DNA from: an uncultured Verrucomicrobia subdivision 3 bacterium
Lineage (GTDB): Bacteria; Verrucomicrobiota; Verrucomicrobiia; Limisphaerales; UBA11358
Length of the DNA stretch: 51,043 bases
Assembly (NCBI GenBank): GCA_903820285.1
Contig: CAIJGS010000303.1
Location: 1 to 51,043 of the forward strand
Direction: 5' to 3'
Below the pieces are notes generated by a model, which was not told the origin of the DNA, did no database searches, and was given only the letters and a program-made list of their open reading frames with translations. This document shows positions 1 through 51,043 of this stretch, piece after piece. The stretch's first letter is position 1. Each line of letters begins with the position of its first letter. The position numbers and the translations under genes are program-made.

Positions 1-426
1 GTCGTATCCAAAATCTCAGCCCTTGGAATTAAATGGGACTCTCACCAAAACATGTACGTATTTCAGAATGGAAAACACCTCCCGAAAGTCGAAAAGGCGA
101 TTTACCGGCGTCAAATTTGGAAACTTGACGGATTGGGTTTCGAAATTGCCGAATTGGTGCTAGAACGAAAAAGCGACATGTGGGTGGACGTAACTGTGAG
201 TTCGACGGAAAAAGCCGGAGTGCCGCTCCGGCCTGCCACTTTACTTCTATTTGACAATAAGGATACCAGGGTGCCAATGGAGACATTCTCGTTTGATGGT
301 AATGTTGGCAAGGGTAGCAGCAGAATTGAAACCCGGACTATCGGATTGCGGGCAGGCACCGAACTTACCGCAAAACTCGTGGTACCCGGCGATTCAACCA
401 ATTTGAGCCCTGTCTTGAAACCCTAG
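1..426 (+). CDS. 3' part of an unknown protein gene
   Basis: The frame is open from the first base of the window to a TAG stop at 424-426, so the gene probably begins upstream; an in-frame ATG at 52 is the first internal candidate. The visible 141 residues are rich in beta-forming stretches and lack a signal peptide, membrane segment or catalytic motif that I recognise. The segment around 'SDMWVDVTVSSTEKAG' to 'AGTELTAKLVVPGD' reads like a small beta-sandwich. Base composition is less C-rich than the exporter gene that follows 8 to 65 bases downstream on the same strand. Function unknown. Confidence 0.5.
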   Translation, partial: VVSKISALGIKWDSHQNMYVFQNGKHLPKVEKAIYRRQIWKLDGLGFEIAELVLERKSDMWVDVTVSSTEKAGVPLRPATLLLFDNKDTRVPMETFSFDGNVGKGSSRIETRTIGLRAGTELTAKLVVPGDSTNLSPVLKP

Positions 427-491
427 GGTGGCCGATGTTGGGATGGTTGCTATTGCCGCCCCGGCCCATCTTTGTCACGATGCCACCCGCC

Positions 492-2336
492 ATGGCACAG
501 AATAATTCCCGGGGCCGGCCGAATCTTGATCTGCCCAAAGCGAAACTCACCCGGCAAAACCTGCGGGATACCGCGCTGTTGCTGTCGTACCTCCGCCCCT
601 ATCGGGGCCTGCTCGCCGCCGCCGGCAGCGCGATGATCCTCTCCAGCCTGCTGAGCCTCTGTTTTCCTTTTCTCGCCGGCAGCCTCATGGATGCCGCCGT
701 GCCCGGGACCGCCGGCCACGGAATCGCCTGGCTCCCGCATTCCATCAATGCCGTGGCCCTCCTCATGCTGGGTGTGATTGCCATTCAGGCTGCCAGTTCC
801 TTTTTTCATTCCACCACCATGACCAAGATCGGCCAGCGTGCCCTTGCCGATCTCCGCCGGGACACCTACAGCCGCCTGATTTGCCTGCCCATGAACTTCT
901 TCGGCCAGCGCCGCGTCGGCGAATTGAACAGCCGCATCGCTGCCGACCTCACCCAGATCGAGGCCACTCTCATCAACTCCGTGCCCCAGTTCCTACGGCA
1001 AACTCTCCTGCTGCTCGGCGGCATAACGCTCATCGCCAGCACCTCGGGCCGGCTGACCCTCATCATGCTGGGTGCCATTCCGCCGGTCATCATTCTGGCC
1101 GTCGTCTTCGGCCGGAAGATCCGCGATAATTCGCGCAAAACCCAGGACAAGCTCGCCGCCACCGGCGTGATCGTGGAAGAAACCTTGCAGGGAATTTTTA
1201 ATGTGAAAGCCTTCGTCAATGAGGCCTTCGAAATCGCCCGCTACGGTCGCAGCCTGGATGAATACCTCGCAGCGGCGTTGAGCGGGGCCCGGCTGCGGGG
1301 CGCGTTTTTTGCCTTCATCATTTTCTCCCTGTTCGGTTGCATTGTGGTGGTGCTGTGGTCCGGTGCCACGCTGTTGCAGAGCGGCCGGATCAGCATCGGC
1401 GAGATGACCCGGTTCGTCCTTTACACCGCCTTCGTGGCCGGTGCCATGGGCCAGTTCGCCGACCTCTACGCGCAGCTGCAGAAAGCCGTGGGTGCCACCC
1501 AGCGCGTTCGCGAACTGCTGTCGGAAACCCCGGAATTCACCCTCGCCCCGACCAGCACCACCGCCAACCCCGCCTCGCAACATCATGCCCTGCGTGGTGA
1601 AGTGGAATTTCACAACGTTCATTTCCGTTACGCCTCCCGGCCCGAGGTGGAAGTGCTCAAAGGCATTTCCTTTACCGCCAAACCCGGCGAGAAAATCGCC
1701 CTGGTCGGCCCCAGCGGCTCCGGCAAATCCACCATCATTTCCCTCATCCTGCGCTTCTACGATCCTCACCCCGGCGAATTCCGGGTGGATGGCCAACCCG
1801 CCAACAATTACCCGCTTGCCTGGCTGCGGAACCAGATGTCCATCGTGCCACAGGAAGCCATGCTCTTCGGTGGCACCATTTTTGAAAACATCGCCTACGG
1901 CCGCCCGGAAGCCACTGAAGCCCAAGTGCTGGCAGCCGCGCGCCAGGCCCATGCCTATGATTTCATCACGGCCTTCCCGGAAGGGTTCAAGACCATGGTC
2001 GGCGAGCGCGGGGTAAAACTCTCTGGTGGACAACGCCAGCGCGTGGCCATTGCGCGCGCCATTTTGAAAGATCCGGCCATTCTCATTCTCGACGAAGCCA
2101 CCAGCTCGCTGGACTCGGAAAGCGAACGCCTTGTGCAACTCGCCCTCGACCAGTTGATGGAAAATCGCACCACCTTCATGATCGCCCACCGCCTGGCCAC
2201 CGTCCGCCGCGCCGACCGCATTCTGGTCATCCAAGGCGGCCTGCTCGTGGAATCCGGCACCCACGAAGAATTATTTCAGCAACCCAACGGCCTCTACCGT
2301 CACCTGGCGGAATTGCAGTTTGGAGCCAATCTGTAA
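492..2336 (+). CDS. ABC exporter, fused membrane and ATPase domains (MsbA-like)
   Basis: This is a half-transporter with a type-1 exporter membrane domain followed by a nucleotide-binding domain, acting as a homodimer in the cytoplasmic membrane to flip or export a lipid or other amphiphile. About six hydrophobic segments occupy roughly the first 310 residues. The ATPase half shows Walker A GPSGSGKST (about residues 405-413), the signature LSGGQRQRVA (about 510), Walker B ILILDEATSSLD (about 530) and the switch histidine in IAHRL. Length (614 residues) fits MsbA/lipid-A exporters, but substrate cannot be deduced. ATG codons at 435 and 480 are also in frame; 492 was chosen because it gives the usual short cytoplasmic N-terminus (MAQNNS), and no ribosome-binding site decides the matter. 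No partner gene lies beside it. Confidence 0.9.
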   Translation: MAQNNSRGRPNLDLPKAKLTRQNLRDTALLLSYLRPYRGLLAAAGSAMILSSLLSLCFPFLAGSLMDAAVPGTAGHGIAWLPHSINAVALLMLGVIAIQAASSFFHSTTMTKIGQRALADLRRDTYSRLICLPMNFFGQRRVGELNSRIAADLTQIEATLINSVPQFLRQTLLLLGGITLIASTSGRLTLIMLGAIPPVIILAVVFGRKIRDNSRKTQDKLAATGVIVEETLQGIFNVKAFVNEAFEIARYGRSLDEYLAAALSGARLRGAFFAFIIFSLFGCIVVVLWSGATLLQSGRISIGEMTRFVLYTAFVAGAMGQFADLYAQLQKAVGATQRVRELLSETPEFTLAPTSTTANPASQHHALRGEVEFHNVHFRYASRPEVEVLKGISFTAKPGEKIALVGPSGSGKSTIISLILRFYDPHPGEFRVDGQPANNYPLAWLRNQMSIVPQEAMLFGGTIFENIAYGRPEATEAQVLAAARQAHAYDFITAFPEGFKTMVGERGVKLSGGQRQRVAIARAILKDPAILILDEATSSLDSESERLVQLALDQLMENRTTFMIAHRLATVRRADRILVIQGGLLVESGTHEELFQQPNGLYRHLAELQFGANL

Positions 2337-2382
2337 ATGATTGGGCCTTCCAAATTAAACACGGTTGGAAGCGCCACCCCCA

Positions 2383-2444
2383 GCGCCCTAGGCGCGACAT
2401 ATTTGTAGTTCAACCAATCAAACGCCTTCAGCCCCGTATGGGGC
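2383..2444. repeat. Dispersed-type palindromic repeat between exporter and metG
   Basis: The 253-bp gap between the exporter and metG holds two short hairpins, GCGCC-cta-GGCGC (2383-2395) and GCCCC-gtat-GGGGC (2431-2444), linked by 'GACATATTTGTAG'. This layout (GC hairpin, 'GACAT.TTTGTAG', second 'GCCCC..GGGGC' hairpin followed by 'GGCATCTT') resembles short intergenic repeats that I recall from several environmental bacterial genomes. Only one copy is in the window, so the dispersed character is inference. The rest of the gap shows no gene. Confidence 0.35.
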
Positions 2445-2589
2445 GGCATCTTCGGCCTGATCATTTGACATTATTGAACCTGCCGCTTCCCAGCCTGCCA
2501 CGCGCCCGGTCATTGGCCGTCCGATGTTTTTCCATCCCTCATTCCGGTTTGCCTTTGGCCCGTTTGTAAGCCAGAATCTCCATTCGATA

Positions 2590-4095
2590 ATGAGCAAACG
2601 GTTTTATATCACGACGGCGATTGACTACGTCAACGGGCAGCCCCACATCGGACATGCCTATGAAAAGATCATCGCGGATGTCATCGCGCGGTCCCGCCGC
2701 AGCCTCGGCCAGGAGGTTTTCTTCCTGACCGGCCTGGACGAGCATGGCCAGAAGGTCCAGCAGGCCGCCTTGGCCGAGAAAAAGAATCCACAGGAATATT
2801 GCGATGCCATCGCCGCCGACTGGCTGACCTTCGCCAAGCGGCTCGAGCTGACCAACGACGATTTTGTCCGCACCACCCAGCCGCGCCACAAGGAATATGT
2901 CCAGTCCACTCTGGCCAAACTCCAGGCTACCGGCCATTTTTACAAGGCCAGCTACATCGGCTTTTATTCCGCCCGCGAAGAAACCTTCCTCACCGAGAAA
3001 GACCGCCGCCCGGACGGCACCTTTGACCCCAGCTACGGCGAAGTGGTCGAACTCAAGGAGGAAAATTACTACTTCAAACTGGGCGAACACCAGCAATGGC
3101 TCATTGATTATATCGAGGCGAACCCGTCCTTTGTGCAGCCGGATTACCGGCGCAATGAAGTGCTCGGCTTTCTCAAAAACAACAAGCTGGAAGACCTCTG
3201 CATCTCCCGGCCGGTCGCCCGCCTGAACTGGGGTATTCCCCTGCCCTTCGATCCCGAATTCGTCACCTACGTCTGGTTCGATGCCCTGGTGAATTACGCC
3301 AGCGTGGCCCATGCGCACAACGAACTCGGGCTGTGGCCGGCGGACGTCCATGTCATCGGCAAGGACATCCTGAAATTTCACGCTGTTTACTGGCCCATTA
3401 TGCTGAAGGCCATGGGCCTCCCGCTGCCGAAGCAAGTGCTGGTGCACGGCTGGTGGCAGAAGGACGGCGCCCGCATCAGCAAGAGCACCGGCAATGTCGT
3501 GGATCCCATCGCTGTCATCAATGAATGGGGTCTGGACGCCTTCCGCTTTTACGTGCTGCGCGAACTGGACATCGGCCCCGATGGCAACTGGACCGACGCC
3601 GGGTTCCGTTCCCGTTACCAATCCGAACTGGCCAACGGCCTCGGCAATCTGGTGAACCGCTCGCTCTCCATGCTAAAGCGTTACCGGAATGGCGTGGTGC
3701 CGGCCCAATCCAATGAACTCGCCGCCGATGCCGCCAAGGCATCCGATGAAACGCGCGCGTTGCTCAAGCAAAACCAGCTGCAATCCGCCCTGCAAAGCAT
3801 CTGGGGCCTGGTCAATCGTGCCAACCAGTACGTGGACCAGACCGCGCCGTTCAAGCTGGCCAAAGATCCGGCCCAGGCTCAGCGGCTCGATGAAGTGCTC
3901 TACAATCTGGCCGAAGCCTGCCGCGTGCTCGCCGTTCTGCTCTGGCCGTTCCTGCCTGGCACCTCGACCAAAATCTATGCCCAACTCGGCCTGCCCGGCG
4001 CGCCCGAGAAATTCGACGCCAGCAGCTGGGGCGGTCTGACCGCCGGCCATACCATCGGCGAACCCGCGCCGCTGTTTCCGCGCAAAGATGTTTGA
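2590..4095 (+). CDS. metG: Methionyl-tRNA synthetase
   Basis: Class I aminoacyl-tRNA synthetase that charges tRNA-Met in the cytoplasm. HIGH is at residues 19-22 (PHIGHAYEK) and the KMSKS loop reads RISKS at 295-299, followed by TGNVVDP. The connective insert lacks the paired CxxC zinc motifs of the E. coli enzyme: between 'GFYSAREETFLTE' and 'VVELKEENYYFKL' there is no cysteine, so this is a metal-free short form. At 501 residues it ends after the anticodon-binding helical domain and has no C-terminal EMAP/Trbp111 tRNA-binding domain. The ATG at 2590 (MSKRFYITTAIDY) was chosen over an upstream in-frame ATG at 2524, which would add 22 residues ahead of the conserved Rossmann-fold start. The next gene begins 3 bases after its stop. 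Confidence 0.97.
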   Translation: MSKRFYITTAIDYVNGQPHIGHAYEKIIADVIARSRRSLGQEVFFLTGLDEHGQKVQQAALAEKKNPQEYCDAIAADWLTFAKRLELTNDDFVRTTQPRHKEYVQSTLAKLQATGHFYKASYIGFYSAREETFLTEKDRRPDGTFDPSYGEVVELKEENYYFKLGEHQQWLIDYIEANPSFVQPDYRRNEVLGFLKNNKLEDLCISRPVARLNWGIPLPFDPEFVTYVWFDALVNYASVAHAHNELGLWPADVHVIGKDILKFHAVYWPIMLKAMGLPLPKQVLVHGWWQKDGARISKSTGNVVDPIAVINEWGLDAFRFYVLRELDIGPDGNWTDAGFRSRYQSELANGLGNLVNRSLSMLKRYRNGVVPAQSNELAADAAKASDETRALLKQNQLQSALQSIWGLVNRANQYVDQTAPFKLAKDPAQAQRLDEVLYNLAEACRVLAVLLWPFLPGTSTKIYAQLGLPGAPEKFDASSWGGLTAGHTIGEPAPLFPRKDV

Positions 4096-4098
4096 ACC

Positions 4099-5877
4099 AT
4101 GAATGCGCTGCTGCAAATCATCCTGATTTGTTTTGCGGTCAGCGCCACCGCCCAAAGCCTTCAACTGCCGCCCCGCGCCACCGATGCGCCGGGCGGCGTT
4201 GCTTTTGCCCACCAATTGGAGCCGCTCGTTTTCTCCGCGCGCGAGGCCTCCATTTTCTCCGCCGTCCGCGCCGGCAATGTCCCTGACTTCCTGCGCCACT
4301 TCTGCCCGGTCTCGGTCACCAACGCGGTGGATGGCGTCACGAATGTAGCCACGTTTTTCGCCGCGCCGGATTACCTCGCAGTTGGCTCGGACGACGATTA
4401 TTTCTTCACCCCTATTTCCCCGGCCATCGCCCAGCACCTGGCCGACTCACTGGGTTGCGTCCTGCCCACACCCAAAATGTCCGATGCCATCTACGCCGCC
4501 GCCGAGGTAAAGCTGACCCCGTCCCCCATTTCACCGACGCCAGCGATGACCACCGTGCCGGTCTTTGAGCATATCAACGAACTGATCCACACCCAGCGCG
4601 CAGCCCAGTTGGCTGCCCATCCCCTCGGCTCCCTTGTTGCCGGCGACAAGAAGGACGTCGTCATCTCCGCTCGCCTCGCCACCTCGCCGCGCAAAGTTGC
4701 CATCTACGGCTGGCATCAGACCAACGGCGTGGCCATCCAACCCCTATTCCTCGGCCACACCGTCGCGTGGGTGGATTACAGCCACGGCATCCGCCTGATC
4801 TCCCAAACCATGATCGTCAACGGCCAGACCAACACCATCCCCCAAGTGCTGGCCGACCCAAAACTATGCGGCCTCATCAGCGATGAAGGCGTCATCACCA
4901 ATGCCCGCTATGCCACGAATGTCATCGCCCCAGCCCCGGCGGAAATCTTGGATTTGCCCTGGCCAAAGGGCTTTTTGCCCGGCCCCCAAGCCGGCGAACT
5001 CGTCCGCGAGATTCATCTGCCCGATGAAATTCGGTTACTCATCGATGCGCCGGCGGTTGATTTGATGTCGCTAAACCGTCCTCTGGAACTCATCTTCTAC
5101 GCCCTGCCCAACGGCAACACCATCGAACAGACCATCGGCAAAACCTTGCAACCCGGCGACGACTGGCATTACGACATCCAGAATATCGGCGCTCAAACAC
5201 GCTTTCTTCGCCAGATCATCACCACCCGCACCCTCGTGGTGGTCTATCTGGAAGCCGGCCTGAAAAGCTGGCCGGCGTGGCGCAAAAAGTATGACGACCA
5301 CCGCCTCGCCCAGATCGTCACCGGCGTGCGCGGCATCTTCCCCGCCACCAACACCGAGGCGGTCCTCGCCGGCCACAGCGGCGGCGGCAGCCTGATTTTT
5401 GGTTTCTTGAATGCGGTCGACACCATCCCGGACTGGATCAAACGCATCGCCTTTCTGGACAGCGATTACGCCTACGACACTACCCGTCATGCGGATAAGC
5501 TCCGGCATTGGCTGGCGGCGTCCCCGGAAAATCATCTCTGCGTGCTCGCCTATCAGGATTATCTGGCGCGTTTAAATGGCAAACCGTTTGTCAGCGAAGC
5601 CGGCGGAACCTGGGGCCGCAGTCACGTCCTGCTCAACGACCTCAGCGGCCAGTTTCCCTTTACCAGCCGAACCAACAATGGTTTGGAACAATTTTCCACC
5701 ACCAACGCGCAAGTTGAATTTCTGCTCAAAGAAAATCCCGAAGGCAAGATCCTGCACACCGTGCAAGTGGAACGCAACGGCTTCATCCAGTCTCTGCTCT
5801 CGGGAACCGCCGATGAAGGCAAGGGCTACGAGTATCTGGGGGCAAGGGCTTATTCTACTTTGATTGAAGGAAAGTAA
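4099..5877 (+). CDS. Secreted alpha/beta-hydrolase-like protein
   Basis: The first 19 residues (MNALLQIILICFAVSATAQ) are a clear Sec signal peptide, so the 592-residue product is exported. The only catalytic-looking motif is GHSGGGS (residues 425-431), a nucleophile elbow with Ser427, after 'LVVVYLEAG' and 'RGIFPATNTEAVLA', which fits the central sheet of an alpha/beta hydrolase. The N-terminal 300 residues (for example 'KVAIYGWHQTNGVAIQPL' and 'VAWVDYSHGIRLI') I do not recognise. Acid and histidine partners of the possible triad were not placed with certainty. The gene follows metG by 3 bases, which suggests co-transcription but no functional link. An esterase or peptidase role is possible; substrate unknown. 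Confidence 0.7.
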   Translation: MNALLQIILICFAVSATAQSLQLPPRATDAPGGVAFAHQLEPLVFSAREASIFSAVRAGNVPDFLRHFCPVSVTNAVDGVTNVATFFAAPDYLAVGSDDDYFFTPISPAIAQHLADSLGCVLPTPKMSDAIYAAAEVKLTPSPISPTPAMTTVPVFEHINELIHTQRAAQLAAHPLGSLVAGDKKDVVISARLATSPRKVAIYGWHQTNGVAIQPLFLGHTVAWVDYSHGIRLISQTMIVNGQTNTIPQVLADPKLCGLISDEGVITNARYATNVIAPAPAEILDLPWPKGFLPGPQAGELVREIHLPDEIRLLIDAPAVDLMSLNRPLELIFYALPNGNTIEQTIGKTLQPGDDWHYDIQNIGAQTRFLRQIITTRTLVVVYLEAGLKSWPAWRKKYDDHRLAQIVTGVRGIFPATNTEAVLAGHSGGGSLIFGFLNAVDTIPDWIKRIAFLDSDYAYDTTRHADKLRHWLAASPENHLCVLAYQDYLARLNGKPFVSEAGGTWGRSHVLLNDLSGQFPFTSRTNNGLEQFSTTNAQVEFLLKENPEGKILHTVQVERNGFIQSLLSGTADEGKGYEYLGARAYSTLIEGK

Positions 5878-5925
5878 CGGATGCGGTCATTTGCGATTTC
5901 GGGGCAATTCGGTTATGCTTTTAAC

Positions 5926-6273
5926 ATGAAACGATTTTCTGCCGTTTTGCTGGGGATGCTGGCGGTGTTCATGCTGGCGGGCTGCCAGTTTGCCAAGCCC
6001 ATCAACTGGAACAGTCGTGTGGGCAGCTACTCCTTTGATCAAGCGGTTATCGAACTCGGCCCGCCGGATAGCCAGGCCAAACTGAGCGATGGCCGGTTGG
6101 TGGCGAAATGGGTGACACGCTATGCCGGCGGCGGCTCGGTGATTGTAAGCGGCGGCTTTTATGCCTATCCCTCCGGCGTGGGTATTGTGCAGACCTCCCC
6201 CAATTACTACGAGCGCCAGCTTATTTTGACGTTCAGCACCAATAACGTACTCGCTTCGTGGACAAAGAAATAA
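5926..6273 (+). CDS. Small lipoprotein, function unknown
   Basis: The start at 5926 gives MKRFSAVLLGMLAVFMLAGC, a textbook lipoprotein signal with lipobox LAGC; an upstream in-frame ATG at 5881 would add 15 residues before it and is less likely. After lipid attachment at the cysteine the mature part is about 95 residues. It contains 'SYSFDQAVIELGPPDSQAKLSDGRLVAKW', a pattern like those of small envelope lipoproteins in which 'A...LG.PD....L.DG....W' recurs, followed by a glycine/tyrosine-rich hydrophobic stretch and a C-terminal beta strand. No enzyme motif is present. It lies 48 bases after the hydrolase-like gene. Confidence 0.72.
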   Translation: MKRFSAVLLGMLAVFMLAGCQFAKPINWNSRVGSYSFDQAVIELGPPDSQAKLSDGRLVAKWVTRYAGGGSVIVSGGFYAYPSGVGIVQTSPNYYERQLILTFSTNNVLASWTKK

Positions 6274-6449
6274 TCGGCTCGCCAGGCCGTGACCCGGCTT
6301 TCCACATTCAGGCCATATCAATGCCATGAGGCAAACTGGCCTGCGATTGCTTTGGTTTCGTGCCAAATATGCCTTGCGGTTATTTCCAAACATCAATTAG
6401 CGTGCTCAAGGAGTTGGATTTCAGGCATTGCCAAACCAACAAATAAACC

Positions 6450-7544
6450 ATGAACCCAAAACTCATCTTTGGCCTCGCGCTCGTTTTGGGTGGTGGGTTA
6501 GTTGGCTGTGCGAAGACCGACGAAAAAGTGGAATCCGTGACGCTACCGTCAGGCGAAGTTTTGGAAAACCACACCTATAGTGACAACGGAGGCTGGCCGA
6601 GCGGTGCCCGAATCAATGAATTGTTTCTGAAAAATCCGGCCACTGGCGTTTCCGAGCGGGTTGATGCCCATGGCAATTTGGATGATGTTTACGGTCCCTC
6701 TCTATTGGGGCGGTTTCCGCATCCGCAAGAAATCGTGCGCGGGGATGAAAAGGCGTTGCTCATCGGCCCGTATGTCTGCAAACGGTGGCTTTGGAAAAGC
6801 GGGCCGGAATGGTATGTCGCACGTTTTGACATGGCGGCGGATAACGCGGCGAAATATCTAAAGTCGTTCTTCAAGCCGGCCAACCCCGCGCTGTATTCGT
6901 CGTCAGGCCCGGCTGAGTTTTTGCATTATCAGATAGAAAGCCTCGATCTGGAGAACAATGTTCTGACCGTCAAACGGGTGCCGAGGAATGCACAGATGGA
7001 TGCTCCGGAATTTCGCGACTTTCCCGATTATCTGATTTACCGCGCCAGTGGTCATAACGGCCAATCCGGCTACCAGTTCCCATGGAAATTTGATGAGGCG
7101 CGCACGCGCGCCAAAAACGGCCCGCGCTGGGAAAAACCCATGCCGTTCAGAATGGCCTTGGATTATTCCGTTATCACTTTTGCGGCCAAGGCAGGTTTCA
7201 GTCCGCACGGAGAAAAGCGCGAGGTTGCGCTGGCTCATCCCGGAGCCAGGGAAATCGCCGCGCTATCGCTGGAATTGTCCGACCAGGAAGTGCGGGGCGC
7301 TCAATCCAAATATACCGTTTTCACCAATGCCATCGCCGACAAAATCGAAGCCATATATGGTTACGCCGGTGCCGAGACGAACCGCTTTTACATCTTCTGG
7401 GAACCGCGCAATCCGGAGTCATGGCAGACATCCGTGTCATCCGCCATGCTAAATCTTGATGAATGGACGTTGATCAATGAAGATTGGTTTGGACGGAATA
7501 TCTTACGTGAAGAATACGTCCGGTTGCGGAAACTGGAGCCATGA
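6450..7544 (+). CDS. Lipoprotein, function unknown
   Basis: MNPKLIFGLALVLGGGLVGC is a lipoprotein signal peptide with lipobox LVGC, so the 364-residue product is probably membrane-anchored and exported. The mature region has no domain I recognise. It is rich in aromatic residues and short beta-prone stretches ('GPYVCKRWLWKSGPEWYVARFD', here split around Trp/Tyr pairs) and one further cysteine pair member. The stop overlaps the start of the next gene by 4 bases (ATGA), so the two are likely translationally coupled. The N-terminus of the next protein starts with the same MNPKL, which hints at related leader sequences or a duplicated gene start. The 176 bases upstream hold nothing I can name. 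Confidence 0.7.
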   Translation: MNPKLIFGLALVLGGGLVGCAKTDEKVESVTLPSGEVLENHTYSDNGGWPSGARINELFLKNPATGVSERVDAHGNLDDVYGPSLLGRFPHPQEIVRGDEKALLIGPYVCKRWLWKSGPEWYVARFDMAADNAAKYLKSFFKPANPALYSSSGPAEFLHYQIESLDLENNVLTVKRVPRNAQMDAPEFRDFPDYLIYRASGHNGQSGYQFPWKFDEARTRAKNGPRWEKPMPFRMALDYSVITFAAKAGFSPHGEKREVALAHPGAREIAALSLELSDQEVRGAQSKYTVFTNAIADKIEAIYGYAGAETNRFYIFWEPRNPESWQTSVSSAMLNLDEWTLINEDWFGRNILREEYVRLRKLEP

Positions 7545-8854
7545 ACCCCAAACTCCTCCCCGTCCTCGCGCTCGTTTGGGCTGGCGGATTTGCCGGACAC
7601 TTGCAGGCCGAAACCGCCCGCGAAACCCTCCTGCGGGCGGCGCAAACAGCGCGGCAGCAGACGGCGGAACATCCGCACCCATTCCGCGATCTTAAAATCT
7701 TTGACGTTGCTTCCTCCAATACCGTGGCGGGCGCCGGTTTCCTGGTGGCAGACGAAAATACTGTTGTGGCCGTAACCGCAAAACACCCTTTTACCGAAGC
7801 CGGCCCCACTGATATTATCAGAGCGACCAACCAGTTCCGGTTGCAGCCGAAAATCCATGATGCCGATGATATTCTGGCCTTCACCGTGGCGGTCACGAAC
7901 GTCCCGGTCTTACAGCTCATGCCCGCAAAGTCGCGACTGCTCCGTGCCGGAGACACGCTGTCAGTGATTGGCCACGAAGGCGTATTGACCGGCAAACTTA
8001 CGCGGGCCGGGTTGGGCCAGGATGAAATGTTGCTTCCGGGCCAGCCGGTGACCGGGACATTGCAATTAATGATTCCGGGAGCTCATGATCTGGCCGGCAA
8101 CAGCGGCGCGCCCGTCATTCTGGATGAAACCGGTGAAGTCATCGGCGTGCTGCTCGGCGCGGAGGAGTTTGACCGTGAAACGGCGGTTGATTTCCAGCTG
8201 CTTTCGCTAGATCCCCCCGAACGGCATCCGGCGTTTGTCCCTCCAACCATCTTTTCAATCAAAACCGGCGATCAGCCAGCGGCCCGGACAGCCGATTTTT
8301 CGGAAGCCATATTGCCACCTGAAATATTCGCCCTGAGTCCCGGAATGCCGATAACCACCATTTTGGAACAGCGCCCATTTTTGCCCAATCGCCCCACGCC
8401 GTGGCTGCACGGCAAAAATTACGATGAAGCTTTTGCCAGCGACCGCCTGTTTCGTTCGGTGACATTTACGGTCAGCGGTGGACAGGCGGTAAAATTTGAA
8501 TTCATGAACGGAGGGCCAGACCCGACTCCCGGTCAGGTGGAATCCCTGTTTGACTGGTTTTTTGCCACCTTGGGCAAACCGCCGGAAGCGTTCTTATTCG
8601 GCGAGCATCGCCACCAGCCGGGTTACGCGTCCATCTATTGCCAATGGACGAATTCCCAAGCCACCGTCATTCTCGGTGCCAGCAGTTCAGGCTCCAAGCA
8701 TATCTATCTTGAATTGCTCGCTTTTGTGTCCGGCACCCCTCCGGTCACAATCCTCCAACCGTCCTGGAAAACGCCCATTTCATCCGACCTGGGATTCCTG
8801 CGCGGCGAAGTTCAAAAACTGGCCCGCAAGTCAGCAACTCAAACACAACCCTGA
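7541..8854 (+). CDS. Exported trypsin-fold serine protease-like protein
   Basis: A signal peptide (MNPKLLPVLALVWAGGFAGHLQA) is followed by a chymotrypsin/HtrA-like core. The putative triad is His82 in AVTAKHPF, Asp109 or Asp110 in HDADDILAFTV, and Ser188 in LAGNSGAPV, the counterpart of the usual GDSGGPV. After the Ser the frame continues 'ILDETGEVIGVLLG', as in trypsin folds. The C-terminal half (about residues 230-437) has no PDZ motif I can see and is unassigned. The usual GDSGGP is altered to GNSGAP, so activity is plausible but not certain. It overlaps the preceding lipoprotein gene by 4 bases and ends only 3 bases from the convergent end of ftsZ, with no terminator visible between them. 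Confidence 0.72.
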   Translation: MNPKLLPVLALVWAGGFAGHLQAETARETLLRAAQTARQQTAEHPHPFRDLKIFDVASSNTVAGAGFLVADENTVVAVTAKHPFTEAGPTDIIRATNQFRLQPKIHDADDILAFTVAVTNVPVLQLMPAKSRLLRAGDTLSVIGHEGVLTGKLTRAGLGQDEMLLPGQPVTGTLQLMIPGAHDLAGNSGAPVILDETGEVIGVLLGAEEFDRETAVDFQLLSLDPPERHPAFVPPTIFSIKTGDQPAARTADFSEAILPPEIFALSPGMPITTILEQRPFLPNRPTPWLHGKNYDEAFASDRLFRSVTFTVSGGQAVKFEFMNGGPDPTPGQVESLFDWFFATLGKPPEAFLFGEHRHQPGYASIYCQWTNSQATVILGASSSGSKHIYLELLAFVSGTPPVTILQPSWKTPISSDLGFLRGEVQKLARKSATQTQP

Positions 8855-8857
8855 ACC

Positions 8858-10090
8858 TTAATTCAGAGGCAAGCCGCGCCGCAAAAACGTCGGTACGTCC
8901 AGGTCTTCCCCGCGATGCAGGGTCGGTTCACTCTTGTCAAAACGCCCCTTGGACACCACCGATAGCGGGAGTTGCGATTGAACCATTTTGGAATTAGGTT
9001 TGCGCTGACGCACCGGCCGGGATGCCGCCGGTTCACGCACCGCCGATGTACCGGTACCGGTGGTTCCGGTATTGTTAGTAGTAGTGCGGGATTCCAGCCG
9101 CAGGGACAGCGCCGTGGGAGCGGAATTCTGTTTGGCCACAATGACCGTAACGCACAACTTATCCTTGAGCGCCGGATCTTCCGCCGCGCCCATCGTGATT
9201 TGCGCATGACCGCACTGCCGCTTCATCTGGTCCATCACGCGGTTGATTTCCGCCATCGTCAGGCCCTTGCCAGCCGTGAGGCTCACCAGCACGGCATCGG
9301 ACTCCGCCAGCGCGCGGCCTTCATCCAGCAGCGGGTGATTGAGTAAACGTTCCATGACCTCCCGCGAGCGGCCCGCGCCGGAAGCTTCGACATAAGCAAA
9401 GGCGTTTTCCACATGGCGATCCCGCAGCAGGTTGCACAAATCAGCGAAATGAACCTGGATCAACCCCGGGCGGGTCAGCAACTGCCAGATCCCCCGCAGG
9501 CCTTCAATCAGAAAACCGCCCGTCACGCGGAAGGTGTCCACGATGCTGTTGTTTTCATCAATGAGCTTGGCCGTTTTCGTGCCGGGCAGACAGATGACCC
9601 CGTCAGCGGCCGGCTTGAGCAGTTCCAGGCTCTGCTGCGCCTGCTGTTCGCGGCGGTTGCCTTCACATTCAAACGGCAGGGTCACAAACGCCAGCACCAG
9701 CGCGCCCGCCTCCCGTGCGGCCCGCGCGAGCACCGGGGCAATGCCGCTGCCGGCACCACCGCCCAAACCCGCGAGAATGAAAACAATATCCGCACCGGCA
9801 CAGGCCGACTTTAGCGTGGAAAACTGTTCCTCGGCCAGCGCGCGGCTGCGCTCCGGATCCCCGCCGGAACCGAGCCCGCGGAGCAATTTGCTTTCAAGCT
9901 GGATCTTCACCGGCGCGGCGGAGGTGGCCAGACCGGTGGCGTCCGTATTGATGACAGCGAATTCCGCGCCCGAAAATTCCAGGGCGTCCAGGGAATCCAC
10001 GAGGGTGATGCCGGCATTGCCAACGCCAAACATGCGGAATACGGGCTGGGCCGGCTGGCCCGGAATCAGGGAGGGTTGATCTTCAGTCAT
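8858..10090 (-). CDS. ftsZ: Cell division protein FtsZ, divergent
   Basis: Tubulin-like GTPase that forms the cytokinetic ring. Overall layout fits FtsZ: NTD at residues 48-50, the GTP signature loop at 108-118, VTLPFECEG at 136-144, TRPGL at 206-210, and a C-terminal tail ending DLDVPTFLRRG, the short peptide that binds FtsA. Three key loops differ from the canon. The first G loop reads GVGNAGIT instead of GVGGGGGN; the signature reads GGGAGSG instead of GGGTGTG; and the catalytic T7 loop reads IQVHFAD where MNVDFAD is usual, so the Asn and the first Asp are replaced by Gln212 and His214, while Asp217 is kept. At 410 residues it is normal in length. It is the last gene of the dcw cluster, 10 bases after ftsA. 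Confidence 0.93.
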   Translation of the reverse strand: MTEDQPSLIPGQPAQPVFRMFGVGNAGITLVDSLDALEFSGAEFAVINTDATGLATSAAPVKIQLESKLLRGLGSGGDPERSRALAEEQFSTLKSACAGADIVFILAGLGGGAGSGIAPVLARAAREAGALVLAFVTLPFECEGNRREQQAQQSLELLKPAADGVICLPGTKTAKLIDENNSIVDTFRVTGGFLIEGLRGIWQLLTRPGLIQVHFADLCNLLRDRHVENAFAYVEASGAGRSREVMERLLNHPLLDEGRALAESDAVLVSLTAGKGLTMAEINRVMDQMKRQCGHAQITMGAAEDPALKDKLCVTVIVAKQNSAPTALSLRLESRTTTNNTGTTGTGTSAVREPAASRPVRQRKPNSKMVQSQLPLSVVSKGRFDKSEPTLHRGEDLDVPTFLRRGLPLN

Positions 10091-10100
10091 AACCAGTCTT

Positions 10101-11327
10101 TCAGTTGTGTTGGGTGAAGAAACGGCCGATTACCTGCTTGATGCCGGTGCTGAACGCCGGGCGGACGGCGCGCTTCCGCAGTTTAAGCGAACCAAATTTG
10201 ACCAGGCCGATGGCCGTGGCAAATTCCGGCTGGTCCAGCGCCGTGGTCAAACCGCTGATCGCGCTCGCATGGCCTGGCGCCACGTTCATTTGAAATACAT
10301 TTTCCGCCAGCTGCACAATGCCCGGCACGCGCGAGCCGCCGCCGCACAGGAAGATGCCCGCACGCAGATAATCCGTCAGCCCGGCTTCCTCGAGGTCCTG
10401 GGCGATCAATTGAAATACCTCCTCCAGGCGGAGCGACATGATCCGCTGCAGATGCTCCACATTCACGCGCTTGAGTTCCATCCCCAGCTCATTGGTCAGA
10501 CTGATCGTCTGGCCCTTGGCCGCGTCGGTGAGTATGGCCGAGCCGTATTCGATCTTTAATTTTTCGGCACGGCTCAGCGGCACTTTCAAGCCGTAGGCCA
10601 GGTCATTGGACACATGGTCGCCGCCCACGGCCAGCACGCCGGAATGCCGGATCACGCCGCCGGAATACACCACGAACTCCGTGGTGCCGCCGCCCATGTC
10701 AATGACCAGCGCGCCCAGCTCCTTCTGCTCGTTCGTCAGAAGCGCCAGCGAGGCGGCGGTGCCGTTGAACACCACCTCCTCCACTTCCAACGTGGTGCCG
10801 CGCACCAGGCGGATGGCGTTTTGAATGCGGTTGGCATGGCCGTGTATCACGTGCATGTCCACCTCCAGCCGCGCGCCCAGCATGCCCACGGGATTGGTGA
10901 CGCCTTCCTGGCCATCCACAAAAAAGTGCTGCCGCACGGCGTGAATCACCGTGTTCTCGGCGGGCAGATTGACCGCCTTGGCGTTCTTGACCACGTCCTC
11001 CACATCGTCGGGCGTGATCTCACGGTCGGCGGAAACCACCGGATGCACCCCGCGGTTGTTGAAGCCGCGAATGTGGCTGCCCGTCACGCCGAGAAACACG
11101 CGGCGGATCTCCACATCCGCCATCTGCTCGGCCTCAAACAGGGCGGCGCGCAAATCCTCCTCCACCTGTTCGGGGTTGATGATTTCGCCTTTGCGGACAC
11201 CCCGTGCGCGGGCCTGGCCGATGCCGATGATGTTCAGCGCGCCCTCCGGGCCCAGTTCGCCGACCACGACACAGATTTTGGAAGTGCCGATTTCCAGGCC
11301 GGCGATGATGTTGGCTTCGTCAAACAT
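10101..11327 (-). CDS. ftsA: Cell division protein FtsA
   Basis: Actin-fold ATPase that tethers FtsZ filaments to the membrane. The N-terminus 'IIAGLEIGTSKICVVVGE' is the phosphate-1 motif, 'ALVIDMGGGTTEFVVY' the phosphate-2 motif and 'GIFLCGGGSRVPGI' the adenosine motif. The C-terminus (GIKQVIGRFFTQHN) is an amphipathic helix of the type that binds the membrane. Length 408 is typical. A strong ribosome-binding site, GGAGG, lies at 11332-11336, four bases before the ATG, and fixes this start even though it places the first 8 bases inside the end of ftsQ. Its neighbours ftsQ and ftsZ are in the classic order. Confidence 0.97.
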   Translation of the reverse strand: MFDEANIIAGLEIGTSKICVVVGELGPEGALNIIGIGQARARGVRKGEIINPEQVEEDLRAALFEAEQMADVEIRRVFLGVTGSHIRGFNNRGVHPVVSADREITPDDVEDVVKNAKAVNLPAENTVIHAVRQHFFVDGQEGVTNPVGMLGARLEVDMHVIHGHANRIQNAIRLVRGTTLEVEEVVFNGTAASLALLTNEQKELGALVIDMGGGTTEFVVYSGGVIRHSGVLAVGGDHVSNDLAYGLKVPLSRAEKLKIEYGSAILTDAAKGQTISLTNELGMELKRVNVEHLQRIMSLRLEEVFQLIAQDLEEAGLTDYLRAGIFLCGGGSRVPGIVQLAENVFQMNVAPGHASAISGLTTALDQPEFATAIGLVKFGSLKLRKRAVRPAFSTGIKQVIGRFFTQHN

Positions 11328-12291
11328 TTTTCCTCCGATTTTTCAAGGGTTTAACCGTTTTTGGCTGTACGACCGGGGTGACGGCGGCCATGGTCCAATG
11401 GACCGGCACGTTGTTCGCCACCGCAAGATTTGCCGACGCAATGGACCGCTGCGCGCGGCGGCCATAATCAAAAATCTGCCACCAGCGTTGCATCTGGTGG
11501 TCCAAATCTGTGGGGGCGAAAGTGATCTCGCTCCCCTGCCCCGTCGTCACCGTCAGTACGCCAGGCGTGGAAACATCCACATATTTCAAATCCGCCATGC
11601 CAGCCATCGGTGATTCGTTGAAAGCCGTCACCAGTTGCAATGCAGCCTGCACCAAAGGCAGGTCTACCCGGTGGCTGGTTTGCAGCAGATACGGATTCAT
11701 GCCCGTGATCACGGGAAGTTTGGAAGTCATCTGGGCCAGTGGCACTGTGCAAATGCGCGGGTCCAGCGGCTGCATGACCATGCCGCCCGCATCCAGTTGA
11801 TAGACCGAAATGGCAATGCCATCGCCGCCATCCGCCCGGGCCACGTTCACCTGCGCCAGCGGCACCCGTTCAGTGACCCGGATTTTCAGGGTGTTCGGGA
11901 GAACGCGTTCCACTGACACAGAGTCGATCGCTGAAACCATTTCCAGATTCCGTTTCACCCATGCCAGGTCGAGCCGGATGAGATTCTGCCCGGGCTTAAC
12001 CCCCGACCAGCGACGCAACTGCTCCGGAGCAATGATGCCGTCCGTATGCACCTGAACCTGCTGGATCGCGAAATCAGGGTTGGTATAAACAAACGTGTCC
12101 AGGCCAAATTCACCCGTACGCCACAGCAGATAGATGCCCAGAAAAGTGCCACTGATTACCAGCAGCGAAACCATGACCAGCCGCAGGCGGGTCGCCCGCA
12201 CCTGATCAGAGCGCAGCTTCACATCCAGCACGTGAGTGCGGTTCATGCGCCGGTTCTTTTGTTCAGGTTTACGCCACATCGTTCGTCTCAA
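11320..12291 (-). CDS. ftsQ: Cell division protein FtsQ
   Basis: Single-pass inner-membrane divisome protein. A basic cytoplasmic tail of about 36 residues is followed by a transmembrane helix (about 38-58, 'LRLVMVSLLVISGTFLGIYL' region) and a POTRA domain beginning at 'FAIQQVQVHTDGIIAPEQL'. The sequence 'VERVLPNTLKIRVTERVPLAQV' is the characteristic POTRA-to-FtsQ joint. The C-terminus is highly basic (KTVKPLKNRRKNV). Length 323 is slightly longer than usual. ATG codons at 12279 and 12246 are alternative starts. The 3' end overlaps ftsA by 8 bases, so translation of the two is probably coupled. Confidence 0.9.
   Translation of the reverse strand: MRRTMWRKPEQKNRRMNRTHVLDVKLRSDQVRATRLRLVMVSLLVISGTFLGIYLLWRTGEFGLDTFVYTNPDFAIQQVQVHTDGIIAPEQLRRWSGVKPGQNLIRLDLAWVKRNLEMVSAIDSVSVERVLPNTLKIRVTERVPLAQVNVARADGGDGIAISVYQLDAGGMVMQPLDPRICTVPLAQMTSKLPVITGMNPYLLQTSHRVDLPLVQAALQLVTAFNESPMAGMADLKYVDVSTPGVLTVTTGQGSEITFAPTDLDHQMQRWWQIFDYGRRAQRSIASANLAVANNVPVHWTMAAVTPVVQPKTVKPLKNRRKNV
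11332..11336 (-). promoter_or_regulatory. Strong ribosome-binding site of ftsA
   Basis: GGAGG on the - strand, four bases before the ftsA ATG and inside the last codons of ftsQ. Most starts in this window lack a recognisable Shine-Dalgarno sequence, so this one stands out and decides the ftsA start. Confidence 0.75.
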
Positions 12292-12336
12292 ACCAAAAAT
12301 CCAACCAACCGCCGGCGCTTTCGGGCGCCATTCAAA

Positions 12337-13239
12337 TCATTTGCGCACCAGGGCCAGATCAATCATCCGCTGGCACAGTTCCGCATAAGTCATTCCCGCC
12401 GCCGCCGCCGCCTTGGGCAGCAGGCTTGTTTCCGTCATGCCGGGCAAGGTGTTGACTTCCAGCACCACCGGCGAACCGTCCGCGCGCACCATCACGTCCA
12501 CGCGGGAATAGTCACGGCCCCCTACGGCCACAAACGCACCGAGGGCGGCTTCCTGAATCCGCTTCGTGGTGGCGGCGTCAAAGTCGGCGGGACAAAAGTA
12601 TTCCGTTGCCCCGGCCGTGTACTTGCGCTGGTAATCATAGCTGCCCGTCTTGGGCCGGATTTCCACCACCGGCAACGGCTGGCCAGCCAGAATCGCCACC
12701 GTGGTCTCGCGCCCGACAATCTTTTCCTCGATCAAAACTTCCGAGTCAAACTTGAGGGATTCCGCCAGCGCCGCCCCCCAGTCTTCCGCCCGCTCAATAA
12801 ATTGCAGCCCCACGCTGGAGCCCTGCCGCGAAGGTTTCGCCACCAGTGGCAGCGTCAACCCTGCCGGAAGCGGCACAGCCGGCGATGTGACCGTAACATA
12901 CTTGGCCGTCGGCACACCGGCCTGGAGGCATTTCTCCTTGGTCAGCACCTTGTCAAAGGCAATGCGGCTCGCCTCGGCATCGCAGCCCGTGTAGGGCACG
13001 CCCAAAAGATCCAACTGGCGCTGGACGGTACCGTCTTCCCCGTACGTCCCATGCAAAGCCAGAAACACCACTTCCGTACCGGCCGGCAAAGTCCAGTCCG
13101 GCGTGCGCGGATCCAGTTCGTTGACCGTATGGCCCAGCGACCGCAACGCCTGCACCACCGCTGTACCCGTTCGCAGCGACACTTCCCGTTCCGCGCTCGG
13201 GCCGCCCAACATCACCGTAATGTTCAGTTTCCGGCTCAT
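12337..13239 (-). CDS. ddl: D-alanine--D-alanine ligase
   Basis: ATP-grasp ligase that makes the D-Ala-D-Ala dipeptide used by MurF. Visible motifs are 'MLGGPSAEREVSLRTG' at the start, 'HGTYGEDGTVQ' (about residues 63-73), 'LVAKPSRQGSSVGLQF' in the ATP-binding region and 'VLEVNTLPGMTETSLLPKAA' at the metal-binding end. The ATG at 13239 gives 300 residues, the usual length. The frame stays open further upstream, but that extension would lie inside vapC. The ATG overlaps the vapC stop in an ATGA, so ddl appears to be translated by coupling to the toxin gene in front of it. Confidence 0.96.
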   Translation of the reverse strand: MSRKLNITVMLGGPSAEREVSLRTGTAVVQALRSLGHTVNELDPRTPDWTLPAGTEVVFLALHGTYGEDGTVQRQLDLLGVPYTGCDAEASRIAFDKVLTKEKCLQAGVPTAKYVTVTSPAVPLPAGLTLPLVAKPSRQGSSVGLQFIERAEDWGAALAESLKFDSEVLIEEKIVGRETTVAILAGQPLPVVEIRPKTGSYDYQRKYTAGATEYFCPADFDAATTKRIQEAALGAFVAVGGRDYSRVDVMVRADGSPVVLEVNTLPGMTETSLLPKAAAAAGMTYAELCQRMIDLALVRK

Positions 13240-13646
13240 TTTTTCTTTCGGACAAATTTTTCCAGCGCCACCGCCGTTTTGGGGAAGGCGCGCACCAGCT
13301 CGGGATCGGCCGTCACCAGGGGCACGTTCAAATCCTGCGCCAGCGCCACATACTCGCAATCGTAGGCGGAGCAATCCGAATTCCGCACCAGCTGCATCAC
13401 CCGCTCCGTCGGGACCGTGAATTCATTCCGGTCCAAATCCTGTTGCACGTTCAAGTAGGCCGTGTTTGCCTCGGTCTCGGTCAGCCAGCCCGCGCGCACG
13501 CCGGCGGCGAGCACATTCCGAAACTCCGCCCGCCATACCACCGGAGCCGCCCAGACATTGTCCCGCGCCTTCACCGCCTCGGCCAGTTCGGCCGACTCGC
13601 CCGGCAGCCAGAAGGCCGCCAGCAGACTGGTATCCGCCACGATCAC
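13236..13646 (-). CDS. vapC: PIN-domain toxin (VapC family)
   Basis: Small ribonuclease of a type II toxin-antitoxin pair. The acidic PIN residues are present: Asp5 in VIVADTS, a Glu in WRAEFRNVL, Asp in SDCSAYDCEYVALA and Asp in LVTADPEL, so the nuclease looks intact. The start is a GTG at 13646 that overlaps the antitoxin stop (GTGA), giving 136 residues; a longer frame upstream belongs to the vapB region. Its own stop overlaps the ddl ATG by 4 bases. Thus antitoxin, toxin and ddl form one coupled string inside the division cluster. The C-terminus ends in a lysine run (KFVRKKK). RNA target unknown. Confidence 0.85.
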   Translation of the reverse strand: MIVADTSLLAAFWLPGESAELAEAVKARDNVWAAPVVWRAEFRNVLAAGVRAGWLTETEANTAYLNVQQDLDRNEFTVPTERVMQLVRNSDCSAYDCEYVALAQDLNVPLVTADPELVRAFPKTAVALEKFVRKKK

Positions 13647-13882
13647 GCCCGGCCCTCGCCCTTCAGCCGCTTCACGTCCGCCACTTTCACCTGGAACTTC
13701 AGGGAATTGCGAAACTGGCGGGCCTGCTCGATCACCACACCCGCCTCCGCGGGAACGCTCCGGACGCTCGCTTCCAGCACGGCGATCGCCTCCGTGTTCA
13801 GGCTCCGGCCATGCAGCGCCGCCCGCTTCTTCAGCTCGCGGTGGGCGGTCTTGGAAATGCCTTTGATGGTCAGCGTAATCAT
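13643..13882 (-). CDS. vapB: Antitoxin of the VapBC pair (FitA/ribbon-helix-helix type)
   Basis: Small DNA-binding antitoxin, 79 residues from the ATG at 13882. The N-terminal 'MITLTIKGISKTAHRELK' followed by 'RAALHGRSLNTEAIAVLEAS' fits a ribbon-helix-helix domain as in FitA-like antitoxins; the C-terminal third ('RQFRNSLKFQVKVADVKRLK') would wrap the toxin. An in-frame ATG at 13894 would add four residues, but that codon lies inside the direct repeats and the -10 element described below, so 13882 is preferred. With that promoter, the transcript would begin within a base or two of the ATG and be nearly leaderless. The gene sits 38 bases after murB. Confidence 0.8.
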   Translation of the reverse strand: MITLTIKGISKTAHRELKKRAALHGRSLNTEAIAVLEASVRSVPAEAGVVIEQARQFRNSLKFQVKVADVKRLKGEGRA

Positions 13883-13885
13883 TGA

Positions 13886-13917
13886 CGCAACCATATCGCA
13901 ACCATTTTGGTTGTCAA
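13886..13917 (-). promoter_or_regulatory. Promoter and operator of vapBC in the murB-vapB gap
   Basis: On the - strand a perfect -35 TTGACA (13912-13917) is followed after 16 bases by TATGGT (13890-13895). The same stretch holds two direct copies of ATGGTTGCG (13897-13905 and 13886-13894) separated by two bases, and a palindrome CAACC-aaaat-GGTTG (13899-13913). Repeats overlapping the promoter are the usual arrangement for autorepression by a ribbon-helix-helix antitoxin. The match is by eye; binding is inferred. Confidence 0.55.
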
Positions 13918-13920
13918 CGC

Positions 13921-14844
13921 CTACCCGCCCACTATCTCAACTTCCGTATGCAGATCAATGCCGCGCTCCGTCCGCGCCTTCGTCTTGAGCAAATCAATCA
14001 GGGCCAGCACATCCGCCGCCGTGGCCCCGCCGTCGTTCACCAGAAAATTGCCATGCTCGAGCGAAATCCGGGCGCCCCCGATCTTGGTCCCCTTCAGCCC
14101 GAGCTCGTCAATCAGCCGCCCCGCCGGAATCGTCGCCGGGTTTTTGAACATGCACCCTGCGCTGGGCGCGGCTGGTTGCGAACTCCAGCGCTTTTCGCTG
14201 TACGCCTTCATGCGCGCCTCGATTTCCACGCGCGGCTCCGGCCGGCATTGAAACACGGCCCCGAGGGCAATCCGGCTTTTCAGAGCGGCGCAGCAACGGT
14301 ATTCCACCCCCATGGCCGCCGGGGTCATTTCAGCGATCTGACCGGCATAATCCATCACGCGTACCGATGCCACCGAGTCAAAGGTGGCCCCCGCCATCGC
14401 CCCGGCATTCATGCGCAATGCCCCGCCAACACTCCCGGGAATGCCTTCGAGAAATTCCACGCCCGCCAGGCCGGCGCGCTTGGCGACCACCGCCACGTCC
14501 TTCAACCGGGCGCCGGCGCCGCAATGGATTCTTTCGCCGACAATTTCAATTTTGCTAAAACCCGGTTGCGCCAGACAGATCACCACGCCGCGAAGCCCGG
14601 CATCGCGCACCACCAGATTGGAACCCCGCCCCACCACGAAAAACGTCACCCCGTTGCGGTGGCAATACTGTAGCACTGCCGCCAGATCCGCCTCATTGGC
14701 TGGCTCCACGTACACATCCGCCGCCCCCCCCACGCGCAATGTCGTGTGTTTGGCCATTGGCTCGTTGCGACGGATGACCGTGGCTGCGGAAACGCAAGCG
14801 GCCAGGGCCTCGGCAATCACAGGTGGTTCGAGCAGCGTGGTCAT
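13921..14844 (-). CDS. murB: UDP-N-acetylenolpyruvoylglucosamine reductase
   Basis: FAD-dependent, NADPH-using enzyme that reduces enolpyruvyl-UDP-GlcNAc to UDP-MurNAc in the cytoplasm. FAD-binding motifs 'HTTLRVGGAADVYVEP' (33-48), 'VVGRGSNLVVRD' (70-81) and 'IPGSVGGALRMNAGA' (135-149) are clear. The proton-donor region reads PSAGCMFKNP (227-236), with Cys231 where the E. coli enzyme has a serine; I believe cysteine occurs in other MurB proteins too, so this is not taken as loss of function. Length 307 matches the short type II form. It overlaps murG by 4 bases. murC, often located between murG and murB, is absent. Confidence 0.96.
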   Translation of the reverse strand: MTTLLEPPVIAEALAACVSAATVIRRNEPMAKHTTLRVGGAADVYVEPANEADLAAVLQYCHRNGVTFFVVGRGSNLVVRDAGLRGVVICLAQPGFSKIEIVGERIHCGAGARLKDVAVVAKRAGLAGVEFLEGIPGSVGGALRMNAGAMAGATFDSVASVRVMDYAGQIAEMTPAAMGVEYRCCAALKSRIALGAVFQCRPEPRVEIEARMKAYSEKRWSSQPAAPSAGCMFKNPATIPAGRLIDELGLKGTKIGGARISLEHGNFLVNDGGATAADVLALIDLLKTKARTERGIDLHTEVEIVGG

Positions 14845-15989
14845 GTGGTCAAAACTTTGGCCGCCGCCGGCGTGGCTGGGAGTGGCAACGAACGGGTGCT
14901 CTGACGGAGAATGCTGGCGGCAATTTCGGCCGCTGACTTCGGCGCATGCCAGAGGGCCAGTGCGGTCCGCAGCTGGTTTCGCACTGCCTCATCTTCCATC
15001 ACGCTGGTCAGCGACGTCGCGACCTCGGCTGGCGTGCCAGTTTTCTGATCCAGTAACCGCGCCGCCCCGCTGGCCACCAGCAGCCGCGCGTTAAAATATT
15101 GATGATTGTCCGCCGCCGTGGGCAGCGGCACCAAAATGGTTGGCAATTGTAACGCCGCCATTTCCGCCAGCGAGGAAGCCCCGGCCCGGCTGATCGCCGC
15201 CGTGGCCGCGCCCAGCGCCAGATCCATTTCCGCGAGGAATGGACGGACCACCGCCCGCATACCCGCCTGCGCATAGGCCGCTTTCACCAGTTCAAAATCA
15301 TTCGCCCCGGTCAGATGGATCCACTGCCAGCGCCGGGCCGATAACCCGGGCAGCGCCGCCAGCACCAGCTTGTTCAATCCGCTCGCCCCCTGGCTGCCAC
15401 CCACCACCAATACCGTCGGCACGTCGGGATCCAGACCGAGCGCCCGCCGGCATTCCGCCGCCGGCCGCACTTGAAATTCCGGCCGCACCGGCGTGCCGGT
15501 GACCGTATTTTTCCGGGTATTCAACCGGGCCGCCGCTTCGGGAAAACCCAAAAAAGCCTCGTTTACAAAACGCGCCAGCAGCCGGTTGGCCCGGCCGGGA
15601 ACGGCGTTGGACTCGTGCAAAAACGTCTTAATCCCCAGCTCTTTGGCCACTAACACCGGCGGTGCGCTTGTAAAACCACCCATTGCCAGTACAGCCACCG
15701 GGCGGCGCTGCCGGAAAACTTTCCGGGCCGCAAAGAGGGACTTGATAAAACTGCGGGCAAAGGAAAAATAATTGCGATTTTGCAACCCCACGGCCGGCAA
15801 CGTATGCACCGCCATACCCGACACCGATTTGACCGCCTGCTGGTCCACGTCCTTGGGCGAAATCAGCAGCGCCACGTCACAGCCGGCCGACCGCAGTTGC
15901 AACGCCACCGCCAGACCGGGAAACAGGTGTCCCCCGGTGCCGCCGCACGCAATGGCGACCAGCGGCACATTGGGTTGGGTGGGGTTCAT
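14841..15989 (-). CDS. murG: Lipid II synthase MurG (GlcNAc transferase)
   Basis: Peripheral inner-membrane glycosyltransferase (GT-B fold, family 28) that adds GlcNAc to lipid I to make lipid II. The N-terminal glycine loop 'ACGGTGGHLFPGLAVA' (residues 14-29), 'LHESNAVPGRANRLLARF', the second loop 'VLVVGGSQGASGLNKL' and the UDP-GlcNAc site 'ISRAGASSLAEMAAL' followed by 'ILVPLPTAADNHQYFNA' are all present. Length 382 is normal with a slightly long C-terminus. Start and stop both overlap neighbours (ftsW upstream, murB downstream) by 4 bases, indicating tight translational coupling. Confidence 0.97.
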   Translation of the reverse strand: MNPTQPNVPLVAIACGGTGGHLFPGLAVALQLRSAGCDVALLISPKDVDQQAVKSVSGMAVHTLPAVGLQNRNYFSFARSFIKSLFAARKVFRQRRPVAVLAMGGFTSAPPVLVAKELGIKTFLHESNAVPGRANRLLARFVNEAFLGFPEAAARLNTRKNTVTGTPVRPEFQVRPAAECRRALGLDPDVPTVLVVGGSQGASGLNKLVLAALPGLSARRWQWIHLTGANDFELVKAAYAQAGMRAVVRPFLAEMDLALGAATAAISRAGASSLAEMAALQLPTILVPLPTAADNHQYFNARLLVASGAARLLDQKTGTPAEVATSLTSVMEDEAVRNQLRTALALWHAPKSAAEIAASILRQSTRSLPLPATPAAAKVLTT

Positions 15990-17143
15990 GCTGCCTTGGC
16001 GGCAAATGGATTTGCTTCCGGCGAAATATCCGAGCCGGCGATGCGCTCCGGGGCCACCTGTCGCGCCACACTGATAAGAATGCCCACCCCAATCAGCATC
16101 GCCAGCAGACTGGATCCGCCCGCACTGATGAAGGGCAGCGCCAGCCCCTTATTCGGCAGCAGACTGGTTACCACCCCGATATTGATGATGGCCTGAAAAC
16201 TGATGAGCGTGGTTATCCCCACTGCCAGCAGCGAACTGAATGGATCGCGCGCTTGTGAGGCAATATACCAACCGGACAGGGCCACGAGCAGAAACGCGGT
16301 GATTACGGACAGCGTGGCCACCAGCCCCAGCTCCTCGCCAATGTTGGCAAAAATGAAATCGCTATGAATTTCCGAAACATAACCCTGTTTCTGGCGGCCG
16401 TCACCCAGCCCCAAACCGGTCAAGCCGCCGGATCCGATGGCAATCTTGGCTTCCTCCGCCTGCCGGGCGGCGCCCGTCATGTGGGCCTCCGGATGCAGCC
16501 ACGCGGAAATGCGTCCGCTGCGCATGGAATCATGCTTGAAGGAAAACAGCAGCGCTGCGACCGCCAGCACCACCACCACAAATAAATAAGGCAGCCGCGC
16601 CCCGGCAATCGCCAGCATTGTGAGCGTCACCCCCCCCATCAGAATCGTGGTGCCGCGGTCTGGCTCAATGAAGACCGGCCCCAGCGCCACCCCGATGAGC
16701 ACGATCGGAACGACCGTTCCCCGCCAGAAGGTCGTCATTTTCCGCTGCGACAAATCAGCGTACCAGGCCACCATGATGATCAGCCCGATTTTAACGAATT
16801 CAGAAGGTTGAAACGTGGCGCCCGGCAGCCGGATCCACCGGCGGGCGCCATTCAATTGCATGCCGATCGGCGACGGCAGGAAAACCATTCCCGCCAGCAC
16901 AATGCAGCCGGCAAAGATCACCCACGCATATTTTTTGATCAGATCCGTGTCGCGGGAGGCAACCACCGTGGCCGCAATGAAACCCAGGACACACCAGATA
17001 AGCTGCATCTGCAGCATGTGCGCCCCGACTTCCGAATGGGTATGGCGGTCCACCATCACCATGCTCGAGCTGTAAAGCATCACCAGCCCCAATGCCAGGA
17101 GGCTGGTGACGCTTACGGCCAGAGTTGTGATGGCGATTTTCAT
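15986..17143 (-). CDS. ftsW: SEDS glycosyltransferase FtsW
   Basis: Polytopic membrane peptidoglycan polymerase of the SEDS family, working with the class B penicillin-binding protein FtsI at the septum. About ten hydrophobic segments are visible. Family motifs include 'GARRWIRLPGATFQPSEFVKI', 'FIEPDRGTT', 'HSDFIFANIGEELG' and 'LLPNKGLALPFISAGGSS'. FtsW rather than RodA is chosen because of its place between mraY/LysM and murG in the dcw cluster. Length 385 is typical. The start lies 32 bases after the LysM gene, and the stop overlaps murG (ATGA). Confidence 0.95.
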   Translation of the reverse strand: MKIAITTLAVSVTSLLALGLVMLYSSSMVMVDRHTHSEVGAHMLQMQLIWCVLGFIAATVVASRDTDLIKKYAWVIFAGCIVLAGMVFLPSPIGMQLNGARRWIRLPGATFQPSEFVKIGLIIMVAWYADLSQRKMTTFWRGTVVPIVLIGVALGPVFIEPDRGTTILMGGVTLTMLAIAGARLPYLFVVVVLAVAALLFSFKHDSMRSGRISAWLHPEAHMTGAARQAEEAKIAIGSGGLTGLGLGDGRQKQGYVSEIHSDFIFANIGEELGLVATLSVITAFLLVALSGWYIASQARDPFSSLLAVGITTLISFQAIINIGVVTSLLPNKGLALPFISAGGSSLLAMLIGVGILISVARQVAPERIAGSDISPEANPFAAKAA

Positions 17144-17175
17144 TGGTCCATCCGATCAGATCAACCGGGCGGCGA

Positions 17176-18144
17176 TTACTTCGCCGGTTCACCCGGAGCC
17201 GGAACGTTGCTCGCCGGCGGCGGGGGCACCACCACGGAGGACGGTGCGGTGTCCGGCACGGGCGGAGTCGTGGTCGTCGTCGGGGCCGCCGGGGCAGCCG
17301 AGGTCGTCGAGCCCTTGACCGGGATCTTCAGTTTCTTGCCCACCTTGATGGCGGTGGTCGTCAGATGATTGGCCTTTTGGATGGCTTTCACCGTGGTGCC
17401 ATGCGCTTTGGCAATCTTGGTGAGCGTATCACCGGATTTCACGGTATAGACTTCGGCCCCGCCTTTTTCAGCGGTACCGGTTGCGGTCGGAGCCACGTCG
17501 GCGATCGTGCCGGGCGCGGCGGGCGCCACGGACTTGCCGCCAGCCGGGATGACCAGCTTCTGGCCGATCTTCAGCTTGTTCGGAACCACATTGGGATTCG
17601 CCTCCTTCAAAGCCTTGAGGGTGACACCGGTCTTCTTGGCAATCTTAGCGAGTGAATCACCCTTGGCCACCGCGTATTCGGAACCACCGACGGCCGAACC
17701 CGTATCCATCCCGGTCGGCGGCAACGGCGGCGGCAGCGGAGCCGGCACGTTGGCCTGGGAATTCTGCGGCGGCAAACCATTCGGCGACGGCACGCCATTT
17801 TGCGGGGGCACGCCATTCTGCGGCATCGGCTGGTTGGCACCGCCGGGCGGTCCGCCGGCCGGCGTGTTCGTGTCGGCCGGCAGCGGAGTGACCGGTGTCA
17901 GATTGGTATCCACGGTGGTGGTGTTGGTATCCGGTGCCGGCACGCCGATGTCCGGCGGAGTGGTATCGCCGCGTTTGCAGCCGCCGATCAGCATGGCCAC
18001 CAGGCCCACGACACTGACGGCGAGCACGCAGGAAACGCCCAGTTTCAGGCGGGAACGGCGCTGGCTCTGGTTCTCGATCAGAGAACCTTTCAGATGGAAC
18101 GGATTAGGGTTGTTCATTGGTTTGGCGCGGGTGCGTCCTTTCAT
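17176..18144 (-). CDS. Membrane-anchored protein with two LysM domains
   Basis: A short basic cytoplasmic tail is followed by a hydrophobic helix ending IGGC (about residues 34-56), a long Pro/Thr/Asn-rich linker with 'NGVPPQNGVPSPNG'-type repeats (about 60-155), then two LysM modules: 'YAVAKGDSLAKIAKKTGVTL...NKLKIGQKLVIP' (about 158-200) and 'YTVKSGDTLTKIAKAHGTTV...IKVGKKLKIP' (about 230-275), and a Pro/Thr tail. LysM binds GlcNAc-X-GlcNAc in peptidoglycan, so the protein probably bridges membrane and wall. It occupies the place where murD is often found and no catalytic domain is present. An internal ATG at 18117 is an alternative start. A 266-bp gap without clear signals separates it from mraY. 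Confidence 0.85.
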   Translation of the reverse strand: MKGRTRAKPMNNPNPFHLKGSLIENQSQRRSRLKLGVSCVLAVSVVGLVAMLIGGCKRGDTTPPDIGVPAPDTNTTTVDTNLTPVTPLPADTNTPAGGPPGGANQPMPQNGVPPQNGVPSPNGLPPQNSQANVPAPLPPPLPPTGMDTGSAVGGSEYAVAKGDSLAKIAKKTGVTLKALKEANPNVVPNKLKIGQKLVIPAGGKSVAPAAPGTIADVAPTATGTAEKGGAEVYTVKSGDTLTKIAKAHGTTVKAIQKANHLTTTAIKVGKKLKIPVKGSTTSAAPAAPTTTTTPPVPDTAPSSVVVPPPPASNVPAPGEPAK

Positions 18145-18410
18145 CGAGGTGTGTTATATGTTTTTGAGTTTTCCGCTGCGGAACTTTCCCTCGAAAAATT
18201 CCGCCGCGTGTTAAATTCGTCAATTTGTGGGAGAAGGTGGTGAAATTGCTGCGGGCCGGACCGCCGGATTGGAAAACGACTGGTGAAACTGCGCCGCCGG
18301 CAGGCATACGCCCACCCGCTCTCACAGAGATTGATAACAACCGCGCGCCGCTCGTGCAAGCAACAAAGCGCCGGTTTTCAACGATTTTTTTGCAATCGGT
18401 CATATTCCGC

Positions 18411-19595
18411 CTACCGCAGTTTTAAAGTGGCCAGCGCGACGACCGCGCACAGTACACACAAAATGAAAAAACGCATCACCACCTGGGACTCATGCCAGCC
18501 CTTTTTCTCGAAATGATGGTGCAGCGGCGCCATCAAAAATATCCGCCGCCCCGTCCCCGTCCGCATCCTCGTATATTTGAACCAGCTCCGCTGGAAGATC
18601 ACTGAGAGCGCCTCCATCACAAATACGCCACCCGCGATCACCAGCACCAGCGGCTGGTGGATCAGCACTGCCACAATCCCAAAGGCGCCCCCCAGAGCCA
18701 GCGACCCCGTATCCCCCATGAACACCTGCGCCGGGTGGCAGTTGAACCACAAAAATCCCAGCCCCGCCCCCAGCAACGCCGCGCAGAACACGGTCAATTC
18801 CCCCGCCCCCGGCACAAACGGTATTTCCAGGTAGGTCGCGGTCTTGAAATTGCCCGCCAGATACGTAAAGAACAAAAACACAAACCCTACAATCAGGGTA
18901 CAGCCGATTGCCAGGCCATCCAGTCCATCCGTCAGATTCACCGCGTTGGAGCTGCCAACAATCGCCAGCAACACCACCAGCAACCCCACGCCCAATCCCA
19001 CATGCAGCGGATACTTGTAAAACGGCACCATCAGATCCGTGACCAGATTGCTCACCACCACATGTTTGCTCCCGATCAGGTGCAACTCACTCCGCGCCGG
19101 CAGGTTCCACAGGTATATGCCCACAAACGCCGCCAGCACGAATTGCGTAATCAGCTTCACCCGGGGCGGTGTGCCGTCGCCGTTCTGTCGCATGATTTTG
19201 GCGTAGTCATCGTAAAATCCCAGCCCCGCCAGCACCAGCACCGCCAGCATTGTCAGCTCCACCTGCTCGTTCCACTGCGCCCACACCATCGTCGAAAGCA
19301 GCAGCGAAATCACAATGAGGATGCCACCCATCGTCGGCGTGCCCTTCTTTTTGTTATCCCGCACGCCGGAAAGGCCGGCCTTTTCGGCCTCATCGGCGTA
19401 TTCCTGGCCAAACTTCAATTCCCTCAGCCAGCGGATGATTTTCGGTCCCAGCCACCAGCTCAACAGCAACGAGGTCACGGCGGCGCCCGCACAGCGCACC
19501 GTGATGTAATGGAACAGGCGCAGAAACGACACCCGGTATTCCCAGTCCGTGCCGTGCGCCTGATCCATGATCCACTGGCTCAAATAATAGAGCAT
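18411..19595 (-). CDS. mraY: Phospho-MurNAc-pentapeptide translocase
   Basis: Polytopic membrane enzyme that transfers phospho-MurNAc-pentapeptide to undecaprenyl phosphate, forming lipid I. Conserved loops are all visible: 'KKGTPTMGGILI', 'GFYDDYAKI' with the Mg-binding Asp pair, 'NAVNLTDGLDGLA', 'FMGDTGSLALGGA' and 'MAPLHHHFEKKGWHE'. Ten transmembrane segments can be counted. At 394 residues it is longer than the E. coli enzyme because of a longer N-terminus and an extended periplasmic loop around 'LPARSELHLIGSKHVVV'. The ATG starts one base after the murF stop, implying coupled translation. Confidence 0.97.
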   Translation of the reverse strand: MLYYLSQWIMDQAHGTDWEYRVSFLRLFHYITVRCAGAAVTSLLLSWWLGPKIIRWLRELKFGQEYADEAEKAGLSGVRDNKKKGTPTMGGILIVISLLLSTMVWAQWNEQVELTMLAVLVLAGLGFYDDYAKIMRQNGDGTPPRVKLITQFVLAAFVGIYLWNLPARSELHLIGSKHVVVSNLVTDLMVPFYKYPLHVGLGVGLLVVLLAIVGSSNAVNLTDGLDGLAIGCTLIVGFVFLFFTYLAGNFKTATYLEIPFVPGAGELTVFCAALLGAGLGFLWFNCHPAQVFMGDTGSLALGGAFGIVAVLIHQPLVLVIAGGVFVMEALSVIFQRSWFKYTRMRTGTGRRIFLMAPLHHHFEKKGWHESQVVMRFFILCVLCAVVALATLKLR

Positions 19596-19596
19596 T

Positions 19597-20982
19597 TCAA
19601 TTTTTCTCCGCTTTCAAAGTCTCCACAATCCGTTCAAACCGGGCCGAGCGGGACGCTTTTAACAGCACCACATCGCCCGGCTTCAAAAAACCTTTCATCA
19701 CCTTCGCCGCCGCTTCCACCTCGATGAACTCGATTACGCGGGTCAGGCCCGCCGCCCGGGCCGCCTGCGCCGTGACGGCGGCATTCTTCCCCACCGTAAA
19801 CAACTGCCCGATTTTCAACTCCGCCACGCGCCGGCCCACTTCCGCGTGCGCCGCCGCGCCGTGTTCGCCGAGTTCCGCCATGTCGCCCAAAATCGCCACC
19901 CGCCGGCCCTGCAACGGCAGTCCGCATAGCGTTTCCAGCGCCGCCAGCGTCGAATCTGCATTGGCATTGTACGCGTCATCCAGCACCCTCACCCCGTTGG
20001 CTTCCCAGAACTGCAACCGCATTTTCACCGGTTTGCAGGCGGCCAGCCCCCGCTGAATCTCCGCCCGGGTTAGCCCCAGTTCCGCCCCGACGGCCAGTGC
20101 AAACAGCGCGTTCACCGCCTGATGCCGGCCCAATAAATTCACCCGGTACTCGCCACTATACGCTGTATCCGGCGCCGTGACCTGAAATGTCACGCCATTC
20201 TTGTCCAGCCGGATGCCTTTTGCGCGCCAGTCATTCCCCTCGCCCGTTCCCACCTTAACCACCCGGGCTTTTGTCCGCGCCACCAGTTTTGGCGACCACT
20301 CGTCATCGCCCAATATAAATAAGGTGCCATCCGCCGGCAGTTCCTCCGCCAGTGCGCCCTCTTCCTGCGCCACCCCGGCGACATCACCGAAAAATTCCAG
20401 ATGCTCCCGGCCGATATTCGTAATGATCCCGTACTTCGGCCCAATAATCCGCACCAGCGGTCCCAACTCACCCGGGTGATTCGTCCCGGCCTCAAGTACC
20501 GCCGCCCGATGCGAACTTTCCAGGCGCAACAGCGTGGACGGCACCCCGATGTCGTTGTTAAAACTCGCCTCGCTCCAAAGCACCGACAGCTTTTGCCGGA
20601 GCACCGACGCCACCAGTTCCTTGGTCGTCGTCTTGCCGTTGGACCCGCCCACCGCAATCATCGGCAGCTCAAACTGCCGCCGGTATGCCGCCGCCACCCG
20701 GCCAAACGCCGCCCGCACATCGTCCACTGCCAGAAACGCCAGTCCTGCCGGCACCCGCTCCACCTGATCCAGTTGCACTACGGCCGCCGCCGCCCCTTTG
20801 GTGGCCACCTCCGGCAAAAAGCCATGCCCGTCATGATTCTCACCCTTGATGGCAAAGAATACATCGCCGGCCTTTAACAGCTTCGAATTCGTGACCAGAT
20901 TCCTGGCCAAGGTATCCGGCTGACCGTTCCGCAGCGCCACTCCGGCCGCGGCGGCGATAAATTTCAAATCTCGTACTTCCAC
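19597..20982 (-). CDS. murF: UDP-MurNAc-tripeptide--D-alanyl-D-alanine ligase
   Basis: Cytoplasmic Mur ligase that adds D-Ala-D-Ala, the product of Ddl, to complete the pentapeptide. Seen are the N-terminal substrate domain ('DVFFAIKGENHDGHGFL'), the ATP-binding 'VGGSNGKTTTKELVASVL', 'TNIGREHLEFFGDVAGVA', 'VLDDAYNANADSTLAAL' and the MurF-like 'VLLKASRSARFERIVE'. The start is uncertain. The frame is open back to an ATG at 21069, but that would overlap ftsI by 53 bases; the GTG at 20982 (VEVRDLKF, 461 residues) gives a normal length and starts at the conserved region. TTG at 20997 is another option. It is the only Mur ligase in this cluster. Confidence 0.93.
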   Translation of the reverse strand: MEVRDLKFIAAAAGVALRNGQPDTLARNLVTNSKLLKAGDVFFAIKGENHDGHGFLPEVATKGAAAAVVQLDQVERVPAGLAFLAVDDVRAAFGRVAAAYRRQFELPMIAVGGSNGKTTTKELVASVLRQKLSVLWSEASFNNDIGVPSTLLRLESSHRAAVLEAGTNHPGELGPLVRIIGPKYGIITNIGREHLEFFGDVAGVAQEEGALAEELPADGTLFILGDDEWSPKLVARTKARVVKVGTGEGNDWRAKGIRLDKNGVTFQVTAPDTAYSGEYRVNLLGRHQAVNALFALAVGAELGLTRAEIQRGLAACKPVKMRLQFWEANGVRVLDDAYNANADSTLAALETLCGLPLQGRRVAILGDMAELGEHGAAAHAEVGRRVAELKIGQLFTVGKNAAVTAQAARAAGLTRVIEFIEVEAAAKVMKGFLKPGDVVLLKASRSARFERIVETLKAEKN

Positions 20983-21016
20983 AACAATGTTGTCCAACTG
21001 ACCGCCAGCCGCCGGT

Positions 21017-23284
21017 TCAAGGCGTCTGTAATTTATGATTATGATTCTCCGCCACCACCGTCGTCGCATTGGTCATCAGCGCCGGATCGGGCGGAATATT
21101 CAAATAGCTCGCACAGCGCTCGGCGATGTCGCGAAAGACCGGGCCACAAACCTTGCCGCCGTAATAACCTTCCTTCGGCTCGTCCATCACCACCGAAATG
21201 CAAATCTCCGGCTTATCCGCCGGGAAGAATCCAATGAACGACGAAATGAATTTTCCGGAAACATAAACACCATGCTCCGCTTTTTGGGCCGTTCCAGTCT
21301 TACCGGCCACAACGTAGTTTTTCATGGCCGCATCCGGCGCGGTGCCGTCCTTCGTGGGCACGGTCTTAAGCGCATGCACCATGTCCCGGCGGGCGGCTTC
21401 GCCAATTACCTGGCGGATCCGTTCCGGGCCATACCGCTGCACCACCCGGCCATCCCGATCCTGCAGGCGGCTGATTATCATCGGCCGCATCAGCCAGCCG
21501 TCATTGGCAATCGCCGCCATGGCCATCAGCATCTGCAAACGGGTGACCGCCACGCCATGTCCCATGGGAATCTGCGCGATCGAAACCTTGCTCCACAGAT
21601 TCGTCGGATAAAGTATGCCCCGCGCCTCGCCCGGCAGCGGCAGCCCCGTGTATTGGCCAAAGCCATAACTCCGCGCGTAATCATACAACCCCTGCCCGCC
21701 CAGCTTGATGCCGATCTTCGCCGCCCCAATGTTCGACGATTTGGTAATGATCTGCTCCGTAGTCAGCGGTCCGTAGGCTTCATGATCATGCAATATCCGG
21801 CCGGCAAAGGCGAAATGCCCGTGCTCACAATCAAACACCTCAGTCAGTTTCACCACCTTGCTGTTCAGCGCCCCGGACACTACCACGATCTTGAAAGTGG
21901 ATCCCGGCTCAACCACGTCCGCAATCACCCGGTTGCGGTTGTTCGTCGAGATGGTGCTCAAATTGTTCGGGTCATAGCTCGGCAGCGACGCCATCGCCAG
22001 GATTTCCCCCGTGCTCGGCCGCATCACAATGCCAGTAATACTCTTGGGCGAATGTTTCGCCAGCGCATCCACCAGCGCCGTTTCGACAATATGCTGCACC
22101 GCCGAATCAATCGTCAGCACCACGTTCAGACCGTCGCGCGGATGCACATCTTCATCGCGGTAAGCCACCAGTTCGCGCGCCTGCCGGTCCGTTTCCGTCA
22201 CCTTCCAGCCCGCCACGCCGTTCAACTCCTTCTGCATCGCAAACTCGACGCCATCCCGCCCGGTGACCTGCGATGCAATATAAGAGTCCTTGCCCTCGAT
22301 CACGTCCGGCGGATCGTTGAGATAAATCCGTTTCTGGTCGGTGCCGGTAAATACCGCATGCTCCCGGAGATTCCGGTAAAAAGCCTGCTGAACGGCCGGC
22401 AGTCGGGTTTCATCCACCCCGAAACTCAGGTTCGTCATCACCAGCGCCAGCCGCTTCCACGTGTCATCGTTCACCCCGTTGATCACCCGCACGTAATGCG
22501 GCGTGTTGGTCACAATTTCATCCCGGGCATTCCGCCCGATCTGCGGCAGCAAGGCCCGATTCAGGCTGGCCTCATCCAGACTCAGCACCGGGGCAATCAC
22601 CTGGGCCAGGTAGGACCGGTAATTTCCCAGCAGCGACGGATCCATGCACACACTGCGCACCCCGTTGCTCACGCCCATGAAGCCGATCACCTGCGACGCC
22701 AGCGTGCTGTTCGGATAAACCCGTTTCGGCTCCGTCTCCGCAAAGAGTGCGTGGTCGCGCAGATTCTTGTAAAACGCGCGATTGGTGCGGTTCAGTTTGC
22801 TCTCATCCACCCCGAACGTCAGGTTGGTCATCACCGCCACCAGGCGCGCCCAGTTGTCCTCGGAAATGTTTTTTGCCAGCCGCACGTAGTGCAGACCGTT
22901 CGTAACCACATCTCCCTTGGCGTTCCGGGCGATGTGGGGCGTAAGCTTTTCCACCAGGTCCGCCTCATTCAGATTCAGCAGCGGCGCCACGGCGTGGGCC
23001 ACCACCGGCTGGTAGCTGCCAATTTGATTGGCCAGCAGGGAGGGATCGGCGCAAACGGTTTTCACCGTGATACTCGTCGCCAGAATATTGCCATTCGCAT
23101 CCAGAATGTCGCCCCGGCGCGGTGCCTGCCAGTATTCGTGCTCGGTATTCTGCTCCGCCCGCGCACTGAGTTCGCCATGCTTCAGGACCTGCAGGTACAC
23201 CAGCCGACCTGCGAGCACGGCAAAGGCCGCCACCAGAAATAGCAGCAGCAGCTTCGCCCGCAGGACCTGTTGTTTGCTCGTCAT
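21017..23284 (-). CDS. ftsI: Class B penicillin-binding protein FtsI with duplicated N-terminal module
   Basis: Septal peptidoglycan transpeptidase with one N-terminal membrane helix (about residues 10-32), a periplasmic pedestal and a C-terminal transpeptidase domain. Active-site motifs are complete: STFK with Ser462, SSN at 516-518 and KTGT at 662-665. It is long for the family (755 residues) because residues about 74-199 and 209-340 are two copies of the same unit; both contain 'DPSLL', 'P.I.RNA', 'HYVR', 'MTNL.FGVDE', 'FY.NLR.HA.F' and end with 'ASQV'. The ATG at 23284 (MTSKQQVLRAKL) was preferred to a GTG at 23338. No PASTA domains follow. It lies after the ftsL-like gene, as in most dcw clusters. 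Confidence 0.95.
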   Translation of the reverse strand: MTSKQQVLRAKLLLLFLVAAFAVLAGRLVYLQVLKHGELSARAEQNTEHEYWQAPRRGDILDANGNILATSITVKTVCADPSLLANQIGSYQPVVAHAVAPLLNLNEADLVEKLTPHIARNAKGDVVTNGLHYVRLAKNISEDNWARLVAVMTNLTFGVDESKLNRTNRAFYKNLRDHALFAETEPKRVYPNSTLASQVIGFMGVSNGVRSVCMDPSLLGNYRSYLAQVIAPVLSLDEASLNRALLPQIGRNARDEIVTNTPHYVRVINGVNDDTWKRLALVMTNLSFGVDETRLPAVQQAFYRNLREHAVFTGTDQKRIYLNDPPDVIEGKDSYIASQVTGRDGVEFAMQKELNGVAGWKVTETDRQARELVAYRDEDVHPRDGLNVVLTIDSAVQHIVETALVDALAKHSPKSITGIVMRPSTGEILAMASLPSYDPNNLSTISTNNRNRVIADVVEPGSTFKIVVVSGALNSKVVKLTEVFDCEHGHFAFAGRILHDHEAYGPLTTEQIITKSSNIGAAKIGIKLGGQGLYDYARSYGFGQYTGLPLPGEARGILYPTNLWSKVSIAQIPMGHGVAVTRLQMLMAMAAIANDGWLMRPMIISRLQDRDGRVVQRYGPERIRQVIGEAARRDMVHALKTVPTKDGTAPDAAMKNYVVAGKTGTAQKAEHGVYVSGKFISSFIGFFPADKPEICISVVMDEPKEGYYGGKVCGPVFRDIAERCASYLNIPPDPALMTNATTVVAENHNHKLQTP
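22265..23065 (-). repeat. Tandem coding duplication inside ftsI
   Basis: Two consecutive units of about 378 and 396 bases (22688-23065 and 22265-22660) encode related segments of about 126 and 132 residues, offset by 135 residues. Similarity is clear in protein and still partly visible in DNA (for example the 'GCCGCACGTAGTGC' and 'CCGCACGTAATGC' stretches), so the duplication is old but not ancient, or is under conversion. Confidence 0.8.
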
Positions 23285-23377
23285 TGCCAAAAACGGCCAA
23301 CCGCCCGTGGCGAACGGTTCCTCAACCGATGGCGTCACGGACGGCGGCCAAAATTATTATGTGTCTTAAAGTTGTTC

Positions 23378-23761
23378 CTACTGCGCCTCGTCAGCCGCCG
23401 GCCGTTGGGCCAACTGGCGCATCCCGCTCCGGACCGGGGCCGGGGCCGGGGCCGGCTCGGCCAGCCAGACTTTCTGCCCCGGCTGCGCCGGCACCAGACC
23501 GAGATTCAATTCCCGGACCCGCTGGTCCAGCATCACCGGCTCGCGCAATCTCCCGATCGCCTCGGTCATCCGGCTGTTGTCCACCTGCAACTGGCGCAAT
23601 TTTGCCTCCCGCTGGATGATCTGCTTCCCCAGCCGGTCAATCTGGCTTTTCTGCCAGACAAAACCGATCGCCGAGGCGCCCACCAGCATGCAGAGACAGC
23701 ACACCCGGATCACTGCTCCAAACCGCACCGACGCCGTCTGGCTTTTACGATTTTTCGACAT
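23378..23761 (-). CDS. FtsL-like bitopic division protein
   Basis: A 127-residue protein with a basic cytoplasmic tail, one transmembrane helix (about 16-36, 'VIRVCCLCMLVGASAIGFVW') and a following coiled-coil stretch (about 38-72, 'KSQIDRLGKQIIQREAKLRQLQVDNSRM'). Topology, size and position between rsmH and ftsI match FtsL or DivIC, whose sequences are too variable for recognition by motif. The tail is rich in Ala and Pro. It would form the FtsQLB-type scaffold with FtsQ encoded downstream. The start is 5 bases after rsmH. Confidence 0.72.
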   Translation of the reverse strand: MSKNRKSQTASVRFGAVIRVCCLCMLVGASAIGFVWQKSQIDRLGKQIIQREAKLRQLQVDNSRMTEAIGRLREPVMLDQRVRELNLGLVPAQPGQKVWLAEPAPAPAPVRSGMRQLAQRPAADEAQ

Positions 23762-23766
23762 TTTAC

Positions 23767-24699
23767 TTAAATTCTTTCCAGCACCCGTAATTGGGCGCTG
23801 CGGCTGCGGGGATTCTCATCCAACTCCGCTTCGCCCGGCAAAATCGCCTTCCGCGATACCCACCTGAACTCCGGCACCCGCGGCTGCCGCAATTCCGGGA
23901 CATCCACCGGTCCCTCAAACGTATAATCCCGCGTCCGTTCCCGTCCAAACTCTTTCACCACACGATCTTCCAAAGAATGAAACGTTATTACCGCCAGCCT
24001 TCCGCCCGGCTTCAGCAGCGGCGTCACCGCTTCCAATCCCTGCTGCAACGACCCGATTTCATCATTCACCGCAATCCTCAATCCCTGGAAGACCTTGGTC
24101 GCCGGATGCGCCTTCCGCCCATGTCGGGGCGACAGGCGCTCGATCAAATCCGCCAACTGTCGCGTCGTCTCAAATTTCCGCAACGCCCGGTCATGGACAA
24201 TCGCCCGGGCAAACCGGCGTGAATCGCGCTCCCCCCCCAGCTCCCAAAAAATCCGCGCCAGCTCTTCCGCTGCCTCACCATTCACCAAGTCCGCCGCCGT
24301 CAGCGTCTGCCGGTCATCCATGCGCATATCGAGCGGACCCTCCTGCTGGAAGGAAAAACCACGTTCCGCCCAATCCAGCTGGGGCGAGCTTAAGCCCAGA
24401 TCCAGCAAAATTCCGTCACAACTCCCCACCTCCACCCACTTGGCGATTTCCGAAAAATTTCCGCGCTGAACTTCAAACCGTCCGGGATACAATTCCCCGA
24501 GCCGGGTCCGCGCCGTCTCAACCGCGATGCCATCGCGATCGCACCCAAACAGCCATCCAGTCGGCGTGCTCGCGGCTAAAATTGCCATGGCGTGACCAGC
24601 TCCACCGAGGGTCCCGTCGGCGTACCGACCGCCCGGCCTCGGGTTCAGGGCGGCCAGCACCTCCGCCGCCATCACTGACTTGTGAATGAATTCTGGCAC
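23767..24699 (-). CDS. rsmH: 16S rRNA (cytosine-1402-N4)-methyltransferase
   Basis: SAM-dependent methyltransferase (formerly MraW) that modifies C1402 of 16S rRNA. Motifs include 'HKSVMAAEVLAAL' at the N-terminus, the SAM loop 'ADGTLGGAGHAMAIL', 'GCDRDGIAVETAR', 'DGILLDLGLSSPQLD', 'GPLDMRMD' and 'LAVITFHSLEDRVVKEF'. Length 310 is normal. The start is a GTG at 24699 that encodes the conserved PEFIHKSVM. Its place as the second conserved gene of the dcw cluster, after mraZ, is the usual one, but here an extra gene lies between the two. Confidence 0.97.
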   Translation of the reverse strand: MPEFIHKSVMAAEVLAALNPRPGGRYADGTLGGAGHAMAILAASTPTGWLFGCDRDGIAVETARTRLGELYPGRFEVQRGNFSEIAKWVEVGSCDGILLDLGLSSPQLDWAERGFSFQQEGPLDMRMDDRQTLTAADLVNGEAAEELARIFWELGGERDSRRFARAIVHDRALRKFETTRQLADLIERLSPRHGRKAHPATKVFQGLRIAVNDEIGSLQQGLEAVTPLLKPGGRLAVITFHSLEDRVVKEFGRERTRDYTFEGPVDVPELRQPRVPEFRWVSRKAILPGEAELDENPRSRSAQLRVLERI

Positions 24700-24708
24700 T
24701 GCGCATTG

Positions 24709-25161
24709 TCACGCGGTGGTCATTTCCCGACCGCTCATGAATTCCAGGCCGTTCGACCGGACCGGCGACAGCACCGGTGCCGCCGCCACCGTCCGCGACC
24801 GGGCCGGCACGATTTCAATGTCCGCATCCGCCAGGTCGTTGTGAATCACCTTCACCGCGTCCAGCGAAAGCTCCGTCTGCACCACACTCCGCACCGGCAG
24901 CGGGGCCGGCGCCGGCGCGCGAAAGGGATTCAGCTTTTCCGTCCAGCCGGCCAAACCCGCCGACTTCGCCGGCACCGGGCGGACCGTCCGCTTCACCGCC
25001 GGCGGGGTTGCCGCCGCGGCCGGTTCGGCCGCCTTGGGCGAAAACGGATTTTTCTCCCCATTGAACTTGGGCAGATACACCCGCTTGTTCTCGCGGTACG
25101 AAACCGTGCCGCGACCGCCAAAAAAACTTTTTCCCGCACCCAGCAATTTTCCAAGATTCAT
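24709..25161 (-). CDS. Unknown protein between mraZ and rsmH
   Basis: A 150-residue protein with no recognisable domain. The N-terminus (MNLGKLLGAGKSFFGGRGTV) is basic and glycine-rich. The middle carries Pro/Ala-rich disordered linkers with two short NPF motifs (EKNPFSP and KLNPFRAP). The C-terminal third ('VVQTELSLDAVKVIHNDLADADIEIVPAR') looks more ordered. No signal peptide or membrane helix. The ATG at 25161 is chosen because a GGAG site lies five bases before it (25167-25170); a GTG at 25167 overlapping the mraZ stop is the alternative. Gaps of 2 and 9 bases to its neighbours place it firmly in the operon, so a role linked to division or wall synthesis is inferred from position only. Confidence 0.75.
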   Translation of the reverse strand: MNLGKLLGAGKSFFGGRGTVSYRENKRVYLPKFNGEKNPFSPKAAEPAAAATPPAVKRTVRPVPAKSAGLAGWTEKLNPFRAPAPAPLPVRSVVQTELSLDAVKVIHNDLADADIEIVPARSRTVAAAPVLSPVRSNGLEFMSGREMTTA

Positions 25162-25163
25162 AA

Positions 25164-25628
25164 TCACTCCATGAGCTCGAAAGCCCGGGCGGCCAATGCC
25201 TCGTCCGCAGCCTTCACTTGTTCGTAACGTGCCGGACTCCAGATTTCAAACCGGTCCAGCAATCCCACCAGAATAGCCTCTTTCATCACGTCCGCCTTCC
25301 GGGCCATGTCGTCCGGCAGACAAATCCGGCCTGCTTTGTCCAATGTCACCTGCACTGAACCGCTGCCGATGAACCGCTTCAGGACCACCTTGTTGGGGTC
25401 CGTGTTGGACATTGCATCAATGTCCGCCTTCATCTTCGCCATCTGATCGGGCGGCAATACCCGCAAACAGGCACCTGCCTGGTGCTTCGGCCAGTAGATC
25501 AAGGTCAGTTCCGTGCCTTCCTGTTCCGGCCGCCACTTGGCCGGAATTTGCACGCGCCGCTTCTCGTCAACTCCATGCTGGTAGCACGAATTGTAGTACG
25601 TCGGCTGAACTGTATTGGCGTCGCCCAT
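25164..25628 (-). CDS. mraZ: Transcriptional regulator MraZ
   Basis: AbrB-fold DNA-binding protein that heads the dcw cluster and represses it in other bacteria. Both swapped-hairpin motifs are visible: 'GVDEKRRVQIPAKWR' (about residues 19-33) and 'TLDKAGRICLPDDMARKADV' (about 94-113). The 154-residue length from the ATG at 25628 fits the family; an in-frame GTG at 25670 lies within the operator and is unlikely. A series of TGGGN-type boxes spaced every ten bases lies directly upstream, as expected for autoregulation. Confidence 0.93.
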   Translation of the reverse strand: MGDANTVQPTYYNSCYQHGVDEKRRVQIPAKWRPEQEGTELTLIYWPKHQAGACLRVLPPDQMAKMKADIDAMSNTDPNKVVLKRFIGSGSVQVTLDKAGRICLPDDMARKADVMKEAILVGLLDRFEIWSPARYEQVKAADEALAARAFELME

Positions 25629-25642
25629 TTTTGTTAACAGTG

Positions 25643-25707
25643 ATCCAGAAAACCACAGAATCACCCACAACGCCCCATTATTAGCCCCTTTGCCCCACTT
25701 CTGTCAA
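25643..25707 (-). promoter_or_regulatory. Promoter and 10-nt-periodic MraZ-type operator
   Basis: Read on the - strand, the boxes are TGGGG (25693-25697), GGGCT (25683-25687, degenerate), TGGGG (25673-25677), TGGGT (25663-25667), TGTGG (25653-25657) and TGGAT (25643-25647), each separated by exactly five bases. A -35 TTGACA lies at 25702-25707 and a likely -10 AATAAT at 25677-25682 (19-base spacer). MraZ of other bacteria binds TGGGN repeats with a 10-base period, so autoregulation of the cluster is inferred. Confidence 0.65.
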
Positions 25708-25806
25708 CGGCAATCGGACCCTAAAAGTCCTGTTTATTCAAAAGTTATTCACAATTGCCGCGAAGTGTGAATTGTCTGACTGACCCCGCTCGTTTACGCT
25801 GGCAGT

Positions 25807-26880
25807 ATGCGCACCGCTGATTTTCATTTCGACCTGCCGGCCGATCTCGTTGCCCAGCAACCCGCCGGCCGACGCGATGGCTCGCGCCTGCTCGTTCTGG
25901 ACCGAAAATCTGCTCAAATCAGTCATGGTTGTTTTCCGGATCTGCTCAAACACCTGAACTCCGGAGATGTCCTGGTGCTAAATAACTCCCGGGTCATTCC
26001 CGCCCGGTTGCACGGGATCAATGCCCGCTCGGGCGGCCAGTTTGAACTGCTGCTGCTCGAAGAAAACGGCCCCAACGACTGGTGGGCCATGGTCCGGCCC
26101 GGAAAACGGGCCCGCCTCGGGACACAGATTCAATTGCTCGCCAAAACCGGCTCACCCACCAACATTCTAGGAACGGTCACCGATGTCAATAACGAAGGTC
26201 ACCGCCGGCTGCAATTTTCCGGAACCCCCAACCTCTTTGCCAAACTGAATGATTTGGGCGAACTGCCACTGCCGCCCTACATTGAACGCCACGGCGAACA
26301 ACCCGGCGACCGCGAACGGTATCAAACCGTCTATGCCCAAACCGACGGTTCCGTGGCCGCCCCCACCGCCGGCTTGCATTTTACGCCGGATTTGCTGGCG
26401 CAAATCCGTCAACTCGGCGTTACCGTTTGCTTCGTCACCCTGCACGTCGGTGCCGGCACTTTTCTGCCCGTAAAAACGGAAAATATCGCCGATCACACCA
26501 TGCACACGGAATGTTTTGAGATCGGCGAAACGACCGCCCAAGCAGTGAGCGCCGCCAAAAATTCCGGCCGCCGCGTCATTGCCGTCGGCACCACCGCCCT
26601 GCGCACCCTCGAATCGGCAGCGCGGCAGAACGACGGAAAAGTCAATGTTTGCAAGGGTAAAACCGATATCTTTATTTTCCCGCCGGCGCCATTCGCCGTG
26701 GTGGATGCCCTGCTGACCAACTTCCATCTACCCGCCTCCACCCTGCTCATGCTCGTCAGCGCCTTCGCCGCCCCCGGCGAAAAATTCGCCGGCCGCGAAA
26801 TGATTTTAAAAACCTACGCCGAAGCCATCCGCGAACGTTACCGCTTCTTCAGCTACGGCGATGCCATGCTGATTTTGTGA
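25807..26880 (+). CDS. queA: tRNA preQ1(34) S-adenosylmethionine ribosyltransferase-isomerase
   Basis: Cytoplasmic enzyme of queuosine synthesis that transfers and isomerises the ribosyl part of SAM onto preQ1 at tRNA position 34, giving epoxyqueuosine. Motifs include 'FDLPADLVAQQPAGRRDGSRLLVLDR', 'LVLNNSRVIPARLHG', 'LPLPPYIER', 'YQTVYAQTDGSVAAPTAGLHFT', 'VTLHVGAGTFLPVK', 'VGTTALRTLES' and 'LLTNFHLPASTLLMLVSAFA' (here each shorter than a domain). Length 357 is typical. It is divergent from mraZ and followed after 13 bases by a RibD-like gene. A DnaA-box-like TTATTCACA lies at 25745-25753 in the promoter region. Confidence 0.97.
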   Translation: MRTADFHFDLPADLVAQQPAGRRDGSRLLVLDRKSAQISHGCFPDLLKHLNSGDVLVLNNSRVIPARLHGINARSGGQFELLLLEENGPNDWWAMVRPGKRARLGTQIQLLAKTGSPTNILGTVTDVNNEGHRRLQFSGTPNLFAKLNDLGELPLPPYIERHGEQPGDRERYQTVYAQTDGSVAAPTAGLHFTPDLLAQIRQLGVTVCFVTLHVGAGTFLPVKTENIADHTMHTECFEIGETTAQAVSAAKNSGRRVIAVGTTALRTLESAARQNDGKVNVCKGKTDIFIFPPAPFAVVDALLTNFHLPASTLLMLVSAFAAPGEKFAGREMILKTYAEAIRERYRFFSYGDAMLIL

Positions 26881-26893
26881 ATTTGCCACCGTC

Positions 26894-27598
26894 ATGACCG
26901 CTTCCAAATTGCCCTTTGTCTTCGTCAATATGGCGTTGTCAGCTGACGGAAAAATTGCCACTGCCAACCGCACGGTCACCTCCTTCGGCAGCGCCCGCGA
27001 TCTGCGCCACCTCTACGAATTGCGCGCCACCGCCGATGCCATCCTCTGCGGTGCCCGCACCATCGAACAATCCGGCGCCCTGCTGGACAACGGCGGCGAC
27101 GTGTTCCGCCGCCAGCGGCTCCGGCGCGGGCTCGCCGCATTTCCGGTGCGCATCCTCGTCAGCGGGAAAGGCTCGATTGATCCGGCCGCCCCCATCTTTC
27201 AACACCGCTTTTCACCCATCATCATCCTCACCACCGAACACACCCCCGCCAGGCAAATGCGCCAGCTCCGTCAACTGGCTGATGCGGTGAAAGTCTGCGG
27301 CCCCCGTGAAATCAACTTTCCCGCCGCCCTCCGCTGGTTGCGGGCGCAATGGCCAATCCAGCGGTTGTTAAGCGAAGGTGGTGGTGAATTAAACGACGCC
27401 CTCTTTCGCGCCGGCCTGGTGGATGAAATTCACCTCACCATCTGCCCCAAAATATTCGGCGGAAGACAGGCCCCCACCATCGCGGACGGAACCGGATTCG
27501 CCCACTTGAACGAAGCGGCAAATTTTAAAATCAAGTCAATTCGCGCACATAATGCCGAGTTATTCACAATCTTATCCCGGCGAAATTCCGGTAAATAA
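26894..27598 (+). CDS. Stand-alone RibD C-terminal reductase domain protein
   Basis: A 234-residue protein of the dihydrofolate-reductase-like RibD_C family, which reduces 5-amino-6-ribosylamino-uracil 5'-phosphate with NADPH in riboflavin synthesis. The start 'FVFVNMALSADGKIATANR', 'ATADAILCGARTIE' and the C-terminal 'LLSEGGGELNDALFRAGLVDEIHLT' followed by 'PKIFGGRQAPT' are diagnostic. The N-terminal deaminase half of bifunctional RibD is absent, so it either works with a separate deaminase or has a different pterin/flavin-like substrate. It follows queA by 13 bases and is likely co-transcribed. Confidence 0.85.
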   Translation: MTASKLPFVFVNMALSADGKIATANRTVTSFGSARDLRHLYELRATADAILCGARTIEQSGALLDNGGDVFRRQRLRRGLAAFPVRILVSGKGSIDPAAPIFQHRFSPIIILTTEHTPARQMRQLRQLADAVKVCGPREINFPAALRWLRAQWPIQRLLSEGGGELNDALFRAGLVDEIHLTICPKIFGGRQAPTIADGTGFAHLNEAANFKIKSIRAHNAELFTILSRRNSGK

Positions 27599-27734
27599 TC
27601 CCCAAGATCGCCTTGGGCCGATAGCAATAAATGGTTGGGTTGGATTGTCTTGGCCGGACCGCTGTTGGTGTGGTTTTTCAACCAGCCGGTCTAAATCGCA
27701 CCACCAACCTTCGTCGTTTCTCCACCTCGGGGCA

Positions 27735-27767
27735 CAAAAAAGCCGGGCAGACTTGCGTCTGCCCGGC
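27735..27767 (-). terminator. Rho-independent terminator after the Ig-like protein gene
   Basis: A perfect 10-bp stem GCCGGGCAGA / TCTGCCCGGC (27742-27751 and 27758-27767) with a 6-base loop is followed on the - strand by a T run (27735-27741). It lies 27 bases after the stop of the large - strand gene. The T run is only on the - strand side. Confidence 0.85.
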
Positions 27768-27793
27768 CTGTAACGGTCAACTGCTACCAGTTA

Positions 27794-30700
27794 TCAGGGC
27801 TGGCGGATGAGGTAATAGGTCTGGCTGCTGGCCGCGGCCGTGTTCGTGAACTGATAAACGCCCGGGGTAACTTCCACCGGCGAACCAATCCGCTGCCACT
27901 GGTTCACGGGCTTCGCGATGTTCGTGCTGCTCAGCACGCTGAAGCTCAGGCCCGGGGCATTGGTGAATCCGAACCGATAGCTGCCACCGGTGGTGTTGGC
28001 TATGCCGGCGAACTTGCCGGAGCCGGCGGTGATGGTGATCGGGAGGCTTGGTACGGCCGGGGCCGCACTGAAGCTCAGGTTATCAATCGCGTAACCATTG
28101 CCGCTGCCGGAGCCGTAGAAGTCAATCGACCAGATCAGCCACAGGGCCGAACCGGGCGTCCACGGGGTGGCCAGCGCCAGATAGTTCGTACCCAGTTTGG
28201 TCTGGTTGGCCGGCTGGGTGCCATCCACGGTGGTGACCGAGAGAGCCGTCGGGAAGCTGATGTTCAGCTGCGGAACCAGCGTGGCGTTGGAAATCGACTG
28301 TGAGTTCAGCACAAAGCTGTTCGCCGTCGAATCCACCGTGTAACCGAAGGAGATGGTCCGGGTGCCGGTACCGTTGTGCCAAAGTTCACCAATGTAGGCG
28401 AGGCTGATGTAGTTCAGCGTCTGACCGGAGGTGTTGACCAGCTTCAGGCCGAAGGAGGTCGCCCCCGTGGTGCTGGTCGAGATCAAACCCAGCGCGCGGT
28501 TGGTGCCGGTGACGGCGCCGTCGTTGGGACCGAAGTCGATCACACCACCGGTGGTCTGATCGCCATTCTGCGCCCCGAAGCGGGTGATGCCATCCACGGC
28601 GGAATAGAGCGTATCCGCCGAACCATACCAGCCATTCATCGTGGCCAACCCCAGACCGCCAATGTAACCGCTCGTGACCACCGGGTAGGTGAAGTCAAAC
28701 GGATTGGCCAGCGAGTAGAAGTTGGTCCCAATGTTGCCGGGATCCAGCGGATTGTTGATGCTGTTCTGCGAGGTCAGGCCGGGATCCGGCAGCGAATCAA
28801 AGTTCTGCAAATACAACTGATTGCTGTAGCTCAGGAAGGAGTTGGCCGGCTGGATAAGCACCGAAACCGCCGCCACCGAACTGGTCACACTGCCGCCCGG
28901 ATTGCTGGCCACAATGAAGTAGTTGGTGGAATCGGCCGTGGTGCTGGCCGCGATAGCCAAGGTGGTTGTGGTCGTGCCAGAGAACTCAGGGCCTTCGGTC
29001 AGCGCGTGATTATTCGTCAGGTTGCCGGAATACCACTGATAGGTCACCGGTTCCGTACCGCCAGATTGACCGGCCGTCACGGACGTCGGATAACCAACGA
29101 ACGTGGCCGTCGGGGCCGGCTGACCGGCCGCAATGGTCGGCAGGACATACTTCACCGTCAGCACATCCACCTTGTTGGAGGCATAACCGCCAGCGTTGCT
29201 GACCACGATGTAGTAATTCGTGCTATCCGTCAGCACCAGATTGGAGATCGACAGGGAGGACGTGGCCGAGCCGGCATACTTCACGCCGTCATCCGTGAGC
29301 GGAATCGAGGTGCCATTCGCGCCCATATACCACTGGTAAACGAAGGGCTGGGTGCCGGAAATCGGCACCACCGGGGCAAAGGTGACATTGCCACCAATAT
29401 AGCCGACCACCGCCGGCGCACTGCCGCTGATCACCGGCGCTACCGCCGAGGCCGTCACCGTCAGCATGGCCGGTGAACTGGTCACCGCGCCATACTGGTT
29501 GGTGGCCACCAGCTGATACACATAGCCATTGGTGGCCGTGGTGAGGTTGGAGAGAGTCAGCGAAAGATTCGTGGCCCCGCCGAGAACGTTGGAATTCTGC
29601 AGCCATTGATAGCTCAGATCATAGACGGATTGAACCGTGGGACTGAAGGTCGCCGCCCCACCATTGGTCGTGGAGTACGCCAGCGGCTGCGTCAGGAAGA
29701 ATGGACGCAGGTCGGGCGTGAAATCAATACCGCGAAACACTTCATTCGTGGTGGCGGCCCGGGCCAGCGTCACGGCCACCATGTTGAGGCCGGGAGCGTT
29801 GGTATCCACAATGCGGATCAACCGGTTCTGGTTGGCGTTCCCCTGCGCATTCTGCATGCCGCTGGTGGTGCCTGCTTCCATGGTTGTCGCGTAAATGATC
29901 GGATTCGTGGAACTGGTGAAATCCACGCAAATGCCAAAGCAGCCCTGCGCAGCCGACTTCTGGCCGAGGGTGCCAATATTGGTGGCGCTGAACAGGTAGG
30001 CCTTCTGCCAGGCCGAGCCGTTGTTGGTGAATTTAACAATGCCAAAGGTCTGATCCGCACCGTAGGCGATCGTGCCCTGCGCGTTCATGTCAAAGTTCGC
30101 AATCTTCGAATAGGTGGTGCCCCAGTTCAGGAACAGGTTCGTGAAGGTGGCATGTTCCACCGGATTGTCCACGTTCGGATCAAACGGCAGCGGCACCACG
30201 GCGCGGTTGTTTGCCGGGTCCACAAAATTGTATACCCCGCCGCCGGTCACGACGACATAGAGCGTACCACCGATGATGCGGGCTTCATAGGCGCCCTGCA
30301 GATAGTTCTGCACTTCGTAGGGGCTGGCATTGGCCGTGTTGTAGTAGAGCGTGCCGTCCAATTCCGAGCTGGTGCCCGCAAAATTGCCGGTGCCCCAGAT
30401 GTTGGTGCCGTCGGTGGAGGCAATGCCCGTGGGATTGTCCTGGTAGGTGTTCGTATTGCAACCGGCCGGCAGACCGAACCAGGCAACCGAATCATGATAG
30501 ATATCCACCGCGTTGGTGAAAGCGTCCAGGCGGACAATGCCGCGGTTCACGCCGGTATTGTTTGAAGGCTTCGCATCCGTCGGGCTCAGGATGTTGCCCG
30601 TATAACCTTCGAGCATCAGAAACTGGCGGTCAATCGTGCGGGAAATGCCGCCGCCTTCGGAACCGGCGTGCGCATTGATCCAGACGGAACCGGGGATGCT

Positions 30701-30934
30701 GGCATTCGTGGACATGGCCATCGACAGCAGCGGCACGGGGTTGGTCACGGCCGGGTCAAACACCTGCACATAGCATGGCTGGCTGCGGGCCTGGCTGATG
30801 TTCCAAACGTTGTCCGGGGTGCCCGCCTTGAATACGGCAATTTTGCCGGGCGGAAACGCGAGGTTGGTGTTTTGCGCTTGGGCGGCCACGGCCATCAAAA
30901 GGGCCACGCCGGACGCGATTAAGTTTCGTTTCAT
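27794..30934 (-). CDS. Large secreted protein with Ig-like domains
   Basis: A 1046-residue exported protein. MKRNLIASGVALLMAVAAQAQ is a Sec signal peptide. Residues about 25-400 form a beta-rich region with repeated 'FTNLFLNWGTTYSKIA..' type strands that may be a propeller. Residues about 405-690 hold three Ig-like units, each with 'YQW' and 'Y.IV.SN.GG' or 'YQLVATNQYG' (the typical Trp and Tyr core). About 700-960 is a lectin- or jelly-roll-like stretch starting 'YLQNFDSLPDPG'. The C-terminal 65 residues ('FGFTNAPGLSFSVLSSTNIA', 'NQWQRIG', 'YYLIRQP') resemble an ending I associate with verrucomicrobial exported proteins. Function unknown; probably an adhesin or polysaccharide-binding protein. 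A strong terminator follows. Confidence 0.8.
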   Translation of the reverse strand: MKRNLIASGVALLMAVAAQAQNTNLAFPPGKIAVFKAGTPDNVWNISQARSQPCYVQVFDPAVTNPVPLLSMAMSTNASIPGSVWINAHAGSEGGGISRTIDRQFLMLEGYTGNILSPTDAKPSNNTGVNRGIVRLDAFTNAVDIYHDSVAWFGLPAGCNTNTYQDNPTGIASTDGTNIWGTGNFAGTSSELDGTLYYNTANASPYEVQNYLQGAYEARIIGGTLYVVVTGGGVYNFVDPANNRAVVPLPFDPNVDNPVEHATFTNLFLNWGTTYSKIANFDMNAQGTIAYGADQTFGIVKFTNNGSAWQKAYLFSATNIGTLGQKSAAQGCFGICVDFTSSTNPIIYATTMEAGTTSGMQNAQGNANQNRLIRIVDTNAPGLNMVAVTLARAATTNEVFRGIDFTPDLRPFFLTQPLAYSTTNGGAATFSPTVQSVYDLSYQWLQNSNVLGGATNLSLTLSNLTTATNGYVYQLVATNQYGAVTSSPAMLTVTASAVAPVISGSAPAVVGYIGGNVTFAPVVPISGTQPFVYQWYMGANGTSIPLTDDGVKYAGSATSSLSISNLVLTDSTNYYIVVSNAGGYASNKVDVLTVKYVLPTIAAGQPAPTATFVGYPTSVTAGQSGGTEPVTYQWYSGNLTNNHALTEGPEFSGTTTTTLAIAASTTADSTNYFIVASNPGGSVTSSVAAVSVLIQPANSFLSYSNQLYLQNFDSLPDPGLTSQNSINNPLDPGNIGTNFYSLANPFDFTYPVVTSGYIGGLGLATMNGWYGSADTLYSAVDGITRFGAQNGDQTTGGVIDFGPNDGAVTGTNRALGLISTSTTGATSFGLKLVNTSGQTLNYISLAYIGELWHNGTGTRTISFGYTVDSTANSFVLNSQSISNATLVPQLNISFPTALSVTTVDGTQPANQTKLGTNYLALATPWTPGSALWLIWSIDFYGSGSGNGYAIDNLSFSAAPAVPSLPITITAGSGKFAGIANTTGGSYRFGFTNAPGLSFSVLSSTNIAKPVNQWQRIGSPVEVTPGVYQFTNTAAASSQTYYLIRQP

Positions 30935-31194
30935 TATATGGGTTGTTTGTGGGAATTAAAGTGTCTTACCTAAAAACAGAGCCATGATTGAAACAAAGAC
31001 ACGTCACGAAACGATGTCTCCGAGGTTACAATTCGGTAACGGAATGTTTTGGGTAAGTTTATGTCACCTATTTGTCACATTCCCGCCACTGGAACGGAAC
31101 ACAAATTCTCGATGATACACACTCACAAGCCGGAGCAGTTCGGCGACATTACAGAAACTGCTTTTAAAGTTTGAAAACTGAAACCACCGAAAGT

Positions 31195-32037
31195 ATGCGT
31201 TTGAATCATAAAAAGAGCCAGGGGTTCACCTTAATTGAACTGCTGGTCGTAATCGCCATCATCGCCATCCTGGCGGCCCTGCTGCTGCCCGCCCTGGCCA
31301 AGGCCAAGGAAAAGGCGAAACGGACCATTTGTCTGAGCAACCTCAAGCAATGGGGCCTGGCGCAAATGATGTACGTGGATGATTTCAACCAGACCTACCC
31401 CACCACCAAGATACCGAATTCCACCCCCGGAGCGCCTCCCGGCTACAACGAAGACAATCCGCTGTGGGCGGACTTGTTCGACTTTTATTATCAGCAGCCC
31501 TCGCAGGGACAGGACGCCTGGTTCAACGCCCTGCCGCCTTATGTGTCCTCCAAGCCGCTTTACGCCTTTGCCATTCAAAATGGCACCACCGGCATTGACG
31601 GTTTTAACAAGGGCAATTCCATCTTCAAGTGTCCCACCGCCATTATCGACCCGGCTGTGGAAATCAATTTGCGGCCCGCCTTTCAAATTGGCATGAACTC
31701 CCAGGCCACCTATGACTTGCCCGCCTCCGTCACTCATCTCCGGACCGGCATGATCACCACCAGCCCGTCCCGTTTTGTCATGTTCTCCGAAGGCCGGACC
31801 CTGCTCACCGAAACCCCGTTCTACGGCAGCGCCCAGAAGCAGGGTGACATTTGCAAACCCCAGGTCTATACCACCGCCTTCACCTCCCGCCACACTGCCG
31901 GCGGCGACATCACCTTTGCCGACGGCCATTGCGCCTGGTATAAATATTCCTATGTTTGCTCAAACGCCGTCTCGAAAGCTGCCGATGCCGGCTGCCCCGA
32001 TATCAGCTGGTCCGCTGATGGCACGGTCGTTCCCTGA
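31195..32037 (+). CDS. Prepilin-type (type II secretion G-like) protein
   Basis: A pseudopilin-like protein of 280 residues. The class III signal '[25 protein letters not shown]' region begins at about residue 10 after a short basic leader and would be cut and methylated at Phe by prepilin peptidase. The C-terminus contains '[23 protein letters not shown]', which is the H-X9-DG motif common in planctomycete and verrucomicrobial members. The ATG at 31195 ([11 protein letters not shown]) was chosen over a TTG at 31171. No secretion ATPase or peptidase gene is nearby, so it is one of the many orphan members typical for this group. Divergent from the large Ig-like gene. Confidence 0.88.
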
Positions 32038-32069
32038 TTAACCCGCCAAATCATCCTGTGCATTCTGAT

Positions 32070-32795
32070 ATGAAGTTCGCCCCCTTCGCCACGCGTTATT
32101 TGCGCCCGGTGGTTTTCGCCTTGGCTTTCACCGCTGCCTGTCTGGGCAGTTCTGCCAAGGAATCAGCCCTCAACTACCTGGCCGCCGGCAAACCCGACGC
32201 CTTCGCCATCCTGCCTCCGCCCCCGTTGCCCGATTCCGTCGAGCAGGCGGCCGATATGGCCACCGTCCGCCAGGTGGCCCAGGCCGCCGGCAGCAATGAC
32301 GTGGCCGCCGCCTACTCCGAGAAAAAATTCTCCGTCTTCAACTTCACCCCCGCCGTCGGCACCTACTTTGTCGAAGCCAGCCTTCCCAAAACGGCGGCCT
32401 TTTTTGAAAAAGTACAGGCCGACGCCGCCACCGTGACCGATCTCGGCAAGGATTCCTTCAAGCGCCCCCGCCCCTACGTGACCGACCCCAGCCTGGCCAA
32501 TGGCAAGCTTGAAAAGAGTTTTAGCTACCCCAGCGGCCACTCCACCGAATCCATGGTCCTGGCCCTCGTGCTGGCGGACCTGGTGCCGGACAAGCATGAC
32601 GATATCATCGCCCATGCCCGCCAGATGGGCTGGCATCGCATCCAGATTGCCCGCCACTATCCCACCGATATCTATGCCGGCCGGGTGCTGGCGCTGGCCA
32701 TCGTGAAACAGTTCAAGAAGAGCGACCAGTTTGAAGCCGATTTCAATGCCGCCAAGGCCGAGATCGCCGCCGCCCAGACCGCCGCAAAAAACTGA
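32070..32795 (+). CDS. Secreted acid phosphatase (PAP2 / class A type)
   Basis: An exported phosphatase of the vanadate-dependent PAP2 fold. A signal peptide (about residues 1-30, ending near 'GSSAKE') precedes the three phosphatase motifs: KRPRPY, SYPSGHSTES and 'WHRIQIARHYPTDIYAGR', which supply the Lys-Arg, Ser-Gly-His and Arg-His-Asp active-site residues. Length (241 residues) and layout fit class A non-specific acid phosphatases, which release phosphate from organic esters in the periplasm. The ATG at 32070 (MKFAPFATRYL) was preferred over a GTG at 32058. It follows the pseudopilin gene by 32 bases and ends before a strong terminator. Confidence 0.9.
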   Translation: MKFAPFATRYLRPVVFALAFTAACLGSSAKESALNYLAAGKPDAFAILPPPPLPDSVEQAADMATVRQVAQAAGSNDVAAAYSEKKFSVFNFTPAVGTYFVEASLPKTAAFFEKVQADAATVTDLGKDSFKRPRPYVTDPSLANGKLEKSFSYPSGHSTESMVLALVLADLVPDKHDDIIAHARQMGWHRIQIARHYPTDIYAGRVLALAIVKQFKKSDQFEADFNAAKAEIAAAQTAAKN

Positions 32796-32825
32796 CCCAG
32801 CTTCCCGGCCAGACCGGTGAATATG

Positions 32826-32867
32826 AAAACCGCGCGATGAAAAAATTCATCGCGCGGTTTTGCTTTT
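32826..32867 (+). terminator. Strong, probably bidirectional terminator
   Basis: A perfect 16-bp stem (32826-32841 pairing with 32846-32861, core CCGCGCGATGAA) with a 4-base AAAA loop carries A and T runs on its two ends and a further T stretch ('GCTTTT') downstream. It lies between the phosphatase gene (+) and the end of the convergent pseudopilin gene (-), so it can serve both. Confidence 0.85.
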
Positions 32868-32930
32868 CCCAACCCAACCTATCCCAACCCTCCGGCAAAC
32901 GGTGCCGGCCCAAATTCAACCTGGGTTCAA

Positions 32931-33767
32931 TCAGTGTGCCCCTTCCAAATCCGTCAGCACCGTGCCCAGTTGCGGGTATGTCAGATTATTGCCCGGCCCC
33001 GCCCACGCATCACTCCACATCTTGGGCGTGATCTTGATCGCCTGCACACTGTAATCCGAATACGCCACATCGAGCAGCTTGATCCGGTCATGCGCCACCA
33101 CCGCCGGATCCAGTGGCGAGGTGGACGCCAGCTGATTGTTCACAAAGAACTCATTGAACAGCACTTTGGAGCCACCCTTGAAATCCGTGGATTTCGCATA
33201 GAGACGATAATATTTGCTGTCACCGGCAATCGTCTGCCCCGCCCAGGGATTGAAGCAATACACCGACCGGATGGAACTGCTGTCATGGACCGACAGCAGG
33301 GGCGTATAATATTGCGACTGCAACTGCCCGCCGGCCGTGGATAGCGGTTTGGTATCCATCCCCGGACAATAGAAGATGGTACCGTCCCCCGCATAATTCA
33401 ACGGATACAACAGCCCGATGTTTTGATAATTCGCCGTACTCGCCTTGGATACCAGCGTGCCATCCGCCGAAGTGCCGTCGGCATAAATGTAACGGCCGTA
33501 ATGTTCGGCGTTGAACTCGTTGAACTTGTGCGCCGGCAGATTGACGGGCGGCAGCACATCCGCATAATCCGAGGCATAGAGGGCCGAACCCACCGAGATC
33601 TGCCGCATATTGCTGCGGCATTTGGCCAGCTGCGCCCGCGCCTTGGCCGACGCCAGGGCCGGCAGCAACATCGCCGCCAGAATCGCGATGATCGCAATCA
33701 CCACCAACAGTTCAATCAGCGTGAAGGCCCCCGCCCGGCGGGGCGTATGTGTGCTCGCGATGCGCAT
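32931..33767 (-). CDS. Second prepilin-type (G-like) protein
   Basis: A 278-residue pseudopilin-like protein with the class III signal '[21 protein letters not shown]' starting near residue 14 and the usual following '[21 protein letters not shown]' helix. The first 40 residues are nearly the same as in the + strand paralogue at 31195, but the body differs and the C-terminus ('[18 protein letters not shown]') lacks the H-X9-DG motif. The ATG at 33767 is chosen; an upstream TTG would only add charged residues before the leader. It is 39 bases downstream of the giant beta-strand-repeat gene and may be co-transcribed with it. Unusually, the cleavage site is preceded by Ala (AGAF) rather than Gly. 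Confidence 0.85.
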
Positions 33768-33806
33768 AGGTTGATTCAATTCGTCAGGTTCGCCCGTCAA
33801 CCCGCC

Positions 33807-36800
33807 TCATTGCGCCTGCAGGACGTAGTAGGCCTGCGGCAGGGACGGATCCACGGTAACGTACTGATTCGACAGATTGCCGCTGCCGTCAAAGGTACCT
33901 GTGGCAATCGACGTCCACTGGCTCAGCGGCAGGGCCGCATTGGTGGAAGTCAGGATGGCGAAGCCGCCATTGGGTGCGCCATTGACCGCGTTAAACGTCA
34001 GATAGCCGCTGGCCAGGAAGCTGAAATCCACCTTGGTCAGCGCCGGCTTGTAAGTACCCGTGACCGTAACCGTGCCATTTACACCCAGATTGCTGGTATC
34101 AAAGGTATAATAGCTCGGCAAAACCACGGAACCGAAGGTGCCCGCACCCAGGCCGGAACCGCTGAACAGGGTGAAGGTATCCCCGATCTGCAAAGCCGAC
34201 CCGATGTTGGTCACCACCAGCGTGCCGCCATAGGTGATCCCGCCCAGCGAGGAAACGAGTTGGTCGCTGTTGGGCGTATTGGCCCGGTTCAACTTGAGCC
34301 AGACCGTGCCGTTCAAAGTGACCGAGTTGGTCACCGTGAGCGTACCGGTGTTGCCACCCTGGCCGCCCCCGGGGGCCACCGTGCCGGAACCGCCCACGTT
34401 GAGCTGGCCATTGATCGTGCCGCGGCCTTCCAGCAATTGGGTGGCACTGCCGCCCAGTTGGAAGGTGCCGTCACTGCGCCCGGACACATCCAGCACCGCG
34501 CCCGCAACCAGATTAATGGTGGCGCTGTTGTTGATGGAACCATCGTTGCCAGTGCCGGGGTTGTTGGTCAGGGCCAGCGTGCCGGTATTGATGACCGTCT
34601 GGCCCGTGTAGGTGCTCTGCCCCGCGAGCGTCAGCGTGCCGCCGCCAACTTTGCTGACACTGCCAATTTCATTCGCCGCCGAGTTCGCAATGGTGCCGTA
34701 ATAAACCGAGTTCGGATTGTTGGTGTTGGACCCGATCTGCCAGACCAGCGTGCCCGCCGTGGAGGACGGCCCCTTCACAAACGTGCCGCTGGCGCCAAAC
34801 AACGTGCCCACGGCGATGGTGCCGGGATTCCGGGCTTCCAGCGTGGCCGTGTTGGTACCCACATCAATGACGGCGTTCGGCGCGCCAAAGGTAGTGTTGC
34901 CACCGCCGGCATTAAACCGGAAGAACCCCGCATCGTTGCCCAGTTCGATTGTGCCCAGAAAATTAGTGAGGCTGCCGTTCACGGAGAAGGTGCCGCCGGA
35001 GGCAATCGTCACGTTCAGGGTCACATTCGAGCTGCCCGTCCACGTCCCGCCAAGAATGTTATTGTTGCCGCCCGCCGAATTGATTGTGCTGTTGGCCGTC
35101 ACCGTGAGGTTGTTGGCATAGGTGGTTTGCCCGCCCGTGGTCAGGGAGACGGTCCCGCCCGCCAGCGCCAGCGTACCGGATGAGGCCGCCGTGGCGGTGT
35201 TCAATGCCAGCACACCGTTGCTCACCGTGGTGTTGCCGGTGTATGCATTACCCGCCGTCAGCACCAGTGTCCCGGTATCAATCTTGGTCAGCCCACCGTT
35301 GCCGTACAGCACCCCGTTCAACGTCAAAGTCGTGCCATTGGTAACGTCGAGCGTGCCCCCGGCATTGGTCAGCAGAATGCCATGGTCAATACCCGTCGAA
35401 CCGCCAAAGTAATCCAAGGTGCCGCCATTGAACACCAGGTTGTTCGGATCGGCGGTGGCCGCCCCGAGGCCGCTCGGATTGCCGCTATTGGCCAGGTTCG
35501 GCGTGGCCAGCACGCCGCCGGCCAGAACGGTCGGACCGGTGTAAGTATTGGTCGTCAGCACCGTCAGCAGACCGTTGCTCACCGTCAGGCTGCCCACCCC
35601 GCCAATCAACCCCGTGCCCGTGAAGGTGTAGTTGGAGGACGTGGTGATGTTCACCGTGATGGAACCCGGCGTAACGGTGCCCGCCAGATTGATCGTCGAA
35701 TTGGTTCCGCCCGCGTTGTTAAACTGCACGTTGTCGCCGGAAACGAAGTAATCCAGCGCCCCTGCGTTCAACCAGTTGGTGGTCACTTCCACATCCCAAT
35801 TGTTCGCCGAGTTATTACCCACCCACACCGTGTTCGCCGGCCCGCGCAACGTGGCCAGCGCTATAAAATAAATCCGTTGCGCCGCCACACTGTTCGAGAG
35901 CACGCCCGTGGCCCCTACCACGGCCAGATTCGTGACGTCACCCGTAAGGCTGCCATACTGAATGAGCGGATAAACCGCGCCGGCTGTCAGCGCACCGTTC
36001 AGGAGGATGGTATTTGTGCCGCTCAGATTCAAGGCACCCGCCACGCTGAGAAAATCATTGCCCGCCCCGGCCGGATTGGCCGCGAGGTTGAATTCATTAA
36101 CCGCCCCGCCCGTCTCGGTGAGGCTGCCCTGCAACGTCAAAGTGCCCGTCACCGCATTGCTGCCAGGATAAACCACCGCACTGGCGGAGGTGGTCACCGC
36201 CCCGTTAACCGTGCCAGAACCAGCCAAAATCTGGCTGGTGTTCAAAGCAAAACCGCTCACCTGCGATACATCCAAGGTGGCGCCGCTGTTCACCAAAATG
36301 TTCGGGCTGGTCAGCGACCCGCCGGCCGCCACGGCCAGCGTGCCCGCGCCAATGAAGGTGTTGCCGGCATAGGTGTTCGCTGCCCCCATCGTCAGGGTGC
36401 CATTGCCCGTTTTGGCCAGGCTGCCAGCGCCACTCAACGGACCGGTGAGCGTGATGCTGTTGGCCGAGCCGGCGGGATCCGCCGCCAGAAACGTGAAGGT
36501 GCCGCTGGTCAGCCGGAACGGAACCGAGGAGGTCCACGCTGCGGTCGCCCCAAACAGACCGCCGCTGTTTAACACCGCCGTGACGGCCGCTACCCCGTTG
36601 GAAGCGATGCCCTGGCTACCCACGTAGATCGCCGCCGCATTGGTGAAGTTCACCGTCCCGGCGCTCGTCAGATTTGAATTGCCAAAATAAAAGCCGCCCA
36701 CCAAGTTCGTTCCGCCCGTTACCGAATATACATTCAAGGAACTGGTCACGGTGGGGTTCGGATTGACCACCCCCGGATCCGGCACCACAAAGAGACCGCC

Positions 36801-37658
36801 GGTCTGCAGGATACGTGAACCGCGCGCCGCACTCCCCTGATTGATGGTTACACTGCCATAGTTGGTGACGATGCCGCCCGTGATCAACGTCGTCAAAAAG
36901 GAATTGGCGTTCCCGCCGCCCACATTCAGATTGGTCATATTGACCAGTCCGCCGTAAATCATCAGCCCTTCCGACCCCAGCGTACTATAACCGCCGCTGC
37001 CGGCGTTGCTGCGCTTGACGATGACATTGCCGAGATTGTTGGTGCCGCCGGTGATGACCAGCAGCGGACTGGTGGTGACACTGCCATTCCCGATGTTCAG
37101 GCTGGTCGCCGCCGCCGTCAGGATGCCGCCGCTGTTCGTCATGATGCCATAGCTGCTCACCCCGCCGCCGCTCGAACCGCCGGTGGCACCGCTGCCAATA
37201 TACAGCGATCCACTGATGTTCAGCGCGCCACCGCCGGCCACATTGGCCACCGCGTTGGAGCAGAGCGCCAGATTGCCCGTCACATTCATCACGCCGCCCG
37301 CATTCACGTAAAGCTTGTCACCGCCCGCCGGCTTCAACATGAGGACCCCGGTCGTATTGAAACCATTCGTATTGACATTCACCACCCCATAACTCGTCAG
37401 GGTGCCGAAACCCGTCGCCACCATCGGCAGGTTATAACTTATGTTGGTGCTGGGGCCGACGAACACGTTGGTCACCTGGTTGGCGTCCGTTCCGGGCGCC
37501 GCCAGGGTGCTCCAGCTGGCCGCCGTGTTCCATTCACCACCGCTGGCCGGGCCGGTCCAGGTGGCGGTGGTTTGGGCCTGTGATTTCAACAGGGCGAGGG
37601 TCAGCAAGGCGGCGAAGGAGACGCCGGACTTCAAGGATTTGCGCGTTTGCATAGACAT
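33807..37658 (-). CDS. Giant exported protein with autotransporter-type beta-strand repeats
   Basis: A 1283-residue Thr/Asn/Gly/Val-rich exported protein. The ATG at 37658 gives a signal peptide ending near SQAQ (about residue 29). At least four autotransporter-associated beta-strand repeats (PATR type, pattern 'G.L...GTL.L...N.YTG.T.I..G.L') are visible near residues 415-450, 690-720, 790-820 and 1003-1030, between beta-helix-like stretches. There is no barrel-type translocator at the C-terminus. The last 60 residues contain 'GFAILTSTNAALPLSQWTSI' and 'AYYVLQAQ', like the end of the Ig-like protein at 27794. Low-complexity composition means apparent reading frames on the other strand are not real. 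Likely a surface-exposed or secreted fibre; function unknown. Confidence 0.85.
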   Translation of the reverse strand: MSMQTRKSLKSGVSFAALLTLALLKSQAQTTATWTGPASGGEWNTAASWSTLAAPGTDANQVTNVFVGPSTNISYNLPMVATGFGTLTSYGVVNVNTNGFNTTGVLMLKPAGGDKLYVNAGGVMNVTGNLALCSNAVANVAGGGALNISGSLYIGSGATGGSSGGGVSSYGIMTNSGGILTAAATSLNIGNGSVTTSPLLVITGGTNNLGNVIVKRSNAGSGGYSTLGSEGLMIYGGLVNMTNLNVGGGNANSFLTTLITGGIVTNYGSVTINQGSAARGSRILQTGGLFVVPDPGVVNPNPTVTSSLNVYSVTGGTNLVGGFYFGNSNLTSAGTVNFTNAAAIYVGSQGIASNGVAAVTAVLNSGGLFGATAAWTSSVPFRLTSGTFTFLAADPAGSANSITLTGPLSGAGSLAKTGNGTLTMGAANTYAGNTFIGAGTLAVAAGGSLTSPNILVNSGATLDVSQVSGFALNTSQILAGSGTVNGAVTTSASAVVYPGSNAVTGTLTLQGSLTETGGAVNEFNLAANPAGAGNDFLSVAGALNLSGTNTILLNGALTAGAVYPLIQYGSLTGDVTNLAVVGATGVLSNSVAAQRIYFIALATLRGPANTVWVGNNSANNWDVEVTTNWLNAGALDYFVSGDNVQFNNAGGTNSTINLAGTVTPGSITVNITTSSNYTFTGTGLIGGVGSLTVSNGLLTVLTTNTYTGPTVLAGGVLATPNLANSGNPSGLGAATADPNNLVFNGGTLDYFGGSTGIDHGILLTNAGGTLDVTNGTTLTLNGVLYGNGGLTKIDTGTLVLTAGNAYTGNTTVSNGVLALNTATAASSGTLALAGGTVSLTTGGQTTYANNLTVTANSTINSAGGNNNILGGTWTGSSNVTLNVTIASGGTFSVNGSLTNFLGTIELGNDAGFFRFNAGGGNTTFGAPNAVIDVGTNTATLEARNPGTIAVGTLFGASGTFVKGPSSTAGTLVWQIGSNTNNPNSVYYGTIANSAANEIGSVSKVGGGTLTLAGQSTYTGQTVINTGTLALTNNPGTGNDGSINNSATINLVAGAVLDVSGRSDGTFQLGGSATQLLEGRGTINGQLNVGGSGTVAPGGGQGGNTGTLTVTNSVTLNGTVWLKLNRANTPNSDQLVSSLGGITYGGTLVVTNIGSALQIGDTFTLFSGSGLGAGTFGSVVLPSYYTFDTSNLGVNGTVTVTGTYKPALTKVDFSFLASGYLTFNAVNGAPNGGFAILTSTNAALPLSQWTSIATGTFDGSGNLSNQYVTVDPSLPQAYYVLQAQ

Positions 37659-37888
37659 TCTGGGTTGGGATGATTTCAAGGAATGGAACATTCGGGGGGT
37701 TATCGGGTTGGGAATCAGCTGATTGAAAATACGGGTATACGGCACGCCGGGAATCCACTGGCGGAGGGACAAAAAACTGCGTTCAGTTTTGTGCACATGG
37801 TATCGGGAATTGGTATGCTGCCACTAAACCCCATTTTTCCCTCCCGGTCTATCGGATGTTCATCCGAGTCAGGATCAGATGCCGAAAA

Positions 37889-38518
37889 TCACGACTGCCC
37901 CACCAGCTTCATCGCCGCCTCGGTGCGCGACTGCACATGCAGTTTTTCATAAACCGCGCTAATGTGCGTCCGCACCGTACTCATGCTGATCCCCAGGTGA
38001 TCGGCGATCTCCTTGTACATGTACCCCTTGGCCAGCAGCTTGAGAATGTCATGCTCCCGCACCGTCAGCTGGTCCAGCTCCGACGCCGTCTTGGGCGTCT
38101 TGTGAAAATGATCAATCACTTTGCGCGCGATCTTGAACGACATCGGCGCGCCTCCCGCATGCACCTGCTCCACCGCCGCCACCAGTTCCGCCCGCGGCAT
38201 GTTCTTGAGCAGATAGCCGTTTGCCCCCGAACGCAGCGAATCAAATATCAGATCGCTTTCATCGTACGTCGTCAGCATCAGCACCTGGATGCGCGGCAGC
38301 ATCTGTTTGAGCCGCCCCACACATTGGATTCCGTTCATCCCCGTCAGATTGATGTCCATCAATACCACGTCCGGCTGCTCGCCGGGGATGTCCCGCAACG
38401 CCTCTTCCGCGCTGGCATGCGCGCCCACACAGCGGAGCCCCGGCGCGTTATTGAGCCATTCCACAAGGCTCTCGCGCATGTCCCGCTGGTCTTCGACAAT
38501 GGAAATTGCGATGGTCAT
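37889..38518 (-). CDS. Response regulator, NarL/FixJ family
   Basis: A 209-residue two-component regulator. The receiver domain (about 1-120) has the acidic pair at Glu9/Asp10, phospho-acceptor Asp55 in VVLMDINLTG, Thr83/84 in MLTTYDE and Lys105 in GYLLKNMP. The output is a LuxR-type helix-turn-helix (about 148-205, 'LTVREHDILKLLAKGYMYKEIADHLGIS' region, then 'STVRTHISAVYEKLHV'). It lies 48 bases after the histidine kinase gene, its obvious partner. The 230-bp region between it and the giant repeat-protein gene contains an AAAACTG-cgtt-CAGTTTT palindrome (37773-37790), which could be a target or part of that gene's promoter. Confidence 0.95.
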   Translation of the reverse strand: MTIAISIVEDQRDMRESLVEWLNNAPGLRCVGAHASAEEALRDIPGEQPDVVLMDINLTGMNGIQCVGRLKQMLPRIQVLMLTTYDESDLIFDSLRSGANGYLLKNMPRAELVAAVEQVHAGGAPMSFKIARKVIDHFHKTPKTASELDQLTVREHDILKLLAKGYMYKEIADHLGISMSTVRTHISAVYEKLHVQSRTEAAMKLVGQS

Positions 38519-38566
38519 CCAAATTTATGGTGCAAAGTTCATATTACGCAAAAGCCCCCGGGCCGG

Positions 38567-41500
38567 TCATCGGATAAAGGTATGAGCCGCCCCGGCCGGC
38601 AAATTCAGTTCAATGGTGATGGTTGTCCCCTTCCCCACCCGGCTCTCAATCCGGCATTCCCCGCCAATCTCCGCCAGCCGGTGCCGCATGTTCCGCAACC
38701 CATCCGCCCATGCATCTTTCGGCACGTGCTCAAATCCGCACCCGTTGTCCTCCACCACCACCGTCAGGCCATCGCCATGGATGCGAATGCGCAGCCAGAC
38801 TTCCGTGCAGTGGGCATGTTTGACAATATTTTGCAACGCCTCCTTCACCGCCAGAAACAGATTGTGCCGCACATTCGACGGCACCTCCCGCACCGGTGCG
38901 TGATCCGGCACATCCAGCAGGCAGCGCATCCCCGCATCGCGCAGATAATCGGCCGCGAACTGCCCGGTGTAATCAATCAAATGCGCCAGCGTGTCGTTGC
39001 TCGGATTCACCGCCCACACGATTTCGTCCAGCGATTTCACCGCGCTGCGCGCCGTGCTCGACATCTTTTCCAGTCGCTCGCCCGCCTTTTCCTTTTTGGC
39101 CAGATCCCCCAGCACCGCGATCAGGGTCAGGCTCGCGCCCAGATCATCGTGAATATCCTTGGCAATCCGCGCCCGCTCCCGTTCCACCATCTGCCGGCGC
39201 TCGAGTTCCTCCATTTTCTGGCGTAGCCGCCGCGTGGCCGCCTGCCGCACCACTCCGGCCACCCCGCCCAGCACCAGCAGCACCACCAGCACCCGAAACC
39301 ACCACGTTTCGTAAAAGTGCGGCCGGATGTGCACCGCCAGCACCGCGCCCGTCTCGTTCCAAAAACCGTCACTGTTACACGCGATCACCCGGAACCGGTA
39401 ATGGCCCGGCGGCAGAAAATCATACTGAGCCGAACGCTGGGTGCCCGACGGTACCCACCCCGGGTCAACGCTGTCCAATTGGTGCTGGAATTGCACCCGC
39501 TCCGGTGCCGCCAGACTTAAGCCCGTATAACGGAATTCAATCTGATGTTTGCCCGGCGGAATGATGATTTCAGGCCGCCCGGCCAGATTCGTGCCCAGGT
39601 CCAGCCGCTGTTCCTGGCCGTCCACCACGAGAGATTCGATCACCACCGGCGGTCGCGTCACATTCAGCCGCGTCTGATCCGGCTGCACCCACGTGGCCCC
39701 TTTCACCGTCGTGAACCACAGCCGCCCCGCCCGGTCATGCCACGCCGCCGGCTGATATCCGCCCGAACATTCCAGCGAGGGCAACCCGTCCGACCGGCCA
39801 TAATCAATCGAGGCAATGAAGGTGCTCCGCCCCTGCGAAAAATTTTCCAGGTCCGCCTTCGCCACGCAAAAAATCCCCTGATGCGACCCCAGCCACAAAT
39901 TGCCCCGCCCATCATCCAGAATCTGGCCGATCACATTGTCCGGCAGCCCGTCCTTCTTGCCGAACCGGGTGAACTGCCCCTCCCGAAACCGCAGCAACCC
40001 GCCGCGAAATGTCCCCACCCAGATCGTCCCATCCACATCCGCCAGTACCGACCACACCGCCGTAGCCTCCGTACTATCCGTGGGCCGGTACGTGGCCACC
40101 TTGTCGATCGCAATGCGAAACAGCTCGCCACTGCCCGTCCCGCCCCAGATCGCTCCGAAATTATCCTCCGCCAGCGCCCGGATATAACGCCACGTGCCGC
40201 CTTTGAAGGGCTGGATCGCCTCCGGCGTACCGTTCTCCGTCAAATACAAACCGCCCGTGGTCCCAAACCAGACCCGCCCCGAATGATCCGCCAGAATGCT
40301 CTTCACCCCGTGAATTACCGGCAGCACCCGCCGCACCTGCCCCGCATCACAGATATACAAGTCCTCATCTCCCGCGCTCAACCACAGCCGCCCATGACCA
40401 TCCGGACAGACACAAAATACCGAGCCGATGCCCGCCGCCTGGGTGGCCGCGAAATTCGCAAAACTGCCATCCTGCCAGCGGCCCACCCCCCCGCTCAGCG
40501 AACCGATCCAAATGCCACCAGCCGCGTCGCCCGCCACCGTTTTGGCCGCCTTTGTCAGGTTTTTTTCCCCGTTGATGATCGTGCGAAAGCGCCGTTCCCG
40601 CACCCGCACCAGTCCGCCCGCATCCAGCCCCGCCCACCAGTCCCCTTCCTTGTCCTCAAAAAAACAGTAAACCCGGTCGCCCGGAAAACCGTCCTCCGGC
40701 CCCAATTGCCGCACCTGCCCGGCGGCGTTCACATGCACCACCCCCAGCCCGTAATTATAAAACCACATCCCGCCATGATGATCATCCTGCGCCCCAATGC
40801 GGCCCGGGCTCGCGCCAAAAATATTCCGCGTGGCCACCGGCGGCAACACCCACCGCCCGCCCCGCGCCTCCCCCACCGCCCCATTGACCACCGCCCAAAT
40901 ATTACTGTCAGCGGTAATGCTAAAAAAATTCACGGCCAGCGGCCTGCTCACCCCGGCCGGCGTCGCCGGCTGAAACCGTTCCCCGTCCCAGTTGAAAATC
41001 CCCTGATCCGTGCCCACCCATAAACCCCCCGCCACATCCGTGGTCAGACAGTTTATCTTCTGACCCGCCAGTCCTGCCGCCGCCGTCAGCGGCTCAAATT
41101 GATCCGCTTTCAGCCGCCACAACTGCTGCTTGTCGCCATCCCGATACCAGATCGTGCCGCTGCCATCCTGGCAGCAAAACGAGCTCACTCCACGCATCGG
41201 TGGCGGCAATTCATCCCACCCCTCACCCGGCGGCTGCCCCACATGCTTGCGAAACAAATCTCCGCGCCCGGTCAGAAAAACCACGGCATTCGATGAGGAC
41301 GAAACCATGGTCAGCTCCCCTTCCGCAAAACGCACGTTATGGTTTTCCTGGGTAAAAACTCCACCCGCATACGTCACCAGCGAACCATCATACCCGTTGA
41401 TCCACAATACCCCCCGGCTGTCCACAAACAGTTTGCGCACCCGGGCGTGCGACAGCGCCGGCGTATTCGCCGGATCAAACGTCATAAAACGCACCCCGTC

Positions 41501-41716
41501 AAACCGGGCCAGCCCGTTGTACGTGCCAATCCAGAGATAACCATCGGGAGTTTGCGCCACCGCCGTCACCGAACTGTCCGGCAGCCCGTTCTCCGAAGTC
41601 CACACATCCAGCAGATAATCCCCCGCCATCCCCGCCCCCCGGGCCGGCACCACCGCAGCGGCTAACGCCAGCCACAGCCCCGCCAGCAGCAAAATGAAAC
41701 GGGCGAGGCGCATCAT
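38567..41716 (-). CDS. Propeller-type sensor histidine kinase (Reg_prop/Y_Y_Y/HisKA_3)
   Basis: A 1049-residue membrane sensor kinase. After a signal peptide (about 1-28), residues about 35-700 form two-component-regulator propeller repeats with recurring 'DG.LWIGT..GL.R' and 'G..WFGT.GGLY' strands. A Y_Y_Y domain follows ('VIESLVVDGQEQRL' to 'YRFRVIACNSDGFWNETG'), then one transmembrane helix (about 807-824), a HisKA_3 dimerisation domain with His856 in IAKDIHDDLG, and a HATPase domain with 'NIVKHAHCTEV', 'VEDNGCGF' and 'GLRNMRHRLAEIGG'. The periplasmic propeller probably senses a polysaccharide or a surface partner. It is the first gene of a two-gene operon with the NarL-type regulator. Confidence 0.95.
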   Translation of the reverse strand: MMRLARFILLLAGLWLALAAAVVPARGAGMAGDYLLDVWTSENGLPDSSVTAVAQTPDGYLWIGTYNGLARFDGVRFMTFDPANTPALSHARVRKLFVDSRGVLWINGYDGSLVTYAGGVFTQENHNVRFAEGELTMVSSSSNAVVFLTGRGDLFRKHVGQPPGEGWDELPPPMRGVSSFCCQDGSGTIWYRDGDKQQLWRLKADQFEPLTAAAGLAGQKINCLTTDVAGGLWVGTDQGIFNWDGERFQPATPAGVSRPLAVNFFSITADSNIWAVVNGAVGEARGGRWVLPPVATRNIFGASPGRIGAQDDHHGGMWFYNYGLGVVHVNAAGQVRQLGPEDGFPGDRVYCFFEDKEGDWWAGLDAGGLVRVRERRFRTIINGEKNLTKAAKTVAGDAAGGIWIGSLSGGVGRWQDGSFANFAATQAAGIGSVFCVCPDGHGRLWLSAGDEDLYICDAGQVRRVLPVIHGVKSILADHSGRVWFGTTGGLYLTENGTPEAIQPFKGGTWRYIRALAEDNFGAIWGGTGSGELFRIAIDKVATYRPTDSTEATAVWSVLADVDGTIWVGTFRGGLLRFREGQFTRFGKKDGLPDNVIGQILDDGRGNLWLGSHQGIFCVAKADLENFSQGRSTFIASIDYGRSDGLPSLECSGGYQPAAWHDRAGRLWFTTVKGATWVQPDQTRLNVTRPPVVIESLVVDGQEQRLDLGTNLAGRPEIIIPPGKHQIEFRYTGLSLAAPERVQFQHQLDSVDPGWVPSGTQRSAQYDFLPPGHYRFRVIACNSDGFWNETGAVLAVHIRPHFYETWWFRVLVVLLVLGGVAGVVRQAATRRLRQKMEELERRQMVERERARIAKDIHDDLGASLTLIAVLGDLAKKEKAGERLEKMSSTARSAVKSLDEIVWAVNPSNDTLAHLIDYTGQFAADYLRDAGMRCLLDVPDHAPVREVPSNVRHNLFLAVKEALQNIVKHAHCTEVWLRIRIHGDGLTVVVEDNGCGFEHVPKDAWADGLRNMRHRLAEIGGECRIESRVGKGTTITIELNLPAGAAHTFIR

Positions 41717-41829
41717 GAACGGGTTGTTACGGGAAACACACCATGGTTGTAGGATAATTCCCGCTTGAATTCAACCCTGCTTGTCAGCAAAACCAACCGC
41801 CGTGTGATTGCGGCCATCAACCTTGAAAT

Positions 41830-42369
41830 TTATTTCGCCGCCGCCTGCGTCTCCACCCACCGCGCCAGCAGCCAGAGCAGATCCGACAACCGGTTCAGAA
41901 AAATGATGATCTCATCGTTGGCCATTTCCCCTGCCCCGCTCAAATCACACACCCGCCGCTCCGCCCGCCGGCAGACCGTCCGCGCCACATCCAGCGCCGC
42001 CGAATTCAGCGTCGCCCCCGGCGTCGCCCACCCCTTGAAACTCACTTGCTGCGCCTCGATTTCCTTCACCAGCGCATCTAGTTTCGCCGTCAATGCCGGC
42101 GTCACCAGCGTATAACCGCCCTTCACATACCGCTCCAAATCTTCCCGCGCCACCGCCAGTTCCCCCATCAACACCACCAAATCATTCTGGATCACCAGCA
42201 GGTTCGACCTGACAAACTCCTGCTCCGCCGAGGCCCGGGCCACGCCCAGCGCCGCGTTCAGTTCATCCACCGACCCGTAAGCCTCCACGCGTATATGATT
42301 TTTGGGCACGCGGCGGCCATACATCAGGGCCGTGGTTCCGTTGTCGCCGGTGCGGGTCGCTATGCTCAT
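41830..42369 (-). CDS. Cob(I)alamin adenosyltransferase, PduO type
   Basis: Transfers the adenosyl group of ATP to cob(I)alamin, making coenzyme B12. The ATP-binding N-terminus 'ATRTGDNGTTALMYG', 'EAYGSVDELNAALG' and the C-terminal 'CRRAERRVCDLS' and 'FLNRLSDLLWLLARW' motifs are typical of the trimeric PduO-like family; the 179-residue length matches. The ATG overlaps the stop of the amidase gene by 4 bases, so the two are co-translated although no functional link is known. No cobalamin riboswitch was seen in the neighbourhood. Confidence 0.95.
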   Translation of the reverse strand: MSIATRTGDNGTTALMYGRRVPKNHIRVEAYGSVDELNAALGVARASAEQEFVRSNLLVIQNDLVVLMGELAVAREDLERYVKGGYTLVTPALTAKLDALVKEIEAQQVSFKGWATPGATLNSAALDVARTVCRRAERRVCDLSGAGEMANDEIIIFLNRLSDLLWLLARWVETQAAAK

Positions 42370-43418
42370 GGTCGGGCTCGGGGAATGGTTTTGTTTGCTT
42401 TGGTTGCTTTCGTTTCCGCCACCATGGTTGTTCTTGGAACCGGCGACGTCAACTTTTGATAATTCAAAATTCCCTTCACAATCGCCGCCGCAATCTGCCG
42501 CCGGTAACCCGCCTCAAAAATCTTTCGCCCCTCCACCGGATGCGTCATGTAGCCGCTTTCAATCAGGATCGCCGGCATCTGGGCATCCCGCAGCACCGCA
42601 AACCGCGCCCGGCGCACGTTCCGGTCTTCCGTATCCAGATTTTTCACCAGCGACCGCTGCACCTGATACGCCAGCAGCAGGCTTTTGGACTCCACCCGGT
42701 TGGCCGGCGTGGCCCCGTGATTTGCCCCCTCACCCTGCGCGTTGCTCGAACTCGCCCCCACCGGCGTAATGCAATACGTCTCCGGACCATGAACGTGGCT
42801 GGCATCCGCCGGTGAAGCATTGAAATGCAGGCTCACAAACATGTCCGCCCCGCGCCGGTTCGCCAGATTGGGCCGCTCCGCCAGATCCACGTATTCATCC
42901 TGGCTCCGCGTCAGCATCACCTGAAAACCCGCCGCCTTCAACTCATCACGCAACTCCTGCGCCAGCGCCAGCGTGTAAATCTTTTCAAAATGCGAACCCA
43001 CATGATTCCCCGTGTCCTTGCCCCCGTGCCCCGGGTCCAGGCAGATCGTGGTAATCCGGTTGGGTGTGGAGCGGGAAGGAAAAATCAGTGGCGAAAGCGT
43101 CCGGGCCAGATCCAGTTGCGAAACCAGCGGCGTTCCCCGTTCCACCGCCAGCGGAAATGACATCGCCACATTCACCCCGTTCAGCTCCACAATATTCGAG
43201 TCCTTGTCGAAAACCAGCCGGGCAGTCCGGCCGGATACCGTGAAGGCATCACCCCGGCTGTTACGGGTTACGGAGAGATGATTCGCGGCCGCCCAATCTG
43301 ACAACGCCACATAGCTGTGGCCATTCACATAAGCCGCCCGCGCCGGCAGCGCCAGCCAGACGCACACCAACATCAACCACCCGATAAGCTTCCGGTTCAA
43401 CGAGCCGCAAATTGCCAT
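42366..43418 (-). CDS. N-acetylmuramoyl-L-alanine amidase (Amidase_3)
   Basis: Exported zinc amidase that cuts the bond between MurNAc and the stem peptide. The ATG at 43418 gives a signal peptide (about 1-28, ending ALPARA). An N-terminal domain (about 29-115, 'YVALSDWAAANHLSV..', resembling copper-amine-oxidase-like wall-binding modules) precedes the catalytic domain with zinc ligands His131 in LDPGHGGKD, Glu145 in HFEKIYT and His198 in SLHFNA, and the catalytic Glu in ILIESGYM. A Lys/Thr-rich tail of about 30 residues ends the protein. Length 350. It overlaps the adenosyltransferase gene by 4 bases. Confidence 0.93.
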   Translation of the reverse strand: MAICGSLNRKLIGWLMLVCVWLALPARAAYVNGHSYVALSDWAAANHLSVTRNSRGDAFTVSGRTARLVFDKDSNIVELNGVNVAMSFPLAVERGTPLVSQLDLARTLSPLIFPSRSTPNRITTICLDPGHGGKDTGNHVGSHFEKIYTLALAQELRDELKAAGFQVMLTRSQDEYVDLAERPNLANRRGADMFVSLHFNASPADASHVHGPETYCITPVGASSSNAQGEGANHGATPANRVESKSLLLAYQVQRSLVKNLDTEDRNVRRARFAVLRDAQMPAILIESGYMTHPVEGRKIFEAGYRRQIAAAIVKGILNYQKLTSPVPRTTMVAETKATKANKTIPRARP

Positions 43419-43515
43419 ACTTCGCCGCAGTTTCAAGGGCAAAGCCCCGGCTTGTCCACTGATTTTTACTGGCAACTGCCCGGCGGCGCCGGATGTCCTC
43501 TGGCCGAAAGCTCAA

Positions 43516-43869
43516 TCAAAGCACCCACTTGCCAATCTTCGCCACCGTTATCAAATCACGAATGCGCACCGGCCGCAGCCCCGCCGCCACCTCCGGACTT
43601 TGGCGGCGCCGAAACGGCCAGCTAACCAGCCACCACACAAAAGCCAGTGGCGCATAAATCGGCAGCCCTTCCGGCCCGAAATAATCACCCGCCCGAAAGG
43701 CCGCCAGATCCACCCCGAATTTTTCACTGAAGTCCCGGATAAACTCACAACCGTCCTCGCCATCCAGTCCCACATCGCCATAAATGGTCGATTCCTCGGT
43801 CAGACAGCCACGGTCATAACCGGTGAATTCCACCACAAAATCCATCACCTGCTCATCAAGGGCATTCAT
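43516..43869 (-). CDS. DUF1493 family protein (acyl-carrier-like fold)
   Basis: A 117-residue acidic protein. 'TIYGDVGLDGEDGCEFIRDFSEKFGVDLAAF' closely follows the DUF1493 pattern (D-GLDGDDA-EF---F---F-VDL), which resembles acyl-carrier proteins but lacks the Ser for phosphopantetheine. 'VRIRDLITVAKIGKWVL' at the C-terminus is also typical. In enteric members the family is poorly understood; function here unknown. A hydrophobic stretch 'LPIYAPLAFVWWLVSW' (about 69-84) may touch the membrane. The gene stands alone, 97 bases before the amidase gene, with a possible promoter upstream. Confidence 0.8.
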   Translation of the reverse strand: MNALDEQVMDFVVEFTGYDRGCLTEESTIYGDVGLDGEDGCEFIRDFSEKFGVDLAAFRAGDYFGPEGLPIYAPLAFVWWLVSWPFRRRQSPEVAAGLRPVRIRDLITVAKIGKWVL

Positions 43870-43899
43870 AAGGGGGTCATTGATAATAACATCTACTCC

Positions 43900-43917
43900 G
43901 AATAATTATTCTGTCAA
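43900..43917 (-). promoter_or_regulatory. Possible promoter with palindrome upstream of the DUF1493 gene
   Basis: On the - strand a perfect -35 TTGACA (43912-43917) is directly followed by a 12-bp perfect palindrome GAATAATTATTC (43900-43911). No clear -10 is placed at the ideal distance; 'TAGATG' or 'TATTAT' lie further down. The palindrome in the spacer could be an operator. Confidence 0.35.
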
Positions 43918-44016
43918 ATGCGAAATGCAACGAAACGCCCCGCCAAATGAATCCGTTCCAGAGTTGGTAAATAGTAGAAATATTTGTCCCCATTGGCCGA
44001 TCCGCTCAGCCCCCCG

Positions 44017-44060
44017 TAAAAACAATAAGTCCCTGCCCAACCTTGCGGTCAGACAGGGAC
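44017..44060 (-). terminator. Rho-independent terminator of the structured RNA
   Basis: On the - strand, GTCCCTG (44054-44060) pairs with CAGGGAC (44029-44035); the inner part closes as ACC-GCAA-GGT, and the stem is followed by TTATTGTTTTTA (44017-44028). The T run is only present on the - strand, which fixes the direction of transcription of the region. Confidence 0.8.
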
Positions 44061-44611
44061 AAATGGGGGATGGGAGCTCGCCACACTCTCTTTCCCGTAC
44101 CAGCATTTGGCGCACGCCCTTGCGGGGGCTGCTGGTTTCCCGACGCCATTCTCCACGGCAAGCGGAGTTACCGGCCTCGTAGCAGGGCCGTCCAGTACCT
44201 TGCGGCAGCTGGATTTTGAGTGAGGCTTTTCAGCTCGCTTCGGCTGGTGGTTGCGCCACCGGCCTGCAAACCAGGACAAGACACGCCTGCGATACGGTTC
44301 GCGTCTTGACCAATTGGTTCCCGGTCAGCCACCGCTTTTGACGGTGCGTTCGCCCGGAACCACGGGTCTCGCCTCTTCTCTCTCAAGTTGCTTTTTTCTC
44401 ACAGTCCAGCGGTGTCGTTTTTAACATCGCCGGCGCTCGGAAGTTTTTCACGCCGCCTGCCGAGCCGCGTGGCCTTCCCGATGCGTCCGCTCCTTTTGTC
44501 CACCTTTCGGCGATTTTCGTTGGGCGGTTTCCGGTTTATTGAAACCCGCCAGAGTCGTACGCACCGTGCTGATGCACAGTAGCAACTGTTCACCCTCTGG
44601 GTGACTGCGAT

Positions 44612-44668
44612 TCATCCGGAACCGAAACTGTCCCGGATTACTTGACTCGGTTTGAAACGGTTTCTCAT
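44612..44668 (-). CDS. Possible 18-codon peptide within the structured RNA
   Basis: On the - strand a GGAGG (44673-44677) lies four bases before an ATG that opens a frame of 18 codons (MRNRFKPSQVIRDSFGSG) ending in TGA at 44612. The ribosome-binding site is among the best in the window, but the peptide is short and the sequence is also part of the ATCCGG/CCGGAT stem. A translated leader peptide is possible; chance is not excluded. Confidence 0.25.
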   Translation of the reverse strand: MRNRFKPSQVIRDSFGSG

Positions 44669-44889
44669 CGTTCCTCCCCGCCAAGTCCCTCATTCGCATT
44701 GTGACGGTGCGCGAACACCGCCAGAGGAACTGGTGAATTCTGCCTCGCCGAAACTTTCGCTCCGGTGATGAGGAGCCGGATCAACCAGCCTGATCCGACC
44801 TTTCCCCAGTCGCCTGGGATTATCCTTGAAACGGGCAGCTCATCTTTCGACTACCACCACCCGCCCCGTTCTTTCAATGAACTGTAATT

Positions 44890-44917
44890 ACTATAACACG
44901 GATTGAAAATCTGCCCA
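44890..44917 (-). promoter_or_regulatory. Possible promoter of the structured RNA
   Basis: On the - strand TGGGCA (44912-44917, four of six matches to the -35 consensus) is followed after 16 bases by TATAGT (44890-44895, five of six matches to the -10). Transcription would start near 44883, just before the first stems. Confidence 0.45.
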
Positions 44918-44935
44918 TCATTTGATGTGCACAGC

Positions 44936-45106
44936 TTGTTCACCGAAAACCGCCCGCACCCCGCCGGTGAATAAATCATTAACCCCAATAAAATCAACCC
45001 ATTCGCCCCGCCCGCCGCCCGGATTATTCACCACCCCCACCGCCGCCCAACCGCCCCGGTGAATAACTTGATTGGCTGAAAAAACTGGTTCCCCTGCTGT
45101 GAATGA
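44936..45106. other. Cluster of DnaA-box-like nonamers
   Basis: Three exact copies of TTATTCACC lie at 44966-44974 (-), 45024-45032 (+) and 45058-45066 (-), one base off the DnaA box TTATNCACA. TCATTCACA (45098-45106, -) is also one base off, and TTGTTCACC (44936-44944, +) two bases off. An AT-rich stretch follows near 45198-45250, and recF lies 1.1 kb to the right. Genes mostly point away from the site on either side. Against an origin: by eye the + strand stays C-rich across both dcw and recF, so GC skew does not change sign here, and dnaA and dnaN are not present. Confidence 0.35.
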
Positions 45107-45154
45107 TCAACCCGCCTGGCAAAAATCAAAACGCTCGAAGCCGACATTTCTTCT

Positions 45155-45181
45155 CCCTCTCCTCGCCAAACGAGGAGAGGG
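45155..45181. repeat. Dispersed-type palindrome (CCCTCTCC...GGAGAGGG)
   Basis: A perfect 11-bp stem CCCTCTCCTCG (45155-45165) / CGAGGAGAGGG (45171-45181) with a 5-base loop is followed by CCGGGGTGAGG. The 'CCCTCTCC..GGAGAGGGCCGGGGTGAGG' layout recalls short repeats scattered between genes in many bacteria. No T run follows on either strand, so a terminator is unlikely. Confidence 0.5.
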
Positions 45182-45486
45182 CCGGGGTGAGGATCCGAGA
45201 TTTGTACATTCTAGGTGAATATTTTAACATCATATGAATGAATCATTTCCTCCGACTTGCCCCAAGTTCAACTGCACCCGCCGCCAGCGCAAAACCAACT
45301 CGGCGGACCGCGGCTGTGTCGCAAACCAGCCGCAGCAACGCGGCCAGTCATAAATCATAGCGACTTGCCAAAACAAGTAATATTGAGATCGTTGCTGTTT
45401 CAGATATTTCCCAATGTTTGTCTCCCACCACCTCAACGTCGCTTTTACACTTTTGCCCCCCACCCGCCCGAGCTTATCATCGCCCC

Positions 45487-45834
45487 ATGGCCGACGACTC
45501 CTTCAAAGCCTTTGTGCTCGATCAACTCAGCGCCCTCCCCGACGTCCGCGCCCGCGCCATGTTCGGCGCCCAGGGCATCTATTCGGGCGACCACTTCTTC
45601 GCCATCCTCGACCAAGGCCGCCTGTTCTTCAAAACCGACCCGGCCACCGCCCCGGCCTATACCGACCGCGGCATGCCCCCCTTCACGTACGAAGCCAAAG
45701 GCAAAACCCTGACCATGTCCTACCACGAAGTCCCGCCCGAAGTCCTCGAAAGCGTCCCCGAACTCGTCGACTGGGCCCGCCAGGCCATCCGGGTAGCCGC
45801 GAAAAAGCCAAAAAAGCCGGCCGCCAAAAAATAA
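45487..45834 (+). CDS. TfoX N-terminal domain protein
   Basis: A 115-residue cytoplasmic protein made of a single TfoX_N domain. 'VLDQLSALPDVRARAMFGAQGIYSGDHFFAILDQGRLFFKTD' and 'GMPPFTYEAKGKTLTMSYHEVPPEVLE' match the family, named after the competence regulator TfoX but mostly uncharacterised when, as here, the C-terminal domain is missing. A lysine-rich tail (AAKKPKKPAAKK) follows. The ATG at 45487 starts at the conserved region; the frame is open back to 45418 but the extra residues look non-coding. It stands alone, with 412 bases to recF. Confidence 0.85.
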   Translation: MADDSFKAFVLDQLSALPDVRARAMFGAQGIYSGDHFFAILDQGRLFFKTDPATAPAYTDRGMPPFTYEAKGKTLTMSYHEVPPEVLESVPELVDWARQAIRVAAKKPKKPAAKK

Positions 45835-46246
45835 TCATTGTCGCCTGCCTAAAAATTCACGCCTCAACGCCCCACCTCCTCCGTCCACTCCGCCGTACAA
45901 TCGCCTCTTCTTCGTCATTGCATGTTGGGCATTGTGGCCGTCCGCAAGGACTGTTGGATGCTTTCAACCCAGCCACCTAGCCGAGCCAAAACGCTGGACC
46001 CGTTTCCCCCACTCCACGGAGGGCATGGCGAGCCTCAAAACGCCGAGCCGCTAAGGACGGGGAGCATCGCCGAGCCGCCCCTTGGAATCTCTGCTTCCCC
46101 CCTCAGAGAATCTCTGCGTTCTCAGCGACTCCGCGTTCAATCCCCGGTCATTGGATGTTGGGCGTTCAATGTTGGATGTTGGATGTTTCCCCAATTGCTT
46201 TCAAAAAAACTCGCGCCCCGCCTCGCCAAACTCCATTTTCTACGGA
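45835..46246. other. Intergenic region before recF
   Basis: No protein or RNA gene is supported here. The left half is C-rich and featureless. The right half holds the short repeats listed separately (46111-46188). Frames that run in from upstream to recF consist of repeat-derived, low-quality sequence. Confidence 0.5.
46111..46188. repeat. Short degenerate repeats upstream of recF
   Basis: Two patterns stand next to each other. 'TCTCTGCGTTCTCAGCGAC' (46111-46129) with 'CTCCGCGTTCAA' recalls a 'CTCTGCG..CTCAGCG.CTCCGCGGT' sequence I associate with many environmental bacterial genomes. From about 46150 to 46188 the motif GATGTTGG or a close variant (ATGTTGGGCGTTCA, ATGTTGGATGTTGG) recurs every 9-17 bases. 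Copy number elsewhere in the genome cannot be seen from here. Confidence 0.4.
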
Positions 46247-47332
46247 ATGCATCTGGCTCATCTGCGTCTCCGTGACTTCCGCAATTACCCGCGGTTGGAC
46301 GTCGATTTTGCGCCCGGCTTCCACGTCCTCCTCGGCGACAACGCCCAAGGCAAGACCAACATCCTCGAAGCCATCTACCTCATGGCCACCCTCCGCTCCT
46401 TTCGCGGCGTCGGCGGCGCCCAGATGATCCGGCACGGCGCCAAAGGCTACTTTGTCGGCGGCAAAATCATCGGCCAGGGCGAACGCGAAATCAAAATGTA
46501 CTGGTCCAGCCGCGAACGGAACCTCGCCCTCGACGGCCAGCCCGTAAAACGCCTCATGGAATATTTCGGCACCCTGCGCACCGTCGTCTTTTGCACCGAA
46601 GACCTCCAGCTCATCAAAGGCACCGCCCGCGCCCGCCGCCGCTTTCTCGACCTCCTCCTCGCCCAGACCCAGCCCGGCTACCTGCCCCTCCTCCAGCGCT
46701 ACATGCACTGCGTCCGCGCCCGCAACGCCATCCTCAAACAGCGCCTGCCCGATGAAGCCGCCCTCGACAGCTTCTCCCAGGAACTCGTCAAGCTCGGCAA
46801 CGAAATCATCCGCGCCCGCCGCGAGCTCATCCCCAAATTCTCCCCGCTCGCCCGCCTCGCCTACCGTCGCGTCTCGAATGATGCCGAGGAACTCCGCATT
46901 GATTATCTGCCCAGTGTCAAAAACGATTTCGCCGTCGAACTCGCCCAGTCCCGCGCCCGGGAACGCAGTTTCCGCGCCACCCTCGTCGGCCCCCATCGCG
47001 ACGACCTTCAGCTTCTGCAAAATGAGAAATCCGCCGCCCAGTTTGGCAGCGAAGGCCAGAAACGCACCCTCGCCATCGCCCTCAAAATGGCCCAGGCCGA
47101 ATTCCTCGCCGGCATCCACGGCTCTCCGCCCATCCTCCTCATCGACGACGTCATGGGCGAACTCGATGTCAAACGCCGCAGCGGCCTCCTCCCCCTGCTC
47201 GAGCAAGCCCGCCGCAGCAGCGGTCAAGTCTTCATGACCTGCACCGAAGAAAACTGGCCCCGCGAACTCGGCCAATCCCTCCACCGCTGGCAAGTCCACG
47301 CCGGCAACCTCACGCCCAACCCGGCAAAATAG
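46247..47332 (+). CDS. recF: DNA replication and repair protein RecF
   Basis: SMC-like ATPase that helps load RecA at gaps with RecO and RecR. The N-terminus 'MHLAHLRLRDFRNYPRLDVDF' and Walker A GDNAQGKTN (residues 30-38) are typical; 'RRFLDLLLAQTQPGYLPLLQRY' and 'RATLVGPHRDDLQLL' follow, then the signature region 'GSEGQKRTLAIALKMAQAEF' and Walker B 'PILLIDDVMGELD'. The 361-residue length is normal. The ATG at 46247 is chosen because the sequence upstream is repeat-derived; the frame itself is open back to 46082. It is not flanked by dnaA, dnaN or gyrB, in contrast to many bacteria. Codon use is very C-rich on the coding strand. Confidence 0.96.
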   Translation: MHLAHLRLRDFRNYPRLDVDFAPGFHVLLGDNAQGKTNILEAIYLMATLRSFRGVGGAQMIRHGAKGYFVGGKIIGQGEREIKMYWSSRERNLALDGQPVKRLMEYFGTLRTVVFCTEDLQLIKGTARARRRFLDLLLAQTQPGYLPLLQRYMHCVRARNAILKQRLPDEAALDSFSQELVKLGNEIIRARRELIPKFSPLARLAYRRVSNDAEELRIDYLPSVKNDFAVELAQSRARERSFRATLVGPHRDDLQLLQNEKSAAQFGSEGQKRTLAIALKMAQAEFLAGIHGSPPILLIDDVMGELDVKRRSGLLPLLEQARRSSGQVFMTCTEENWPRELGQSLHRWQVHAGNLTPNPAK

Positions 47333-47440
47333 CAACTCATTCCCCTTAGGAGTCGAGTTAACGAGGCTCAGATTCGCGAGTCAGCCGCTCTTCCAACTCG
47401 CATGAAACGTTAAAAATCAATTTGTTATGCCATCCAAACC

Positions 47441-50065
47441 GTGTTTCCATGGCGTCAAACGGCTGTGAATACAATTCCGGACACAAAGCGAATTACCCGG
47501 CCAAACTGGTACCAAGGTACCGTTTTGGCTCAATGCGCTTTCCTCGTCTGCCTCTATTGCATTGGCCTGGTTGTCGGGTGTTCTGCGCCAACCACGAAGT
47601 TGGATACCACCATTCGCGCGGATTTTGAATGGTTTAGCACGCTCGGCTTTCCCGACGTCCAGAATTGCCCGTGCGTCCAACTTGAAAACGGTGGCCACTG
47701 GTCTTCGAGTGGGAAACCGGAATCCATCGAACACATCCATGCATTTGTCCTGGCGACAAACGCCGGTAAGTTAAAGCTGTTTGTTACGGACCTTTCCAAC
47801 CGCACCGTGACGAACGCCGATTTGCCCAAGGGGACAACCTTTTGCGATCACTTCGACCGGGTGAACCTGCGTGATGCGGCCCAGACTGAAATTGTGGCCT
47901 TGCAACATCGGCCAGCAAAAGCCGATCCATTTGCGCATTTCAGCCAGGTATCGGAAGAGCGGGCGGAAGTGTTTGTATTGGCGTGGGCTTGTTGGCGCCA
48001 GGGATTGCTTCCCGAAGCCCAGCAGTTGTATCAGCAGGCAAAAAAGCTGCCGCCCCGAATCCATGGACATGATAATCTCTCCTCCTTCCGGAAGGCGCTG
48101 GAAATGGATTTTGGGCACACCATGATGTGGCGGGTCGTTGGCGACCTCGGTGATCCATCCGTCAGTCGTCAGTCCATTCTGAATGAAGTCCAAGAAATTC
48201 CCCAAAAATATCCGCCCAGCGAATATTGTCGCCAAGCGCGCCAAATGGGGCATGTGCTCACGCGCATGGTTGCCGAAGATCAGGCCCATGCCCGGACCGG
48301 CTCCAACGATCTCGCCTCAATGCCCGTTGCGCAGCGGATTCGCGAGTTGATTTACCGCCTGCGGGACCAAAAAGGACGCCAATTCATGGTGCCAGGCCGT
48401 TGTGATATTTTTGCAGTGTATCCCCTTACCACCAACACACCCGCGCATCAACTCGTGCGCCTGGGCTACGCCGCCGTACCTGATCTCATTGCTACTTTGG
48501 ATTCGGACACCTTTAGTCGATCTCTGGCCTATCGTCGTTTCTCGGATGCTCCCAGTATCGTGCTCACGGTTGGCGATTGTGCCGCACAAATCCTGGAAAA
48601 GATCACCGGCAATTCCTTCTACGCTCCTGAATATGGCAACAGTTACTTGGCGGAGGATGGCCAAGGCCCCGCAACCCGGCGCAAAGCGGAGGCTTGGTGG
48701 GCCGGATTCCAAAAGAGAGGGGAAAGGCAGACCCTGATAGACGAGGTGAGCACCGGTGGCAACGACGCTCCGGCGCAGGCGGAACTACTAAGGCAGCGGC
48801 ATCCTGACATAGCCACGGCGACCATAATCCGCGGAGCAAAGGCTGCGACCAATGGCTTCGTGCGCGCCGCGTTGGTCCAACAGATAGGTAAACTGGGCGA
48901 ACCGCCTGGCCTTGAGTTTTTGGAGGACGAAGTCCTGCATGGACCGTTATTGCGAGCTCGTGCCGCCGCCGCCTTCAGCCTGCGTCAGCGCGGCGATCAA
49001 AAAGCAACCACTGCCATGATGCGGGAATGGACGCGGGCACCTGAAAAGGATACCCAAGACAAATATGAATGGAACGAAGTCATCGAGTTCCTTGCCGGCT
49101 GTGATTCAGCGGATGCCGTGCTGACGCTGGCCACCAATTTCTCACATTATCCCGCAACAATAAAATTGGAAGTCATCTCGGGAATCGGAGAAACCAACCG
49201 CATCTTCAAACGTGATGAAAAGACGAGCTTCTCCACGACGACGTTGGCGGCAATCGAGGCAGCATTGGCCGGGGCGCTTCTGGATACCGACGAATGCTTC
49301 GACACATCCTTCGGTCGCGATGAATTAACCCTTGCAGATCCCCGGATCTGCGACGTTGCTGCCTGGTTTTTGGCTGATCGCTGGCCGGCGCGGTACGCGT
49401 TTGATCCTTTAGGCTCATTGAGTATACGAAATCGCCAAAGACTCGTTTGCCTTAATGCCTGGCGGGCAGCCCACAATCTCCCGCCTTTTGAAATACCGCC
49501 GCTCCGAATCTTGCCTCCCCGACCGACTGTTGGACAGGTTGACGCCGCTAATGTGATAAGTATTGAATGGTTGGAGGATAGTGCCAGTCCTGGACCAGAC
49601 ATCGCTGCACGAGTTGCAAAGTTAAAAGGCCAACGGCTTGATCCGCAGCAAGTGGTCGAGTTATTAACGCACTTCGCTGGCCACCCAGGGCCAAATTCAA
49701 AGGGCCTCAAATTGCAGATTTCGAAAGCGGCGGATCTCACCGGCGTGAGTGTTGTGGTCGGGCTGATACCTGGAACTCCGCCGGCTCCCAACGGATCAGC
49801 GGGCTGGAGTGTCAGCGAACAGGCTGTCCTTGGAGGCAAGATGATAGATGGCAGCGGGAGCGGTGGAAGCTTGGAGGGATTCACGGAATCAAAGACTTGG
49901 GATGCCCTCGAGACAGCCATAAAACAGGCGGTCTCCGCTCCGGCAAATACTCCTTTTGAAATAAGCGTGCGCATAGTGGCTTACGGGGCATTCCGTATAT
50001 CCAAGTCAAAAACCATCGGTATCCCCGCACTCAGCAAATTCACGGACAGCAGCACTAGCGCGTAA
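47441..50065 (+). CDS. Large lipoprotein, function unknown
   Basis: An 874-residue frame starting at GTG 47441. A hydrophobic segment ending LVVGC (Cys47) looks like a lipobox; a TTG at 47525 would give a normal 19-residue lipoprotein signal and may be the true start. The mature protein is mostly alpha-helical and has stretches such as 'LVQQIGKLGEPPGLEFLEDEVLHGPLLRARAAAAFSLRQRGD' that resemble HEAT-like repeats (about 480-560). The C-terminal part ('VDAANVISIEWLEDSASPGPDIAARVAKLKG', 'GSGSGGSLEGF') is not recognised. Base composition is less C-biased than recF next to it. It stands alone, 108 bases after recF. Confidence 0.7.
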   Translation: MFPWRQTAVNTIPDTKRITRPNWYQGTVLAQCAFLVCLYCIGLVVGCSAPTTKLDTTIRADFEWFSTLGFPDVQNCPCVQLENGGHWSSSGKPESIEHIHAFVLATNAGKLKLFVTDLSNRTVTNADLPKGTTFCDHFDRVNLRDAAQTEIVALQHRPAKADPFAHFSQVSEERAEVFVLAWACWRQGLLPEAQQLYQQAKKLPPRIHGHDNLSSFRKALEMDFGHTMMWRVVGDLGDPSVSRQSILNEVQEIPQKYPPSEYCRQARQMGHVLTRMVAEDQAHARTGSNDLASMPVAQRIRELIYRLRDQKGRQFMVPGRCDIFAVYPLTTNTPAHQLVRLGYAAVPDLIATLDSDTFSRSLAYRRFSDAPSIVLTVGDCAAQILEKITGNSFYAPEYGNSYLAEDGQGPATRRKAEAWWAGFQKRGERQTLIDEVSTGGNDAPAQAELLRQRHPDIATATIIRGAKAATNGFVRAALVQQIGKLGEPPGLEFLEDEVLHGPLLRARAAAAFSLRQRGDQKATTAMMREWTRAPEKDTQDKYEWNEVIEFLAGCDSADAVLTLATNFSHYPATIKLEVISGIGETNRIFKRDEKTSFSTTTLAAIEAALAGALLDTDECFDTSFGRDELTLADPRICDVAAWFLADRWPARYAFDPLGSLSIRNRQRLVCLNAWRAAHNLPPFEIPPLRILPPRPTVGQVDAANVISIEWLEDSASPGPDIAARVAKLKGQRLDPQQVVELLTHFAGHPGPNSKGLKLQISKAADLTGVSVVVGLIPGTPPAPNGSAGWSVSEQAVLGGKMIDGSGSGGSLEGFTESKTWDALETAIKQAVSAPANTPFEISVRIVAYGAFRISKSKTIGIPALSKFTDSSTSA

Positions 50066-50499
50066 AGGGCCAACGCCCGCAACCCAAGATACCGGTGGTG
50101 CTTCATGTTAAAAATTGGCGGTTGTTTGGTCCGGTCAGACCGGTATTTGGCGAAAATTTTCCATCTGCCTTCGCACCCACACCAGCGGAGGCCGGCTCAA
50201 CGTTTTTGTGATTCTCGTCCGGCTCCAAGGGTTTGCAAGCACATTATCCTGCTTCAGTAAATCCATTGGGCTGATTGCGGGCAGGCGCGTCTGAGCGGAG
50301 TGGTTTAAGCATTCCGGCCGGCCCGGGCGCTGCGTGACCTAAGCCACCATGGCCGTCCCGGAGAAAGATTTCGGAGTTTACGCGCGACCCCGCACCGGCC
50401 CGATTCCGCAAGCTGGCCGCACGCAAATACCAGATCGCAGGCTGGCAGCGATAATCCACTTTACCTTTCGGGTTGGTAATAATACTGGATGTAAGCAAT
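50066..50499. other. Intergenic region without clear features
   Basis: Nothing convincing is seen. A weak palindrome CCGGT-cag-ACCGG lies at 50131-50143. One 84-codon frame on the - strand (50244-50498) has no ribosome-binding site, no recognisable motif and an unlikely composition. Confidence 0.5.
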
Positions 50500-50500
50500 A

Positions 50501-50528
50501 AAAAAACCCGGCCACAGCGTGACCGGGG
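50501..50528 (-). terminator. Rho-independent terminator of the PEP-CTERM gene
   Basis: On the - strand a stem CCCGG..CAC / GTG..CCGGG (50508-50528, one mismatch, AGC-type loop) is followed by seven T residues (50501-50507). It lies 21 bases after the stop of the PEP-CTERM gene. Confidence 0.8.
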
Positions 50529-50549
50529 GTTGCGGAAATAACAGTTATA

Positions 50550-51043
50550 TTAAGCCTGCCGACGACGGCGGGCCAGCAGTGTCAAACCGCCCAAACCAGC
50601 CAGCGCCAATGCCGTGGGCTCGGGAACCGGGGCAGTGTTGGCCAGCGTGGTCACGCCCACGTAGCCCAAATCAAGGTAGGAGGAGGTAAAATTGTTAAAC
50701 TCAATCCCGACAACCGCTTCACCACCCGTGGCAAAGTTCGCAATGTTCAAAGGCAAATATGAAGCGGTAAAAGAGGAAGTTGCCCCGGCACCATCATTGG
50801 CCTGTATATAACTGAAATTATCCGAGTAACCGGCATTGACGAAGTTGGCGTCGCTATAAGTAATACCCGGCGTAGAACCCCCGTTGGCGAGCAGCAGGCT
50901 GACGCTAAAAGAACCGGAAACAGGCGTTCCGTTATAGGCGAGGGTCGTTAGGATAATATCCGCTCCCGAGCCGTGCGCATAACCGCCCCCACCAAAGGTG
51001 CCCCCAAAACCGGTACCACCGAAGGCGCCGATGTTGGCGAGCA
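50550..51043 (-). CDS. PEP-CTERM sorting-domain protein, 3' part
   Basis: The frame is open from the window edge to the stop at 50550, so the N-terminus and signal peptide are outside. The visible 164 residues are Gly/Ala/Ser/Thr-rich and beta-prone ('GTPVSGSFSVSLLLANGG', 'GITYSDANFVNAGYSDNF'). The C-terminus shows a complete PEP-CTERM signal: VPEP at about 26 residues from the end, a hydrophobic helix (ALALAGLGGLTLLA) and a basic cluster RRRRQA. Such proteins are recognised and cut by exosortase and are often linked to exopolysaccharide. The exosortase gene is not in the window. The shorter frame from a TTG at 50756 is only the last part of this gene. Confidence 0.88.
   Translation of the reverse strand, partial: LANIGAFGGTGFGGTFGGGGYAHGSGADIILTTLAYNGTPVSGSFSVSLLLANGGSTPGITYSDANFVNAGYSDNFSYIQANDGAGATSSFTASYLPLNIANFATGGEAVVGIEFNNFTSSYLDLGYVGVTTLANTAPVPEPTALALAGLGGLTLLARRRRQA

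Follow-up and report, generated by a model that had tools for sequence, protein, structure and literature searches.

A member of the MISL RNA family with conserved predicted transcript ends and a boxA-like leader in an uncultured Verrucomicrobia subdivision 3 bacterium

The locus and its RNA family

The window analysed here is a stretch of 51,043 nucleotides of DNA from an uncultured Verrucomicrobia subdivision 3 bacterium (contig CAIJGS010000303.1 of assembly GCA_903820285.1). Within it, genes for a DUF1493 protein and a TfoX_N protein flank an interval in which an earlier note, made from the sequence alone, had placed a large folded stand-alone RNA of unassigned class, encoded on the minus strand with its own promoter and terminator (Table 1). 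The TfoX_N neighbour has relatives at ten loci, the nearest (93% identity) labelled Verrucomicrobia subdivision 3; five of the ten are labelled Verrucomicrobia subdivision 3 or Limisphaerales, and three weaker ones are Pseudomonadota by record title. The gap between the RNA and the TfoX_N gene contains a short inverted repeat (45152-45195) which by eye is like a dispersed intergenic repeat, and just past the TfoX_N gene a protein with a RecF/RecN/SMC N-terminal domain is encoded (46136-47332; PF02463, E 6e-17).

At its curated thresholds, Rfam 15 has a single match anywhere in the window, to the MISL family (RF03079), on the minus strand from 44825 to 44073. The match scores 618.3 bits against a cut-off of 274.6 (cmscan, E 1.6e-187) and covers the full consensus structure, model positions 1-751 of 751, untruncated. 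The locus is a newly found member of a known RNA class, sharing sequence and secondary structure with MISL across the whole 751-position model, and the label 'unassigned' was wrong. A permissive search of 43850-45250 gave MISL again, together with two matches under their respective cut-offs (E 0.19 and 0.84); a genome-wide search of the bacterium's own genome found one MISL match in total. The large bacterial RNAs OLE, GOLLD and ROOL are separate families, none of which was listed in 43850-45250 even at E up to 1. As the earlier note had judged from missing landmarks, these three, RNase P, tmRNA and group I and II introns have no Rfam or ARAGORN match here, and ARAGORN found no tRNA or tmRNA in the window.

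The MISL class was reportedly first described by Weinberg and colleagues in 2017. Literature searches naming MISL found no function for it; among the matches listed, one paper concerned an MISL RNA, a preprint in which such an RNA serves as a probing example (Ribonanza, PMC10925082). Three other matches were Salmonella papers, by their titles on a similarly named gene.

The large folded RNA gene on the minus strand was confirmed by its predicted fold, as well as by the conservation in relatives described below. For the minus strand of 44024-44884 the predicted folding energy is -373.4 kcal/mol (z -6.9; none of 20 shuffles did as well). The plus strand of the same interval has z -2.2, and 1 of its 20 shuffles did as well. 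A count by eye puts GNRA-type loops (GCGA, GCAA, GAAA), also noticed earlier, on at least six stems. Among open reading frames of at least 40 amino acids, the longest wholly inside the interval has 83, in keeping with the earlier finding of no credible protein gene, and a plus-strand frame of 119 amino acids (43823-44182) enters from outside; a coding gene was rejected on ORF length. A phage or plasmid DNA element was likewise rejected, as distant blastn at E 1e-5 against 50,697 phage records and 72,556 plasmid records found no match.

Table 1. Features of the MISL locus (positions in the window) and MISL-bearing phage contigs
Feature	Position	Strand	Basis or partner
Predicted primary transcript, ~861 nt	44024..44884	-	promoter and terminator positions, conserved in relatives
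Sigma-70-type promoter; -35 TGGGCA (44917-44912), -10 TATAGT (44895-44890), 16 nt between	44890..44917	-	site scan, relatives
boxA-like leader element, AGTTCATTGAAA	44872..44883	-	leader comparison, matrix
Predicted 5' leader hairpin, sequence variable, closing just ahead of the Rfam start	44828..44867	-	per-sequence and window folds
MISL RNA core (RF03079 model 1-751)	44073..44825	-	cmscan, 618.3 bits, E 1.6e-187
PK3 5' strand GCUGGU, loop region of long hairpin	44784..44789	-	pairs with 44568-44573
PK1 5' strand AGUUGC	44582..44587	-	pairs with 44386-44391
PK3 3' strand AUCAGC	44568..44573	-	pairs with 44784-44789
PK2 5' strand CUGUGA	44399..44404	-	pairs with hairpin loop 44287-44292
PK1 3' strand GCAACU	44386..44391	-	pairs with 44582-44587
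PK2 3' strand UCGCAG, within hairpin loop	44287..44292	-	pairs with 44399-44404
Intrinsic terminator, hairpin and T-rich tail	44019..44060	-	site scan, covariation
L142 (1-813) and L125 (1-476), MISL sequence joined upstream of ssRNA phage genomes	IMG/VR 3300034668_001230 and 3300034676_001488		

Consensus structure and three further long-range helices

The main alignment (MAFFT) holds 48 of the 59 MISL loci at a mean identity of 0.67 and a minimum of 0.52. The other 11 served as held-out rows, namely L017 and L030 (truncated where their contigs end, and closely related to aligned rows) and the divergent loci L051-L059. When the Rfam structure was mapped onto the window, 7123 of 8038 cells across the 48 sequences were paired (88.6%), and 121 of 172 pairs had changed on both sides. 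Six slid control structures reached 36.8-40.8% paired with 52-68 pairs double-changed, a comparison that by its nature tends to favour any structure built from related sequences. When column pairs were tested for covariation against a tree-based null, only four had E<0.05, three among 164 testable pairs of the structure and one in the terminator. As the tree-based test (10 simulated alignments) has low power per pair, a helix-level test was used.

A scan for stacked pairs brought out three long-range helices, PK1 to PK3, that are absent from the structure line printed by cmscan. Pseudoknots have no place in a covariance model, so the helices may already be present in the published MISL drawing. 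PK3 had five pairs in the scan and was later extended to 44789-44784 with 44573-44568. None of the pairs in the three helices reached E<0.05 in the tree-based test. Counting pairs among Rfam-unpaired columns that change on both sides in at least two sequences, PK2 has four and PK1 two, whereas a helix with at least two such pairs never arose when entire Rfam-unpaired columns were permuted 300 times. PK1 and PK2 are therefore supported against this null; PK3 falls outside it because one of its columns is paired in the Rfam structure. Helices of at least five pairs numbered 13 against 0.32 expected, and 10 of the 13 had no double change; such counts are inflated by conserved stretches, so that only the double-change measure was used. 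Two further sets of correlated columns (44431-44434 with 44255-44258, and 44838 with 44256) resemble a split between two clades and were set aside.

At fixed columns, all six pairs form in 7 (PK1), 8 (PK2) and 10 (PK3) of the 11 held-out loci, and in 5, 6 and 8, respectively, of the nine divergent ones. Pairing in a shifted register was seen for PK1 in L052 and L053 (8 and 9 pairs) and for PK2 in L057 and L059 (8 pairs); PK1 is partial in L057 and L059, with at most five pairs in a row, and PK2 in L051 forms five of six pairs at fixed columns, with at most four in a row. When strands were swapped between sequences, six pairs of PK1 formed in 1787 of 3422 combinations versus 53/59 within one sequence; the corresponding values are 1376/3194 versus 46/55 for PK2 and 1578/3364 versus 39/58 for PK3, which is the weakest of the three by this control.

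Predicted transcript ends and the leader element

The gene extends beyond the RF03079 match by ~59 nt at its 5' end and ~49 nt at its 3' end, and these flanks are conserved in relatives at both ends. A scan for sites found two promoter-like sequences (0.6 expected) and two terminator-like ones (2.1 expected); on these counts the scan alone is weak, and conservation in relatives carries the case. The terminator-like hairpin has 14 pairs (44060-44029, minus strand). One of its pairs covaries at E 5e-4 in the tree-based test, and of the 12 pairs that the scan placed in this helix, 7 have both partners changed in at least two sequences. Upstream of the boxA-like site described below, within 14 nt, a TANNNT sequence occurs in all 29 order-level loci that bear the site, versus 31 of 522 control windows; it precedes the leader site in 1 of 19 class-level loci (L031-L050) and 5 of 9 divergent loci. 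The terminator is thus conserved, as is the -10-like promoter within the order, and the TANNNT pattern does not account for the promoter of the class-level family. The ends proposed in the earlier note, about 44883 to 44017, agree with this comparative evidence. A conserved GTGSAYA element (like GTGCATATCAAT) lies 35-70 nt upstream of the boxA-like site in L001-L030 and upstream of the promoter; it is present in 26/29 order-level, 2/19 class-level and 0/9 divergent loci, and is possibly an operator or UP element.

Near the start of the predicted transcript, ~60 nt ahead of the Rfam start, a GTTC-N-TTGA-N-A-GAAC site precedes the variable leader hairpin. Across six genomes scanned, GTTCNTTGAAAGAAC occurred once per genome, always just upstream of MISL. 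A boxA-like 12-mer is found in 11 leaders of 16S rRNA from the phylum (TGCTCTTTGAAA in four, variants in seven), 135-229 nt before the 16S start; retrieval of 16S was limited, as RF00177 located the gene in 5 of 17 genomes and a search by 16S start pattern did so in 7 of 16. In one genome (G054) the 16S 12-mer is TGTTCATTGAAA, near the MISL site of the window, though the MISL leader of that genome is GTTCAATGAAAG. The MISL site of the window and the 16S boxA of G001, a genome of the same genus, disagree at 3 of 12 positions.

A 12-position boxA matrix built on these 11 leaders, with its threshold at the 99% level of mononucleotide shuffles (10.14), was applied to 58 of the 59 MISL loci (L017 left out). 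The threshold was exceeded by 39/58 MISL leaders, that is, not in every locus, against 11/1141 background windows. Placement is fixed more widely: in 53 of 58 loci the best-scoring site is 55-65 nt ahead of the Rfam start. It lies further upstream, ahead of longer leader segments, in L052, L053, L057 and L059, and elsewhere in L028, which scores over the threshold. In the 19 leaders under the threshold the best site, scoring 5.3-10.1, is still 57-62 nt before the Rfam start; 17 of them come from a single family, the class-level one, in which the usual leader, CGTTCCTTGATA, reaches 10.1, just short of 10.14.

BoxA binds NusB and S10 and supports antitermination on rRNA (PMC4807359); it has also been reported ahead of CRISPR arrays (PMC7862264), which are protected by the rrn antitermination complex (PMC12691694). 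From the presence of boxA in 16S and CRISPR leaders, and from the likeness of the MISL site to the 16S boxA, we infer that MISL would use the Nus system: it may be an rRNA-style unit, a large trans-acting RNA with its own boxA through which a Nus antitermination complex would take the polymerase. We put this forward tentatively, as a reading by analogy that stops a little short of probable.

A plain 5' stabilising hairpin closed by GTTC and GAAC, with no boxA function, has a comparable claim on the same leader. The site is palindromic (GTTC...GAAC) in most loci and could form a small hairpin; per-sequence folding predicts one in the majority of order-level leaders, and in L055-L057 and L059, which have lost or altered the palindrome, a shifted hairpin is still predicted. 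The folding pattern was unmatched in L017, L023 and L050, and matched elsewhere in L028 and L053. Against a plain hairpin, none is predicted at the site in L014, L020 and L051, all of which retain a high-scoring boxA-like core, or in nearly all of L031-L050, and the leader resembles those of 16S rRNA.

Distribution, mode of action and comparison with other RNAs

Of 59 genomes of relatives, 38 have MISL over the cut-off, as do 28 of 387 sampled from the phylum at large (the bacterium's own genome counted in each); both searches ran with stricter filters, which leaves absences uncertain. Beyond the phylum, where distribution was judged on 14 control genomes, none of the 14 had a match. Two genomes (G213 and G388) each carry two full-length copies.

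MISL sequence also occurs joined to genomes of single-stranded RNA phages. Five pattern scans of viral contigs gave 35, 113 (80 of them listed), 44, 62 and 14 stretches, and among the matches listed only L125 and L142 proved to be MISL. In L125 (2347 b) the similarity runs from the first base to ~476 by blastn and to 567 by cmscan (254.5 bits, just under the cut-off), followed by an RNA-phage maturation protein (PF03863, E 7.1e-28). In L142 (5357 b) MISL occupies 62-813 (cmscan, 543 bits), with blastn similarity stopping at 806; downstream are a protein that resembles a maturation protein (PF03863, E 7e-5, short of the Pfam cut-off), whose nearest other relatives are ~57% identical, and an RNA replicase (PF03431, E 3e-42). 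The MISL part thus lies upstream of the phage genes in the same sense in two different phage genomes. The two MISL parts have their closest counterparts in separate cellular clades (86% to L041, 81% to L005), and the L142 junction falls at a short GGGAAAG that fits MISL. The 79 other RNA-phage loci which with L142 make up the best 80 of 214 had no MISL by nhmmer, and none of 40 RNA-phage loci scanned had any Rfam RNA over its cut-off. The plainest reading is that the fusions are library chimeras of an abundant RNA. They could also show that RNA phages recombine with MISL RNA inside the cell, which we consider very unlikely. Whether chimera or recombinant, the MISL sequence in these samples probably existed as RNA, because such phages have RNA genomes.

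Neighbouring genes bear on how the RNA would act. In 16 loci the same protein is encoded downstream on the same strand (PALP family by Pfam in the two tested, within 1.5 kb), and in 15 of the 16 its stop-to-stop frame starts within ~250 nt of the RNA end, as might be expected if MISL were a cis-regulatory, riboswitch-like leader of the neighbouring gene. The downstream gene is not the same throughout, however: neighbours differ by clade, both at the present locus and in another clade, where 13 class-level loci share a divergently encoded upstream protein (DEAD/helicase-C by Pfam in the one tested). A terminator-like hairpin stands between the RNA and the downstream gene, and length and fold go well past those of riboswitches. 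The clade-dependent neighbours, together with the hairpin, therefore argue against cis-regulation, which was rejected as highly improbable, and differing neighbours argue for a trans-acting RNA. The least tenable reading is the undescribed large-RNA class of the earlier note, which had seen here its strongest candidate for a new element: the Infernal search of Rfam which it named as a check, and by which a significant known-class match would remove novelty, gave the full-length MISL match (E 1.6e-187), leaving in favour only the want of a published MISL function in our searches and a probability that is practically nil.

A stand-alone MISL RNA gene (RF03079) is very probably the best explanation of the locus, and the steps that follow are predicted. 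A transcript of ~861 nt would start near 44884 and end near 44024, and fold into a compact pseudoknotted core. Its first nucleotides would hold a boxA-like element that would recruit the NusB/S10 antitermination complex, as in rRNA leaders, and antitermination would let RNA polymerase finish a long untranslated RNA without Rho termination. The product would act in trans and not as a cis-regulator, its part being structural or catalytic in a machine made of RNA with protein or of RNA only; we infer that MISL RNA is a candidate for such a role. If it is indeed an rRNA-style unit, high expression would be implied, and co-transcriptional folding would perhaps be helped, as for rRNA. The class itself is already known, and what is useful is the anatomy added to it, along with the boxA hypothesis: with candidate ends, three extra helices and a candidate boxA, constructs for cryo-EM, for probing and for deletions can be better designed.

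With OLE, GOLLD and ROOL, MISL shares the character of a large ornate bacterial RNA. Those three families are described as having poorly understood functions and as forming RNA-only multimers (PMC12286853). What MISL has in common with 16S leaders and CRISPR arrays is a boxA-like sequence close to where a long untranslated RNA begins, a parallel which on the MISL side is one of sequence resemblance and position. MISL offers a direct test case for whether Nus antitermination serves a large structured RNA besides rRNA and CRISPR arrays.
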